From contig NZ_CP012622.1 of assembly GCF_001281045.1 (NCBI RefSeq), forward strand, positions 558,001-622,000: 64,000 nucleotides of DNA. The letters run 5' to 3'. Within the stretch, counting starts at the first letter, position 1; every line of letters begins with the position of its first letter. A model generated the notes under the pieces. The model saw nothing but the letters and a program-made list of their open reading frames with translations. It did no database searches and had not been told where the DNA came from. The translations under genes were made by a program, and so were the position numbers. This DNA is from Spiroplasma cantharicola (GTDB lineage Bacteria > Bacillota_I > Bacilli_A > Mycoplasmatales > Mycoplasmataceae). Positions 1-64,000 of this stretch are shown here, piece after piece.

Positions 1-1058
1 CAGCTGGTAAAATAAAAGATGATTCAGGCTATAAAACATCAACTATTCATCGATTGTTACAATATTCAGGCAATGATATTTTTGAAGCAAATGAAAATAA
101 ACCAATATTCAAAAATTTAGTTGTAATTGATGAATGTTCAATGATAGATAATCATTTATTTGCTTCTCTTTTAAGGGGAGTTAAGGGAATTAAAAAGTTG
201 TTATTAGTTGGAGATGTTGAACAACTTCCAAGCGTTAGTTATGGTAATCTTTACGAAGATTTAATTGTAAGCAATTATTTTAAAACAACAAGACTTGTAA
301 AAAATAATCGTCAATTAAATAGTGAAGGTGAAATTAATTCTATTATTGCACTTTCAGATGCTATTAAAAATGAAAGCATTAATAATTTTAATTTTGAAAA
401 TTCTACCAATGTTAATTTTAATTTTTCTAAAGATTATGATAATGTTATTAACTTTTTAAAAGAAACTTATAGTAATTTAAATCCATCAAATATTGATGAA
501 CAGTTAAATGATCTACAAATAATTGCTCCGATGTATAAAGAAAAGTTGGGAATTGATAATTTAAACAGTATTATTCAAAATTTAGTTAATCCAACAAAGT
601 CTAAAGTTTATAAAAGATATGATTTAGAATTTAGAGTAAATGATAAAGTTATGTACATTGAAAATGACCCTATTTATGAACTTTCAAATGGAGATGTTGG
701 ATATATTAAAGAGTTAAATTTTATTGGTGATAAATTAAAAACAGCTAAAATTATTTTTAATGAAAGAGAAATTGAAATGGGTTCAAGTTCATTTCAAAAA
801 ATAAAATTAAGTTATGCTTGCTCAATTCACAAAACTCAAGGAAGTGAGTATAAAAATACAATTATTGTTTTAGATGGTAATAATAGAAACTCTAATTTTA
901 TACTTAATAAAAAAATGTTATATACTGCAATTACTAGAGCTAAACAAAATTTATTTATAATCTCAGATCAAATATTGTTTTTAAAATCATGTAATAGAAA
1001 TCCTAAGCCAAGATTAACTACTTTAAAAGAAGCTATATTAACCTTAAAAGAGCAATAG
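1..1058 (+). CDS. recD2: RecD2/TraA-family ATP-dependent helicase, C-terminal part (5' truncated by window edge)
   Basis: Superfamily 1B DNA helicase acting in recombination and repair. The frame is open from the first bases, so the start lies outside the window. Just inside the edge the reading STIHRLLQ matches the family's 'TIHrlL' segment. It is followed by the Walker B-type motif VVIDECSMID, the GD-EQLPSV motif III, and near the C terminus SIHKTQGSEY and YTAITRAKQNL, which are helicase motifs V and VI. About 350 residues are visible, roughly the second half of a 700-750-residue protein. RecD2 works without RecBC in Firmicutes and mollicutes. The gene is separated from nagA by 74 bases. 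Confidence 0.9.
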   Translation, partial: AGKIKDDSGYKTSTIHRLLQYSGNDIFEANENKPIFKNLVVIDECSMIDNHLFASLLRGVKGIKKLLLVGDVEQLPSVSYGNLYEDLIVSNYFKTTRLVKNNRQLNSEGEINSIIALSDAIKNESINNFNFENSTNVNFNFSKDYDNVINFLKETYSNLNPSNIDEQLNDLQIIAPMYKEKLGIDNLNSIIQNLVNPTKSKVYKRYDLEFRVNDKVMYIENDPIYELSNGDVGYIKELNFIGDKLKTAKIIFNEREIEMGSSSFQKIKLSYACSIHKTQGSEYKNTIIVLDGNNRNSNFILNKKMLYTAITRAKQNLFIISDQILFLKSCNRNPKPRLTTLKEAILTLKEQ

Positions 1059-1089
1059 AATTTTGAATTGTTTAATTTCTTTAATAAAC

Positions 1090-1116
1090 TTGTCAATTTT
1101 TGACTTAAAATATAAT
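1090..1116 (+). promoter_or_regulatory. Candidate promoter of the nagA operon
   Basis: A TATAAT hexamer at 1111-1116 lies 22 bases before the nagA start. A possible -35 box TTGTCA sits at 1090-1095 with a short 15-base spacer. The -10 box is convincing; the -35 is weak. Confidence 0.4.
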
Positions 1117-1132
1117 TGTTAGGAGCTAAAAT

Positions 1133-2275
1133 ATGATTATAAAGAATGCAAAAATAGTAGTTGAAAATAAAATTATTGAAAATGGTTGATTAGAAATAGA
1201 AAATAAATTTATTAAATCAATTAATGAGGGTAAAACTAATCTTGAAGGAATCGATTTAGAGGGAAATTGATTATTACCGGGTTTTATTGATTGTCACGTT
1301 CATGGTGGTTATGGTTATGATTTTGAAAATGGAACTATTAGTGCTTTTGAAAACTTTTCAAAAAATGTTTCAAAAGAGGGTATAACAAGTTATGTTCAAG
1401 CAAGTGTTACTAATTCAAAAGAAAATAACATTAAATATTTAAAAGAATTTAGTACATTTATTGAAAATCAAAATTCAGGTTCAAAATGTTTAGGAATACA
1501 TATGGAAGGACCGTTTATTTCAAAAGAAAAAAAAGGTGCACATGAAGTTTCTTTATTAACAAATCCAGACATTGCTTATTTAAAAGAATTGGTTAAAGCA
1601 TCAAAAGATAATGTTAGAATTGTGACCTATGCAGCAGATTTACAAGATGGTAGTTTTACAAAGTATTTATTAGAAAATAATATTTTACCAAGTGTTGGTC
1701 ATACAAATATGAGCTTTGCACAGTGTGAAAGAGATTATCAGATTGGTTTTAGACATGTCACACATTTATTTAATGGAATGAGTGGCGTTAGTCAATATGA
1801 ACCAGGATTAGCAACTTTCAGTTTATATAAAGATGATATTTTATGTGAAGTAATTACTGATGGAATTCATATTGAAAAAGATACTTTAAAGTTAATTTAT
1901 AAAATTAAAGGAGCAGACAATATTTGTATTATAACTGATGCTATGAATGCCAAAGGATTAGATGATGGTGAATATAAATTAGGAAATTTGGAAGTTATTA
2001 AAAAGGGAATGAAAGTCTTTTTAAAAGAGAGTGGTGTTTTAGCAGGAGCTGGAGCAACGTATGATTTTAATGTTAGAGTTATGTTAGAAGCAAATCCCGA
2101 AATTAAAATGACAGATTTAATTAAAATGACATCAATAAATATTGCAAAGCAATTAAAAATATTTGATAAACGTGGAAGTATAGAAAAAAATAAATTTGCA
2201 GATTTAGTTGTTCTAAATAAAAATTTAGAAGTTTTAAAAACATTTGTAGAAGGTGAAAGGGTTTATGAAAAATAA
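1133..2275 (+). CDS. nagA: N-acetylglucosamine-6-phosphate deacetylase
   Basis: Removes acetate from GlcNAc-6-P in the cytoplasm, the first step of amino-sugar catabolism after PTS uptake. The 380-residue length is usual for the family. Visible signatures are PGFIDCHVHGG (metal-binding HxH, about residue 60), HMEGPF near residue 124, VGHTN near 193, HLFNGMS near 217 and ITDAMNA near 270. Two TGA codons before position 1502 are read as Trp. The ATG at 1133 follows an AGGAG ribosome site. The gene opens an operon with the next three genes, which overlap or nearly touch. A deaminase-like partner is encoded 43 kb away (44556-45275). Confidence 0.93.
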
Positions 2276-2846
2276 AGTTAATCCAAGAAGTTTTACATTG
2301 ATAAAATTCTTATTAACTTTAGGATTAATTTTTAATTATTCAATTTCACTGATATCATTTATTAATGTTTTTAAAGGTAATGGACAAAGTTTAATAATAG
2401 AGTCAAAAACATATATTGCAGTTCAAATTTTATTATTGATATCATCAATTTCAAGTTTATTAATTTTCTTTTTTGTTAGAAAAAATGTTCATAAAAAATT
2501 AAATTATAAATATATTAAAAGAGAAAAAATTCAAATACTATTATGTTTAATTTTTATTTCAATTATTTTTGTCTTATCAATTATTGATATTCTAACTTTT
2601 CTTTTTATTTTTAAAAATATTTATGTAATGGTTATAATATTTTTAATTATTCAATTAATTTTAGGAGTTATTATTTCAATCTTAGAAAGTTTTTCAAGAT
2701 TATCAGAACAAGTAATTGCCAATAAATTATGATTTGAAGAAGAGGAAGAAGAAATAAAACTTAAAGAAAATAATAAAAAAGTAAAAGTAATAGAAAAAAA
2801 AGATGGAGATTTTAATCCATTTATGCAGGAGGAAGAGCATGATTAA
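2265..2846 (+). CDS. Four-helix integral membrane protein of unknown function
   Basis: Unrecognised protein of 193 residues. The ATG at 2265 overlaps the end of nagA by 11 bases, so the two are translationally coupled. About four hydrophobic helices fill residues 10-160 (for example ILLLISSISSLLIFFFV and a later helix pair), with short Lys/Arg-rich loops. After a TGA-encoded Trp the C terminus is a charged tail beginning FEEEEEEIKLKEN, probably cytoplasmic. Its stop codon lies inside the start of the next gene. Position within a sugar-degradation operon suggests a role connected with uptake or its regulation, but nothing in the sequence proves it. Confidence 0.75.
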
Positions 2847-3819
2847 ATTTGGAACGATAGGGACTTCAAAAATTACACAGCAATTTATAACAGCTGCTGT
2901 AAAAAATCCAAATTGTAAAGTTGTATGTTGTTATTCTAGAGATAAAACTAAGGCAAAAGATTTTATTCGTGATCACAAATTATATGCAAAAGCAGTTGAT
3001 AATTTTGATCAAATGTTAGATGAAGTTGATGCAGTTTATATTGCTTCACCAAATGGTTTGCACTATGAACAAGCCAAGTATTTTTTAACACAACAAAAAC
3101 ATGTTTTACTTGAAAAACCATTAACTTTATCATTTCAACAAGCTCTTGAAATATCACAAATTGCAAAGAGAAATAATGTTTTTTTAATGGAAGCTTACAA
3201 AACATTTCACTGCCCACAAATTTCTCATCTATTTAAATTTGTTAAAAGCTATCAACCATTTATTGCTAATTTAAATTTGAATCGCTATTCTTCAAGAATG
3301 GCTCAAGTAAAAATGGGGCAATATGATTCAGTTTTTGATGCAAAACTTGGTAAGGGTTCTACATATGATATGTTGATTTATCCAGTTGAATTAAGTATTG
3401 CCTTATTTGGACCTGTAACTGAAGTTAAATCAATGGGTCAAAGGCTTGCAAATGGAAGTGGAATGAATGATTGTGTTATTTTAAAACACGACAGTGATGT
3501 ATTAACAAATATTGTTTGTAGTAAAGCCAGTAGGGGAGTTATTGAAAATGAATTGCTTTCAGATATTGCAACTTTAACTTTCAAAAATGTTATACAATTA
3601 GAAGAAATTAATTTATATAAAACAAATTCTAATGATGTTGAAGTAATTCATAAAACTGAAAATGATAAAGATTTATTTGAATATGAAATTGCAGTTTTTT
3701 TGAAAATGATAGCTGAAAATGATTTTAGTTTAAGAGATTATCTATTAGATATTAGTTGTGAAACAGTTAGAGTACTAAATCTTGTAGAGAGTAATCAAGA
3801 AAAACCAGGAGAAATTTAA
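2839..3819 (+). CDS. Gfo/Idh/MocA-family oxidoreductase
   Basis: NAD(P)-dependent sugar or polyol dehydrogenase-like protein of 326 residues. The N terminus [16 protein letters not shown] is a Rossmann GxGxxx variant. [18 protein letters not shown] and [11 protein letters not shown] (the family's EKP motif, catalytic Lys, about residue 95) follow, and the C-terminal half is the usual alpha/beta substrate domain. I place the start at the ATG at 2839, preceded by AGGAGGAAGAGC; an upstream in-frame codon at 2803 has no ribosome site. It overlaps the preceding gene by 8 bases and is one base from deoC. The substrate cannot be read from the sequence. Confidence 0.87.
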
Positions 3820-3820
3820 A

Positions 3821-4483
3821 ATGAAATTAAATAAATATATTGATCATACTTTATTAAAAGCTGATGCTAAAAAAGTTGAAATAGAAAAATTATGTCTAGA
3901 AGCTAAGGATTATGATTTTGCAACAGTTTGTATTAATCCAACTCATATAATTTATGCAAAAGAATTGTTAAAAGGAACAAATGTAGGAATAACTACAGTT
4001 ATAGGATTTCCACTTGGAGCAACAACAAGTGAAGTAAAAGCGTTCGAAACAAAACAAGCAATTGAAAATGGAGCAACTGAAATTGATATGGTAATAAATG
4101 TTGGAGCAGTTAAAGATGCTAATTGAGATCTTGTTTTAAATGATATGATTGCTGTAAAAAAAGCAGCTTTAAATAATTGTGTTAAAGTAATTTTAGAGAA
4201 TTGTTTATTAACAAAAGAAGAAATTACTAAATGTTGTCAATTAGCTTTAAAAGCTAATTTAGAGTTTGTTAAAACTTCAACTGGTTTTTCAACTGGGGGA
4301 GCAACTTTTGAAGATGTAGCATTAATGAAATCAATTGTCAAAGATCAAGCAAAAGTTAAAGCAGCTGGAGGAGTTAGAACTTATCAAGATGCTATAAAAA
4401 TGATTGAAAATGGTGCTGATCGCTTAGGAACAAGCGGTGGAGTTGCTATTGTTAAAGGTGAAGAACATAAAAATGGTTATTAG
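3821..4483 (+). CDS. deoC: Deoxyribose-phosphate aldolase
   Basis: Splits 2-deoxyribose-5-phosphate into glyceraldehyde-3-phosphate and acetaldehyde, feeding deoxynucleoside carbon into glycolysis. The protein is 220 residues, normal for Deo[10 protein letters not shown] opens the barrel, and GFPLGA and [10 protein letters not shown] follow. The Schiff-base Lys lies in [15 protein letters not shown] (about residue 151), with a second conserved Lys in VKAAGGVRT (about 180). A TGA at 4124-4126 encodes Trp102. It starts one base after the oxidoreductase and ends the nagA operon. Confidence 0.95.
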
Positions 4484-4610
4484 ATTTGAATTTTAAAGAA
4501 ATTTGAAATATATATTAAAAACATGTATTTTTAATAGATTGATTAAAGTAGAAGATTAATTATTTAAAATATAGTATTTTTTGATATTCTAATATAGTAT
4601 GTTAATGTTA

Positions 4611-4634
4611 ATAATTTTGAATATTCAAAATTAT
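4611..4634. promoter_or_regulatory. Perfect 24-bp palindrome, candidate operator
   Basis: The arms ATAATTTTGAAT and ATTCAAAATTAT are exact reverse complements with no loop. The site lies 50 bases upstream of the gene at 4684, where -35/-10 elements would fall. There is no following T-run, so it is more like a protein-binding site than a terminator. The rest of 4484-4683 is featureless AT-rich sequence. Confidence 0.45.
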
Positions 4635-4683
4635 CATTATAGAATAAACTAGATATATTTATAAATTTAAAAAAGGGGAAAAA

Positions 4684-5067
4684 ATGTGAGTATCACTAAA
4701 TTTTATATCAGATATTATTTTAAATATTTATGGAAAGCGCAATGCGGAATACTTTCTTAATAAAAGAAGAAAAAAAAGAAAAAATAAAATAAATCTTGAA
4801 AAACATTTATGAAATTCAAATATTAGAATAACTTATTTAAAAACAACTGCAGATCAATATTTATTTAATCTAAAAATGAGTAAATATAATAGGAAATTGC
4901 AAATTCAAGAATTGAATGCTGAAATAATAAAATTGCCAGAAAAAATTATAGCGAGAAATAATTTAGAGAAAGATGTAATAACTAAGGGTAAATTATTAAT
5001 AAATGTTAAAGAAGATTCTAAATATTATAATCAAGCTAAATTAGAAATAACAATTACTCCTAATTAA
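4684..5067 (+). CDS. Small basic protein, paralogue of the next gene
   Basis: Unrecognised, 127 residues. It begins with a TGA-encoded Trp (MWVSLNFISD) and has a moderately hydrophobic N terminus followed by a very basic stretch NKRRKKRKNK. The C-terminal half contains LINVKEDSKYYNQAKLEITI, which matches IIKVKNDSQYYNNCEIELKL in the next protein, so the two genes are tandem duplicates. The ATG at 4684 follows AAAAAGGGGAAAA. It is seen only when UGA is read as Trp. Confidence 0.65.
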
Positions 5068-5100
5068 ATTAATAAATAATTATATTGAAAGGTTAAAACA

Positions 5101-5550
5101 ATGAATATTATATGAATAATATCGGACTTAATACTAATAATTCTTTTAACTGTTTATTATGTATTTTTTTGACCAAATAGATGAAGATGAAATAGAGATG
5201 TAAGCAGGATAATTAATAAAAAAAGAAAAGTAAGTAAAATCAAGTTTGATTTAAATGAACATTTAACAAATAAAACAGTTAGAACAAATATTTTTAAAAC
5301 TTTTGATGATCAAAATTATTTTTGTGATATTAAATATCAAAAGGGAAATAGTAGAGTTAAAGTTCAAGAACTTGAAATCACAGTACTAAAGTATCCTGAG
5401 GAATTATTTGAACAAGATAAAGAAGATTTTATTACAAAATGCAGCGGTAAAGCAATAATCAAAGTAAAAAATGATTCGCAATACTATAATAATTGTGAAA
5501 TAGAATTAAAATTAATTGATAAAAAGTATAAATTAAAAAATAAGCTTTAG
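5101..5550 (+). CDS. Small membrane-anchored protein, paralogue of the preceding gene
   Basis: Unrecognised, 149 residues, with five TGA-encoded Trp in its first 30 codons, so it is invisible in the standard code. Residues 4-24 form one hydrophobic helix (ISDLILIILLTVYYVFF), followed by a Trp/Arg-rich interface WPNRWRWNRD and a soluble C-terminal domain. That domain shares the KxDSxYYN pattern with the upstream gene. An AAAGG ribosome site precedes the ATG. The two genes are 33 bases apart and probably cotranscribed. The likely topology is N-terminal anchor with the domain on either face. Confidence 0.65.
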
Positions 5551-5578
5551 ACTAATCAGCAGTATTAATTTAACAAGC

Positions 5579-5609
5579 AAAAGGTTGCTATAAAAAAGCA
5601 ATTTTTTTT
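5579..5609 (+). terminator. Rho-independent terminator after the paralogue pair
   Basis: The stem AAAAGGTTGCT pairs with AGCAATTTTTT through one G-U pair and runs into eight T residues. A TATAAT at 5612-5617 for the next gene follows directly. Confidence 0.5.
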
Positions 5610-5652
5610 GATATAATATTAATAATATTTGTATTTTTAGGAGGATTTATCA

Positions 5653-8253
5653 ATGAAAAAGTATGGATTTGAAATGGATGATTATAATTTACCAAGTTCA
5701 ATCAGAAAGAGAATTGATGATTTAGTGGAATTAAATATAAATCCCTCAACTATAAATCTTATTACAACTGAATTTTCTTCTTCAAGTGAAGAAACTAAGG
5801 AAAATATAGGAAATTATATACAAAAACTTTTAGAAATAGAAGAATTTATCATTTATCAAAATAGTAAAAAAGGTAATAATGCAAACATAAAACAAGAATT
5901 AAATTCAAAAAAAAGATTGGCAAATCTTAAAAAAATTCAACAAATTTTTATTAGAAAAAATGCTTTAAATGTACAACAACAGTTAAATAAAAGATATCAA
6001 CCAATAAATAACGTTTCTAGAAAGTTACATTCTTTAAGAGAAATTAAAGCAGACAATAATAGTGATTTTAGCGACCAAAATAAAATGCAAGAAATTGCAA
6101 ATAAAAAAGCAAAAATTGAAATGGCTATTAAAGGTGAGCAACAAAAAATTAAATTAGCTCAAATTGAATATGAAAAAGCTAAACTTGAAGAAGATCAAAT
6201 TACGCAAGAATTAAAGTTAAATATTGCAAAATTTGCAAATAATAGATTAAAAAAAATATCAGATGCTATGACTACTTATAAAACTATTGATCAAATTCCT
6301 GATAAAATTATTGATGAAAGTTTTTCTAATGATGAAAATGAATTTGATTACAAAGAAGTTATTCATGAGCTTTGCAATTTAGATGAAACAGAATTTAACT
6401 CAGATATTTTAAAAACAATTGAAATTAATCTTGAAACATTTTTTGATGTTCCTGGATTTGATAATTATGAAGAGGAAATGATTAATATGAGTAGATCTAG
6501 ATATACTCAAGCTTTAAGAAATAAATCAGAAAAAAGAGAACTTAAAAACTTACAAAATGAAGAAATTAATTTTGAAAAAACTAAAATAGAGAAGGAGTTA
6601 CAAGAAGAAATCAAAAATAATAATAGTAAAATAATTAATAATGCTATTTATGAACAAAATAGCTCTTTAAACAATGAAATTCAAAATAAACAAAATTTAA
6701 AAACTATTTTACAAGAAACTAAAATTATTGAAAAAGAAGAAAAAGAAAGTAAACAAGATATTGACAATGAGATAATTAATAAATCTACTTATCAACAAGA
6801 TCCTTTATTTGACAATAAAATTGCAATTGAACAAACTTTACAAGAAATTGAAATAAATAAATCAGAAACAGAGAAATCTAAAATTGATTCAAATGAAAGA
6901 ACTAAAGATATTTCTAAAGTTGTTGAACCTAAAGTTATTATTAAAGAAATTAATAATTTTTTATTTGAAAATGACAATACCAGAGAACTTATAACAAAAA
7001 ATAAGGTCAGTGACAATATTGAAAATTTTGAAAAAGAAAATAATTTTTTAGTTTTAGAAAATACTAATGAAAAAATTATTAAAAAAATTAAAAAGAAAGC
7101 AAGAGCAAAAGATCGTCAAATTGAAAAATTGATAAAAGAAAATGAGTTTCTTCATAAAGAACTTATTAAGTTAAGAGAAGAAAAGAAAATAGCTGAATTA
7201 AGAGAACTTGAAAATAAAAAAAGAAGATTAAATGAAAATTTTGAAGATACTCTTAAAAGAGAAAGAAGAAAAATTGAAACTACATATCAAATTCTTGAAA
7301 GAAAATGAAGAGCAGAAGCAATTAATAAATCTTTAAATTCTAAACAAAAAGCTTTTAGAGTAGTAAATTCTATTAAAGAAAAATCAAAACTTTTACAAAA
7401 TTCCAATGCTAATAATTTGGAAATGATTGTTGAAGACAATAGTAATAAATTAAAAGCTAATAATAATGAAATAAAAGTTATAGTTGAAAATAATAAATTT
7501 AATAACACTATAAGTTTGAACGAAAGCAATTCTGGAAATGAAAATAGTTCAATTGATAGAAATGTTGTAATTAATGATGACTCAAAAGTAATTATTAAAC
7601 AAAGTAATTGAAAAAAAGAGAAGGATAGAAATCAGAAAAACTTTACAAATAAAACTTCAAATACAAATAGTAGTTCAAACGTAAATGTTAATCAAAAAAA
7701 TATTAAAGATAATTTAAGTCAAAATATAGTTACAAATACTTCTAGTAGTAATGAAACTTTAAATGTTGATAATAATTCAAAAATTACTGTTGAAAATATT
7801 AGTAACAATTTGGTTACTAATAATAAGGAATCAGAATTTATTATAGAAAATAATTCAATTAATAATAGAGTTTTGAATACAGATAATAGTTCAGAAAAAA
7901 ATATTGAAAATGAAGTTAATAATGTAACAACTAATAATAAAGAACTTAAAGTTATAACAAAAAAAGTTTCAACAGTAAATCAAAAGGGAAGAACTAATTC
8001 AAAAAAAAATAGTTCACAAAAAATAATTGTTGATCAAAAAATTTCTTTTGCAAATAAAAATAATTTATCAACTGAATTTAAAAATCAAAATCAATATGAA
8101 GGTGATGAAAAGAGAATTTTATATTTAGAAAGTAGAAGAAAATTAAATATAATAACTAAAGAAGAAGCAAAAGAATTAGAACTTAAAAAAAGACAAAATC
8201 ATCATACTTCATCTAAGATAGTTTTAAGTAAATATAAATTAGTGAAAAGATAG
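5653..8253 (+). CDS. Very long Lys/Glu/Asn-rich coiled-coil protein
   Basis: Cytoplasmic-looking protein of 866 residues with no signal peptide or membrane helix. Residues 1-110 look folded (YNLPSSIRKRIDDLVELNI). Residues 110-550 are long alternating Lys/Glu helices, including QEIANKKAKIEMAIKGEQQK and a heptad-like block near residues 475-550. The last 300 residues are Asn/Ser-rich and low in complexity. The C-terminal 40 residues become helical again (LYLESRRKLNIITKEEAK). Two TGA codons (7306, 7609) are read as Trp, joining what otherwise looks like three ORFs. AGGAGG lies 8 bases before the ATG. Such proteins in mollicutes are often cytoskeletal or scaffold elements; that is inference. Confidence 0.72.
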
Positions 8254-8275
8254 GTTGATTAACATATCTTTTTTT
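8245..8275 (+). terminator. Terminator overlapping the end of the coiled-coil gene
   Basis: AAAAGATA at 8245-8252 pairs with TATCTTTT at 8265-8272 and is followed by T residues. The stop codon of the upstream gene lies at the stem's edge. Confidence 0.45.
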
Positions 8276-8311
8276 TATGCTAAAATAACCATATAAAAGG
8301 TGGAAAAAGTC

Positions 8312-10105
8312 ATGGAAAATTACCAAACTCAATTTAGAGATTTTGATATATCATGATATACAAAAAATAAAACAAAAAGTTTCTTAAAAAAATTAGGCAC
8401 TAGTTTTGGATTTGTAATTATTTTAATGCCTATATTTGGAATTATTTTGTCAATAGGAAATGCTACCAAACTTAGTTTATTAACTAATATTGGCAGTATT
8501 TTATTTTCAAATATTGGTATTTGATTTGCCTTAGCTATTATTATAGGATTTACATCAAATAAGGGTGTTGCTGTTTATTGTGGAATATTATCCTACTTAG
8601 TCTTTAATGTTTTTATTTGAGCTTCAATAAAGAATAATGATAATAAGAATTTATTTAATATTTGATTTTGACATGATTTGCAAAGAAATCTTTATCTATC
8701 AAAACTTTTTTTTGGAGGCTTAGAAACATTTAATTCTGGTATTATTGGTGGAATTTTAGTTGGAAGTTATGTTACATTTATTTATAAAAAATTTAAAGAT
8801 ATAAATTTACCGAAAGGTTTAGAGTTTTTTGCAAAAGAAAGATTTGTAATAATTTTAAGTGTTTTATTTTCAATAATTGCTGCTTGTCTTTTTATTATAA
8901 TATGACCAATATTTGGTTTTCTACTGTCAATGATTGGTTCTATAGTTGCTAAGTCACCAATAGGGCTTGATGCTTTTATATTTAGAACAATACAAAGAAT
9001 GTTAATTCCTTTCGGTTCAAATTTGCTTTGACAATCTCCAATGTGATATACCCAAGTTGGGGGAGATTTAAATTCTTATCAACAAGATTTGTTGATTCAA
9101 TATTTATTAAGAGTGACTGAAAGTGAAAATCTAAGTATTATAAATGAGCTTTTAAATATTAATCAAAAGGGTTTTGGTCAAGATGAAATTACTAAGATTT
9201 TTCAAAATAATTTAAATAATGCTGATTTTGCAAAAATTGAAGAAAATATTAATTTTTGATTTAAAGAAACAGAAAGCATTTTTGCAACTAATCCCAGTGG
9301 TGATCAAATTATTTGAAATATTGTTTCAAATAATAAATATATAACTGTTGATGATTGCTGGAATGTTGGTTTGCGAGTAAGTAGATTTATTTCTGGTGGA
9401 TATATTAATTCGATTTTTATTTTACCAACTTTGTCACTTACTTTGCTATTAATGACACCAAAAGGTGAAAAAAGATCAAAAATGGGCATTTATATTACTG
9501 CAGCTTTAACAGCAATGCTTGTAGGAGTAACAGAGCCTGTAGAATATCTATTTTGTTATACAATGCCTTTATTTTATTTTGTCATTTATTGTCCTTTAAA
9601 TGGTCTTTTAGCTATGTTAACTTCGTTATTTAAAGTAAAACTAGGAACTTCATTTTCAACTGGTCTTTTTGATTTTATATTAAGTGGTGTTGTACCAACT
9701 GCAAATGGAGTTAATACAAGAATATGGATTATTCCAATAATAGGAATAATTGCTAGCATTTTTATATTCACAATTGCTTTCTTTTGATTTAAAAAATTTA
9801 ATAAAGAAGAAAATATTATTAATATTGAGGCAAAGTTATTAAGAGATTCTATTTATATTTTAATTGACGATTTTGGAGGTTTAAAAAATATTGCTTTATA
9901 TCAATTAACTCAAAAAGAATTAATAATTAAATTTAAAAATAATAATAATGTTTCAAATTTATTTGAGCATTTTCAAAAAATTGAAAGAACTAATGAGTCC
10001 ACAATTTTTACAATTAATGAAAGTAATAAAGAGAAGGTAGAAGTGCTAAGTTTTATTATTGCTAATAGAAATAATAAAACAAAATTTAAAAAAGAACTTA
10101 AATAA
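8312..10105 (+). CDS. Glucose/GlcNAc-family PTS permease (IIC) with a cysteine-less IIB-like domain
   Basis: A 597-residue membrane permease of the glucose superfamily. The IIC domain covers about residues 25-490 with around ten helices and family signatures ALAIIIGFTSNKG, LGTSFSTGLFDFILSG and the GVTEPVEY loop. It includes an unusually long hydrophilic stretch at about residues 255-345. A C-terminal domain from about 505 resembles IIB (DDFGGLKNI), but where IIB carries C-x-T-R-L-R it reads QLTQKEL (about 531-537), so the phosphorylated Cys is Gln. The partner IIA/IIB must be supplied in trans, or the protein is a sensor or facilitator. Many Trp are TGA. ATG 8312 follows AAAGGTGG. Confidence 0.83.
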
Positions 10106-10113
10106 GTTCTTTT

Positions 10114-11289
10114 TTAAATATGGTCGTTAATTGTTTTTAAAATATTGACAGCAACTTCATTTTTTTTAGAATTATTAAATTCAATAACTTGCTTACTTTT
10201 TGTTAACAATATTTTTATTTCGTTAGTATCTGATTCCATAGCACTTGCAAGATTAACTACTAACATATCAAGATTTTTTTCTTGGGATTTACTTCAAGCT
10301 TTTTCTAAATTAAAATCATTTGCTAATGAGAACCCAACTAAAAATTGATGTGTTTTTACTTTTCCTAGCTCTTTTAAAACATCAACAGCAGGGTATAAAG
10401 AGAGATTTAGATCATTTTCTGAAAGTGATCTTTTTTCTATTTTTTTATCAGTATAATTTGCAACTTCAAAGTCATATAAAGCAGCTGAGCAAATTACAAT
10501 ATCGGAATTTTCATAGTTTTTTAGCATTTCTTCTAACATTTCATCATTTGTTTTTACATAAACATTATCATTATCTGTAAAATTAGGTAATAAAGTGTCA
10601 CCAAAAACAGTTTTTAGTGATTTACAATTATTTTTTAACACTTTTTTTAATTCATTTCCCATTTTACCACTACTTGCATTTGTAATATATCTAACTTTAT
10701 CAATATAGCTTCTAGTTTTTCCAAAATTAAGCAAAATTGATTTATCTTTTAAGTTTTTATAGTTATTTTCTTCCAATTCAATAATTTTTAACACTTCTTC
10801 GGGTTCTAAAGCTCTTCCAATACCTTCATGACCACTTGCTAATTTGCCATATTTGGGTTCAATTCATTTGACATTACCAGTCGCCTCTAAAATTGTCTTA
10901 TTTTTCTCTAAAATAGGATTTAAATACATGTTTGAATTCATACTTGGAAATAAAATTGTTTTATAGTTGGAAACTGAAAAAATTAAACTAGCCAAATCAT
11001 CAGCTAATCCATTGGCAATTTTACCAATGTAGTTGTAAGAGGCAGGGTAAACCACATTTAGAGTGCTTTGAAAGGCAATTTTTATATGATCACCATAATG
11101 ATGTGAGTCATAGAATTCTCTATCAAATATGTCCTCTAAATAGTCAATATTGGCAAAATTTACGAACTTTTTAGCATTTTTTGTTGTAATTAACTTAACT
11201 TCATATTTTTTTGACAATAATTTATATAGCTTTAAGGATTTACTAGCAGCAATTCCACCTGTAACTATTAGATTAATTTGTTTTTTCAT
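10114..11289 (-). CDS. coaBC: Bifunctional phosphopantothenoylcysteine decarboxylase / phosphopantothenate-cysteine ligase
   Basis: Two consecutive steps of coenzyme A synthesis in one 391-residue protein. The N-terminal flavoprotein domain has VTGGIAASKS, a histidine cluster SHHYGDHI, the substrate loop YPASYNYIGKIANGLADDL and PSMNSNMY, a variant of the PxMNxxMW motif with Tyr for Trp. The C-terminal synthase has VRYITNASSGKMG (about residue 220). Two TGA codons are read as Trp. I start at the ATG at 11289; a GTG nine bases upstream is the alternative. CoaE is encoded at 51660-52235 on the same strand. The gene is divergent from rpsU. Confidence 0.9.
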
Positions 11290-11358
11290 AATTTTCACCC
11301 ATTTCTTTAAATATTATCTACTTTTTTGCCATTTTTTTCATTTTTTTAGTAAAAATTA

Positions 11359-11387
11359 TAGACACAAAGCAATTTACAATCTATAAT
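11359..11387 (+). promoter_or_regulatory. Promoter of rpsU
   Basis: TAGACA at 11359-11364, a 17-base spacer, and TATAAT at 11382-11387. This is a near-consensus sigma-A promoter and the AGGAG site of rpsU starts 12 bases downstream. Confidence 0.65.
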
Positions 11388-11411
11388 TATTTTTGACTAG
11401 GAGTTGAAAAA

Positions 11412-11576
11412 ATGGCAAGTGTTGTTGTACGCGAAGGTGAACCAATTGAAAAGGCACTAAAACGTTTTCAAAAAGTAGCTGCTTCAAATAAATCAGAAGC
11501 AAGAAAACGTGAATATCATTTAAGTAAAAAAGAAAAACGTATTTACAAACAAAAGCAAAATAAAAAATTTGGTTAA
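11412..11576 (+). CDS. rpsU: 30S ribosomal protein S21
   Basis: A 54-residue basic protein of the small ribosomal subunit that takes part in initiation. The N terminus ASVVVREGEPIEKALKRFQK is diagnostic for S21, and the Arg/Lys-rich tail (KREYHLSKKEKR) is typical. It has no internal TGA. The ribosome site AGGAG lies 8 bases before the ATG. It stands alone with its own promoter, divergent from coaBC. Confidence 0.95.
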   Translation: MASVVVREGEPIEKALKRFQKVAASNKSEARKREYHLSKKEKRIYKQKQNKKFG

Positions 11577-11685
11577 ACAAATTTTTTATTTTTTTTTACT
11601 TTATTTTATTTTTTTATTAGTTTTAAACTGTCAAATAAGATATAATAATAGATATAAATAAAACTTTGAAGGAGAAACATCTGAG

Positions 11686-12120
11686 ATGAAAAAGAACGAT
11701 AAAAGCGCATATTCAATTAATAATTTATATTCATTGGGTTCATCAGAAAAGCTTGAAAGTGGTAGAACTGTTGGAAAACCTGAAAATTTAACTAATAACC
11801 AAATTTCAAAGATTGAATTGTTAAGAAAGTCTAATAGTATGGGTTCTTCTAAAGAAAAGAAAGCCGTTTCTCAATTAGGAGACTTACCTGAAGAAATAAA
11901 AAAATCAATTGAAAAAAAAGCTAAACTTCATGAGATTTTAAATAATGGAAGACATTATACAGTTGAAGATTTAAAAATAAAATTAGCAATGGAAAAAAAA
12001 CCAATTGATAAAAAAAGAGCAAGTCAAATTAAAGAAGAAAGAATTATGTTTTTCAAAGAAAATATTGAAAAATTAAAATTAAATAAGAAGAGAAAAATTA
12101 AAATAGTATATGAAGAATAA
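11686..12120 (+). CDS. Conserved-looking soluble protein of unknown function
   Basis: A 144-residue charged protein with no membrane segment. Residues 1-60 are Ser/Asn-rich and probably disordered. Residues 70-140 are helical with a Lys/Glu pattern (GDLPEEIKKSIEKKAKLHEI, then HYTVEDLKIKLAMEKK). A strong AAGGAGA site precedes the ATG and a TATAAT occurs at 11641-11646. A terminator follows immediately, so it is a single-gene unit between rpsU and ruvA. I do not recognise the family. Confidence 0.7.
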   Translation: MKKNDKSAYSINNLYSLGSSEKLESGRTVGKPENLTNNQISKIELLRKSNSMGSSKEKKAVSQLGDLPEEIKKSIEKKAKLHEILNNGRHYTVEDLKIKLAMEKKPIDKKRASQIKEERIMFFKENIEKLKLNKKRKIKIVYEE

Positions 12121-12131
12121 AAAAATAAAAG

Positions 12132-12156
12132 CAAAACAAGAAAATGTTTTGTTTTT
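12132..12156 (+). terminator. Terminator between the 11686 gene and ruvA
   Basis: CAAAACA and TGTTTTG arms with a six-base loop are followed by TTTTATTTTTT. Confidence 0.6.
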
Positions 12157-12195
12157 ATTTTTTTATAGCGATTATATAATAGGGGTGATACTTAA

Positions 12196-12747
12196 ATGTA
12201 TTGTTTAGAAGGATATATATTAGAACAAGATGAAGAGTGCTTATTATTAAAAGTAAATCAAATTGGATACAAAGGCTTTAAAATTTTTAAAGAAAATTTC
12301 GCTTTAAATAAATTAAAACTTTTATATGTTATAAATTATAAAAATGAATATTCAAATGATCTGCTATTTTTTGAAAGTAAGAAGGTGAGAGATTTATCAG
12401 AATTAATTTTAAATATCAAAAATATTGGAATAAGCACCATTAAAAAAATATTTAAAAATGTTAGCGAAGAAAATTTTATTAAAATTTGCAAAGAGCAAGA
12501 TATAAATACCTTAAATAAAATTTCAAATTTATCTGAAAGTATTTGTAAGAAAGTTATCAATGAAATAAGGTTTAAATTATTTAATGAAAAATATAATTTA
12601 AAGCAAATGAATGTAATAAATTCATTAAATAAACTTGGTTATAAATTATCTGATATTTATAAGTCAATTCAAAATATTGATTTAAATTTAAGTGAGGAAA
12701 TTCTTTTATCTAAAGCAATTTTAAATTTAAATAATTATGGAAACTAA
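12196..12747 (+). CDS. ruvA: Holliday junction branch migration protein RuvA (divergent)
   Basis: DNA-binding subunit that holds four-way junctions for the RuvB motor. It is 183 residues, slightly short. The N-terminal OB fold is recognisable (YCLEGYILEQDEECLLLKVN, then IGYKGFKI), and a helix-hairpin-helix pair appears around residues 70-130 (LILNIKNIGISTIKKIF, then LNKISNLSESICKKVI). The C-terminal RuvB-binding domain ends in LNNYGN. Identification rests mainly on the N terminus and the 11-base overlap with ruvB. The GGGGTGA site lies 8 bases before the ATG. Confidence 0.87.
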   Translation: MYCLEGYILEQDEECLLLKVNQIGYKGFKIFKENFALNKLKLLYVINYKNEYSNDLLFFESKKVRDLSELILNIKNIGISTIKKIFKNVSEENFIKICKEQDINTLNKISNLSESICKKVINEIRFKLFNEKYNLKQMNVINSLNKLGYKLSDIYKSIQNIDLNLSEEILLSKAILNLNNYGN

Positions 12748-13681
12748 TATTTTTAGACCGAATAGTTTAGAAGAGTTTATTGGTCAAAAAAATATAATTA
12801 ATAATTTAAATGTATTTGTAATGTCAGCTCAGAAAAGAAATAAAAATTTAGATCATATTCTTATTCATGGTCCTTCAGGGTTAGGGAAAACAAGTTTAGG
12901 TTATTTGGTTTCAAAAATAATAAATAAAAAAATTCATATTTTAAATGGACAGAGCTTACAAAAACCAAGTGATATAATTTCACCGTTAACATCTTTAAAA
13001 GAAAATGAAATTTTATTTATTGATGAGATACATTCTGTTTCCAAAGAAATTTTTGAAGTATTATATCCAGTCTTAGAAGATAATAAGTTAAATATAATAG
13101 TAGGTAAAGAATATAATTCAAAAGTTGTAAATATAAAATTGGCAAACTTTACTTTAATTGGAGCAACAACTGAAATAAATAAATTAGTAGAGCCATTTAA
13201 GAATAGATTTTCAATTTTATTTCATTTTCAACATTATAGTGACAATGAAATAACAGAAATAATTAAATTAAATTGCAAAAAATTAAATATGAATTTAGAC
13301 ATTGAGGTAATAAAATATATTTCAAAGTTTTGCCAAAACACTCCAAGAGTTGCAATTAATCTGTTAAAAAGAATTTATGATTACATTATAATTTTAGAAT
13401 TAAAAAATGTTAATATAGAAATTATTAAAAATATTTTTTTGGAATTAGAAATTTATAAATTTGGTCTAAGTAATCAAGAATTATTGTATTTAAAACTTTT
13501 ATATAAACATTCAACATTAGGGATTGAAACCATTCAACAAGTTATGGGTTTGCAACAACAAATAATTATTAAGACAATTGAACCGATATTAATTAGAAAT
13601 TTTTTAATTGAAAAAACAGTTAAAGGAAGAAAAATAACTGAAAAAGCAATTTTATGATTGGAAAAAGAAAATTTAATTTAA
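12737..13681 (+). CDS. ruvB: Holliday junction DNA helicase RuvB
   Basis: AAA+ motor that drives branch migration with RuvA. The 314-residue protein starts FRPNSLEEFIGQKNI, the canonical RuvB opening, and has Walker A GPSGLGKTS (about residue 46), Walker B ILFIDEIHS (about 94), sensor 1 LIGATTEINK and the arginine-finger region EPFKNRFSILF. The C-terminal winged helix ends with a TGA-encoded Trp and seven more residues, so the true stop is 13679-13681. It overlaps ruvA by 11 bases. As in other mollicutes no ruvC is seen nearby. Confidence 0.95.
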
Positions 13682-13749
13682 GTTTAAATTTATTTTTTAT
13701 TTATAAAAACTTAAATGTTAAAATATAATTTGATTGTAAAGGAGATACT

Positions 13750-14274
13750 ATGTTAAGACTAGCAAGAACTTTAACAAATGTTGGAATTTATTTGATTCTT
13801 ACATTATTAATAAATATAATGATATTTTCAATTTTATTAATATCAATAAAGCCACTTATGGATGGGAGTTATAAATATTTTTTAGATTTGGGAAAATGGT
13901 TGCAATCAAATTTGGATGCAAGTTTAAGTTTAATAAAAAGTTTGGGGATTATTATTTTATTAGCTTCATTTCTATCATTTATTATTTTAATTTTAATTTT
14001 AATTTGAATTAATTCAAGAAAATCAATTTCTCAAAGATTTGGATATATTTTTGGTTTATGTGCAGGGGGAGCAGGATTATTTATTTCAATTTTACCTGCA
14101 ATGACATTTGGAGTCTTTGCAAATGGAGATGAATTATCGATTCTTTTATCATTAATATTCTTTTTATTAATGGGATTGAGTAATTCACTTTTGTTAACTG
14201 GTTCAATATTTGGTATATTATCTGCAAAAACTTATTTAGACAATTATGAGGATAAAAATAAATCTAAGGAATAA
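13750..14274 (+). CDS. Polytopic membrane protein of unknown function
   Basis: A 174-residue protein with four strong hydrophobic helices at about residues 12-33, 65-88, 100-122 and 130-155 (for example IILLASFLSFIILILILI). A TGA-encoded Trp follows the second helix. The tail YLDNYEDKNKSKE is charged. The glycine-rich segment FGLCAGGAGLFISILPA resembles DUF4064-like or related small membrane families, but I cannot assign it. AAGGAGATACT precedes the ATG. Confidence 0.7.
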
Positions 14275-14333
14275 AATAATTTTAATAAAAAGTTAGTGTA
14301 TAATATTTTTGATTATATTTCAAAGGGGCTAAT

Positions 14334-14840
14334 ATGGAAAAAAAAGTTTACAACTTAAAAAAATCAAGTTTAGGTAAAGTAACATTTGAAGATGGAACAG
14401 CATTTTGCATGATTACAGGTAAAAATGATAATGGAGAAGAATTTAGAGAGATTTTAATTATTAAATCACTTGAAGAGCTTATAAAAAATTTTCATAAATG
14501 ATCAATTGAAATAATTTCTTTAAATATAAAAGAAATAGATACATTTAATAATAAAATTAAAAATTGACTAATACAAAACTGAATGGAAAATGGAATTCTT
14601 TCATTCAAAAAAGAATTATATGAAAATTCTGGTTTAGAAGAAATAAAGAATATGGGAGCAATTGAATTTCTTAATTCAGAACCTGAAATTTCTCAATTGA
14701 TATTGGTACACATTGCAACTAAATATACAAGTGGTCATTTAAAAATCCCAATAAATGAATTAGAACTATCAATAAGATATATTAAAAATATATTAGCAAT
14801 TAATTTTTGAGATGATAGAGTAAATAAAGAAGAAGAATAA
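14334..14840 (+). CDS. Soluble protein of unknown function
   Basis: A 168-residue protein with no signal or membrane helix; about five Trp are TGA-encoded, so it is broken in the standard code. It begins EKKVYNLKKSSLGKVTFEDG, a likely beta-rich domain, and has an alpha-helical C-terminal half (IRYIKNILAINFWDDRV). AAAGGGGCTAAT precedes the ATG. It sits between a membrane protein and a lipoprotein pair, with no functional clue. Confidence 0.65.
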
Positions 14841-14883
14841 AATTAAGAGAATATTAATTCTTTTTTTATTTGTTATAATTTAT

Positions 14884-15903
14884 ATGGTGATAAATTTGAA
14901 AAAAATAATAAACTTTTTTGGTGTTGCAACATTATTAAATTCGACAATTATAACTGTTATATCTTGTGGTGGGACTCCAAATTATAATAGTTTTTATGAA
15001 ACTAATTATAATAAAGCTTTTCAAACTGTTTTTAAAAATGAAAAAAATATTCAAATCAAGGAATTTTCAATGTTTCCTGAATTAGTAAAAAATAATAAAA
15101 TTCCAGAACCAGAATCTAAAGAAAAAAAATATATTGAACAACTTATTTTAAGTGGGAATGAATTCAAATTAAATTGTGAAGAGTTTATTTGTAAAAATGA
15201 TAATTTTTTTTATGGCAAAAAACTGACTTCAATTGAATATGGAAATTTAGGAGAAGATAAAAATATAAAAGAAAGAATAAAAACACAGTATGCTTTAGAT
15301 GATTTAGCTTCATGGTTTAATATAGAACCAAACACAAAACCAGATTTTTTTTATGATTATACAAATTTAGAATTAACTTTAGATTATTCAAAAAATATAT
15401 ATTTTTTTAAAAAATATAGAGAAGAGCAAGATCTAATACTTTGGTCAAAACAAAATAGTTTAGAAATAGTAGATAAAAGTAAAGATAAAAAAATTAATAC
15501 AGAGTTTAATTTTTTTGATAAGAATTTTATTTTAGATCAAGAAATTATTAAAAAATTAGTTTTAGCTGATTTAGTAGAAATTAATACAGAGGAAGTTACT
15601 GAAAGCTCAACTAAAGAAGGGGAAAAACAAAATATTTTAAAAATTTATTTTAAAAATATTGATAAACTAAAAACTAAAGAAAAAGTAAACAATGTAAAAA
15701 GTTTATTTTATTCTTATCAACAAGATATTGAGTTTAAATTAATTAATAATACAATTAAAAATAATTTGGAAAATGATAATGAAAACTATGAAACAATAAA
15801 TTTAGAAAGTTTTAATATAGACAATAAAAAAATCAGTAAAATTATTTTAGAAATTAATATAAAGGAGGATAATAATGAAAAAAATAATTCATATATTATC
15901 TAG
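14884..15903 (+). CDS. Lipoprotein of unknown function
   Basis: A secreted, lipid-anchored surface protein. The signal is Lys-rich, then hydrophobic, and ends ITVISC|GG, a mollicute lipobox with Cys at about residue 28. The mature domain is about 310 residues, acidic and Lys-rich, without recognisable motifs. A TATAAT at 14874-14879 is so close that the ATG at 14884 would lie at or before the transcript start. A TTG at 14896 preceded by GGTGA, giving a standard signal, is an equally good start. This protein uses TGG for Trp. It overlaps the next lipoprotein gene by 29 bases. Confidence 0.77.
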   Translation: MVINLKKIINFFGVATLLNSTIITVISCGGTPNYNSFYETNYNKAFQTVFKNEKNIQIKEFSMFPELVKNNKIPEPESKEKKYIEQLILSGNEFKLNCEEFICKNDNFFYGKKLTSIEYGNLGEDKNIKERIKTQYALDDLASWFNIEPNTKPDFFYDYTNLELTLDYSKNIYFFKKYREEQDLILWSKQNSLEIVDKSKDKKINTEFNFFDKNFILDQEIIKKLVLADLVEINTEEVTESSTKEGEKQNILKIYFKNIDKLKTKEKVNNVKSLFYSYQQDIEFKLINNTIKNNLENDNENYETINLESFNIDNKKISKIILEINIKEDNNEKNNSYII

Positions 15904-16669
15904 TTTATTCATTATACCAACATCTTCAATTATGAGTGTTTCATGTAAACCAATAATTTCTATTGCTTCAAAAAGTTTTACTGGATTTACCAATGATTTA
16001 AATATTTTCTTTAAAAAAAATGAAACAATTAAAGTATATAATTTAGAATACTTAGAATTTATAAATGATTCATGAGAACATAATGGATTTGAATCAAGTT
16101 TATCTTCAAATAAAATTGAAAATAATATTGTTGAATTAAACATAAACAATCCCACAGAAGCAGAATTTATTCAAACATTATCAGAAATCTATAATCCAAA
16201 TGTAATTGATAATTTTTATGATTTTACAGGGATGACAATTATTGTAGAAAATATTTTTCTAAATTCAATAGTTGTTAACAATGAAAATGGATTTTATAAT
16301 ACAAAAGTAGAATCTGATTTAGCTTTAACAATTAAAAAGGGTTGAAAAGATCAAGGGAAAATTTTAGCATCCTTAACTAATTCAAATGCTTTAAATAAAA
16401 CAGAAACATTTTACTTTATAAATAAAATAATTTCAGGAATTAATTTTAGATTGAAAGTTTTGGAAAAACAAAATGAAGATGATAATTGAGATTATGAAAT
16501 CGAAGGCTCATTAAATGATGATCAAAAAAAGGCATTTGTTAATAAACTAGTTTTCTCGGCAAAAACTAAATTATCATTAGATTTGTCAAATAAAATTACT
16601 TTTGAAATGGATGAAAATAGTGCAGATGAATTTCTAATAATTGATAATTTTAAATATAAATTTATTTAA
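15875..16669 (+). CDS. Lipoprotein of unknown function
   Basis: A 264-residue surface lipoprotein with signal MKKIIHILSSLFIIPTSS and lipobox SVSC|K (Cys about residue 24). AAAGGAGGATAAT gives a strong ribosome site inside the preceding gene, so expression is coupled. Several Trp are TGA-encoded. The mature part has alternating polar beta-like segments (KNETIKVYNLEYLEFIND). It may be a diverged relative of the upstream lipoprotein, with which it forms an operon. No enzymatic motif is visible. Confidence 0.77.
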
Positions 16670-16670
16670 A

Positions 16671-16699
16671 AAAGCAATGTAACTAAACATTGCTTTTTT
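16671..16699. terminator. Bidirectional terminator between convergent genes
   Basis: AAAGCAATGT (16671-16680) and ACATTGCTTT (16687-16696) are perfect 10-bp arms with A- and T-runs on either side. The stop codon of the minus-strand gene lies in the six-base loop. Confidence 0.75.
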
Positions 16700-17516
16700 T
16701 GAACTCTTTACTATTTTTAAAAATGCAATTGATTAGTTCAATTTTTCCTCTTAATTCTTCACTAATCATAATTCCCTTATTGAAAACAATTATTTTAGAA
16801 TTTTCATTAATATTTTCAACTGAAAGTTCTTCAATTTCATTTTCTTGAATTTCTTGACCAATTATATTACCAAAATAATGTTCAATTATCTCACTAGCTT
16901 CTTTTCTCTTTTGAAAATCAGGGTCATTAGATACTATATCCATTTCTTCTTTATAAAATTCACTTTGTTTTGGATTTTCAGCACTTCATTCTTTTAGTTT
17001 TTTTAATGTCTTTTCTAAGTTTTTTTGAAGAATATATTCTAAATCTTCATATTCAATTTCATTAAGTAAAGTATCTTCTCCTAATTTATTAAGTAAAGTT
17101 TCAATTATTTTTAAAGACTTATTAAGATTTTTAGTTATATTATTTATTTGCATTTTCATTATTAATTCAGTTATTTTTTCTTGAATATTATTTGGGTTTT
17201 TTTCTATTGTTTCTAATAATTCTGATTGGGCAGCACTACCAATATTTTTAAGGTCGTCATTATTCTTAATATTTAAACTATATTTTTCAATAAAATCTTT
17301 AATATCACTATACTTTGAAATAGTTTCAATATCAGTTTTTACCTTGCTTAAGATGTAAGAAGTAACGTTTAAGTCCGGAGTAAAATCACCAAAGCCTGGT
17401 TCGTTATCTTCTATGAAGCCATTTCTAAAATTTTCTACTTTTTCAACAATAAAATTCTTAAATCATTTGACTGATATGTCATCTAAATATGTTTTAAAAC
17501 TATTTGTATTTTGCAT
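16683..17516 (-). CDS. Soluble helical protein of unknown function
   Basis: A 277-residue Glu/Lys/Asn-rich protein with no signal. It opens MQNTNSFKTYLDDISVKWF, with Trp encoded by TGA, and is predicted mostly helical throughout. No motif recognised. AAAGGTGA lies before the ATG at 17516 and a TTTATAAT-type promoter could lie in the 90-base divergent gap to the next gene. Its stop codon is within the shared terminator. Confidence 0.65.
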
Positions 17517-17606
17517 TTATTTTCACCTTTATAGATATAATATCTTATATTTATCAAAATTATATACCTAAAAATGTGATATTATCTTTTTAAAGTAGGT
17601 ATTAAT

Positions 17607-18542
17607 ATGAAAAGGAATTCAATCCAAATCATTGATGAGGGCTTCTTTTTACTTAATGAAAATCAGAATTTTAGATTTGACAGAGAACGTTCTAAAAAAA
17701 TATTGGAAAATATCCAATTTCCAATAATGGTTTTAGATACTGAGTTTTTTAATCATTCTCATGATAATGGTGAAAATGATAAAAAATTATATGATGACAA
17801 TAATAAGGATTTAGTATATGTCATTCAGTATTCTTTTGCAAAATCATTAAAAGAGATTTCAAATAGAGATAACAAGAAGGCAATAAAATCAATTACAATT
17901 AAAAGAAACTTTAATGATAACGCATATAACTTTTTTGATCAATATTCAAAAATGATTATCTCATTTTTAAACATGTGTCGAAATAAGGAAATTAGAACAA
18001 TTGTTTGTGCTGGAGCTAGCAATGATGTCAAAATTATTAATAAATGAATTAATGACAATAAACGATTATTTGCAAGAAAGACATTAAAAATGGCTTTTTA
18101 TAATAAGGAAAGTAAAGAGTTGAATGCTAATTATTTTGATATATATGATATTTTAGAAAATACTTTTTCATTTTCAAATACTAATAAATTAGGTGAAGAA
18201 TTTTGAAAACGTGAAAATTTACCTGCAGGTAAACAAAGTGATGAAATGATTGCCTTAACTGGTACTAAAAAGTTTTTTGATTGATTTGAAGATATTAATC
18301 AAAATATTTTCAAAGATGAAAAAGATGATATTTATACAATGTGTTGTAGTGCATATTCATTTTTTTCAAGATCAACTAATAAGAAAATGGACTATGAAGA
18401 ATACAAAACAATGAATAAAAACATAAAAAGAGTAATTGATCATTGTTATAACGACGTTTTAAAAGTACTAGAGTTTTTATCTTTTGTATATGAATTTACA
18501 AACGTTCCATATGCTAAAAATACATATATTAAAAAATATTAA
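17607..18542 (+). CDS. DEDD-type 3'-5' exonuclease-like protein
   Basis: A 311-residue cytoplasmic protein. FPIMVLDTEFFNH (about residues 38-50) has the D-x-E of an Exo I motif, and TIVCAGASNDVKIINKW (about 132-148) has the Asp of Exo II in the usual N-D context. Near the C terminus IDHCYNDVLKVLEFL (about 273-287) could supply the final His/Asp pair, though its spacing is not the classical HxAxxD. The assignment to the RNase H-like exonuclease fold is inference from these motifs. The protein is much larger than bacterial DnaQ-like proteins such as KapD. Its target could be RNA or DNA. Trp codons are TGA. Confidence 0.6.
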
Positions 18543-18596
18543 TCTTGATAAAACAATAAAATTGGTATAATTAAAGTAATAATGTGGGGTGTTTGA

Positions 18597-19181
18597 ATGT
18601 CAAATAAAAAGTCTAGAAATTTATTATTGCTTAATTATTTTAAACCCTCAATTTATCTTGAAAGTTATGAAAAGATAAATTTAGATTCATTAAAAAACAG
18701 TGGAATTAAGCTTATAATGTGTGATATGGATAATACTTTAATTGGTTGAAATGAAAGAATTCCTTCACCAAATGTTTTAAATTTTATTAAAAATATTTAT
18801 TCGCATAATATGGAATTTGTCTTATTTTCTAACAATATTAGAAGTAGGGTTGAAAACTTTGCTAAAAAAGCAGGAATTACAAATTACTTTTGAGATTGTA
18901 AAAAACCACTTTTAGGTAAAATGAAATTGGTTAAAAAACTATTTAAATATAAAGAAGAAGAAATGATTATAATAGGGGACCAACTTGTTACTGATGTGCT
19001 TGTTGCAAATAGAGCCCATATTAAAAGCATTTTGGTATCACCATTAAGTAGAAATAAAGAAGAAAGTAAGATGGTGCAATTTTTAGAAAAACACATACTA
19101 AAAAAGCTGTCACAAAAAAATATTTTACATGAAGGATTCTACAATGAAGGAGAAATTGGAGGTAATTATGAAATTCTCTAA
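18597..19181 (+). CDS. yqeG: YqeG-family HAD phosphatase
   Basis: A 194-residue haloacid-dehalogenase (IIIA) phosphatase. The catalytic motif is LIMCDMDNTLIGW (nucleophile Asp about residue 42), motif II is FVLFSNN, and motif III/IV is MIIIGDQLVTDVLVANR (about 123-139). As in Bacillus, yqeG is directly followed by yqeH, and the two overlap by 14 bases. The physiological substrate is not known; a role linked to ribosome assembly is suggested by the partner. Two TGA codons encode Trp. Confidence 0.9.
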
Positions 19182-20472
19182 CAATGACAAATTAAATGAC
19201 ATTGAAAAACAGCTTGAAAATTTAGAAGATGTGGCATTGCAAATCAATTCTAATATTGCTGAACCAAATTCAAGCAAAGTAAAACAAAGAAGTAAGGTTA
19301 GTTTAACTGAGCCTAAGCCAGGAATTGGTAATACAACAAATTATAAATCAGTAGGACCAAAAAAATGTATTGGTTGTGGAAAACAATTACAGATGGATGA
19401 TAAAAGATTGCCAGGATTTAGTTTAGATATTGCAAAACAAGATTTGTGTTTAAGATGTTTTAAAATAAAATATTATAATAAATTAGTGGAACAAGAAATT
19501 AATGATGAAGATTTCATTGCTATAATTGATGAAATAAATCAAACTAAAAATAAAATTAGATATTATTATGTAGTTGATATGTTTGATTTACCTGGAAGTA
19601 GATTAACTTGATTAGAAAAATTAATTTCTAAAAAAGAAGTAGTTATTTTAGTTAATAAAATTGATTTATTTCCAAAATCAGTTAAGAAATTAAAAATTCT
19701 AAATTACGTCAAAAAATATTTTGAAGATTCAGCAATTGCTGGTTCAAAAATAATTTTTACTTCATCACTTAAAGTTGACTATATTTCACCATTAGTAAGT
19801 GAATTAAAATCCATAGACTATGATCAATATATTATTGGTATTTCAAATGCAGGAAAATCAAGTTTAATAAACGCTTGTTTGAAATTTAACCATCAAATTC
19901 CTTCTATTGTTACTTCAAAATATGTTAATACCACTTTAGATAAAATTAAAATTAACTTTACAGAAAATAATTATGTTTATGATACACCTGGTCTTGTAAA
20001 GCATAATCATATTGCTATTGCAACTGCACCAAATTATTGAGATTTTTTCTTCTTTCAAAAAGAAATTAAACAAGTTACTTATCAATTAAATGCGGGTCAA
20101 TCAATTTTTTATGGCGGACTTGCATGATTTAGTTTTGTTGAGGGCCAAGCAGTTAATGAAAAAAATAATAAACCAATTAAGACAAATTTCCATTTTTATG
20201 TTAATAAACAAATGCCTTTACATAGAACAAAAAAAGTAAACGCACAGCATTATTTTAAAAAAAATCGTTATAGTTTATCTCCAAGATTATTATCAAGTGA
20301 CAGTGATTTTGAAGTACATACTTTCTTATATAATGATGACAAAAAAATAGATTTACATATTTCAGGATTAGGTTGAATAAGTTTCAGATCATATAAAGGT
20401 ATGAAATTAGAAATTACAGTTCCAAAAACAGAATATGGAATAAGAGTAAGTGAATTAGATGCTCTAATTTAA
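19168..20472 (+). CDS. yqeH: Ribosome biogenesis GTPase YqeH
   Basis: A circularly permuted GTPase needed for small ribosomal subunit assembly; 434 residues. An N-terminal zinc finger CIGCGKQL...LCLRCF (about residues 66-102) precedes the GTPase domain in permuted order: G4 LVNKIDLF, then G1 GISNAGKSSLI and G3 DTPG. The C-terminal region resembles the family's RNA-binding part (LHISGLGWISFRSYKGM). The ATG at 19168 follows GGAGG inside yqeG; an earlier in-frame ATG at 19129 has no such site. Six or so TGA are read as Trp. Confidence 0.94.
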
Positions 20473-20530
20473 AGAAGTTTTAGATCTTTAGAAAATTAAA
20501 AATAATAATAAGAGTATAATTACTTTTTTT

Positions 20531-20570
20531 GTTATTTTTCAATTAAATTCAAAAAATAAAAAATAACATT
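20531..20570. repeat. Inverted repeat upstream of the ROK kinase gene
   Basis: GTTATTTTT and AAAAATAAC arms flank about 20 bases. It may be a weak terminator for yqeH or part of the control region of the next gene. The rest of the 173-base gap is AT-rich with no clear feature apart from a GGAGG site. Confidence 0.3.
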
Positions 20571-20645
20571 TTGAAAAAAATATATTATTAATTAAGTAAA
20601 AAGTGATATATTTATATTAAATAAGTTTGGAGGCCACAAAAAATA

Positions 20646-21608
20646 ATGAAATTAGTTTTAGTTATTGAAGTTGGGATTTCAGCATCAAAAGTAGGTTTAG
20701 TTAATCAATATGGTGATTTACAAGCTCAATTTTCAGTTGATCACCAAAAAGATAGAATAATTCCCAATTTGTATGAAAAGATAATTGATGGTTTAGAAAC
20801 TATTGGTATAAATTATGATGATGATATTGAAAAAGTTGGAATTGCAATTCCAGGTTATGTTGATCATATGCTTGGAATAATTAGATATTCAGCAAATTTA
20901 GAATTAACAAATTATAATATTAAAGAAGAAGCTGAAGAATTATTTAAAAAGCAAATTTTTGTAATTAATGATGCTAATGCAAGTGCATTAGGAGAGTTTT
21001 GAACAGGAGTTGCAAAACAATATGATTCAATCATTTTTTACTATATTGATAGTGGAATTGGTGGAGCTGTTATAACTGAGGGAAAACTTTCACCAGGAGC
21101 TAGAGGATTTGCAGGAGAATTTGGACATGGTGGTGGAATGTTTCAAGATAAGTATGACTGTGTTTGTGGTTTAAAAGGATGTATTGAACCAATGTCTTCA
21201 ACTACAGGAATTGTCAATCATTTTAAAAAGAGTTTAAAATCAAAAAAAAATCATCCAGCATCAAGTTATTTTAATAATATCGAAACAATTACTTTTAAAG
21301 AAATTGTTGAGGTTTTTGAAAATAATGAAGATCCAATTGAAGTTATTTTACTTTTACAAGAAGCTGTAGAACCACTTGTAATGCATATGGCAACAATGCA
21401 AAATGCCTTAGATCCAGAAGCTATTATTCTAGCTGGAGGATTAACTCAATTAGATCAACATATAATAAAAATAATTAAGAAAAACATTAAAAAATATATT
21501 ATTGAAATGTTTGCAGAAGAATTAACAATTGAAAACGCTCAATTAGGAAATGATTCAGCAATGATTGGAAGCGCTTATTACGCATTAAATGATTGAAAAA
21601 TATTCTAA
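20646..21608 (+). CDS. ROK-family sugar kinase, probably glucokinase, with altered phosphate-binding loop
   Basis: A 320-residue cytoplasmic kinase. The ROK zinc motif CVCGLKGCIE (about residue 176) and the catalytic Asp in VINDANASALGEF (about 106-118) are present, as is GIGGAVI. The usual N-terminal DIGGTK ATP-phosphate loop reads IEVGISASKVGLV: the Asp is Glu and GGT is lost. The family's GEIGH segment reads AGEFGHGGG. GGAGG stands 10 bases before the ATG. The C-terminal DWKIF uses a TGA Trp. Glucose is the likely substrate by family size and context; activity is uncertain. Confidence 0.82.
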
Positions 21609-21638
21609 TTTTCAATCATTTTTTTATGGGAGATTTGT

Positions 21639-21845
21639 ATGGAAATAGAAGAATTATTAAAACGAATTAATGAACTTGCTAAAATAGCAAAAGAAAGAGA
21701 ATTAACTCCAAAAGAGGTTAAAGAACGTGATCAATTAAGAAAAAGATATATTGTTATATTTAGACAAGGTCTTGAACAACAATTAGAAAATGTCTCAATA
21801 ATTGATGAAAATGGCACTATAACAAAGCCAAAAAAGATTAAGTAG
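21639..21845 (+). CDS. DUF896 (YnzC-like) small protein
   Basis: A 68-residue helical protein. EELLKRINELAKIAKERELT and the LRKRYIVIFRQGLEQQLENV segment match the DUF896/YnzC pattern of two helices ending in a short 'vvd' strand. The Bacillus member is tied to the SOS response, but the molecular role is unknown. No TGA codons. It follows the ROK kinase by 30 bases in the same direction. Confidence 0.85.
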   Translation: MEIEELLKRINELAKIAKERELTPKEVKERDQLRKRYIVIFRQGLEQQLENVSIIDENGTITKPKKIK

Positions 21846-21993
21846 TTAAAAGACTATTATCAAGAATTATTGTTCCTTAAAATATTTTTATAATTAAATT
21901 TAAATAATAAAAATTTTTAAAAATTCTTTTATTTTTGTAAAAGTTTTTATTATAATATAAATAGGCCTTAATTGGCTACGAAAGGGAACATAA

Positions 21994-22617
21994 ATGAAAA
22001 AATTATTAGGATTATTAGGAGCAGCTGGTTTAGTTGCTACAACAAGTGCAACAGTAGTTGCTTGTGGTGGAGATAAAGAAGAAGAAAAAATTGATTTATC
22101 AAAATTAACTTTAACAGTAGAATCAGGAAAAACTTTAGAAGAAGCAAAAACTGATATTACAAAACAAATTAATGAAAAATCAGCAGATGCTAAAATTGAT
22201 ACTGATTTTACAGTTACTTTAAAAAGTAAAGAAGCAAATGATGAAGAAACTGGAAAAGATGTTTTAAAAGATGGAACTGTATTAACAGTTGCAGCAACAG
22301 GAGATTCAAAATTATTAACAGGTTCAAAAGAAGTTGAAGTTGGAGCTAAACCAGAATCTGAAAAAAAAGATATATCAAAATTAACAGCTGAAATTAAAGC
22401 AGAAACTACTCAAGAAGATGCTAAAAAAGCAATTGTTGCAGAAATTGAAAAATTATCAAAAGATGCTAAAGAAACAGTGGATTATACAATTGCTTTCACT
22501 AAAAAAACTAATGAAGGTGAAGACGTTGTTGCAGAAGGTGATTCATTCAAAGTTGAGGCAACTAAGTCTTCAAAATTATTGACAGGGACAGCAACTATTG
22601 TTGTAGTTAAAAAATAA
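21994..22617 (+). CDS. Spiralin-like lipoprotein with two repeat domains
   Basis: A 207-residue surface lipoprotein. Signal MKKLLGLLGAAGLVATTSAT with lipobox VVAC|GG (Cys about residue 24) is typical of Mesoplasma and Spiroplasma. The mature part is two copies of a roughly 75-residue unit, each starting 'SKLT', containing a helix with EEAK or QEDAKK, and ending with a KLLTGS or KLLTGT strand. It is free of Trp and Cys after the anchor and Lys/Glu/Ala/Thr-rich, with visibly richer codon use than its neighbours, suggesting an abundant product. Spiralin has a similar two-unit layout; homology is inferred. Confidence 0.8.
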   Translation: MKKLLGLLGAAGLVATTSATVVACGGDKEEEKIDLSKLTLTVESGKTLEEAKTDITKQINEKSADAKIDTDFTVTLKSKEANDEETGKDVLKDGTVLTVAATGDSKLLTGSKEVEVGAKPESEKKDISKLTAEIKAETTQEDAKKAIVAEIEKLSKDAKETVDYTIAFTKKTNEGEDVVAEGDSFKVEATKSSKLLTGTATIVVVKK

Positions 22618-22685
22618 TTTGTACCTATAAAAACAAGAAATTTAAAAAACATATTATTAAAATAATTTATGCATAAAATTATTAA

Positions 22686-22714
22686 AAAAAATCCATTTAA
22701 TGGATTTTTTTAAT
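22686..22714 (+). terminator. Terminator of the spiralin-like gene
   Basis: AAAATCCAT and ATGGATTTT arms with a three-base loop are followed by a T-run. Confidence 0.7.
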
Positions 22715-22824
22715 TTTATATTTTAATTAAACTGATAATTTTAAATATATCTTGATACTTAATAAGATTTTTTTATTTTTAGAGATATAATTATTTTGAA
22801 TAAAAGTGAGGTTCAAATAGAAAT

Positions 22825-24792
22825 ATGAATAGAGAAAATAAAAATCTAAATGCTCTAAGAATTTTAGGGATAGAAGCTGTAAATAAAGCAAATTCAGGAC
22901 ATCCTGGAATAGTATTAGGAGCAAGTCCAGTAGTATTTACTTTATTTACAAAACTAATGAATTTAAATCCTAAAAATCCATCTTGATTTAATAGAGATAG
23001 ATTCGTTTTAAGCGCAGGACATGGTAGTGCTTTACTTTATAGCGCATTACATCTATCAGGATTTGATTTATCAATAGATGATATGAAACAATTTCGTCAG
23101 TTAAATTCAAAAACTCCAGGACATCCTGAATTTGGTCATACACAAGGAGTTGAAGCAACTACAGGACCCTTAGGTCAAGGTTTTACAATGGGAGTTGGAA
23201 TGGCTCTTGCAGAAAGTCATCTAGCTGGAAAATATAACACAAAAGATTTTAATATTGTTGATCACTTTACTTATGTTTTATGTGGTGATGGTGATTTACA
23301 AGAAGGTGTATGTCAAGAAGCAATAAGTTTTGCAGGAAGATATAAATTAAATAAATTAATAGTTTTACATGATTCAAATGATATTCAATTAGATGCTCCT
23401 GTTGAATTAGCTCAAAGCGAAGACATTGCTCTTAAATTTAAAGCAGCTGGTTGAAACACTTTGTATATCAAAAATGGTGAAGATTTAAAAGAAATTGAAA
23501 AGGCAATTTTAACAGCTCAAAAAAGCGATAAACCAACTTATATTGAAGTTAAAACAATTATTGGAATTGGTGCGACTAATCAAGGAACTACTAAAGTTCA
23601 TGGCGCACCTTTGGGAAATGATATTGAAACAGTTAAAAACTATTTCAATTGAAAAGAAGAGGAATTTAAAGTCCCCCAAGAAGTATATGACTTTTGAAAA
23701 GAGAATGTTTTGAATAGGGGAGTTAAAGCAGACAAAGAGTGGAGTTCACAATTTGCAAAATACCAAGCAAAAAATCCAAAATTAGCACAAGAACTTACTA
23801 AATCTATTAATAAAGAGTGAAATATTGATTTAAATGAATTACAAGCTTTAAATAAAAATGCAGAGCAAGCTACAAGAGTAAGTTCAGGGGAAGTATTTAA
23901 TTATTTAAGTAAAAATATAACTTCAATTATCGGAGGTAGTGCTGATTTATGTGAATCTACTAAAATTAAAGGTCCTGATGGAAACTATGATTTTAATAAT
24001 TTAAGTGCCAGAAATATTATGTATGGAGTAAGAGAATTTGCAATGTGTGCTATTAATAATGGAATGGCATTACATGGTGGTTTATTACCAGTAGCTTCAG
24101 GCTTCTTTGTTTTTGCAGATTATTTAAAACCTGCTTTAAGAATGAGTGCAATTATGAAAGTTCAAACATTAAGTATTTTTACTCACGATTCTGTAGCTGT
24201 TGGAGAAGATGGACCAACTCATCAACCAATAGAACAATTGGCAATGCTAAGAAGTATTCCTAACATGAGTTTATATAGACCATGTGATATGGCAGAAACT
24301 ATTGCAAGTTATTATAATGCTTTAAACAATAAAAATAATCCAAGTGTAATTGTAGCAACTAGACAAAATTTAAAGGAATTAGAACACAATAATAAAATTA
24401 TTGAAGATGTTAAAAAGGGAGCTTATATTTTAAGTGAAACAAAAAATGCTAATATTACTTTAATTGCAACAGGAAGTGAAGTTGCTTTAGCAATGGATGT
24501 AAAAGCAATTTTAGAATCAAAGGGAAATAAAGTAAATGTTGTTTCAATGCCAAATATGAATGAGTTTATTAAGCAACCAAAAAAATATCAAGATTCAATT
24601 ATCAACAGAAATACCCATAGATTCTCAATTGAATTATCAACAACTTTTGGATGACATCAATTCTTAGGTGATAATGGTAAAGCTTATGGAATTGATACAT
24701 TTGGTTATTCAGCTCCGTTCAATGATGTTATTAAAGAAATTAAGTTTACAAGTGCAGAAATTGCAAAAGACATATTAACTATATTAAAATAA
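22825..24792 (+). CDS. tkt: Transketolase
   Basis: Thiamine-diphosphate enzyme of the non-oxidative pentose phosphate pathway; 655 residues, normal length. Visible motifs are [16 protein letters not shown] (about residue 20-35), [18 protein letters not shown], the ThDP/Mg motif GDGDLQEG (about 154) ending near DSNDIQLD, and in the Pyr domain [17 protein letters not shown] and [13 protein letters not shown]. About ten TGA codons are read as Trp. It is followed by the UPF0154 gene after 53 bases, an arrangement also common in other Firmicutes relatives. Confidence 0.95.
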
Positions 24793-24845
24793 TAAATTAT
24801 TATGTTAATATTAAAAAGAATTTATTAATAAAGGAGGATCTACAA

Positions 24846-25070
24846 ATGGGGACAATAGTATGATGAGGTGCATTATTAATAGCAATAGCTACTGCTATTG
24901 TTGGGGGAATAATTGGTTTTATAATAACAAGAAAAGTTATTCAAAAACAATTAAGAGAAAATCCGCCAATTAATGAAAATCAAATAAGAGCTATGTATAG
25001 AAGTATGGGAAGAAAACCAACTGAAAGTGATATTAAAAAAACAATGAATGCTGTTAAAAGAGGAAAATAA
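24846..25070 (+). CDS. UPF0154 single-pass membrane protein
   Basis: A 74-residue protein with one N-terminal membrane helix (residues 6-28, ALLIAIATAIVGGIIGFII) and a cytoplasmic tail. The tail has the family signature NPPINENQIRAMYRSMGRKP, with a TESDIKKTM segment. WW at residues 6-7 is TGA-encoded in both positions, hiding the gene in the standard code. AAAGGAGGATC gives an excellent ribosome site. Function unknown. Confidence 0.9.
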
Positions 25071-25083
25071 TAAATTTTTCGTT

Positions 25084-25122
25084 AAAAAGAGTTTTTATAA
25101 TAAAACTTTTTTTTTTTTTTTT
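25084..25122 (+). terminator. Terminator with a 16-T run after the UPF0154 gene
   Basis: AAAAAGAGTTTT and AAAACTTTTT pair with one bulge around a short AT loop, followed by 16 T residues at 25107-25122. The same T-run sits 15 bases before the -10 box of the next gene. Confidence 0.6.
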
Positions 25123-25137
25123 ATTAAGAAAGTATTA

Positions 25138-25161
25138 TATAATTATTTAGGAATTAATTCC
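25138..25161 (+). promoter_or_regulatory. -10 box and 12-bp palindrome at the start of the 25164 gene
   Basis: TATAAT at 25138-25143 is followed by the perfect palindrome GGAATTAATTCC at 25150-25161, two bases before the ATG. The palindrome would be the transcript's first bases and would mask any ribosome site. Confidence 0.4.
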
Positions 25162-25163
25162 GT

Positions 25164-25889
25164 ATGAAGTACAGAAATATAAATTATAAAATTAGAACGG
25201 TGGACAAAAAAATGATACAAGTTTTTACTTGTAAAAAATTTAAAAGGGTAAATGCATTTTTATTATACAACGAAGATAAAAAAGCTGTATTATTTGATAC
25301 AGCTTACCAATCGTATAAAGAAATAATAAAATTTGTTGAAAGCAATAACATTCAAATAACAGATATTTTTATAACACATGGTCATTTTCCACATTTTTAT
25401 GGGTTAAATGAAATTTCTAAAAATCAAAATAGTCCCAATGTTTTTATAGGAAAAGAAGATTTACTAAATCTATTTGATCCTATAAAAAATATGAGTAACT
25501 ATTTTGAAGGTGTTAATAAATGTATAATAGAACCTATAAAAAATTTGAAAGTAATATCACAAGATGGCAAAGTTAATTTAAATGGCTATGATATTGAAAT
25601 ATTTAAAAAGAATTGTCATACAGAAGGTTCTTTAATAATTTCAGTTCCAAAAGAGAAATGTTTATTTACAGGTGATTTCATTCTTAAAGATGAAACTTAT
25701 TTAGTTGATGGATTATTGCAACTAAATAATGAAAATGAAAAGTTGATTTTAGAAACTTTTAACTGACTAATAAGTAATTTCAATAAGGATTTTTCAGTAT
25801 TTACTGGTCATTATGATTATGGATTTAAAATTAATAATATTTTAGAAGATAAAGACGCAAAGTTGCTAAGAAAATATACTTCAAAATAG
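25164..25889 (+). CDS. Metallo-beta-lactamase-fold hydrolase with an altered metal site
   Basis: A 241-residue cytoplasmic protein of the glyoxalase II-like group. FITHGHFPHFYG (about residues 69-80) is the HxHxDH motif with Pro76 in place of the metal-binding Asp. Other ligands are present: NCHTEGS (about 154), FTGDF (about 169) and FTGHYD (about 215). A nearer ATG at 25212 after GGTGG would start the protein right at the first beta strand and may be the true start. Two TGA are Trp. Loss of one Asp would disrupt the second metal site, so it may be mononuclear or non-catalytic. Confidence 0.78.
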
Positions 25890-25913
25890 TAATTTAATCT
25901 ATTAAATTAAAAA

Positions 25914-25952
25914 AATGTACTTTATTTTAAGTACATTTTTTTTTTTTTTTTT
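25914..25952. terminator. Terminator between convergent genes with a 17-T run
   Basis: AATGTACTT (25914-25922) pairs with AAGTACATT (25929-25937), then T residues continue to 25952. On the left is an A-run, so it can serve plsY as well. Confidence 0.75.
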
Positions 25953-25955
25953 AAT

Positions 25956-26795
25956 TTATTTTTGCTGATTTTTTTCAACTTTTAATTCAGATTCTGTTTT
26001 AATATTTTTTTCAGATTTTTTAGATTCTTCCTTTTGTTCATTAGATTTTATTTTATTTTTTCCTAAAAAGGCAGGTTCAGTACCTTTGATTAATCTAATA
26101 ATATTTTGATAATGTCTTGCTAAAAGAATAATTGCTGCAAAAGTTATAACTAAATTTATTATTAGAAAACTATCCATAGGTGATTCGTTTACTAAATGGA
26201 ATTTATTATATCAAACAAAGGGAGCAAAAGCATTTTGAAAGTCATTGCCATTAATTGAAAAATGCTTTAGTCCAGAAAGTTGAGGAATTCACATTAATAT
26301 TGCAGCTAAAATAGCTGCAAATATTGAACCAATACTTACTTTTTTTGAAACTAAAACCAAAACTAATCATGTTGTAAAAAATATTAATCCAACAAGGATA
26401 TTAGCAACTAGCATTAAACCTAAGAAACAACTAACAGCTTTTCCACCTTTAAATTTATAATAAACTGGTCAACAATGACCAACTAATGCAAAGAACCCAG
26501 GAATAATTAAAATTGTATTTTTAAAAATTTCAGTTGAACCTGTTGGTATTAAACTAATTAAAAACGCAAGAAGAACTGCTAAAAATATTTTAAAGGAATC
26601 TAATAACATAATTACAACTCCTCATTTTTTACCAATAATACGACTTGCATTTGTAGCACCTGCATTTTTACTTCCTTGTTCTCTAACATCTTTATTGGTT
26701 TTTAATTTTACAATCGCAATTGAAAATGAAAAACTTCCTAAAAGATATGCAAGAATAGAAGTTATAAAAGTTCCTATAATAATTCCTAAAGTCAT
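25956..26795 (-). CDS. plsY: Glycerol-3-phosphate acyltransferase PlsY
   Basis: Membrane acyl-phosphate:glycerol-3-phosphate acyltransferase, first step of phospholipid synthesis; 279 residues. [11 protein letters not shown] opens the family pattern, then motif [15 protein letters not shown] (about residues 41-55), [17 protein letters not shown] (about 107-123) and a late hydrophobic helix. Typical PlsY is about 200-215 residues; here an insertion near residues 170-190 and a 40-residue Lys/Glu tail lengthen it. Seven or so TGA are Trp. AAGGAG lies before the ATG. The locus is convergent with the 25164 gene. Confidence 0.93.
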
Positions 26796-26926
26796 ATTTT
26801 AAACTCCTTATAAATCTAATAATCATAATTTATCTTACTATAAAGTTATAGTAATATGCAATAAAATAGTTTAGAATAATAAAATAGTCCTACAAATTAT
26901 TTTTAAAATGGGAGGGTTTATTAAAA

Positions 26927-27610
26927 GTGAAACTAAGTGAAAAAATAAATTTAAAAAGTATGATTTTTAATTTATATAAAAAAGATTTATTAGGTCTTTT
27001 AAGCAAAAAAGAATTTAATTTGAGCGAAGAGCAAAAAAATGAATTAATTTCTTTAGGTCAAACAAGTGAGTGTAAAACATTATTTGAAGGAATTAATAAT
27101 TTTTTTGAAAAAAATATTAATAATGAACCAATTGAATTAAGTTTAATGTTAACTTTAGTTTTACAAAGATATCATTATTTTTATAAGACTGAATTAGAGT
27201 GAAGAACTTATTGTAATAATTTTGAAAAGATTGAAGAAAAAGATCCAGGGGAATTCTTTTTAACTTATATTAGTAAGTTTTTTAATGACCAAATAGAACT
27301 TTACAATAATAGTTATCAAGAGATAATCGAAGAATTCAATATTGAAAAATGAAATAAAAAATTTTCACAAGATATTAAAGTTCTTCTGAAAAATATTAGT
27401 AAATCAAATAATTTTCAAGAAAAATTATACAATTGTGAACAATTGGTTTTATTTTTACAAGACACAAAAAACATCTATTCTAGCTTAGAAGTTGTTGGGT
27501 TAGAAAAGGAAAAGCAACAATTTCTAGCTCATACAAATGAAGTTAAAATAATATTTCAATCATTAAACCATTTAGTAAATGAGATATTAAAGCAAATCAT
27601 TGCTGTTTAA
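26927..27610 (+). CDS. Soluble helical protein of unknown function
   Basis: A 227-residue protein with no signal or membrane helix, mostly helical (EQKNELISLGQTSECKTLF, later KQQFLAHTNEVKIIFQSL). The start is a GTG at 26927, preceded by GGGAGGG at ten bases. Trp codons are TGA. It is 12 bases from a small membrane-anchored coiled-coil protein, presumably its operon partner. No family recognised. Confidence 0.65.
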
Positions 27611-27622
27611 AGGAAAAGAAAT

Positions 27623-27934
27623 ATGTTTAATAAATATGACAAAATGAATCAAAAAGAGTTAGAGGAAAAACTTTTAATTGTGGAAAAAGAATATAAAGAG
27701 TTATTAAATGAAGAGAAAAAAATTGATAAAAAAGTGAAAAAAAATTTATGATGGTGATTCTTTTTTCCCTTATTAGGTTTTCTTTTCTATCAAATTCATC
27801 TTAAAAGACGAAAAGAGAATGATAAAAACTATTATATTATTAAAGATAAAAAAAAGGATTTAATTTATATTGAATTAGAAATTCAAGTCATTAAATCTAA
27901 AATTGAAAAAGCTAATCAAAAACTTGAAAAATAA
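27623..27934 (+). CDS. Small coiled-coil protein with one membrane segment
   Basis: A 103-residue protein. Residues 5-38 form a Lys/Glu coiled coil (KELEEKLLIVEKEYKELL). A hydrophobic stretch WWWFFFPLLGFLFYQIH at about 44-60, with three Trp two of which are TGA-encoded, is a probable membrane segment, and a second coiled coil follows. AGGAAAAG precedes the ATG. Likely cotranscribed with 26927-27610. Function unknown. Confidence 0.6.
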
Positions 27935-27940
27935 AATTAT

Positions 27941-28693
27941 TTACAGATTGTAAACAATATAACTCATTAAATACATAATTAAAGAACTTCTTGTTGATTC
28001 TAAAAATGTTCCACGCTCTCAATAATCAACAGTAATAATTTGACTATATTTATCAAATTTATGTTCTTGTGATGGAGAACAGATAATAAAAATATTATCT
28101 GTTTTAGTTTTAAGTAAATTATAAAAATTAATAACGTACTGATTATCTAATCCAAAAGCAATTATTAAAAAAGTATCTTTATTTGTTACTCTGTTAACTC
28201 AAGTTTCATTTAATTTTCTTTGATAGTTAAAATGACCATTATATCCTAGTAAATTTAATTCACTTATAAATAACTCAGTATTAAATAATTGTTGATAACA
28301 ACTAATAGCATAAATATTTTTTGCCTTTTTAATGGAATTAATTAATTCCATTATTTTATTTTCCTGAGTATCAATAAAATTAAGAGAATTGTCTATTAAA
28401 TTTCTATAAGAGTTTTTATTATTTTGACCAATGTTAGTTAAAGAAGATCAATTATAATATTCAGTTTCAACTTTAATTCTTATTGCCAATTCCTTAAATC
28501 CATCATATCCATATTTTTTTGCAAACGCTGTAATGACTGATTCAGAACAAAAACTTTCTTTTGAACATTCATTAATTTTAGGCGTTTTTTTATTTTCAAT
28601 ACACTCAAGCAGATAATTTGCAATAGATACATGAGTTTGGTTTTCCAAATTTGCTTTTATTAAAATCAATTTTTCTTTAATACTTTTGAACAT
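27941..28693 (-). CDS. RpiR/MurR-family transcriptional regulator
   Basis: A 250-residue sugar-responsive regulator. The N-terminal helix-turn-helix of RpiR type is visible as SESVITAFAKKYGYDGFKEL (about residues 52-71). The C-terminal half is a SIS-like sugar-phosphate-binding domain (KKAKNIYAISCYQQLFN, then TFLIIAFGLDNQ). It is divergent from the 6-phospho-beta-glucosidase gene, 118 bases away, and most likely controls that operon in response to a phosphorylated beta-glucoside. Three TGA codons encode Trp. Confidence 0.83.
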
Positions 28694-28764
28694 ATTTATC
28701 TCCTAGGTATATATTAGCAAACTTCTTTTGAATTTCCAAAAAAATTCTCCATTTCTATAAATCA

Positions 28765-28792
28765 TTGTAAAAAATATTCTAAACCTTACAAT
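28765..28792 (+). promoter_or_regulatory. Promoter of the beta-glucoside operon
   Basis: TTGTAA at 28765-28770, a 16-base spacer and TACAAT at 28787-28792; GGAGG follows at about 28801. A short inverted repeat GAATTT/AAATTC near 28729-28746 is a possible site for the divergent regulator. Confidence 0.5.
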
Positions 28793-28811
28793 TACTAATG
28801 GAGGTATTAAA

Positions 28812-30173
28812 ATGATTAATTTTTCAAAAAAATTTGAAATAGGTGCTTCAATGAGCGCAATGCAAACTGAAGGAAAGGGTGTTACTAAAATAGGTCAATT
28901 AGCGTTTGATAAATATTTTCAAGAAAAGCCAGAGTTATTTCACAATAATATTGGTCCTGATATAACATGTGATATTACAAGACACTATAAAGAAGATATT
29001 AAAATGTTTAAAGAGATTGGCTTTGATTCATTAAGAACAGGTTTTTCTTGAGCAAGATTATTTCCTGATGGTAAGAATGTTGATTTACAAGCAGTAAGTT
29101 TTTATCACGATTATATTAATGAATATAGAAAAAATAAGATAAAAATTGTAATGACTTTATTTCACTTTGATATGCCGCTTTGAGCTCATCAAAAAGGTGG
29201 TTGAGAATCAAGAGAGGTAATTGATTCTTTTGTTCAGTATTGTGAGTTTGTTTTTCAAGAATATGGTGATAGTGTAGATTCTTATGTGACTTTTAATGAA
29301 CCATTAGTTCCTGTATATGAAGGTTATTTAAATGATAGACATTATCCTGCAATAGATGACCCTAAACAAGCAGTACAACAAGCCTATGGTATATTTTTAG
29401 CTCATTCAAAAGTACTATTGGCTTTTAGAAAATATGGTTTAAAAGCTCCAATTGGTGTAGTTTTCAATTGAAATTATACATATGCTTTTTCCAATTCAAT
29501 TGAAGATCAAAAGGCAGCTAAAATTTATGATGCTTATGTTAATAGAGGACCTTTAAATATTATGTTTAATGGTGTTATTGATCCAATTTTAATAAAAACT
29601 TTAAAACAATATTCAATCTTGCCAATTTATAGTGAAGAAGAATTATTAATAATTAAGCAAACCAAAATTGATTTTCTAGGAATAAACTATTACTTCCCTT
29701 GTAGAGTAAAAGCTCAAAGTAATGGCAAAAATAGATGAGTTATGGATAATTTCATTATTGATATTCCCAAAGATGCCAAAATAAACCCTCATCGTGGATG
29801 AGAAATATATCCTGAAGCTCTTTATGAAATTGGAATGGAAATTAAAGAGAAATATAATAATATTGCTTGATACATTGCAGAAAATGGAATGGGTGTTGAA
29901 AATGAAAATAGATTCAGAGATGAACAAGGAGTAATAAATGATGATTATCGAATTGAGTTTTTAGAAAATCATTTAAGTCAAATTAAAAAGGCAATTGATG
30001 ATGGTTCAAATTGTTTTGGTTATCATATTTGAGCTGCTTTAGATTGTTGAAGTTTTAGAAATGCTTTTAAAAATAGATATGGTTTAATTGAAATTAATTT
30101 AAAAGATCAAAGCAGAAAATTTAAAAAGTCAGCTTTTTGATATAAACAATTAATTGCAAATAAGAAGGGATAA
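28812..30173 (+). CDS. 6-phospho-beta-glucosidase, glycoside hydrolase family 1
   Basis: Hydrolyses phosphorylated beta-glucosides delivered by the adjacent PTS transporter. It has 453 residues, usual for GH1. The acid/base Glu lies in VTFNEPLVPV (about residue 163) and the nucleophile Glu in YIAENGMG (about 359). The N terminus FEIGASMSAMQTEG and WARLFPDG match GH1. C-terminal FGYHIWAALDCWSF carries the phosphate-site region. About 15 TGA are Trp. The gene starts a two-gene operon with 30179-31897. Confidence 0.92.
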
Positions 30174-30178
30174 TGAAA

Positions 30179-31897
30179 ATGCTTAAGAAGAAATATATTC
30201 AATCTGTTCAAGATATTTTTCAATATTTAGGTGGTTATGAAAACATAAATTACTTTACTCATTGTATGACACGAATGAGATTTCATTTAAAGGATTGAAA
30301 GGTAATTGATGAAGAAAAAATAAAAGCTAACGAACATGTAACTGGAATTAAAAAAAATGAAGGTGGAGATGAGTATCAAATTATTATTGGTATGGAAGTT
30401 GCTGAATTTTATGAAACATTTTGTAAGATAAATGGTTATGATACTGATGGTAGAACTTTATTAGTAAAATCAACTAATTCAAAAGATAGTGATTTCAAAA
30501 CAAAACAACTTGAAGAGATTAAACAAATTAAAGGAAAATTTAGAGTTAAAGGTTTTACAAATAAATGTTTGTCATTTGTTAGTAAAGTCTTTTCACCAAT
30601 AGTTTATCCTCTAATTGGTTATGGACTTTTATTAACAATTTGATCACTAATGACTGTTGAATGAAATGGAGATGGTACTTCATTAGGAGACAGTATTCAT
30701 TTCTTTGGTCAATTCGCAAGTATACTTGATATTTTAACTAGTACTTTTTCATTGTTTATTACTATAGCTGTAAGTTATACAGTTTTTAAAGCAATGCGAT
30801 GTACTTCAATTTATGGAATCCTAATTGGTGTTGTTTTAACTGCTCCGGGTTTAGTAACAATGGGAGCAGTTCAAGTTGAAGAAGGTCAAACTATTTTGTC
30901 ACAGTATCCAGGTTGAACCTTATTGGGAAAAGATATTGTCTATCCATGAAAAATAAACTTTAATGGTCTAATGGTACCAATGATTGGAGTGGCAATCTTT
31001 GGAGCTTATATGGAAAGATGAACTTCTAAAATTGGTAATGCCACTGCAAGAAATATTTTAAGTCCAATATTAATAATTGGTGTGACATTTATTTTTGCCA
31101 TATTTATTGTGGCTCCAATTGGATTATTATTTACAAATTATTTATCAATTTCAGTTAATTGATTAAGTACAAATAAAATAGCAAAATATATTGCATTGCC
31201 ACTTTTAGGAGCACTATATGGTCCTCTTGTAATAACAGGATTACATCATTCTTTAACTCCAATTATTTTACAAGGTCAATCAGCTTATGGAGCTACAATT
31301 ATTCAAGGTTTATGTACATTATCAAATGTATCTCAAGGAGTAGCTACAATTGCTTTTGTAGTTTTAAATCGAAGAGTTAGACAGTTAAAAGAATTAGGAG
31401 TTTCAAATGGTGTTTCAGCTATTGTGGGGGGAATTACTGAACCTTCATTATTTACAGTAAACTTAAAACACTTATTTCCTTTAATTGCATGTTCAATAGG
31501 AGTATTTTGTGGAAGTATAATTCTTGTAGCTTCAAATACTTTTGCTTTACAAGGAGCTAGTTCAATATTTGGGTTCTTAATGTTTCAACATAAAGCACCA
31601 GAAGCAACAGGAGTTACTACTTGAATTGGTGGGGGATTTGTTTGAGGGGGAATTTCAATTATTGTAAGTTGTTGTGTAACGTTTGTAATGACTCTTATCT
31701 TAGGAAAAATTAAATATTTTAATTCTAGAACTCGAGATTTACTTTTAGAAGAATATAAAGAAGATTTAAATGAATTAAAATTAATATCAAAAGGTGATTT
31801 TAAAGAAATACTCAAAAAAGAAAAAGAAACTAAAAAGTCCTTAAAGCACCAAATCAAATTAGAAAAAAGAAATAAACATATCAGAAATAATGTATAA
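30179..31897 (+). CDS. Beta-glucoside-type PTS permease, domains IIBC
   Basis: A 572-residue transporter that phosphorylates its sugar during uptake. The IIB domain (residues 1-90) has the canonical active-site pattern THCMTRMRFHL with Cys about residue 28. The IIC domain runs from about 130 to 520 with GLHHSLTPI and the GGITEPSLF loop typical of the beta-glucoside/sucrose branch. There is no IIA domain; it must come from another gene. The tail after 520 is a Lys/Glu-rich cytoplasmic extension. I prefer the ATG at 30179 (9 bases from AAGG); an ATG at 30173 overlapping the previous stop is possible. Confidence 0.92.
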
Positions 31898-31920
31898 CAG
31901 CAATTTTTAGACATAATTTA

Positions 31921-31963
31921 AAGAACTAGAAAGTAAATAAATTCACTTTCTAGTTCTTTTTTT
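31921..31963 (+). terminator. Terminator of the beta-glucoside operon
   Basis: AAGAACTAGAAAGT (31921-31934) and ACTTTCTAGTTCTT (31945-31958) are perfect 14-bp arms followed by T residues. Confidence 0.85.
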
Positions 31964-32007
31964 AAAATAAATTTACTTTATAATATATTTGTTAAAGGAA
32001 AAAAATT

Positions 32008-32757
32008 ATGAATAAATTTAAATGAAAAAATCCGTTGCATATTTGTATCTTATTAGTTTTATCTTTTTGTATTATTTTTAATTTTTCAACACCAAAAATT
32101 AACTATGAAGTAAATAAAGTTAATACAAAAGAAAAAGTTATTATGATAACTTTTGATGATGGACCAAGTTTAGCAGATGAAACTATTTTAGATATTTTAA
32201 AAGAAAACAATGCAAAAGCTACTTTTTTTGGAACAGGTATTAATTATGAAAAATATTGAAAAGATGAAAAAGTAAAAGCAATTACTGACAGAATGGTTAA
32301 TGAGGGTCACACTTTAGGAAATCATTCATATTATCACAATAAGTATCAATTTAAGACAAAGTCTGCTTATGATGAGTTTTATAAAACAAGTGACATGATA
32401 GTTAAAATTTATGCAGAAAATAATATACCTAAAACAATAAGTGATGTCCCAATAAGAATGCCATTCTTGCAATATTATCGAGGGATGGATTATTTACAAA
32501 GTAAAATGCAAGTTGAATATTTTGTAAGAGGTTACTTAGGTTGTGATTATGATGAAGCAATCTGTGGAAAAGAAAAAATTTTAAAACAGTATAAAAGTAA
32601 TATAAGACCAGGTCAAATATTAGTTTGTCATACAAGAGATTATGCAAAAGAATGACTTCCTGATCTTTTAAAACATTTAAATGAAAAAAATTATAAAACG
32701 GTTAATTTCACCAATGGTGATCAAGACTATAGAAATTATGGGGGATTAATATTCTAA
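32008..32757 (+). CDS. Polysaccharide deacetylase (NodB-like, carbohydrate esterase 4)
   Basis: A 249-residue protein with an N-terminal membrane anchor or signal (LHICILLVLSFCIIFNF, residues 10-27) and an extracellular NodB domain. VIMITFDDGPS (about residues 45-55) carries the catalytic/metal Asp pair, and LGNHSYYHNKY (about 104-114) carries the two metal His. The later R-x-P motif reads IRMPF and RPGQILVCHTRD holds the final His. Family members deacetylate GlcNAc polymers. In a wall-less cell the substrate cannot be own peptidoglycan; a host glycan or capsule is inferred. Three TGA are Trp. Confidence 0.88.
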
Positions 32758-33044
32758 TGTGATCAGCTATTGAAATTATTCAATTTATTACTTTAAATAT
32801 TATTTCAATTTTCTTTATTTATTTTGCAGTTATTAATTCTATTAATAAAGAAGAAAAGAAATGACTTAGAATTGTACATATAGTTATCGGGGGATTAAAC
32901 TCTATTTGAATTATTTTAATTTATACTTTAAACTTTTTTATTTGAAAATCATCTTGAGGTGTCAATGTTGGTGTAAACTTTGGTTTTATTATTTTAGATA
33001 TATTATATTTATCAATGTGATTCATTTTAAAATTAAAAAAATAA
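32757..33044 (+). CDS. Small membrane protein with three helices
   Basis: A 95-residue protein whose ATG overlaps the stop of the deacetylase gene (TAATG), so the two are coupled. Three hydrophobic segments at about residues 5-28, 42-62 and 70-90. Residues 2, 37 and several others are TGA-encoded Trp, so it is unseen in the standard code. No family recognised; a helper to the deacetylase is possible but unproven. Confidence 0.65.
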
Positions 33045-33074
33045 GCAATTTTATTATTTAAATTTTAAAAATAT

Positions 33075-33106
33075 AAAAAAACAATAATTAATATTATTGT
33101 TTTTTT
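33075..33106 (+). terminator. Terminator of the deacetylase operon
   Basis: AAAAAAACAATAAT and ATTATTGTTTTTTT are perfect arms with a four-base loop, running into T residues. Confidence 0.75.
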
Positions 33107-33109
33107 ATA

Positions 33110-33161
33110 TTAAAGTACTTTAAGTAAGTTAAAGTACTTTAATTTTTCTAAATATTATAAT
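33110..33161 (+). promoter_or_regulatory. Promoter with two identical 14-bp palindromes
   Basis: TTAAAGTACTTTAA occurs exactly at 33110-33123 and again at 33129-33142, 19 bases centre to centre. TATAAT lies at 33156-33161, so the second palindrome covers the -35 position. This is the layout of a repressor or activator with tandem operators controlling the surface-protein gene at 33190. Confidence 0.6.
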
Positions 33162-33189
33162 ATAAATAGAATATTTTGAGGGGCAAATT

Positions 33190-35835
33190 ATGAGAAAAAT
33201 TTTTAAACCTTTAGCAATCATTATATTAATTATCGGACTTATCTTTTTAACATTTATGTATGCATTACCAAAGGGCAAAGATAAGAAAGTACAAGAGCAA
33301 AATTTTGTTATGAATCATGGTAATAAGGACTGACATTGAATTGAAAATTGAGAACAATATAATAAAGATCATAAAAATTTTGAAATTTATTCAAATAATA
33401 CTGACATTGCACATGTTACTGAAAAAGTAATTCATGATGATGGAAAATTTGAATTAAATGCAAATAGTGTTGGTCAAACTTTTCTAACTTTAGTAGGATC
33501 AACAAAAAATTCAAATTTAGAAAAAAAATGAATATTTCCAACTGAAATTTATGAATCAGTAGAGCCTGAAAAAATTAATATTGAGATATCAAATAATAAT
33601 TCAAGTATTGAAACTGGTAATACTGATTCTTCAATAGTAATTAAAAATTATTTAAGTTTAAGTAATCTTAGTATAGAGTCTACAAATAAAAATATTGCAA
33701 CAGTATTTAATGATAATGAAATTATTCATATATCTGCAATTGCAGAAGGTGAAACAAAAATAATCGTTAATGCTGATAACGCTATTAATCCTGTTGAAAT
33801 AAATGTTATAGTAAATAAAAAACTATTTGATATTGAATTATCAAATGATAATATCAATCTCCAAACTGAGGAAATTAATTCTTCAATTAGTATCAAAAAT
33901 TATAAAAGTTTAATGAATGTAAGTGTTAAATCTAAAAATAATAATGTAGTACAAGTAACAAATGAAAATGAAATTATTAAAGTAACAGCACTTGCAGAAG
34001 GTGAAACAAAAATAATTGTTAACGCTGATAACGCAAAAAGTCCTATTGAAATAAATGTTATAGTAAATAAAAAATTATTCGATATTGAATTATCAAATAA
34101 TAAAATTAGTATTGAAAATGGTCAGACTAACTCTTCAATTATTATTAAAAATTATAAAAATTTAGAGAATGTTAATGTTGATATAAAAAATTCAAAAATA
34201 GCTTCAGTTATTAATGAAGGAGAAGTTGTTAAAGTAACAGCGCTTGCAGAAGGTGAAACAAAAATAATTGTTAACGCTGATAACGCAAAAAATCCTGTTG
34301 AAATAAATGTTACAGTTACAAAAAAATTATTTATTATTGAATTATCAAACAATAATATTAGTATTGAAAATGGTCAAGCTAGTTCATCAATAAAAATAAA
34401 AAATTATGAAAGTTTAAATAATGTTAGTGTGGAATCTAAAAATATTAATGTGGCACAAGTAACAAATGAAAATGAAGTTATTAAAGTAACAGCGCTTGCA
34501 GAAGGTGAAACAAAAATAATTGTTAACGCTGATAATGCAAAAAATCCTGTTGAAATAAATGTTATAGTTACAAAAAAATTATTTAATATTGAATTATCAA
34601 ACAATAATATAAGTGTTGAAGCAGAAAAAACTGATTCAACTATATCAATAAAAAATTTTGAGGATTTAAATAATGTTTCTTTCAAAATAACTAATGAAAA
34701 AAATATTAACGTTACAAATGAAAATGAAATTATTAAAGTAACAGGACTTGTAGAAGGTGAAACAAAAATAATTGTTAATGCTGATAATGCAATTACTCCT
34801 GTTGAAATAAATGTTATAGTTACAAAAAAATTATTTAACATTGAATTATCAAATAAAGAAATTAGTATTGAAGCTGGTCAATCTGATTCAATAACAATAG
34901 AAAACTATAATAGCTTAAAAAATATTAATATAGAATCTAAAAATTCAAAAATTGCCTTAGTAATTAATGAATCAAATAATATAAAAATATCTGCAATTGC
35001 AGAAGGTGAAACAAAAATAATTGTTAACGCTGATAATGCAATTACTCCTGTTGAAATAAATGTTATAGTTACAAAAAAATTATTTAACATTGAATTATCA
35101 AATGATAATATTACTTTGGAAAGTGGTCAAACTAATTCATCAATAAGAATAAATAATTATGATAGTTTAGTTAATGTAGGTATTAAATCTAAAAATAATA
35201 ATGTCGCAGAAATAAAAAATGAAAATGGAATTATAAAAATATCTGCACTTGCAGAAGGTGAAACAAAAATAATTGTTAACGCTGATAATGCAAAAAATCC
35301 TGTTGAAATAAATGTTATAGTTACAAAAAAATTATTTAACATTGAATTATCAAACAATAATATAAGTATTGAAGCAGAACAAAATGATTTAATAACAATA
35401 GAAAACTTTGAAAATTTAATTAATGTAAGTATTAAATCAAATAATGAAGATATTATTGGAGTAGTTCATGAAAATGAGAAAATTAAAATTGAAGGACTTG
35501 TAGAAGGTGAAACAAAAATAATTGTTAACGCTGATAATGCAAAAAATCCTGTTGAAATAAATGTTACAATTACAAAAAAATTAATTGATATCAAAGTTAA
35601 TAAAACTAAAGTTAAAATTAGAGTAGGAAGTGCATTGACAAAAATAAAAATATTAAACTATGAGGATTTAGAAAATCCAGAAGTTAAAAATAGTTCTTCA
35701 GGTTTAATTACAGTATCTGTTAAGGAAGATACAATTTCAATTAAGGCACTTCTTATAGGAGATGCAACTATTACAGTTAATGCTGATAATGCCAGAGAAA
35801 TTGTTAAAATAGAAGTAAAAGCAAGATTGATTTAA
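33190..35835 (+). CDS. Large surface protein with nine Ig-like (Big_2-like) repeats
   Basis: An 881-residue protein with an N-terminal hydrophobic anchor (residues 7-28, no lipobox Cys) and an outward-facing repeat region. Residues 30-126 are unique and contain several TGA Trp. From about residue 127 to the end are nine units of 83-84 residues. Each has a K-LF-IELSNNNISIE strand, an Asn-rich middle, and a very constant AEGETKIIVNADNA-P-EINV segment, matching the bacterial Ig-like group 2 pattern. The last unit is more diverged and ends the protein. GAGGGG precedes the ATG. Adhesin or surface-coat role is inferred. Confidence 0.82.
33568..35835 (+). repeat. Nine in-frame tandem DNA repeats of about 252 bp
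   Basis: The motif GAAGGTGAAACAAAAATAAT recurs at 33745, 33997, 34249, 34501, 34753, 35002, 35254 and 35503, a period of 252 or 249 bases. The stretch encoding the constant half of each unit is nearly identical in DNA, while the other half varies. Such repeats can gain or lose units by recombination. Confidence 0.9.
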
Positions 35836-35845
35836 ATTTGATTTA

Positions 35846-36604
35846 TTAATTTTTATAGTCTATTAAAGTAGATAAATATTTATATAAATTAATTAGAAAA
35901 AAATTTATTCCATTTATATTTGATTCATAATACTTTTGGTCCAAAAATAATTTATTATCAATTAATTCAAAATTCTTTTCTCATAAATATGTATATAAGA
36001 TAAAAATATTATTTTTATCTATTTTATTTTTTAGGAACTCATAAGCATTATATAAACTTTCGGTTTCATTTCCTGTGAAAATAAAAATGTAGGAATAATC
36101 AAGAAAATGAATTTGATTTAAATTATTTAAATTTTTTGATAAATCAAAAATGTTAGTTTTATAATTTTTTTGATTTAGTAAATCAGAAAGAAATATTGAT
36201 GAGAAAGAAGTTTCATATGAAGACATTATTACAATTTCTTTATTAGCTTCTAAAACTCGTTTTTTAAATAGATCTATTTTAAAATTTGTATTTTTTGTAA
36301 AATTTGTAAAATTAATAAAAATTTCAGATATCTTACTTGTTTTGCTTTTCTTTATATCAATGAAGTTATTTTTATATTCTAGTTTTAAAATAATAACTAA
36401 TTCTCGATATCCAGAAACTGAAACAGTCTTTGAGAAATTTGTAATTGTAGCTTCACTTACATTGCAAATTTTAGCTAATTGCTTTTGTTTTTTAAAACTA
36501 TTATTTCAAAAATCTTTTAAAATTTGTTGACTTACAATTTTAAAAGTATTATTTAAATCATTTTTACTTATTTTTTCAATTTTTTTATATAGTAATTCAT
36601 TCAT
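35846..36604 (-). CDS. Second RpiR-type transcriptional regulator, diverged
   Basis: A 252-residue protein. The N-terminal helix-turn-helix KQLAKICNVSEATITNFSKT (about residues 40-59), followed by VSGYRELVIILKLEYKN, aligns with the regulator at 27941-28693. The C-terminal part keeps a SIS-like layout (EANKEIVIMSSYETSF, then SYIFIFTGNETESLY) but is shorter and poorer in conserved residues. No sugar operon is adjacent; it is convergent with the repeat surface-protein gene, 10 bases apart. Two TGA are Trp. The ATG at 36604 has only a weak ribosome site. Confidence 0.72.
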
Positions 36605-36840
36605 ATTTTCTTTGTTCTTATTTCTTTTTTAATCACAAATATTATATATTCTAATTTTTTAAATATTATTTTGAAAAGAATAATAAAAACTTTTTAATAA
36701 ACTCTGAATAAATATAAAATTATTTTTAATAATTTAGTTTTCAAAAAGTCAACCAATAATTTTAATATACAAAAGTTAAAGATAATACAATCTATTTTAA
36801 AATAGTTAGATATATGTTAAAATAAATATGGTGATTTCTT

Positions 36841-37113
36841 ATGAGTAAAAAAATATTTGATTTAAATAGAGAACTGAAATTTGATCTTGATTATGTCTAT
36901 TTCAATCAAGGAATTAGTGATTGTCTTCATGATAATCTTGCAGAAGATAAAAGAGATAGTTATTTTAAATGTACAAAATGTTTTACTATTTTTACATTTG
37001 AAAGTATGAAACAAGCACTTAAATTCCAGAAAAGAATTTTAAAAGATTTTGATTTTGAATTAGCAGAAAATAATTATAAATTATTAAGAAATGGTGACAA
37101 TAATGAACAATAA
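36841..37113 (+). CDS. Small cysteine-containing protein, zinc-ribbon-like
   Basis: A 90-residue cytoplasmic protein. Residues with metal-binding potential are DCLHD (about residue 28) and FKCTKCF (about 44-49), suggesting a small zinc site; this is inference. The last codons overlap the start of the ribF-like gene by 11 bases. No TGA. The 236 bases before it (36605-36840) contain AT-rich sequence with no recognisable element. Confidence 0.65.
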   Translation: MSKKIFDLNRELKFDLDYVYFNQGISDCLHDNLAEDKRDSYFKCTKCFTIFTFESMKQALKFQKRILKDFDFELAENNYKLLRNGDNNEQ

Positions 37114-37999
37114 TACTATTACATTTTTTTACAATAACATGACAATGATTATGCTACACCTTGAAAAATCAGTTGGTTTATTAGCTGATTTTGAAAATTG
37201 AAGTAAAAGTGAAGATGAACAAATATCTTTATTAAAAGAGACTGCATTAAAAGAAAATTTAAAAACTACACTTTTTATTTTAAGTAGTAGAGAAATGAAC
37301 TACGGACTTTGAAATTCTAAAAATATAATTAAAAAAGCAGAATTAAATAAAATTGATTATGTTGTTTTTTATCAATTAAATCCAATGATTAATACTATGG
37401 ATGATTTAGATTTATATCAAAACATTAGTGGTTTTTTAAATATAAAAAAAATGATTGTTGCAAACAATTTTTTATTAAAAGAAGCAAGTAAATTTTCAAC
37501 AAGCTTTGTTAAAAAATGTTGAAAAGAAAATGCAATAATAATAGAAGTTAAAAAAACAAAAGACTTAGAAGATAATTTAATTTTATTAAAGGAAAGTAAA
37601 TTTAAAGAATTTGAAAAAGAAAATAATCTAAATTATGAATTTACTGGAAGAGTTAGTGAAGGTAAAAAGAGGGGAAGAACAATTGGTTTTCCTACAATAA
37701 ATTTAATAACAGAAGAGTTCATAGCTTTAAGTTATGGTGTGTATGCTTGTGATGTATATGTTGAAAGTTTAGACAAACATTTTTTAGGCTCTGGATGTTA
37801 TTGAAAAAATGAAATGCAACAAGATGTATTTGAAATATTTTTAATAGATTTTGATAAAGAAATCTATGGATGAAAAGTTGAAGTTCGTTTAATTGAAAAA
37901 TTACGAGAAAATATTAAAGTTAATGGTTTTGATGAATTAAAGGAACTATTAAAAAAGGATCTTGCAAATACACTTAAATTCAAAAAACATATAAAATAG
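37103..37999 (+). CDS. ribF: RibF-like riboflavin kinase with a degenerate FMN adenylyltransferase domain
   Basis: A 298-residue protein. The C-terminal riboflavin kinase domain is clear: FTGRVSEGKKRGRTIGFPTI at about residues 181-200 carries the G-x-V--G-x--GR-x-GFPT motif, and YGVYACDVYVE and KVEVRLIEKLRENIKVNGFD follow. The N-terminal half should be a nucleotidyltransferase with GxFDGxHxGH and an ISSTxIR motif. It has neither; it reads ITFFYNNMTMIMLHLEKSVG. FAD synthesis by this protein is therefore doubtful. Several TGA are Trp. The gene is coupled to the upstream 90-residue protein. Confidence 0.8.
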
Positions 38000-38004
38000 A
38001 AATT

Positions 38005-38060
38005 AATTCTCTTAGTGTACATAATGTTAAAAGACATAAAAATATACTAAGAGAATTTTT
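38005..38060 (+). terminator. Terminator of the ribF-like gene
   Basis: AATTCTCTTAGTGTA (38005-38019) pairs with TATACTAAGAGAATT (38043-38057), one mismatch, 23-base loop, followed by T residues. Confidence 0.6.
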
Positions 38061-38064
38061 TACA

Positions 38065-38098
<34 letters not shown>

Positions 38099-38154
38099 TC
38101 ATACTATAAGGGATTCTAGGGAAATTTATAAATGATTCAATTATTTAGTTTTTT

Positions 38155-38452
38155 TAGTATATTCATTGTACTCAAGATTGAATATTTAAAGATAGAAATA
38201 AAATAAATGTCTCTTTTAATACTTCTGTTGGTAATAGCAGTAATTATAGCAATCATTTAGTTCCTGGCCCAGAATGCTCAGTTTATAACAAAATGATGAA
38301 TTTAACTCTACTAATAAAGTTGATATTCTTGATGTAACTGAGCAAGTTTCTTCTGGGGAACTTATTGGGGCGGATATCAACTTAGATTAGGAACAATTTG
38401 AAGTGATGAAGGTAGTGAACGATCTATCATTTCACTTAGTATTTTATATTAA
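38155..38452 (+). pseudogene. Frameshifted remnant of a surface-protein domain
   Basis: Only pieces in different frames are readable: HCTQDWIFKDRNKINVSFNT then SSNYSNHLVPGPECSVYNK; after a shift NDEFNSTNKVDILDVTEQV; after another shift YWGGYQLRLGTIWSDEGSE ending SIISLSILY and a stop. The fragments join into one plausible polar, beta-rich domain about 95 residues long, with no start. Base composition is less AT-rich than the neighbours. Origin unknown; a lost lipoprotein or adhesin is the simplest reading. Confidence 0.45.
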
Positions 38453-38472
38453 AAAATGAGTTAATGGCGGTT

Positions 38473-38518
38473 CTCATATAACCCCATATTTTTTACAAGT
38501 TATATGAGCGATTGCTCA
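38473..38518. repeat. Two adjacent hairpins in the decayed island
   Basis: CTCATATAAC (38473-38482) pairs with GTTATATGAG (38499-38508). Immediately overlapping, TGAGC GATT GCTCA (38505-38518) forms a second small stem. No T-run follows. The sequence to 38640 holds nothing else recognisable. Confidence 0.45.
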
Positions 38519-38679
38519 TAAAGTAAGATTTATTAATTGCGGTTATTAATAATAATATATATCGACAAGTTATGGATCTATTATCCTATTTAGAAAGAAT
38601 AATGAAAGCAATATCAGAAATGCTGAACTTTAATTTATTTATGTTAAAATACATTTGAATGAAAAGAGCAAAATAATTT

Positions 38680-39585
38680 ATGGAAAAACAAAAATTTTAT
38701 TTAGGTAGTCATGTAGGAATGAACGCAGCAAATAATTATCTAATTGGTAGTGCAAAAGAATCAATTGAAAATGGAGCAAATACTTTAATGTTTTTTACAG
38801 GAGCTCCTCAAAATACTAGAAGAACTGAAACAAGCAAACTTAATATTGTTGAATTTAAATCAATGTTGATTGAAAATAATATTGATATAAGCAAAGTTAT
38901 TTGTCATGGACCTTATACAATAAATTTGGCAAATACTGTAAAAGCAGAAACTTTTGACTTAGGAGTTAGACTTTTAAAAGAAGAATTACTTAGATTAGAA
39001 GAAATTGGTGTTCATACTGTTGTATTACATCCAGGTGCAGCTGTAGGAGCTCCAAGAGAACTTGCATTAGCAAATATTGCAAAAGGATTAAATATGGTTT
39101 ATAAAGCTCTTCCAAACACTCCAGTAAAAGTTGCTTTAGAAACTATGTCGGGAAAAGGAACAGAGGTTTGTATTACATTTGAAGAAATTAAAACTGTACT
39201 TGACTTAGTTGAGCAAAAGGATAAAGTTGGAGTATGTTTTGATACTTGCCATATGCATGATGCTGGCTATGATGTTAAAAATAACTTTGATAAAGTAGTT
39301 GAAGAATTTGATCAGATAGTTGGCTTAGATAAACTATTGGCAATTCATTTAAACGACAGTAAAAATCCAATTGCAAATCATAAAGATCGTCATGAAAATA
39401 TTGGCTATGGTTATATTGGTTTTGAATCACTTGCCAATATTGTTCATAATCCATTATTCAAAGAGATTCCAATTGTTTTAGAAACACCATGAATTAATGC
39501 AAAAGTTAGTCCTTATAAAGTAGAAATTGAAATGATTAAAAATAATAAATTTACAAATCCGTTTAAAGATAAAGAAATAAAATAA
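38680..39585 (+). CDS. nfo: Endonuclease IV (AP endonuclease)
   Basis: Zinc-dependent endonuclease that cuts DNA at abasic sites in base-excision repair; 301 residues. LGSHVGMNAA, FFTGAPQNTRR, VICHGPYTINLAN, VVLHPGAAVG, ALETMSGKGTE, GVCFDTCHMHDAGYD, IHLNDSKNP and DRHENIGYG are all family signatures with the metal His/Asp/Glu ligands. One TGA Trp occurs near the C terminus (TPWINAK). A weak ribosome site precedes the ATG. Confidence 0.95.
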
Positions 39586-39609
39586 AAACTGCTTTAAAAA
39601 GCAGTTTTT
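39585..39609. terminator. Bidirectional terminator between nfo and the convergent gene
   Basis: AAAACTGCT and AGCAGTTTT arms with a six-base loop; the minus-strand stop codon (39608-39610) lies at its edge. Confidence 0.7.
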
Positions 39610-40033
39610 ATTTATGATATAAATTTAATCTTAATCTCAATGACTTATCAAGAATTTTAATATTTGTTTTTATTTCCTTTATTTGTTCAGTAAAAATCGT
39701 TTGCAAGTAGTTATCTTGAATGTTTAATAACATTGAAATTGTTGTTAAAAACTCTACTCAAATAGAAGGATTTTCACTATATTGATTCATTTCCTTTAAG
39801 TTAATTTGTTCATTTTCAAGTATTTTTTTAAAATCACATTTATATTTTTTTAAGCATTCTTTATCAAATAAGTTAATTATCTTTAAATCCGAATAAATTA
39901 GGTTAAAATTACTTAATACCTTGATACATAATTCATTAATTTCTTTATTTGTTATTTCATTTCTTTGATTATTACCTAATAAATGAAATAAAGTATTCAT
40001 ATTGACATTATCATCTAAAAAATCATCACTCAT
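39608..40033 (-). CDS. Small soluble helical protein of unknown function
   Basis: A 141-residue protein, acidic and helical, without signal (SDDFLDDNVNMNTLFHLL at the N terminus). One TGA Trp occurs near residue 93. AAGGAGAAATT precedes the ATG at 40033; a GTG three bases upstream is an alternative. Divergent from the lipoprotein at 40099. No family recognised. Confidence 0.62.
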
Positions 40034-40098
40034 CACTAAATTTCTCCTTTATTTAATAATATATTAATGTAAAATAATAGGGAATTAAGGTGAAAAAA

Positions 40099-41091
40099 AT
40101 GAAAAAATTACTTACAATTTTAACTGGCTTATCTATAATTGTTACTCCAGCAACTCAAATAGTTAGTTGTAAAATAACAACAGATAATACTTTTAGAAGT
40201 TTTAAAGATATTGAAAAATATTGAGGAACAAAAACTCATAATACAATTATTTTTAATAGTGAACAAGCAAAAAGTGATGATGATAAATTAAAATATATTA
40301 ATACTGAAATAAAGAAAATTATATCTAATAATTTTATTAATCAAGAAGAAGTTAACAAGGCTTTAGGAAATAAACCAGATAATACAACAGTTAAGGATGA
40401 AACTGAATTAATTAAATTTGAATTTTATAAGTCAAATTTGGGTTTTCTAATTGGAAATGAAGAGAAACTGATTACATTTTTAACAGATAGCTTTCAAAAT
40501 GATAAAAGTAAACCAGTTGAAGTTTACTTTAAGTATAAAGATCCAAATAATAAAGAAAATCCAGATAAACTTAATGATAAATATTTAGATTTAAAATTCA
40601 CAAATATTCCAGAGTTAAAAAAAGGAGTTTATAAAGATAGTAATAGTATTTTTGGAAATATCAATAAAACAATTCAAATAGAAAAATATTTTTTTAATGA
40701 TTTAAGTGATGTGGTAAAGCAAAATGATACAAAATCACTTGACTCAGCTTTTTTTAAAAAAAATAAAAAATCTACATTAAAATTTATAAAAGGCATTTTT
40801 AAAGCTATAAAAGAATCTTCTGAAAACAACATTGATTTATCAAATACTTTACAGTGAGTCGAAATGGAAAATCCTCATATTAATGATGAAAAAAATCCTA
40901 AATATGAATGAAAAGTATTATCTCCTGAAGAACAGTTTTATAGAGAATTATTGAACACATCTGCTGATGAAGAAAGCCTACTAGAGGGTTTTGGAGAGTT
41001 AATAAAGGAATTAAAAAATGAAAATAGTAGTGGTTTAAAAAAATTAACATGATTAGGGTTAACAGATAATGTTTTTATTTTAAAACAATAA
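40099..41091 (+). CDS. Lipoprotein of unknown function
   Basis: A 330-residue surface lipoprotein with signal MKKLLTILTGLSIIVTPATQ and lipobox IVSC|K (Cys about residue 24). The mature part is Lys/Asp/Asn-rich with no recognised domain. AAGGTGA stands before the ATG. TGA Trp codons occur at about residues 43, 253, 269 and 317. It precedes nusB by 20 bases, so it may be cotranscribed with housekeeping genes, an odd pairing. Confidence 0.77.
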
Positions 41092-41111
41092 AGAAAGATA
41101 AAAAAAGAAAA

Positions 41112-41513
41112 ATGGAAAAGACAATTAGTATATTAAAAAAAAGAAGAAAAAATACAATTCAAATTTTGTATAGACTTTTTTTATTAGAAGAAGATATCAA
41201 TAAAATAAAACAAGAAGTTCTAGATGGTTTTCAATTGGAAACATTTGAAGAAGAATTAAATAATTATATTTTTGATATCTTAGATAATACACTTGAATAT
41301 AAAGCATTAATCTCAAATTTACTACCTGAACTTTGAAATTGAACTAGATTACCTAAAATTATTCAAGCAATTTTAGTTAATGGAGTTTATGAAATTAAAA
41401 AGGAAATAACACCAAAGGCAGTAATTATAAATGAGAGTATAGAATTAACAAGAGAATATTTACCAAGTTTTGAAACAGCATTTGTAAATGGTCTTTTAGA
41501 TAATATAAAATAA
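41112..41513 (+). CDS. nusB: Transcription antitermination protein NusB
   Basis: A 133-residue all-helical RNA-binding protein of the antitermination complex. The C-terminal signature is clear: ITPKAVIINESIELTREYLP followed by FVNGLLDNIK. The N terminus KKRRKNTIQILYRLFLLEED fits the R-x-x-A/I-x-Q-x-LY pattern. Two Trp are TGA-encoded. It heads the Bacillus-like cluster nusB - (insert) - xseA - xseB - dxs - yqxC. Confidence 0.86.
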
Positions 41514-41525
41514 GAGGGTACAATT

Positions 41526-43028
41526 ATGAGCATAACAAATTTTACAAATTTTAAAGATGATTTAGCAGATCACTTAAGTTTAATGGCAAAAGAAATCAAA
41601 TTTTTACTTTATAAAGAGTTTAAAAATTATATTTTTAAACTAAAAATAAGTTCTTACACAGAAGTAAAAGAAAATTTTTTTACAAAAGCTTTTTGTGAAT
41701 TATCAACTTATTGCTATTTACAAAGTTTTGAATCTAAACTTCTAAATTCAAAAAATTATTTAATAGTAAAAGATTATTTAAAAAATTCAAAGAGAAAATT
41801 TTCAAAGCAGAATTTTGAAAATGTTGTTTTTATAACTGCTACTAAAGTATCTAAAAAAGACCCAGAAATTCAAGATGTTATTCATAAATTAACTGATGAA
41901 CTAAATGTAAATGTTACAATAAGAAATTTAGATTGATATAATAATCAACACTTTTTACAGTATGCTAAATTAGATAGAAAAGTTTCTTATTATCAAGAGC
42001 AATTAATAAAATTAATAAAAGTTTATGATAAAGAACTATTTGATAATTTATCAAATAATATTTTTGCTGGAACTAAAATAAGTTATAAAAATGAATGAAA
42101 TCAATTTTTAACAAAAAAAATTATAAACAGTTTAGATAAATTTCTTTATACACAATTTAATTATGATGAACTAAGATATCAAAATAAACTTGAAAAATTA
42201 AACGAGGTTATTAGCGAAGATACTATATATGTTTTTTTAAATAATGTTGAAGTGAAAGATAACTACAAAGCAACTTTGGTAAATGACTTAAAGTTCTTTG
42301 AAATTTTTATTAAAGATGACAGTCCTATTTTTACAATAGATAAAGATAATTTCTTTAGTTTATTAAAGCCATTATCTTTAAGAAATTTCAAAAATTTTAA
42401 TGAATTGATTAAATACTTATTTAAAAATAAAAAAAGAAATCCGACAACTGAGTTAACAACAGATACTTCAAAAACAACAGATACTTTAAATTGATATTGA
42501 AATAAAATTCTAGAAAATACAGATTCAAATGAAGAAAATAAGGATCTAAAAAAAGAAAATAAAAATTTAGAATCAGATGAAGAAAGAGATCTTGAAAAAA
42601 CAGTTACTTTTAATGCTCATGAAACTCTATCAGATTTATCAAATGATAATATTTTTGAAATTCAAGAAGATACACCAAATGATATTTTAAATGAAAATGA
42701 AATTCAAGAACCAATTAATAGCATAGTTGAAAAACCAATTTCAAAAGATAAAATAGAGAGATTTCAAAATTTTATAAAATTATACGAAGAAAATAAAAAT
42801 GAAATAGAATTATTAACAGATAATTATGACCAAGATAAATATTTAAATTTTAAAGAGTCTGTTAATAAAAAGGACATCTGAGATTTATCAAATTTTATTG
42901 ATAATAAATATGATGATTTAGTTTTTTATTTAAAAAATAAAAAAATATTGAAACAAGATTTAGTTAATTATGAAATTTTATATCAAAAAACAAAAAAATG
43001 TCTTGAAGAAAATGAATTATTAAAATAA
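41526..43028 (+). CDS. Large soluble protein of unknown function between nusB and xseA
   Basis: A 500-residue protein without signal or membrane helices. Residues 1-300 look folded and mixed (KDDLADHLSLMAKEIKFLLY; NVVFITATKVSKKDPEIQ). Residues 315-410 are an acidic Thr/Glu/Asn-rich linker. The last 90 residues are helical (KDKIERFQNFIKLYEENKN). The ATG follows AGAGGGTAC, 12 bases after nusB, so it belongs to the same transcript. It occupies the site where Bacillus has folD. Not recognised. Confidence 0.68.
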
Positions 43029-43058
43029 AAAAGTAGATGATAATTAAGAGGTGCTACT

Positions 43059-44327
43059 ATGACAGAAATGATCTTTAAAATTACAGACTTTACAGATATG
43101 TTAAAAGAATATCTTGAGAATTCAAATACTTTTAAAAATGTAAATGTAAAAGGAGAAGTTGCAAATTTAACTCTTAATAAAACAGGACATATTTATTTTT
43201 CGCTTAAAGATAGTCAAGCAAAAATTGATTGTGCGATTTGAAAAACTAATGCTAGTGTTTTTACTAATTTAAATATTCGAGAAGGAACTGAAGTAATTGC
43301 AAGAGGTTCTTTATCATATTATAAACCAACAGGAAAAATTACTTTTATAGTTTATGATGTGAGAGTTGATGGAGTTGGTGAACTTGCTCTTTTATATGAT
43401 AAAAGATATAAGGAGTTGCAAGAGCAAGGTTGATTTCTAGATGAATTTAAAAAACCAATTACTAAATTTCCAAACAATATAGGAATTGTAACAGCTGCAA
43501 CAGGAGATGCTATAAAAGATTTAATTACAACAATTAAAAGAAGATATCCTCCTGTAAATATATTTTTATTCCCTTCATTAGTTCAAGGTGATGGAGCAGC
43601 AAAAGATATAGCTAAAAAAATAAAACAAGCAAATAACTTTAAAATAAAAATTGATACTTTAATTGTTGGAAGAGGTGGGGGAAGTTACGAAGATCTTTGA
43701 TCATTTAATGAAATGGAAGTTCTTCAAGCAATTAAAGAAAGTGAAATACCAGTAATTAGTGGTGTTGGTCATGAACCAGATATAACTCTAGCAGATTATG
43801 TTTCTGATTTTAGAGCTTCCACACCAACAGCTGCAGGAGAAAAAGCTACTCCTGATACAGAGAGTGTATTGCAAGCTTTATCTACAAAAACAAATGACTT
43901 TGCTAAAGTATTAAAAAATAAAATAGAAAAAATTATTATAGAAGTTGATAACTTTTCAGCAAAGTTACAATTAAGTATAAAATCTAAATTTAATCAAATG
44001 ATAAATAACTTTAAAAATACTTCAATAAATTTTAATTCAATTATTATAAATAAACTAAATTTCATCAATACTAGTTTTGAAAATAATATTTTAATTTGAA
44101 AAAAAAGTTTAGCAAATAAATTAGAAAAAAATATTATAGAATTAAAAACTTATGAAGAAAAAATTGAATTACAAAGTCCTTATTTACCTTTATCAAAGGG
44201 ATATTCAATTTTAAAACAAGAAAATAAAGTTATTAGATCAGTTAAAGATGTATCAAAAAATCAACTTATTAATGCTGTATTAAAAGATGGAACTGTTAAT
44301 TTTAAATTAGAGGAAGGAAATGAATAA
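43059..44327 (+). CDS. xseA: Exodeoxyribonuclease VII large subunit
   Basis: Catalytic subunit of a single-strand DNA exonuclease; 422 residues. An N-terminal OB fold ([20 protein letters not shown] and IDCAIWKT) is followed by the nuclease domain with [34 protein letters not shown] (about residues 198-217) and [20 protein letters not shown] with AATPTAA-like ASTPTAAGE. The helical C-terminal arm ends with the [12 protein letters not shown] strand. Three TGA encode Trp. It overlaps xseB by 8 bases. Confidence 0.95.
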
Positions 44328-44532
44328 TATGAATAAAAAGAATTTTAATGAACTATTAGACGAAATTAAAAATATTTCAAATAAATTAAATGACTCAAAT
44401 ACATCAATGGAAGATTCAATTGAATTATTTAAAAAAGGAACTGATATGATTAAGGAAGCTAAAGAACAACTAACTAATCTTGAAGGTGAAGTTAAAAAAG
44501 TTTTAGATAACAATGAAGTAACAAATTTTTAA
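44320..44532 (+). CDS. xseB: Exodeoxyribonuclease VII small subunit
   Basis: A 70-residue helical partner of XseA. NFNELLDEIKNISNKLNDSN and SMEDSIELFKKGTDMIKEAK match the two-helix family pattern. The start could be the ATG at 44320, within xseA after AGAGG, or the ATG at 44329. A terminator follows directly, so the transcript probably ends here. Confidence 0.92.
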   Translation: MNNMNKKNFNELLDEIKNISNKLNDSNTSMEDSIELFKKGTDMIKEAKEQLTNLEGEVKKVLDNNEVTNF

Positions 44533-44557
44533 AAATCTGGTTTAATAACCAGATTTT
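44532..44557. terminator. Bidirectional terminator between xseB and the nagB-like gene
   Basis: AAAATCTGGTT (44532-44542) and AACCAGATTTT (44547-44557) are perfect 11-bp arms with a four-base loop. Both convergent stop codons lie at its edges. Confidence 0.8.
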
Positions 44558-45275
44558 ATTTTTTTGCAATTTTGTTTGCATCTTCGTCAATAATTAAATT
44601 GAAATAAGGGTGTAATGTTAGTATTGTAGAGGGAATATCTTCAACAACCGGACCATTTAATAACTGATCAATAATTTCTGCTTTATTTTCTCCATTAGCA
44701 ATCATAATAATATTTTTTGTTGCCATTATTTCTCTAGGCCCCATAGTTACATATTCGTCATGAAATAAGTTATTATCTAATTTTGGAACGCTGATATTAT
44801 TTTCCAAATCCTTATTTTTAATTAATCTTGTTTTATCTCCAAATTTTGTAACTCCAGATAAATTTCCACAAAAATGACCATCAATGCCAATACCTAACAA
44901 AACTAAATCTAAACCTCCATCAGTTTCCAATTGTTTAATGTGTTCCTTTCAATTTAATATATTCATTTTATGAATATTTCCTTCATCTATTTTTGTCAAT
45001 GAATAAAATATTCTTTCTAAATCATCAATAGTAATACCCTTTGAAAGATCATTTTTATAAGGAATCTCATCAAAATTGTAAAAGTGAATTCTTTCTAATT
45101 CATTAATTTTATCTAAGTTACTTATTAATTTTTTATAAAATAGCAAAGGAGTTTTTCCTCCAGTTAAAGCAACGTTGATTCTTTTTTTATGTTCATCTTT
45201 GTTAATAATATCAATAAATAGTTCTAAAGCCTTATTACTCATATCTTCATAATTTTTTGTTGTAATAACTCTCAT
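44556..45275 (-). CDS. nagB: Glucosamine-6-phosphate deaminase-like protein (NagB / sugar-phosphate isomerase family)
   Basis: A 239-residue protein. VALTGGKTPLLFYKKL (about residues 36-51), FYNFDEIPY (about 65-73), LVLLGIGIDGHFCGNLSG (about 133) and EYVTMGPREIMATKNIIMIA (about 175-194) follow the NagB layout. The family's GIG-DGH-AFNEPG loop, which carries the catalytic Glu, reads GIDGHFCGNLSG instead, so substrate or chemistry may differ. In context it would complete GlcNAc use together with nagA. It interrupts the xseB-dxs synteny on the opposite strand, suggesting insertion. Confidence 0.78.
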
Positions 45276-45325
45276 TTTTTTAAAATCCTTTCTTATAAAA
45301 ATATTTTAGAATAAGTTATTGTATA

Positions 45326-45381
45326 TTTACTTTCCAAAAAGGAAAGTAAATAATAAAAAACCCAAACAATTTGGGTTTTTA
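45326..45381. promoter_or_regulatory. Two inverted repeats in the divergent nagB-like/dxs-like control region
   Basis: TTTACTTTCC and GGAAAGTAAA (45326-45350) form a perfect 10-bp inverted repeat around AAAAA. A second hairpin, AAAAACCCAAA/TTTGGGTTTTT, lies at about 45356-45380 and looks like a terminator with T-run towards dxs. No gene transcribes into it from either side, so operator or attenuator roles are more likely than gene-end termination. Confidence 0.5.
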
Positions 45382-45418
45382 TAGACTCAATATTGTAAAA
45401 TAAGATAGGTGAAAAGAA

Positions 45419-47053
45419 ATGAAATTAATAGACTTAAAAAATTTTAAAGATTTATATCAACTGAAAGATAATGAAAATTTAAAACAACTAGCACAAGAAA
45501 TTAGATTTTTTTTAAATGACTTTGTAAAAAAAAATAAAGGTCATATTGGAAGTAATCTTGGAGTTGTTGAATTAACATTATCAATTTTAGTCTATTATAA
45601 TCTAGATAATTCAATTGTCTTATTTGATACAGGTCATCAATCTCATGTTTATAAACTTTTAATTCATGGAATTAAAAAATTTAATACATTAAAAAAGTTT
45701 AAAGGTTTAAGTAATTTTCAAGAAATTCAAGAATCAGAACATGATTGAATTAGTACAGGACATAGTTCAACTTCAATTGCCTATCAATTTGGTTATGCAT
45801 TGGCTAGTAATAAGGAAAACATTATTTCAATTATAGGAGATGCTGCTTTTTTAGGTTCATATACATTACCAGGTTTAATTAATTTACAAAATACAAATAA
45901 AAAAACAATTACAATATTAAATGATAATAATCAAGCAATTGGAGAAAATTCAATAAAGATAAAAGATATGAAAATGTATATTGAATCTTTGGGTCTAAAA
46001 TACATTAAATGTAATGATGGAAATAATTTTGACCAATTATTTAGTGCCTTTGATCAAGCAAAAAAAGAAACTAAACATGTTTTTATTCATTGTATTACTA
46101 AAAAAGCCTTGGGATATAGTGGTGAAGAAATTTTATTTGAAAATCATTCTCTAGAAGCGATAATTCCAAATAATTATTCTAAGCTAGTATCTAGTGAATT
46201 AGAAAAATACTTTACAAAAAATGATTATTTAGTTTGTCCAGCAATGATAAGTTCTTCAAATTTTAATAATCTAAAAAATAAATTCAATCAAAATGTAATT
46301 GATGTAGGAATCAATGAAGAATTTAGTGTTCTAACAGCTTGTGCAATTGCAAATACAAGTAAAAAAACATTTATATCAATTTATTCAACGTTTTTTCAAA
46401 GGATTTTTGATCAATTAGTTCACGATGTTTTTAGAAATAATCTTGCAATTACTTTTTTAATTGATAGGGGAGGTTTAAGTTATGGTGGGGGAGTTAGTCA
46501 TCATGGAATTTATGATTTATCTCTTATTAATAACTTTAATCAAGCAATAGTTTGTCAACCATATAGCATAAATGATTTGAAACAGATGGTTAAACAAGCT
46601 TATATAACAAACAATAAGCAGTTTTTTTTGAGATATGAAAATCTAGAAGCAATTGAAGATGGTTCAAATTCCCAATTTGAAATAGGTGAATGAGAAGAGT
46701 TAATTTTTAATAAAACAAATTCCACTACTTTAATTAGTTATGGAAATGTACTTAATGAATTTAAAGAATATATAGAAAAAAATAAATTAAATATTAATTT
46801 AATAAATGCTCGATATATTAATCCAATTGATACAAAGTTAATAAATAAACATTTAAATAATAAAATTTATGTTTATGAACAAGTTATTAATAAAAATAAT
46901 TTATTTACAAATATTAAAAATAAATATAATAATTTTAATATTTATAACTTTTCATTTGATAAAATTAATATAAAGCATGGTGAAAAAGAATTATTATTAA
47001 AGGATTTAGAAATGGATGTTGAATCCATTATAAAGAAAATATTAGGAGTGTAA
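45419..47053 (+). CDS. dxs: 1-deoxy-D-xylulose-5-phosphate synthase-like thiamine enzyme
   Basis: A 544-residue ThDP enzyme, about 80 residues shorter than typical DXS. KGHIGSNLGVVELTL (about residues 40-54), DTGHQSHVYKLL, TGHSSTSIAYQFGYALA and the ThDP motif GDAAFLG...NDNNQAIGEN are DXS features, as are the catalytic Glu in VGINEEFSVL (about 299) and IYSTFFQRIFDQLVHDV. The family's D-R-A-G-x-x-G-x-D-G-x-T-H-H-G reads DRGGLSYGGGVSHHG. Located where dxs lies in Bacillus. No other MEP-pathway gene is in the window; the reaction is inferred. Confidence 0.82.
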
Positions 47054-47057
47054 GAAT

Positions 47058-47849
47058 ATGGAAAATATAATTGATAAAAATTATTTTTTAGACAAAGTTT
47101 CAAAAGACAAAGAAATAGTTGATTTACTCCATAAGCAAACTAGTAAAGAAAACATTGAATTTTTTGAGCATTTAAAAGAATTAAGAAGAATTTTACATTT
47201 AAAAACACAAACTGATAAGAAAATTTTATTTGAATATGAGAAATTAATAGTTATTCCAACAGGATCAGAAGATACTTTAGTAAAGGAATTAAATAAATTC
47301 AATAAAGAAATATATGCTAATTTACCTGAGCATTATATTTTAGAGTTTGAAAAAGATGAAAATATAAAAAATACTAGTAGTAATAACTTAGAAAAAGCAT
47401 ATCAAAAAAATTTAAATCCAATTGTTGAAAAAACAATTCAGGATTTTGGAGATTCAATTTCAAGTGAATCAAATCCAAATGATTTTATAGATAATTTATT
47501 AAAAGATGAAACTTATGAGTCTGAAATTATTAAAAATAGTAGAGAGATTTATGTAGATTCAAATGAAGAAAAAAATAAAATGCTTTTAGATATTAGAGAC
47601 TCTTTAAAAAAAGGAAACTATAATAAATTAAATTTAACAAAACCTTTTTCATTATCAACAACAAAATATATGAAAAAACTTGAAGCTTTAAAAAAAGGTT
47701 TTGAAGATACTTATGGTAGTGAATTATTTAAAAAAGTAAGTTTGTGAGTACATAAAGAAAATCAACTGTATGAAAATATTGATAGAAATAAAAAAATAAA
47801 TAATTTAAAAGCAGAAAAAATTAAATTAAAAAAGAAAAAAAGGATTTAA
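47058..47849 (+). CDS. Soluble Lys/Glu/Asn-rich protein of unknown function
   Basis: A 263-residue protein with no signal. The N-terminal 110 residues are helical and charged (SKENIEFFEHLKELRRILHL), the middle is an Asn/Ser linker, and the tail ends KIKLKKKKRI, a strongly basic stretch that could bind nucleic acid. It starts 4 bases after the dxs-like gene and precedes the TlyA-family gene by 25, so it is in that operon. One TGA Trp near residue 230. Confidence 0.65.
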
Positions 47850-47874
47850 AAAATTATTTTAAGGAGATTGCTCT

Positions 47875-48696
47875 ATGAAAAAAAGACTTGATCAAATTTT
47901 ATTAGATTTGCAATTGTCAGAAAACAGAAATAAGGCTAGGGGATTTATAATTGATGGTAAAGTTTTAGTTAATGATGAAAAAATAACTAAACCTGGAACA
48001 CTATTTGATCAGGAAAAAGTAAAAATTAAAATAACTAAACAAGAAAATGAATTTGTAAGTAGAGCAGGTAATAAACTACAAAAAGCAATTAAATATTGAA
48101 ATATTAATATTGAGAATAAAGTTTGTCTAGATATTGGTTCTTCAACTGGTGGTTTTACTGATTGTTGTTTACAACATAAGGCAAAATATGTCTATGCAGT
48201 TGATGTGGGTACTAATCAATTGGATTGAAAATTAAGAAGTAATGAAAAGGTTAAATCTTTAGAAAAAACAAATTTTAGAAATGTAAATAAAAGTTTTTTT
48301 GAAAAAGAAATTAATTTTTTTTGTTGTGATGTTAGTTTTATTTCTGTTGAAAAAATTCTTTTACCTTTAAAAGATATAGTAAATGAAAATGTAACAGGAA
48401 TTATTTTAATTAAACCTCAATTTGAGTCAGATCGTGAAGATGTTAAAAATGGAAAAATTAATTCAAAAGAAGGACATATTAAAGCAATTAAAAGAGTTAT
48501 TAACTATTGTAATCAAAATCTTTTTTCTATAATCGATCTTAATTGATCGCCAATACTTGGTAGTAAGAAAAAAAATATTGAATATTTGTGTTATATTAAA
48601 AAAATAAATGAGTTGCAAAATAGCTTTAATATAAATTTAATTGAGCAATTGGTAAATGAATGTTGGGAGTTTTTTGAAAATAATGGAGAAGAATAA
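47875..48696 (+). CDS. TlyA/YqxC-family rRNA methyltransferase
   Basis: A 273-residue protein. The N-terminal S4 RNA-binding domain is MKKRLDQILLDLQLSENRNK with ARGFIIDGKVLVN, followed by FVSRAGNKLQKAI, the family junction. The FtsJ-like methyltransferase domain has VCLDIGSSTGGFTDCCLQ (SAM motif I, about residues 83-100), DVSFISVEKILLPL and IILIKPQFESDRE. Members 2'-O-methylate rRNA (TlyA) or are uncharacterised (YqxC). Its position after dxs is the Bacillus order. It uses both TGA and one TGG for Trp. Overlaps dinB by 14 bases. Confidence 0.88.
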
Positions 48697-49996
48697 GAAA
48701 GTAATTTTTCTTTTAGATATGGATGCTTTTTTTGCAAGTTGTCATATGGCAAAAGATCCAAGTCTTAGAAATAAAAATGTTGTAGTTGCTTCGCCAAATC
48801 GAAGAGCAATTGTAACTACAGCAAGTTATAATGCAAGAAAATTTGGAATAAGAGCAGGTACACCAGTTTTTAAAGCATTGGAAATGTGTAAAGACCTTTA
48901 CATTGCAAATTCAGATTTTAGTTTATATATTGACTATTCAGAAAAAGTTTTTGATATTATTTATAATAATTTTACAAAAAGTTTTGAAGTTGCTTCAATT
49001 GATGAATGTTATATTGATATGACAAAAACGTGAAAAAAATTTGGCACAGTTAAAAATGCAGCTCAGGCAATTATAGATATGATTTATAAAGAAACTGGTT
49101 TAACTTGTTCAATTGGAATTAGTACTAATAAATTTTTAGCAAAAACATGTGTTGATTTTAATAAGCCAAAAGGAATTTCCTTTTTATTAGAAGAAGAAAT
49201 TGAAGAAAAGCTTTGACCAATGAAAGTTGAAAAAATGTTTATGATAGGTCCAGCAACTCAAAAAATTCTTAATCAAAATAATATCTCAACAATAAGAGAT
49301 TTAGCACTTCATGATTTAAATTTTTTAATTGAAATATTAGGAAAAAGGGGAATGACGCTTTGATATTGAGCTAATGGTAAAGGTAATGACGAAGTAACAA
49401 GAGAAGCTAGTGAATTTAAATCAATTGGCAATGAATTAACTTTGAATTTTACAACAACTAATCATGAAGAGATTGAAGAAATAATATATGAGTTAAGTTT
49501 AAAAATTGCAGATAGAGCCAAAAAAAGATTTCTACAAGGTAAGACTATTACAATAGTTGTTAAATATTTAGATGATAATACAAGTGAATTTTATAATGAT
49601 AAGTTAAGAAAAAAGCATATTACAAAACAAGAATCAGTTCAAGAACTTACAAATGATCCAGAAATAATTTATTCTGTTGCAAAGCAATGTTTTTATGAAT
49701 TATGAACTGGTCAACCAATATTATTGTTAGGAGTTAGAATAAGTAATTTAGCAAATCAAATTGAACAAACAAAACAGTTATCAATTGATGAAATAGATTT
49801 ATATGAAGGTATTGACTATAGTGAAGTTGAAAAAGTTATTTATAATTTAAATTTAAAATTTGGAAAAGATAAAATTTTTACTGGCGATAAATTACTAAAA
49901 TATATTGAGAAAAATGTAGTTCAATCTAAGTTTTTAAAAAATGACGATGTTCATATTTCAAATGAGCAAATGATTAATAAATGAAAAAATAAATAG
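48683..49996 (+). CDS. dinB: Y-family DNA polymerase (DNA polymerase IV / UmuC-like)
   Basis: Translesion DNA polymerase of 437 residues. IFLLDMDAFFASC (about residues 9-21) has the first catalytic Asp and the Phe steric gate, and EVASIDECYIDM (about 105-116) has the other acidic pair. LTCSIGISTNKFLAKTCVDF and KPKGISFL follow, then the HhH 'FMIGPATQKIL' and the C-terminal little-finger domain. Seven or so TGA are Trp. The start ATG at 48683 lies within the preceding gene. Errors made by it could drive variation. Confidence 0.9.
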
Positions 49997-50007
49997 GGGG
50001 TATAAAA

Positions 50008-50622
50008 ATGAAATATCGAATTGATGATTTAATCTTGGAATTACATTCAATCCATAATCAATTAAATAAATTTTTATTTTCCAATACCCTCTTGCAAGTT
50101 AAAATAAATATTGAAACTAGTAAAAGAAAAAGTAGACTAACCTTAGGTCACTTTGATACAGCAAAGGATTGATCAGATAATTTGAATCAAATAACTATCT
50201 GAACTTTAGCTTTAAATGGAGATTATTTAAACATCATAGGGGTGCTTGTTCATGAAATGGTACATCAATATAATTTTGAAAGAAATATTAAAGATGTTGA
50301 AAATAATCAAAGACATAATAAGCATTTTAAAAAAATTTGTGAAGAGGTGGCTATGCTCACTGTTGCTAAAAATTCTAGACGTGGATTTTCATCTACTTCC
50401 CCTTCACAAGAACTTGTGAAATTTATTGAAAATGAACTTGATTTTAACAAAGACCTATTCACATCTTTAATGCATAAAGATGCTATTAATTATCATCCAA
50501 AAGGTTATAATAAAAGTAATAAGTATCTTTGTAAAGGTTGCGATACTATTATAAACAATTCAAGAGAAGTGACACTAAATATTAAATGTATGGACTGCAA
50601 TATAATGTTTGAAATATTATAA
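50008..50622 (+). CDS. SprT-like zinc metalloprotease-domain protein
   Basis: A 204-residue protein. GVLVHEMVHQYNFE (about residues 76-89) is the HExxH motif, and the third zinc ligand is likely in NKHFKKICEEV (about 107-117). A C-terminal zinc ribbon KYLCKGCDTIINNS...IKCMDCN (about 172-199) completes the SprT architecture. SprT/Spartan relatives cut DNA-protein crosslinks; adjacency to dinB supports a DNA-damage role, which remains inference. AGGGGG lies before the ATG. Three TGA are Trp. Confidence 0.83.
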
Positions 50623-50623
50623 A

Positions 50624-50652
50624 AAAGTGCATATTGTAATATGCACTTTTTT
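50624..50652 (+). terminator. Terminator of the tlyA-dinB-sprT unit
   Basis: AAAGTGCATAT (50624-50634) and ATATGCACTTT (50639-50649) with a four-base loop, followed by T residues. Confidence 0.85.
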
Positions 50653-50745
50653 ATAAAAACACAATATTTGCCTTTACTTGGTACCTAATAATGTTAAAAT
50701 TGAATTATATCTTTACTTTGAAAAATAGATTATACGGAGGTTTTT

Positions 50746-51606
50746 ATGTCAGGAATTGTACCAAAGTTTTGCCCTACTCACTTAAAAATTCATACTTGTG
50801 AATTACAGAATGTCTTTAATAAAAACAAAGTTATTCATGAAGGACTTAACGCCAAAATTAGACGAATGCATGGTATTCAAACTGAAGAAGAAATTGCTCA
50901 AAGTAATCTAAAACAAAAAGATGCTCCAGGTAGTATCGGTGATATTTTATCAAAAGCAAAAGTTCGAATTGAAGAAGAAAAAGAAAAAATTGCCAAACTT
51001 CCTCATAATGAAGAACCTGAGACAAAAGTAGTTAACAATGATGAAATAAATGATAGAATTGCCAATTTAAAAGCAAAAATGGCTGAAAATAACCAATCAC
51101 CTTCTAATACTTCATCTGATCTTCAAACAGTTATTGAAAATGCTCAAAACTATCAGAGTAATCACCCAGAAACTCAATATGAAGCTCCTAAAAGAGCAAA
51201 TCAAGGTAAAACCAATGGTAGAATACTACCAAGAGCAAATCGACCCCATATAACGTCTAAAAGTGCTGATTTAGTAGCAAATAATACTACTAAATCAGCA
51301 AAAATCAAGCAAACTTCAATAAAAAAAGATATTGATGAAAGAATGTTTACTCAAGAAGAAACTCAAGAATTAATTCAACTAGCTGTAAAAGAAGCTTTAA
51401 AACAAGTTGGATTAATAAAAAATGATAAAATAAAGAAAAAACCAACTACTAAAAAGTTAACCAATAAAACTAAAACTTCCACTGTTGCTAAAAAAGCAAC
51501 TAATAAAAAAGTGTCTACTAAAACTAAGGAATCAGCAATTGTTAAAAAGCAAAGTAATAAAAAACCTACTGTAACCAAAAAAGTTATTTCAAAAAAGAAT
51601 AAATAA
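50746..51606 (+). CDS. Protein with a histone-like Lys/Thr-rich C-terminal tail
   Basis: A 286-residue soluble protein. The N terminus FCPTHLKIHTCELQNVFN has a Cys/His cluster that could bind metal. The middle is a helical and disordered Asn/Gln region. From about residue 235 the tail is almost only Lys, Thr, Ser and Ala in KKPTTKK and KKATNKK-like repeats, resembling eukaryotic histone H1 tails and the extensions of some bacterial nucleoid proteins. DNA or RNA binding is inferred. No Trp. A strong AGGAGG-like ACGGAGG site precedes the ATG. Confidence 0.72.
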   Translation: MSGIVPKFCPTHLKIHTCELQNVFNKNKVIHEGLNAKIRRMHGIQTEEEIAQSNLKQKDAPGSIGDILSKAKVRIEEEKEKIAKLPHNEEPETKVVNNDEINDRIANLKAKMAENNQSPSNTSSDLQTVIENAQNYQSNHPETQYEAPKRANQGKTNGRILPRANRPHITSKSADLVANNTTKSAKIKQTSIKKDIDERMFTQEETQELIQLAVKEALKQVGLIKNDKIKKKPTTKKLTNKTKTSTVAKKATNKKVSTKTKESAIVKKQSNKKPTVTKKVISKKNK

Positions 51607-51634
51607 AATCAAGATGTCAATCTTGATTTTATTT
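51605..51634. terminator. Terminator between convergent genes
   Basis: AAAATCAAGAT (51605-51615) and ATCTTGATTTT (51620-51630) with a four-base loop, then TATTT. Confidence 0.8.
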
Positions 51635-51659
51635 ATAATTATTTTCTTTAAAATATCTA

Positions 51660-52235
51660 TTATCCCTCTTCAATTAATTTAATTAAATTATCAATTTCTT
51701 TAAAAAATTTACTTTTACTTTGATTATTTTTCAAAATATAATCAAATTTAGTTTTTTTAAGTTTTTTTAGTTGAAAAGCTGTAATAGATTCAATTTCTTC
51801 CAATTCCCTATTATCTCGTTTTTTTACAATTTTTACTCTTTGATCATTTTCCATTACTAATAATATTTTTTTATCAAATTTTACATTAATTCCACTTATA
51901 ACTGCAGCTTCAACAAAAATTAGTTCTGCGTCTTTTTCATAAGCAATAATTTTATTAATTTCTTTTGAAATTAATGGTCAAGCAATTTTCGTAAATTTTT
52001 CGTTTAATTTATGATTGTTAAATAAAAATCCTCTTAAAATTGATCTATTAATTTTATTTTCACTTATTGCCTCTGGCATAAATTTTTTAATAAAATTTAA
52101 AATTTTAACATCATAAAGAATGTCTTTAGAAACCTTATCTGCTTCTATAACTTTTATTTTGGGATTTTTAATTAAATATTCCAACATAGTTGTTTTACCT
52201 GTACCAATAAAACCACTAACTCCTATTATTTTCAT
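51660..52235 (-). CDS. coaE: Dephospho-CoA kinase
   Basis: Last step of coenzyme A synthesis; 191 residues. The P-loop is GVSGFIGTGKTTM (residues 5-17), VIEADKVSKDI holds the conserved Asp, and WPLISKEINK, ELIFVEAAVI and VMENDQRVKIVKKRD are family segments. The ATG at 52235 follows AAGAGGTG; a GTG upstream is less likely. One TGA Trp. It follows the 569-residue membrane protein by 24 bases and is probably cotranscribed. Confidence 0.9.
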
Positions 52236-52259
52236 TAAAAACACCTCTTTTAATTAATT

Positions 52260-53969
52260 TTAATTATAAATTATTTTATTAATATAATTGCTAATAATTG
52301 ATTTTATTGGTGAAATAGCTTTAATTATTTCTATGCAAATATCTCTATAACTATTAAAATCTTTATTATTTTTAGCACTTTCTAATCTATTGATCACATT
52401 TGTTTTCTTATTAATATTTTCAAAATTATTTAAAACTTTATTTTTTAAACAAAATCCTATTTTTGGTAGTAATTCTTTTTTTGTAAACGCAATAGCTAAA
52501 ATCTGTTCAAGTTTAACTTCAGCTTGAAATAAGTCTCATGTTTTTAATGCAAAATAATAATCTTCGATTAACTCTTCTAAATCACTTTTATATCTTGCAA
52601 AAAAATTATTATTTGAAGTTAAAATTAAATTTTCAATTAAATTTACTAGTTCAAGATCAACTGCAGTGAAAAAATTTATTTCTTTTTGGATTTCATTTGA
52701 AATAGTTAATCAATCGTTATATTGTGAATCTTTAATTATTTTTAATTTTTCAACAACATTTAAATACAATTGTGTATCTGTGTTATCTGCTATTTCTAAC
52801 ATTTTAATTAGTTTTTTATAAAATAAAATGCACTTAGTTTCAACTAATGGATCAAATGTCTTATCTTGTGATAAATCAATTTCATTATAATTTTTTTTAA
52901 CTTCTTTTATATTTTCATAAGGTTTTGTTTCTAAAGATTGTTGATTTTGTTGAATTTCACTAGTTTTATTTTCTTCAAAATTATTAATTGTATTCATTGA
53001 TTCAAACTCCCTTTTAGCTTCTCAATTAGTAATATTTTTAGCAATTTCAGCTGTTTTAAAGTCATTAGTTTCTAAATTTTTGCTTATCTCAGAATTTTTT
53101 ATTTTAATATCATCTTTATAAATTGATTTATCAATTAAATTTTTTTCATTAATTTTAGGTTTCTTAACTTTAACATATTGATCTGCCAATGATGTACCTG
53201 TTTGCAGATCAAATGCTTTCAAAACTGCAATATTAATTGTTCACCAACTGCATTCACCAAAAATAGCACCTATAAAGCCTAAAAATAATGCAAGAAATTG
53301 AATGATAAAAGGCATCATGAATCACATTATTTTATCAATGATTTTATAAACTTCTTGAGGATTATTAACTCCTTGTAAATTCGAAAATCAACCATAAGAA
53401 AATCAATAAATTTGTCCAAATTGCCCTTCTAATTGGTTTACAATTTTGATTGTAATAGCTTCGTCAATTTCTATAAAATTTGAAATACTAAATTGTAATG
53501 ATACCCCCATAAAAAATGGTGAAGCAGATAATAAAGATAAAAAAGTTGTTAATGTCAATAAAATTAAAAAAACTCAAACAAAAATTATTGTTATTTGATA
53601 ACTTCGAATTGGTCTAACGATTCTTGAAATTCCATTTTTATTTTTAATTTTATAACCAATATAATAAGTTATTAATCGACTAGTTAAAAATATAATTGCT
53701 AATAAACTAAGAGACATTGGTAAATAACAAATTAAAAATATATTTGGATTAACTATTCACGATTTGCCATTATATAAAAACATTGATAATATATTTTGAT
53801 AATTTTCTTGTAAAATTGCATCATTAATAGTTAGAATATTATTTTTACTTATTATTGGAGATATACTTAATAAAATAGTATAAATTAATATCAAAAAAGA
53901 ACAAACTATTAAAGCAATAATCATAAATTGCGATTTTTTATTATTTTTTAAAATCTTAAATTTGCCCAT
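52260..53969 (-). CDS. Large membrane protein with a long cytoplasmic C-terminal domain
   Basis: A 569-residue protein, split by about ten TGA codons in the standard code. Hydrophobic helices lie at about residues 16-40, 75-95, 120-145 and 205-235. Between helices three and four is a soluble loop rich in aromatic residues. From about residue 245 to the end is a charged, helical cytoplasmic domain (KSIYKDDIKIKNSEISKNLE). It resembles the 486-residue membrane protein at 59769-61229 only in general design, not in motif. AAGGATG precedes the ATG. Not recognised. Confidence 0.68.
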
Positions 53970-54037
53970 AACATAACATCCTTATAAACTATATTAATTA
54001 TATAATATTTTTAACTTCTTTTTATAGAATGGTTTTA

Positions 54038-54066
54038 AAAAACTCTATTTTGTTAATAGAGTTTTT
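54038..54066 (-). terminator. Terminator of the 54066-55106 gene
   Basis: AAAAACTCTATT and AATAGAGTTTTT arms with a five-base loop; the A-run on the left gives the U-run for the minus strand. Confidence 0.7.
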
Positions 54067-55106
54067 TAATATTTAATAAATTGATCAAAATCTGATTTTA
54101 AATCTCTATATGTTAAACAATCATTAATTAATTTAACTTGATTTTCAATTAATTCAAAAACTGAAAATTTAAATCTTTGTTCACCAGATAAGTAAATGCC
54201 ATCTTCTTCAATTTTATGCTCTGGTGATAAACAATAAGGTAGGATTTCTTTATTAATAACACTTTCGTTGAAGTATTTAAATAAAGGTCTATACTCACCT
54301 CTTCCAGGTCCTAAATTAACCAAACCAATTGCTACTTTTGGATCTATTACAAAAATACTTAAAATATTAATTTTTGTTCTATCATCAATAAAGTTTGCAA
54401 TAGTTTTATTTGTTAATAAAAATGTCTCTCTATCTAAATCAGATATTCTAAAAAATTTAAAGAAAGTATTATTAACAATATTGTGGAAGTATATATCTAA
54501 AAATTTGTAGTTTTGAGTTACTAAAATATCATAAGGAATAATTATTCTTTTTTGATATTCTTGTAAATCAAAATTTATTGAAGAGTCTTCAACATATTCA
54601 TATAGACTTTCAAAAGTTCTTTTACTAAAAATATAATCATACATTTCAAAAAGAACATAGCTAATTACATCTAAAATTATTAATCGATATTCTTTTTGAA
54701 TATCTTTATTTAAAACATCAAAAATTCTATATTTTTTATTAGAATTTGAAAATGAATATTTATACTCACCATTTATTATAGTTATCAAAAAATAGAAATA
54801 TTTTAAGAAAAGAACCTCTTTACCTGTAACTTCAATATTATCTTTATTTTTTTTAATTCTTTTATCAATAATTGCTTTAGCTACTTTTGATATTTGATTA
54901 AATTGTTTTAAAATTTTTTTAACATCATAATTTTCATAATCACTAAATAATACTTCAATAAAAGGAACATTATCCATCTTAATTTCTTCAACTTTATCAC
55001 TTACAAAATCAATGTATTTAAAACAAAATGACCCATCTTCTTTTTGGGTTAGCCAATTATTTAAAAAATCAGTTGGTAAAATTAAGTTTCTTTTTATTTT
55101 TTTCAT
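54066..55106 (-). CDS. Protein of unknown function, DUF4238-like at low confidence
   Basis: A 346-residue soluble protein with no Cys motif or signal. It opens KRNLILPTDFLNNWLTQKED, and the C-terminal third reads TNKTIANFIDDRTKINIL followed by IDPKVAIGLVNLGPG and PYCLSPEHKI. This order recalls DUF4238, whose members start 'HyVPqfyL-nF' and end with 'nPv...PLSP', but the resemblance is from memory and weak. It follows the 92-residue protein by 13 bases with AAGGAG between them, so the two form an operon. The only Trp is TGG; the neighbouring pseudogene uses TGA. Confidence 0.65.
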   Translation of the reverse strand: MKKIKRNLILPTDFLNNWLTQKEDGSFCFKYIDFVSDKVEEIKMDNVPFIEVLFSDYENYDVKKILKQFNQISKVAKAIIDKRIKKNKDNIEVTGKEVLFLKYFYFLITIINGEYKYSFSNSNKKYRIFDVLNKDIQKEYRLIILDVISYVLFEMYDYIFSKRTFESLYEYVEDSSINFDLQEYQKRIIIPYDILVTQNYKFLDIYFHNIVNNTFFKFFRISDLDRETFLLTNKTIANFIDDRTKINILSIFVIDPKVAIGLVNLGPGRGEYRPLFKYFNESVINKEILPYCLSPEHKIEEDGIYLSGEQRFKFSVFELIENQVKLINDCLTYRDLKSDFDQFIKY

Positions 55107-55119
55107 ATTAGCTCCTTCT

Positions 55120-55398
55120 TTATTCATTTTCTATTAGTCATAATTGTTTTGTTGGTGAAATTGGTGTTGCTGTAATGATAGTTTTTTGAATTTTATCAAC
55201 AACAAAGTAAACTTCACTTTTTAATGTTTTTATATAGATATGTTTACTAGTTTCAAAACTATAAATTGATTTTGCAATCATTTTTAAAATTTTATCTTTT
55301 AATTTAAATTCCTCTTCATCTTTAAGTCTAAGCCTTTGTCTTATTCTTTGAATAGAATGAGTTGAAAAACCATATTCATGCTTATAATAATAACTCAT
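55120..55398 (-). CDS. Small basic protein, DUF4258/RelE-like at low confidence
   Basis: A 92-residue protein. GFSTHSIQRIRQRLRLKDEE (about residues 10-29) resembles the 'sxHAxxRixeR' start of DUF4258-type small proteins, and YFVVDKIQKTIITATPIS near the end would be the last strands of such a fold. AAGGTGAGG precedes the ATG at 55398. The end continues beyond a TGA Trp to TAA at 55120-55122. It is cotranscribed with the 346-residue gene. A toxin-like RNase is one possibility; no partner antitoxin is recognisable. Confidence 0.6.
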
Positions 55399-55696
55399 AA
55401 AGTACCTCACCTTTATGATTATAAAGTTTTTTTATATTACATTAAAGTAAAAATAAAAAAAGGTTATATAAAAAATGTAAATTACATATATCTTATTAAG
55501 AATTTTATTTTTTTACAAAAAATAAACATGAAATATAAATTATATATTAAACTAACTAGTTCAACAGATTTTATATCATTTTCTTACTCTTTTAGGAAGC
55601 AAAGCTGAATATTCATTGACTTCTTTGCCTATCCTAAACTGTACCTTGAAAGATAGTCTAGTTTTTTGTATTAAATTATTTATCTATTAAGTCATA
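55399..55696. other. AT-rich stretch without a recognisable gene
   Basis: No open frame with support on either strand. A short minus-strand segment near 55560-55620 reads NEYSALLPKRVRKWYKIC between stops and may be a fragment of a lost gene. The promoter of the 55120-55398 gene should lie in the first 60 bases. Confidence 0.4.
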
Positions 55697-56733
55697 TTAA
55701 AAACCCATACTAAAATATGACCAAATTTCAGATTTCTTAATTATTTGTCTACTATATCAGCTACCAGGTCAACCATAATTAACGACATATTCATTTCTAG
55801 AATCATTATAACCATATATAACTATTGAGAATGCTCTTCTTCTTTAACAAAAAATGACAATAAGACACGTCTGTCATATTTTTTAATTCAATTTTCGGTT
55901 TTGAATTATGGAATCAACTAACTGAATAATCATAATTTTTTTTGAATTGGCACCTAATCATGTCTTCATTATTTTTTTAATACCTTTTCCTTCTCGAATG
56001 TTATAACATCTTCCACCATATTTATCTGATACTTTTTTATACATTAAATAAGAAATTGTATTTTTATTGCCGCTACCACTTTCATTATGAAATATACTTC
56101 TAGAATCTAATTCTGATTTATATATAAATCAGAATTAGAATATAAATTATATTTTTAAAAAACTGGAGAATAATTTATTAACATATTAAGAGCAATATAT
56201 TCACACAACCCTGTTCATCATGATGAATCATAATTAGAAAGAACTCTACATGTCAAACTTGATTTGATGATATTTTTTCTATTCATTTTCAATTAGTAAC
56301 TAAGTGTGAGAATTCTGCAATTTCTTTTAATAACCTTATTTTGACTATTTGAATAAAGGTTAATTTTGCTTTTTTCTATTTTTTTATAATTATATGTAAA
56401 TTGCACTTCTCCTGTAAGAGTTGGTTGGTTATGTCCATCAATAACTCTAATAGTGCAAGAATCATTTGTTGGTTCATTAACGAAAATTAGATGATTCAAT
56501 GGTACTGATCATCGTCAATCTATAACATTTTTATGTGCCCTTTCGATCGCATAATATATAGTTTCAATACTTGGAGTATCTTTAACTCCTGATATTAAAC
56601 CTAAATCAAATATTTCAAATTCATCTTTAAAAGTATGATCAATGATTGGCCTTGTATCAAAACATGAAACAACAGTTGATGATGAAGAAATAACTAAAGA
56701 AATCCCTCCTAATAGACTTAATAATTTTTTCAT
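55697..56733 (-). pseudogene. Frameshifted lipoprotein / papain-like cysteine peptidase
   Basis: The intact first part (56293-56733, 146 codons) has signal MKKLLSLLGGISLVISSSST with lipobox VVSC|F and runs into a stop after NKVIKRNC. Further pieces in shifted frames read AEFSHLVTNWKWIEKI, TCRVLSNYDSSWWTGLCEYI and ALNMLINYS, DKYGGRCYNIREGKG, WFHNSKPKIELKNM, and at the end IVIYGYNDSRNEYVVNYGWP ending SYFSMGF and a stop. G-x-C-E-Y-I-A-L and YGY-D--N-YVVNYGW fit a C1/C39-like peptidase (Cys, later His, then Asn/Asp). At least three frameshifts make it inactive unless the sequence has errors. Confidence 0.6.
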
Positions 56734-56750
56734 TTTTTACCCATTTTCTA

Positions 56751-56803
56751 TAATATTTACTAAAAATATTTTATCATTTCAAAAATATTTTTAGTAAATA
56801 TTA
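56751..56803. repeat. Perfect 22-bp inverted repeat upstream of the lipoprotein pseudogene
   Basis: The arm at 56751-56772 begins TAATATTTACTAAAAATA and is the exact reverse complement of 56782-56803, with a nine-base loop. It lies 18 bases before the start of the minus-strand lipoprotein, overlapping its expected promoter. Confidence 0.7.
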
Positions 56804-56891
56804 CTTTGAATTTTATAAAGTTTTAATAATTTAATATATGTCATATTAAATTAATTTAAAGCAACAATAATTATTAACAAAAAAACAAAAA

Positions 56892-56914
56892 AAAAGTACT
56901 TAAAAAGTACTTTT
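56892..56914 (-). terminator. Terminator of the fructose-type PTS gene
   Basis: AAAAGTACTT and AAGTACTTTT arms with a three-base loop. The A-rich left side gives a U-run for minus-strand transcripts arriving from 57002. Confidence 0.65.
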
Positions 56915-57001
56915 CAAATTAAAATTAACTTTCTACTATCTTACATTTTATACAACTTAAAAAATCCTCATATAAAATTAGATAATAATTTTTCTTTTTT
57001 A

Positions 57002-59047
57002 TTAAGCTTTTCTTGTTTTTTTATTTTTGTCACTTTTACTATTTTTTTTAAAAATTGCTTTAAAACTATCTTTTGAAATTCTACCTTTTGTTTGAATTTC
57101 TACCAATATTCTAAATAAAATTATATGACATATAACTCCAATAATTATTGCAATTAAATATCAAAGTATTCCAATAAAGTTTCCACTTTTATCTGTAACA
57201 CCTGCAAATATTGCAATAATTGGACCACCTCAAGCTCCAACATGACCTTGAACCATAAATGCTCCTGCTATCATCCCAGCAATTCCTGAACAAATTATAT
57301 TTGGGATAATTATTGCTCATTTATATTTAATTGCAAATGGAATTGCACTTTCACTTACGCCCATTACTCCTAATACTGTTGCATTTATTCCTAATTCTTT
57401 ATCATCTTTAAAAGTTGATCTAAAAATCATTGTTGAAATTCCTGCTCCAAGTGGAGCTACTGCAAAAGCAGCAGCAGCACATCCCATTGCTAAACCACCA
57501 TCAACTGGTATCATAGCTGTTGCTCCAAAGGAAGCAATTTTATTAATTGGACCACCCATATCAACTCCAGATAAAAGACCAAGAACTAATCCCACTAATA
57601 TCATACCTACTCCTGCATTTTCTAAAGCAAGAATTCCTGTATATAAATAACCAATAGCAATTCCAATTAATGGTCCAAATGTAAACATTCAAACTACAGC
57701 AAAAATTAATGTTAAAAAAACTGGAATTATAATAATTGGCATAATTGGTTGAATATATTGATGAATTTTTCATTTTGTATTAATTCATTGAACTGTATAA
57801 CCAACACTTAAACCAAAAATAACTGCTCCGAAAATATTTAATGGTTGCATTACAGAATTTATTGAAACCATATTACCATTTTGTCCTTCTACAAGGATAT
57901 TTTGAAAATATCCTTGTCATACAAGAGAAGGATTATTTCCAATCATTGTTAATATAAAAGCAGGTGCAATTGCAGCTCGACCCGCAATTGAATTTGCAAT
58001 GTAAGCTCCTGCTATTGCCATCATAACTGAAAATCCTATATTTGAAAATTCATTTAAATGTCACATAAATTTGACTCATCCAGTTGAATCTGGGGTCAAA
58101 GTAACTTTTGCAGCATTTGCAATACCCGCTACGATTGCAGAAGTTAAACCTGCAAAAACAATGAAAGGTATCATATAAGAAATTCCTGCCATTAAGTGTT
58201 GAACTAAACTTTGTTTATTTTTATTTTTGACATTAAATGATTTATTTTTATTATCATTTGTAAAAATAGTAGATTCTTTAATAGAATTTTTTAATTCTTC
58301 CTCAGCATTTCTTAATGCTTTTTTTGTACTTACATTATAAATTTTTTTTCCAATAAATCTATCTTTATCAACAGAAATGTCAACTGCTAAAAATATAACA
58401 TCAGCTTCTTTAATATCTTTTTCTGTTAATTGAAATTCATGACCCTTTTGACCCTGAGTTTCAATTTTTACATTTCACCCAAGATTTTCTCCTGCTCGTA
58501 ATAAAGCTTGTCTTGCCATATATGTATGCGCAACTCCCGTTGCACAAGCAGATACACCAACAACGTTAACACTATTATTATTTGAATTTTTATTTTCTTG
58601 TTCCTTTATATCAAATGACTTTAAAATATCAGTTTTAGTTTTTGAATTAATAATTCATGCTTTAAATTCATCAATTAATAGTTTTGTTGAAATTTCACTC
58701 AATATTGCTAAATAATTTTCATTTTCATTTTCTAAAACCATTAATGCAAATATATACTTTGTTGGTTTTCCATCCAATGAGTTTCATTCAACATCATTTT
58801 TTAATTTTACAAAAATACAAGAAGATCTATTTATTTCTTTTATTCTTGCATGTGGAATAGCAAATCCATTTTCAAATCCTGTTGTACTTTCAGACTCACG
58901 TTTTTTAAAACCATTAATTAATGATTCCTTATTTGAAACAATCCCTAATTCAAATGCTTTAGATGAAATAAAGTTAAAAACTTCTTCTTGTGTATTTAAC
59001 TCTACATCTAAAAATATTTGTTCTTTGTTAAAAATATTTTTTTCCAT
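57002..59047 (-). CDS. fruA: Fructose-family PTS transporter, domains IIABC
   Basis: A 681-residue transporter importing fructose or a similar sugar as a 1-phosphate. IIA (residues 1-145) has the phosphorylated His in FAIPHARIK (about 66). IIB (about 165-265) has the Cys in GVSACATGVAHTYMA, with Ala where Pro is usual. IIC (about 295-650) has several helices and VDMGGPINKIA, typical of FruA. The C terminus is Lys-rich. About nine TGA are Trp. No fruK or regulator is adjacent. The 5' region holds an inverted repeat and an A18 tract. Confidence 0.92.
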
Positions 59048-59060
59048 ATCTTTTCTTTCT

Positions 59061-59113
59061 ATGGTTATAAAAACTTATAACCATATATATGTTATAAAAA
59101 AAAAAAAAAAAAA
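59061..59113 (-). promoter_or_regulatory. fruA upstream region: inverted repeat and A18/T18 tract
   Basis: ATGGTTATAA (59061-59070) and TTATAACCAT (59075-59084) form a perfect inverted repeat 14 bases before the start codon. Beyond it are TATATAT and an 18-base homopolymer (A at 59096-59113 on the + strand). The layout suggests an operator or leader hairpin, with the homopolymer near the -35 position. Confidence 0.5.
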
Positions 59114-59174
59114 CCAATATTTTTTTCCAAAATATAATAGTTTTTTAGAAAAAAATCTTAGTAATTTTATAACT

Positions 59175-59669
59175 TTAATAATTATTTTTTATTAAGAAAC
59201 TCTTAATTTCTCTTCCAGACCTATATTTAATATCCAAATTTTTACTAATTAATCTATGACAAGGAATTAGCAATAAAATTGGATTTTTTCCCATACACGA
59301 AGCTATAAAACGTGTATGATCTGATTTCTTAATATCTTTTGCAAAATCAGAATATGTTTTATATTGTCCATAATCTAATTTACAAAGTTCTTTTAATATC
59401 TCTATTTGTTTTTGCGTTAAATTTGGTAAAAATAAATCTTGAAAATCTAATTCTATTTTTTCTTTATTTTCAAACTTTCTTAAAAAATTAATATATTTAA
59501 TAAACTCATCATCTTTTATTACATTTCTTATTGTATATTTATTATAAAAATCATGAATATTATCTTGTTCAAAACCAATGTAACTTAATTTATCGTTAAT
59601 AATACCAATTTTAACAATTTTATTTTCAAACATTGTAATCTTAAAAATTTTTAAAATATTTTCAACCAT
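59175..59669 (-). CDS. ogt: Methylated-DNA--protein-cysteine methyltransferase
   Basis: A 164-residue suicide repair enzyme that removes alkyl groups from O6-guanine. The active-site motif LLLIPCHRLISKN (about residues 132-144) has the acceptor Cys. The family HTH reads KTYSDFAKDIKKSDHTRFIA with the conserved Arg, and ASCMGKNP follows. The C terminus KYRSGREIKSFLI matches the final G-x--K--L helix. GGGTGA lies before the ATG. No Trp. It follows a membrane-protein gene by 99 bases with a terminator between. Confidence 0.93.
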   Translation of the reverse strand: MVENILKIFKITMFENKIVKIGIINDKLSYIGFEQDNIHDFYNKYTIRNVIKDDEFIKYINFLRKFENKEKIELDFQDLFLPNLTQKQIEILKELCKLDYGQYKTYSDFAKDIKKSDHTRFIASCMGKNPILLLIPCHRLISKNLDIKYRSGREIKSFLIKNNY

Positions 59670-59698
59670 TCATATCACCCATTTAAATTATATTAAAA

Positions 59699-59720
59699 AA
59701 ACTCAACATCTGTTGAGTTT
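59699..59720 (-). terminator. Terminator of the 59769-61229 gene
   Basis: AAACTCAACA and TGTTGAGTTT arms; six A residues on the left give the minus-strand U-run. Confidence 0.7.
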
Positions 59721-59768
59721 GTCAATATATTTTAAATATTAATTATATTTTTATTTATAAATAAATGA

Positions 59769-61229
59769 TTAAGCATCTTGATCTTTTTCATCATTTTTAT
59801 TCTTATTATTATGTTTATTTTTTCCATTCTGAAGTTCAGCTAAAAAGTCATCAATATCTTTCTTATCTTCATAGATACTTTGATCCATTTCGTATTTTCT
59901 ACCCTGCATTGCTTCTGCAATCATTGTTTGATATTCATGATTTGCTTTTGAAATTTTATCTCTATCTAATTTTGGATTTAAACATAGAGTTAAAATAATT
60001 GTTCCAGCTGTCATTAAAAGTGAAACAAAGAATAATCAGAATAATACTTTAGCTCCTGTCATATTAAATGAACTATTTATTTCACTTAATAATTCTTTAA
60101 TACCACTTTGATTTAAATTATATCAGTCACTAAAGTTAGCCTTTTCCCCCTGTTGTTTCGCTACATTAAATAACGAACCGCTTAACTGAGAAAGTGGTAC
60201 ATCAGAACCAAAAATATATGAAAATCCTTTAATAAAACTAAAAGCCATCATAATCAAAAACATTGATGGAATAACTAGTGTCATTCCAGGAATAATAAAT
60301 TTTTGTCTATAAGTTTTAGGCGGCTGTACAATAGTATAAATAGTTCATGAAATAATTAATGCCATAATAATAATATAGGCAATACCCATACCACCAGCTT
60401 GCATTCCTAATGAATTTGCAAAAAGTCAACCCATTTTGTCTACTTTTTCACTACTTAAAAATTCTTTCCACTGCTTTTGAAATTCTTGAGAAAATCCAGC
60501 AATACTATTAAATTCATTATCAATTAAATAAGGTTTTGCAACTTGAACAAAAATAGATAATACAATAAATAATAATGTAAAAATCCCAATTGAAATTGCT
60601 AATGAAAGTTTTAATCATTTAGTATATTTTGGCTTATTATTATACGGATAAAATCTTGGATCTTGTAATGGATGTAAAGGTACAGTTCCCATAAATGGAT
60701 TACCTTGTGCACTTTGTGCACCAGCCATATTTGAATAATCAGGTATTTCAGTATTGGGTTTTTCCTTTTGTTTATCAACTATTTCTGGTTCAATAACTGT
60801 TTTTTCACTACTCTTTAGATATTTCTCTTTCATTTCATTTGAAATTTTTGAATTTTCTTTAACAAATTCTTCTGATAATTCAAAACTTTCATCTGTTAAA
60901 GTATCTCTTGCTATTTGCAAGTTATTAAAACAATAAGTTTGTAAGTAAGTAATATCACTTAGTATGTCGTCAATAGTTTTGTTATCTGGTTTTACAAATT
61001 TTATTTTTTCTTTAGTAATATTTACCAAAGATTTACCAAAAATAGGTCCTCATTTTTTATCTTTAAAACTACAATTTTCATCTATTTCTAAAATCAATAA
61101 ATTATTAACTAACTCAATTACTTGCTTTTTATAGTCTAAGTTATTTAATAACTCCACTCTTAGCTTTTCATCTTTTATTAAATTTGCTAATAAAAATATC
61201 GAATTTTGATATATCTTGTTAGCTTCCAT
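59769..61229 (-). CDS. Large membrane protein of unknown function
   Basis: A 486-residue protein. Residues 1-190 are soluble and helical (KIYQNSIFLLANLIKDEKLR), ending in a Pro/Tyr/Asn-rich linker (HPLQDPRFYPYNNKP). Four membrane helices follow at about residues 205-230, 270-290, 305-330 and 385-410. The C-terminal 75 residues are a charged cytoplasmic tail. About eight TGA are Trp. The ATG at 61229 follows AGAGGTTAAAAA and the gene starts 19 bases after holA, so it is in the holA transcript. Not recognised. Confidence 0.68.
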
Positions 61230-61248
61230 TTTTTAACCTCTATTCTCA

Positions 61249-62202
61249 TTAAATATTGAACATTTTTAGCAATTCAATCTCTGGAATAATTTTATTGTCA
61301 AAAATTCCACCTTTTATATTCTTTTCAAGTAAATATAACAACTTAATTTTATCATTTATTTGTTTAATATTTAGTTTATTTTGTTCTAATAGTTTAGAAA
61401 TTCGATATGGGTTTGCTCCTAGAGTCGATGCAATTTCTGAATTGCTCATTTTTTCCTCTTTTAATAAAATTATATTTCTTAATGTAACTAAATTACTTGC
61501 TAATAAAGCTAGAAAAGAAAAAATATCATTGTTCATTTCCATATAACTAGATCATTGTTTTAAAAAAGTTTTAATATCATTTGAAATAAAACAATTTGCA
61601 ATTTCAAAACTATCAAAATTATTATATTTTGATGTAATTTCATCTATTAATTTTTTTGTTACTTTTTTTCGCAATGCAATTATTTTATTAATTTCATTTG
61701 TAAAAACTTGCATATCATTTGGTAATTTATCAAGAAATATTTCTATTGAATCACTGTCAAATTCTATTTTTGCATTTTCTAATTTTTTAGTTACAATAGC
61801 TTTTTTTTGTACTAAATTTGGTTCATCCAATTTTAACATTTTGCATTTTTCATCAGTTAATTTTGCAATCTTTAATTTCTTTGAAAACTTATCTGAATTT
61901 AAAGTCATGATTACTTCAACTTCACTATTATTTTTGTTTAAAATTTGCTCTACATATTTAACATCATAATCCTTATGCAATTTAACTTTTGATTCATTTA
62001 CAAATCAGCAATCATTTATGATAATAATCTTCTTAGTTGAAAAAATAGAATATGTATTAATTTCTTCAATAATTTTTAAAATTGAATCGTCAATAAGTGA
62101 ATATTCAAAAATTTCATATTCACCATCAGTATTAGCTTTTTGACTTAACTTATCAATTTGCTTTTTAATTAAATAATTATCATTAGAATATACAAAGAAC
62201 AT
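61249..62202 (-). CDS. holA: DNA polymerase III delta subunit
   Basis: Clamp-loader subunit of 317 residues. The N terminus MFFVYSNDNYLIKKQIDKL is the degenerate P-loop region of HolA. IYSFSTKKIIII-type strand (INTYSIFSTKKIIII) and LDKLPNDMQVFTNEINKI (the delta 'g-d---l-nEl-KL' motif) follow. The C-terminal part SFLALLASNLVTLRNIILLK and IASTLGANPYRISKLLEQ is the classical 'hPf---K' helix bundle. Two TGA are Trp. AATAGGTGATA precedes the ATG. Divergent from rpsT, as in Bacillus. Confidence 0.88.
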
Positions 62203-62260
62203 ACTTATCACCTATTAAGTATAATTTACCATTAAAAATTAAGAAAAAATATAATTTATT

Positions 62261-62289
62261 TTGAATTAAATATTTTTTTACTATATACT
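62261..62289 (+). promoter_or_regulatory. Promoter of rpsT
   Basis: TTGAAT at 62261-62266, a 17-base spacer and TATACT at 62284-62289, 45 bases before the start codon. Confidence 0.55.
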
Positions 62290-62333
62290 CTATTTGTATA
62301 TAAATATCTTGTTTAGAGGGGTGAATTACGAAA

Positions 62334-62576
62334 ATGGCAAATATTAAATCACAAGAAAAACGTATTTTAACTAATGAAAAATCACGTTTAGCTAACAAAG
62401 CATTTAGAAGCTCAGTTAAAACTGCAATTAAAAAAGCTTTAATTGCAAAACAAGAAGATTCTAAAGAAAAAGAAGCTTTAATTAATGAAGCAGTTAGTTT
62501 ATTAGATAAATCAGTAACAAAAGGAATTTTTAAAGCTAATAAAGCTGCAAGAGAAAAATCAAGATTAATGAAATAA
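62334..62576 (+). CDS. rpsT: 30S ribosomal protein S20
   Basis: An 80-residue basic protein of the small subunit. ANIKSQEKRILTNEKSRLAN and FRSSVKTAIKKALIAKQ are diagnostic, as is GIFKANKAAREKSRLMK at the end. GAGGGGTGA lies about 11 bases before the ATG. Standing between holA and comEC it keeps the Bacillus gene order. Confidence 0.96.
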   Translation: MANIKSQEKRILTNEKSRLANKAFRSSVKTAIKKALIAKQEDSKEKEALINEAVSLLDKSVTKGIFKANKAAREKSRLMK

Positions 62577-62591
62577 TTGATGCAATAATAT

Positions 62592-62617
62592 AAACTTCTT
62601 TTAAAAGAAGTTTTTTT
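62592..62617. terminator. Bidirectional terminator between rpsT and comEC
   Basis: The near-loopless palindrome AAACTTCTTTTAAAAGAAGTTT is followed by T residues. The last codons and stop of comEC lie within it. Confidence 0.8.
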
Positions 62618-64000
62618 GTACTTTAATTACCCTATTACTTTTGACTTTATATTTATAACTATTTTTGGCATTTGTAATGTAAGTTTTGCATTGATATTTT
62701 TTTAATGTCTTAATAGTATCTTGGCTAGGAAAATCATATATCTTTGATTTATGTCCAGATATAAAACAATTTCTAGGTTTTATTGTTTTAATAAAAGACT
62801 GTGAGCTGCTAGTTTTACTGCCATGATGAGCAACTTGAAGTAAGTCAATTCCTCCATTAATTTTTGTTAAAAAATCTTTATTTTGTAATAATCTTGATTC
62901 TCTTTTTTTTGAAATATCACCTGTAAATAATATCTTCTTTCCTTTTACTTCTAATAATGAAACTTGTGAATTATCATTTTCATCCTTATTTTCTAGTTCT
63001 ATAAAATTACTAATTTTTAAATCTCTAATAGTAAAGATAAATTGATTATCATAATTATAAAAAATGTTTTTAATATTATATATAGCTTTTAAATCATCAA
63101 TTTGGTCATAGTGATCTTTATGATTATGACTAATAAAAAGAGCATCAATTTTTCTAACTCCATTATAAAGTAAATATTGTTGTAAACTTTTTTTATTGAA
63201 TCCGTTTCCTTTTCCAGCATCAAATAAAATATTTTTACCTTTATATTGAAATAAAAAACTATTACCATTACCAACATTTAACATTGTGACTGAAGGATTT
63301 ATTTTAGAAAATTGATTTGCTTGAAAAATATAAAAACAATTAAAAATGAATAAAAAAACTAATTTTTTTTGAATTTTCTTTTTTTCAGTCTTATAAGAAG
63401 TTATAACTTTAAATAGTAAAAAATAAGTTATTAAAAATAATATACTAAAATGACCACAAATTGTAAAAATATTAATATATTCAAAACTTTTGCAATAATA
63501 GTAAAGAAGCTTATAATCAAAATTCAAAGGATGTTTGGAAAATGGTATTCAAAAAAATAGAGATAAAATAAATGAAAAAATAATAAAAGGCATTAATAAG
63601 ATTTCAAAAAAGGAACTTAATCAATATATTTTGTAATCGAAATATATTTGAACTGGAATGAATATTGCATTTACAATTAAAAAATTATAGATAATATTGG
63701 TTATTGGTTTCTTATCTTTATATTTCTTTATAAATAAAAGTGCAATAATTGTAAGAATAAAACCAATATTAAATATAAAAAGAGGATTTATAAATAAACA
63801 AACAATTCAAATAATAGAAAATTTTGTAATTTTTGAAAGTTTGAATTTTCAATTCTCTTCGACTCATTTTATTATTAAAAGTACACATGCCTTTAAAAAA
63901 AATAAAGGAAAATTTAATAATGAACAATAATATAAAACTAATAATATTAAGATAATTTTATATTTTTTATAGATTTTGAATTTTTTAAATATCTTTTTAT
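62601..64000 (-). CDS. comEC: ComEC/Rec2-type DNA uptake or MBL-domain protein, C-terminal part (5' truncated)
   Basis: The open frame continues beyond the right window edge. About 466 residues are seen. The distal part, from about 63300 down, is a metallo-beta-lactamase domain: VTMLNVGNGNSFLF, ILFDAGKGNG, FISHNHKDHYDQI (HxHxDH), ILFTGDISK, QVAHHGSKTSSSQ and CFISGHKS. The part nearer the edge is several membrane helices rich in Phe, Ile and Trp, several from TGA, matching the competence domain. ComEC channels single-stranded DNA across the membrane. The holA-rpsT-comEC neighbourhood supports orthology. Confidence 0.9.

Follow-up and report, generated by a model that had tools for sequence, protein, structure and literature searches.

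Twin palindromes conserved at a Mollicute surface-protein promoter form an operator-like element with an RpiR-family protein as putative binder

The closest described counterparts of the element reported here are the DNA targets of RpiR-family regulators and, at the level of RNA, intrinsic terminators. NanR of S. pneumoniae, an RpiR regulator, was crystallized on the DNA TCTGAAAGTACTTTTAGA (PMC12713135; PDB 9dqn). It reads its 18 bp site mostly indirectly, replacement of Arg67 by Ala abolishes binding, and it acts as an activator, whereas the other described RpiR proteins are repressors (PMC12713135). Its role is in sialic acid catabolism, where it activates from single sites of 18 bp that lie well ahead of the -35 box. 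MurR of E. coli, another RpiR protein, is proposed to form a tetramer that bridges two adjacent sites over the promoter boxes, leading to repression (PMC12713135); its target is cell-wall recycling, and its sites differ in spacing and sequence from those described below. Rho-independent terminators of AT-rich genomes consist of an inverted repeat, a short loop and a U-rich tail, which the present element shares; unlike them, its arms are perfect palindromes with the same sequence in each species, and a single copy of the 14-mer stands at another promoter.

The window, by which we mean the whole 64-kb stretch of DNA analyzed, was read with genetic code 4 and belongs to a Mollicute genome (G000) that forms a single contig and points, by its gene content, to Spiroplasma. 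Its relevant features are as follows.

33110 to 33123, no strand: palindrome 1, TTAAAGTACTTTAA, an exact match, 14 of 14 positions kept in three species, center near -51
33124 to 33128, no strand: 5-bp spacer GTAAG, the loop of a possible RNA hairpin, 0 of 5 positions kept in three species
33129 to 33142, no strand: palindrome 2, TTAAAGTACTTTAA, over the -35 position, an exact match, 14 of 14 positions kept
33156 to 33161, forward strand: predicted -10 box TATAAT of the surface-protein promoter, called from sequence, 6 of 6 positions kept in three species
33190 to 35835, forward strand: gene for an 881-aa surface protein with a Big_2 (Ig-like) domain, orthologs in G014 and G016
35846 to 36604, reverse strand: RpiR-family regulator, best candidate binder, on the basis of its HTH_6 domain, its contact residues and NanR as the nearest solved structure
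27941 to 28693, reverse strand: second RpiR-family regulator, a weaker candidate, with HTH_6 but Lys at the Arg67 position, divergent from a glucosidase-PTS gene pair

The surface protein has a hydrophobic anchor at its N-terminus and repeats in which the motif GETKIIVNADNA appears eight times. Its gene and that of the RpiR protein at 35846 are convergent, with 10 nt between them. The gene for a membrane-anchored polysaccharide deacetylase (32008-32757; Polysacc_deac_1, 3e-25) lies two genes before that of the surface protein; it is kept in three species, and the bacterium is presumably wall-less.

The ten central bases of the repeated palindrome, AAAGTACTTT, are identical to the center of the NanR crystal DNA. 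The full 18-bp near-palindrome of NanR is unmatched at this locus; the flanks differ, with T instead of G beside the core. The arrangement is also unlike that of NanR, in that two sites stand 19 bp apart, one of them over the -35 position, in front of a surface-protein gene. A first-pass annotation of this DNA had stated that no candidate regulator is known for the site, which was too strong, because an RpiR target with the same core has been structurally characterized in another genus. Among the papers listed for AAAGTACTTT, that on NanR (PMC12713135) was the sole relevant one, and the 14-mer TTAAAGTACTTTAA gave no match in the literature. The C-protein boxes of Mollicutes were rejected as a match, their motifs being different, and an array of AAAGTACTTT in two viral contig fragments of the SPO1-like phage type was judged unrelated. 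In one such SPO1-like fragment (L108:1755-1815), three AAAGTACTTT-like palindromes precede a thymidylate-synthase-like gene.

Within the window, TTAAAGTACTTTAA was found exactly twice, at 33110-33123 and 33129-33142, with 19 bp from start to start, and no third exact copy was found there. This agrees with the first-pass description of two identical perfect palindromes at 19-base spacing, the second over the -35 region. A single 14-bp palindrome says little, because the number of perfect ones in the window (27) is close to that in simulations (21.8, s.d. 4.5); an identical pair no more than 40 bp apart, by comparison, arose in 0 of 300 simulated 64-kb windows. Across the genome (1,179,577 bp), TTAAAGTACTTTAA has four exact copies in three places, and its reversed control has none. 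At up to two mismatches the genome holds 85 matches versus 109 for the control, so these degenerate matches are noise; one-mismatch sites are mostly intragenic. Wide scattering of the motif, which the first-pass annotation had named as an adverse outcome, is therefore not what the genome contains, with three places only.

Among 20 genomes of the genus, G014 and G016, the two nearest relatives of G000, are the only others in which the pair precedes the orthologous gene, with its 19-bp register unchanged. Across these three species the two palindromes are invariant (28 of 28 positions), as against 0 of 5 positions in the spacer and 24 of 50 in the 50 bp upstream; between palindrome 2 and the -10 box, 11 of 13 positions are kept. 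The remaining exact TTAAAGTACTTTAA matches in the genus fall within other genes. The surface-protein gene itself is restricted to the same three genomes, apart from a 35%-identical match in G007, upstream of which the palindrome site is absent. A search for the exact pair (spacer 3-8) in named species genomes, a set that possibly leaves out the species itself and very near genomes, gave none, and a protein search of named genomes found no relative.

An unlinked exact copy of TTAAAGTACTTTAA (G000:820342) stands 112 nt ahead of a gene, here called gene 2, whose 526-aa product has an N-terminus resembling a signal sequence and matches no Pfam family. Its orthologs carry the exact 14-mer in G014 and a one-mismatch copy in G016, at a distance of 112-113 nt throughout. 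At this second site the three species agree at 13 of 14 positions, compared with 22 of 50 on the upstream flank and 15 of 35 on the downstream one; a 37%-identical homolog in G012 lacks the site. The third place is an exact copy at G000:284845, before a gene for a 531-aa protein that is present throughout the genus; this copy is conserved in neither G014 nor G016, and it may be due to chance. Adjoining gene 2 in G000 is a likely defense island (L006:5443-11955), with genes for a helicase/Z1-like protein that matches MzaC weakly, a cytosine methyltransferase and three other proteins; the G014 locus lacks this set. Nearby, a divergent promoter that serves a MarR-type regulator on one side and an ABC exporter on the other (L006:1099-1232) contains the strongly conserved repeats TTATTTCAAAT and ATTTGAAATAA.

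At the surface-protein promoter a -35 box at 17-bp spacing would fall on 33133-33138, which reads AGTACT, the core of palindrome 2, and no recognizable -35 hexamer was found there. In S. melliferum, promoters have a pronounced -35 hexamer, and the distance from the -10 box to the start is usually 6 nt (PMC5138195). If that distance holds here, transcription would start near 33168, and the palindromes would be centered near -32 and -51. This arrangement suits a repressor. At gene 2, 35-37 nt separate the end of the site from a TATAAT-like box, which puts its center near -55 and rather fits an activator; this difference in position between the two genes counts against the operator model.

Together, these observations suggest that the palindromes probably act as a genuine switch controlling two surface genes, because they are kept in relatives, recur at the gene for a second secreted protein and match the target of NanR, a sugar-sensing regulator. 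The first-pass proposal that an accessory surface gene is under specific control thus gains support from the three-species footprint and the second conserved target. That annotation recognized the pair correctly and overlooked both the second target gene and the terminator-like RNA hairpin that the pair can form. On balance, we read the pair as an operator of the RpiR family, most likely for the protein at 35846, that would tie the surface protein and the second secreted protein to sugar supply. Each palindrome would be bound by one dimer, so that two dimers or one tetramer would sit side by side over the -35 position and the region upstream. The regulator would most likely be the convergent protein, whose C-terminal domain presumably senses a sugar phosphate; sugar supply would then act on the surface protein and, through one upstream site elsewhere in the genome, on the second secreted protein. 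At the surface-protein promoter repression is slightly favored and activation is possible, and the same element may also terminate upstream transcripts. We infer from sequence the binding itself, the regulator involved, its effector and the direction of control.

The protein at 35846 falls under suspicion because the core equals the DNA bound by NanR and because it retains most NanR contact residues. Specifically, it scores 33.0 bits with Pfam HTH_6 (cut-off 28.3) and keeps Ser50, Ala52, Thr55, Lys59, Tyr66 and Arg67 of NanR, so that most DNA-contacting HTH residues are common to both. Residue 56 is Arg in NanR and Asn here, and the flanking base touched by Arg56 is likewise changed (T at this locus). 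Its nearest solved structures are those of NanR (3.3e-5 with a profile of its relatives). With a low-confidence model (pLDDT 63 overall, but about 90 for large parts of the HTH), the top matches are NanR and further RpiR proteins, and full-length RpiR structures rank first at a TM score of about 0.4. Pfam finds no SIS domain, and the low-confidence model shows strands alternating with helices; the protein may, like NanR, combine HTH_6 with a sugar-isomerase-like C-terminus. Its orthologs (80% identity) occur only in the three site-bearing genomes, the next best match being 39% identical; this co-occurrence is weak evidence, because the three close relatives share the whole neighborhood. In a phylogenetic tree, the protein and its two orthologs adjoin a PTS-linked RpiR group. 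No copy of TTAAAGTACTTTAA was found at its own promoter, which, like the mostly indirect readout and the longer site of NanR, speaks against the operator model. These results lend indirect support to the first-pass suspicion against this protein: convergence is confirmed, the core is identical to that of the NanR DNA and the contact residues are mostly retained, making it, as far as sequence can tell, most likely the best candidate. The second suspect, 27941, does carry HTH_6, but Lys replaces the essential minor-groove Arg67, residues 56 and 66 are Ala and Phe, and at its own promoter another sequence is conserved, one that contains an imperfect inverted repeat.

The operator could instead serve another protein, either an RpiR paralog such as that at G000:842194 or a regulator from outside the family, which we consider rather unlikely. 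G000 encodes about 12 RpiR-like genes, several of which also retain Arg67, and the 842194 type retains Ala52 as well; proteins of this type, however, are present in G012, G011 and G006, all of which lack the sites. A MarR-type gene does lie near gene 2 in G000 and G014, but the promoter it shares with the exporter has different conserved repeats.

A serious rival, though an unlikely one, is that the pair is simply an intrinsic terminator of the upstream genes, with a 14-bp RNA hairpin, a 5-nt loop, a U-rich tail and arms whose palindromic nature is incidental. The predicted RNA, with a stem of 14 bp or longer, folds at -12 to -17 kcal/mol in the three species, no shuffled sequence being equally good; a U-rich tract follows in all three, and the gap in G014 and G016 holds no other terminator-like structure. 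However, a hairpin requires neither self-palindromic arms nor strict sequence conservation, no compensatory changes in the stem were found among the three species, and the same 14-mer is single and conserved at gene 2, where nothing folds. The stem is also poor in G+C (2 of 14 pairs are G-C), and a consensus scan detects no terminator. Moreover, G000 already has a separate terminator-like inverted repeat with a perfect 19-bp stem (33070-33111), which adjoins palindrome 1 and is missing from G014 and G016.

Family-wide AGTACT pairs at the same register are mostly terminator-like hairpins, which favors the terminator; the 19-bp register alone therefore proves nothing, and the AGTACT pair at 19 bp was dropped as an RpiR signature. 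For the same reason, TAAGTACTTTACAAATTGTAAAGTACTATA, an inverted repeat that separates an RpiR gene from a glucosidase gene (L092:4135-4209; G000:666181-666207) and has AGTACT cores 19 bp apart, is ambiguous between operator and terminator. The sequence TTAAACTACTTTAA after the RpiR gene at G000:509817 was rejected as an operator, being part of a terminator-like repeat. Another conserved terminator-like repeat, possibly an attenuator, is flanked by an RpiR gene on one side and a PTS gene on the other (L051:1555-1605).

A functionless chance repeat is very improbable: single palindromes are about as frequent as expected and the copy at G000:284845 is unconserved, but no simulated window contained an identical close pair, and the footprint spans three species.

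The operator and terminator roles may coexist. We tentatively extend the operator model, in a form that we hold to be doubtful, to a clade-specific RpiR sugar-phosphate sensor with PTS-linked kin that has been turned to a surface and secreted regulon, its operator doubling as the upstream terminator; one 33-bp element would then both insulate and regulate the promoter. To judge from sequence, the element is a real and conserved, operator-like part of a small surface-protein regulon, with an RpiR protein as its most likely binder. To our knowledge, little is known about the regulation of surface proteins in wall-less bacteria, and binding sites have been defined for few regulators of Mollicutes. 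Because the target (14 bp), both target genes and a candidate protein can be named, a link from sugar to the cell surface becomes testable. If true, RpiR control would reach beyond sugar catabolism to surface proteins.

What the first reader, a model, noticed from the sequence alone, without database searches (positions are those of the whole stretch)
33190..35835. Nine-unit Ig-like repeat protein likely to vary in length
The period is 252 or 249 bases and half of each unit is almost identical in DNA, so unequal recombination should change copy number. Such proteins are adhesins or phage/host-contact factors.
Basis: partly seen in the sequence, partly recalled or inferred. Interest (0 to 1): 0.6.

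Follow-up and report, generated by a model that had tools for sequence, protein, structure and literature searches.

The report
Fixed-length Ig-like stalk surface protein
A wall-less, Spiroplasma-like bacterium carries a probable membrane-anchored rod of nine immunoglobulin-like units; the repeats exchange sequence and change fast, but the count is nine in all four related species that have the gene, so it looks like a fixed-length stalk and not one that varies in length.

Summary
Window 33190-35835 is one 881-aa ORF under genetic code 4: a hydrophobic N-terminus, a cap, then nine units of 84 or 83 aa. The units match Pfam Big_2 (E 2.6e-21) and the model of three units is an Ig-like sandwich (mean pLDDT 88.8). 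The last 84 bp of units 2-8 are 94% identical in DNA.

The prediction of variable length is not borne out between species. Orthologues occur in G014, G016 and G007, and 4 of 4 have nine units. The three closest keep the same unit lengths in register (units 6, 8 and 9 short). The units do recombine: in G014 and G016, units 2-4 were homogenised separately in each species (9 species-specific sites shared by all three units) with the block still three units long. The stalk evolves fast (dN/dS about 0.3-0.8) between a conserved cap and a conserved terminal unit (0.04-0.19 and 0.07-0.33).

Best reading: a membrane-anchored, outward-facing Ig stalk of fixed length presenting a conserved C-terminal unit. 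Contact with an arthropod host is inferred, not shown. No evidence ties it to phages. Strain-level copy number could not be tested. It is an ordinary kind of protein with an instructive mode of evolution.

The parts
33190..35835 (+). gene of the nine-unit Ig-like protein, 881 aa, code 4
33208..33267 (+). hydrophobic N-terminal segment (aa 7-26), probable uncleaved membrane anchor
   Evidence: read by eye; no transmembrane predictor was run
33286..33573 (+). conserved cap (aa 33-128), beta-rich, possibly a degenerate Ig domain
   Evidence: dN/dS 0.04-0.19; model pLDDT about 50-70; profile match to the units weak, probability 5%
33574..33825 (+). Ig-like unit 1 (84 aa)
33826..34077 (+). Ig-like unit 2 (84 aa)
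34078..34329 (+). Ig-like unit 3 (84 aa)
34330..34581 (+). Ig-like unit 4 (84 aa)
34582..34833 (+). Ig-like unit 5 (84 aa)
34834..35082 (+). Ig-like unit 6 (83 aa, one-residue gap kept in G014 and G016)
35083..35334 (+). Ig-like unit 7 (84 aa; shares 92 bp exactly with unit 4)
35335..35583 (+). Ig-like unit 8 (83 aa, one-residue gap kept in G014 and G016)
35584..35832 (+). terminal unit 9 (83 aa), divergent from the others and the best conserved unit between species; probable outer tip

Best explanation
The gene encodes a membrane-anchored surface stalk. Inferred: the N-terminal hydrophobic segment holds the protein in the single membrane of a wall-less cell with the rest outside. Shown by prediction: the units are Big_2 Ig-like sandwiches in tandem. 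Inferred: they form a rod that presents the conserved terminal unit 9 away from the membrane. Shown: units 2-8 evolve fast and exchange sequence with one another within a species. Shown: the number of units is nine in all four species found to have the gene. Inferred: the exchange is mostly gene conversion, or crossing-over followed by selection that restores nine, because the length of the stalk matters while its surface sequence is free or pressed to change. The likely job is contact with an arthropod host; no ligand is known.
For: Big_2 E 2.6e-21; Ig-like fold, mean pLDDT 88.8, with Z 10.9 to LigA of Leptospira and 12.7 to S-layer protein SbsC. G014 and G016 have 881 aa with all nine unit lengths equal in register and the same neighbours; G007 has 891 aa and nine units at another place. 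Front parts of units are more alike at the same position between species than at permuted positions (6 of 5040 permutations reach the observed value for G000-G014, 3 of 5040 for G000-G016). In the back part, codons for the same residue agree at 0.960 within G000 but 0.848 between G000 and G014 orthologues (difference 0.112, column-bootstrap interval 0.037-0.204). Units 2-4: 234-248 of 252 positions identical within G014 or G016, 229 of 252 between them, and 9 sites where all three units differ by species; the G016 units 2-4 form a supported clade (99/96). dN/dS for units 2-8 is 0.28-0.52 (G000 pairs) and 0.50-0.81 (G014-G016), against 0.04-0.19 in the cap, 0.07-0.33 in unit 9 and 0.12-0.21 in three neighbouring genes. 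RecA is present in 20 of 20 genomes of the genus, one of them with an in-frame TAA. There is no other Big_2 copy in the genome to act as donor.
Against: No expression, location or binding data. The anchor was judged by eye. One genome per species, so four genomes give few independent tests of the count, and G007 has lost positional correspondence (1481 of 5040 permutations reach the observed value), so its nine could be chance. In G000 none of the 72 uniform back positions is private to G000, so part of its uniformity could be slow change of an ancestral state. The AU test does not separate front from back sharply (G000 units 2-8 as one clade: front p 0.018, back p 0.072). The run-length test for conversion is modest: global P 0.028, 0.024, 0.117 and 0.019 for G000, G014, G016 and G007. 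The stalk's faster change may be relaxed constraint and not diversifying selection, as no dN/dS exceeds 1.
Confidence: 0.6

Rival explanations
1. A Periscope-type protein: recombination between near-identical units changes stalk length between strains and so tunes how far a tip projects.
For: Adjacent units in G014 and G016 share exact runs up to 131 and 141 bp at spacing 252, in frame, and neighbouring pairs among units 2-4 there are 93-96% identical in aa.
Against: In the window's gene 0 of 28 pairs among units 1-8 reach 80% aa identity (3 of 28 in G014 and in G016), the threshold that the Periscope survey used (PMC8201768, passages). The count is nine in 4 of 4 orthologues.
Confidence: 0.15
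2. The units turn over by unequal crossing-over, with gains and losses, and selection brings the count back to nine. The stalk's length is then fixed by selection alone and the homogenisation is its by-product.
For: Homogenisation is strongest in the neighbouring units 2-4 of G014 and G016, as crossing-over between neighbours would give.
Against: Long exact matches also join non-neighbours with different units between them (4 and 7 in G000, 2 and 7 in G014, 92 bp each), and the one-residue gaps of units 6 and 8 stay in place in three species, which fits conversion better.
Confidence: 0.3
3. A structural or carbohydrate-binding coat protein of the envelope and not a host-contact stalk.
For: Best structural neighbours include S-layer proteins SbsC, Sap and EA1 and a Big_2-CBM56 protein; next to the gene lies a polysaccharide deacetylase.
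Against: Big_2 is used in many settings (recalled), so the fold says little of function. The deacetylase and its small membrane partner occur without this gene beside them in other species, and G007 has the Ig gene elsewhere.
Confidence: 0.2
4. A phage tail or prophage protein.
For: PHROGs matches to tail proteins, best 1.2e-14; such proteins often carry Ig-like domains (recalled).
Against: The neighbours are sugar-uptake, deacetylase, RpiR-type regulator and riboflavin-kinase genes; no match in 50,697 phage records; same synteny in three species.
Confidence: 0.02

Closest known systems
Big_2 (PF02368) Ig-like arrays such as Leptospira LigA/LigB, and intimin/invasin-type adhesins
   Same: Tandem bacterial Ig-like domains; the model aligns with LigA (8gyr, Z 10.9), FdeC (4e9l, Z 9.2) and invasin (1cwv, Z 8.7).
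   Different: Wall-less host, probable N-terminal membrane anchor, no known binding domain found, and the same count in four species.
Periscope Proteins (SasG, Rib, Sgo_0707; PMC8201768, passages)
   Same: Tandem folded domains as a stalk; recombination between repeats.
   Different: Unit identity below their 80% threshold in this gene and no length variation between species.
Spiroplasma citri ScARPs / sarpin repeats (PMC3485318, passages)
   Same: Repeat-bearing surface protein of a spiroplasma; there shown to act in entry into insect cells.
   Different: Sarpin repeats are 39-42 aa and the transmembrane segment is C-terminal; here the units are 83-84 aa Big_2 and the probable anchor is N-terminal. 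Homology was not tested.
Phytoplasma variable membrane proteins such as VmpA (PMC4392738, passages)
   Same: Repeats on the surface of an insect-borne mollicute.
   Different: Signal peptide plus C-terminal transmembrane segment, against a probable N-terminal anchor here. Homology was not tested.

Membership tests
Big_2, bacterial Ig-like domain group 2 (PF02368) | score over Pfam's gathering cut-off | tested here: met
   75.8 bits against 22.8, six stretches pass
Big_2, bacterial Ig-like domain group 2 (PF02368) | Ig-like beta sandwich | tested here: met
   three-unit model, mean pLDDT 88.8, the best of five models, two of which failed at 36 and 31; Ig-like chains fill the list. A prediction, not a solved structure.
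[quoted passage not shown]
   83-84 aa
Periscope Proteins | repeat identity of at least 80% (threshold read in PMC8201768) | tested here: not met
   0 of 28 pairs of units 1-8 in this gene; 3 of 28 in G014 and in G016
Periscope Proteins | repeat number varies between strains | not testable with these tools
   one genome per species is held; between species the count is nine in 4 of 4
Fibrillar adhesins (PMC9210967, passages) | repetitive stalk of folded domains | tested here: met
Fibrillar adhesins (PMC9210967, passages) | cell-surface anchor | tested here: inconclusive
   hydrophobic segment aa 7-26 read by eye; no localisation test
Fibrillar adhesins (PMC9210967, passages) | adhesive domain | tested here: inconclusive
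   over their cut-offs Pfam finds only Big_2 and T2SS-T3SS_pil_N; unit 9 or a stalk unit could bind
ScARP / sarpin adhesins | repeats of 39-42 aa and C-terminal transmembrane segment | tested here: not met
   units of 83-84 aa and no hydrophobic C-terminus, by eye

The most novel reading that the evidence does not exclude
Stalk length and stalk sequence are decoupled: recombination between units goes on and rewrites their sequence, but selection holds the count at nine over a divergence down to 41% protein identity, so that the array acts as a molecular ruler of set reach on a wall-less cell, the reverse of a Periscope Protein.
Probability: 0.25. Interest if true: 0.5.

Novelty: new member of a known kind. 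Interest (0 to 1): 0.3.

Why it matters
DNA-identical tandem units are often read as a sign of length variation. Here the units do recombine, but the count did not move between species, so repeat identity alone is a poor predictor. If the fixed count holds among isolates, the array gives a clean test of what sets stalk length on a cell without a wall.

Tried and rejected
Names for the genomes: two scans of genome contigs found no relative, so the organism is given only as Spiroplasma-like; that label is recalled from code 4, the gene make-up and the 1.18 Mb genome, and comes from no call. Plasmids: one distant match, in Aureibacter. Solved structures by sequence: nothing useful (best E 0.95). 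Link with the neighbouring deacetylase: rejected, since the deacetylase is in 14 of 20 genomes of the genus but a match to the Ig protein is in 8 of 20 and a full-length orthologue in 4 of 20, and in the six further deacetylase loci read no Ig gene is next to it within the 1.5 kb held on each side. Cap as a tenth Ig domain: left open; the alignment for that model forced the cap against the units. Promoter scan: 63 sites against 51.8 expected in shuffles, uninformative. Literature: searches for Spiroplasma with Ig-like or Big_2 terms and for Mycoplasma with Ig-like repeats and gene conversion (listings only) showed no paper on this protein; one search was a listing only.

Rows left out of counts: the identity comparisons use units 2-8 and leave out units 1 and 9, except that the run-length test uses units 1-8; the trees use units 1-8 of three species and leave out G007 and unit 9. 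The 60-bp entries in the exact-repeat list are an artefact of overlapping slices; one search replaces that list.

Full report
What is there. Window 33190-35835 (+) reads as 881 aa only with TGA as tryptophan; the four TGA codons all lie in the N-terminal part. The genome is one contig of 1,179,577 bases and the protein has no second copy in it; all four Big_2 matches in the genome lie in this gene. The protein has a hydrophobic segment at aa 7-26 (by eye), a cap (aa 33-128) and nine units starting at aa 129, 213, 297, 381, 465, 549, 632, 716 and 799, of 84, 84, 84, 84, 84, 83, 84, 83 and 83 aa.

Fold. Pfam Big_2 matches at E 2.6e-21 with six stretches. A model of units 4-6, made from an alignment of seven overlapping unit triples of this gene, has mean pLDDT 88.8 and pTM 0.57, so the domains are well predicted and their mutual angles are not (two of the five models failed). 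Structure comparison lists S-layer protein SbsC, phage lambda tube protein V, LigA, Big_2-CBM56, FdeC, intimin and invasin, that is, Ig-like domains in general. The cap is modelled only at pLDDT about 50-70 and its profile match to the units is weak.

Relatives. In the genus, 8 of 20 genomes have a match and four a full-length orthologue: the window's G000, G014 (70% identity, 71%), G016 (69%) and G007 (41%). In the family, 20 of 60 genomes have some match with the alignment, most of them partial; those read are other Ig-like proteins. G014 and G016 share the neighbours with the window: deacetylase, small membrane protein, RpiR-type regulator and the 90-aa gene. G007 carries the gene at another place.

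Copy number. All four have nine units. In G000, G014 and G016 the unit lengths agree one by one, including the short units 6, 8 and 9. Fronts of units match best at the same position: for G000-G014 only 6, and for G000-G016 only 3, of 5040 permutations of units 2-8 do as well; with G007 position is lost, 1481 of 5040. So the simplest account is no net gain or loss since the three close species split, at dS of 0.59-0.85 in three neighbouring genes between G000 and the other two. For G007 the equal count is suggestive only.

Recombination between units. In G014 and G016, units 2-4 agree at 234-248 of 252 positions within each species but each at 229 of 252 between the species, and at nine sites all three units carry one base in G014 and another in G016. 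The G016 units 2-4 form a supported clade. That is concerted evolution after the split, in a block that is still three units long. In G000 the effect is in the back part: synonymous agreement 0.960 within the gene against 0.848 and 0.843 with the orthologues, while the front shows none (0.772 against 0.776 and 0.765). Against this, none of the 72 uniform back positions of G000 is private to it, the AU tests do not separate front and back strongly, and the run-length tests are modest. Exact matches of 92 bp also join non-neighbouring units (4 and 7 in G000; 2 and 7 in G014). RecA is found in 20 of 20 genomes. Gene conversion is the simplest account; crossing-over with selection for nine is the close rival.

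Selection. Between G014 and G016, dN/dS is 0.81 in the front and 0.50 in the back of units 2-8, 0.04 in the cap, 0.33 in unit 9 and 0.18-0.21 in three neighbouring genes; between G000 and the other two it is about 0.52, 0.28, 0.14-0.19, 0.07-0.12 and 0.12-0.21. Unit 9 is also the unit best kept in G007, 44 of 83. A conserved base and tip with a fast stalk fits an outward rod. No value exceeds 1, so diversifying selection is not shown.

Comparison with the known. It is a Big_2 array by domain. It fails the 80% identity threshold of Periscope Proteins (0 of 28 pairs) and shows no length variation between species. It differs from sarpin repeats and from Vmps in repeat size or anchor place. An adhesive domain is not recognised. 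Host contact is inferred from the kind of protein and from the host-bound life of the group, which is recalled.

Limits. One genome per species; no strain data; no localisation or binding data; organism names not given by the tools.

Noticed in passing
32008-32757 and 32757-33044: A polysaccharide deacetylase and a small 95-aa membrane protein overlap by one base (stop/start). The deacetylase is found in 14 of 20 genomes of the genus, and the pair is seen in the six further deacetylase loci read, where the Ig gene is not beside it. A deacetylase in a wall-less cell needs a substrate, perhaps of the host.
   Followed up: partly
L059 and L060 (G050, about 316-341 kb): A tandem array of paralogous large proteins with a hydrophobic N-terminus, a middle part matched by the Ig-like profile and C-terminal repeats; the one tested matches DUF285. 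It looks like an expanded family of stalk-and-tip surface proteins.
   Followed up: partly
L019:883-2580 (G011): A lipoprotein-like Big_2 protein whose last four units are almost identical in sequence: a much better candidate for real length variation than the window's gene.
   Followed up: no
L061:9703-12744 (G007): A 1013-aa lipoprotein-like gene lies right after the G007 orthologue; by eye it looked chitinase-like, but Pfam gave only a weak DUF6563 match below its cut-off.
   Followed up: partly
G015:C1:353161-353937: The RecA match in G015 has one in-frame TAA, the only one among 20 genomes.
   Followed up: no
L021:385-5058 (G021): A very long protein, 1557 aa and still open at the locus end, with many Ig-like units and a hydrophobic N-terminus.
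   Followed up: no
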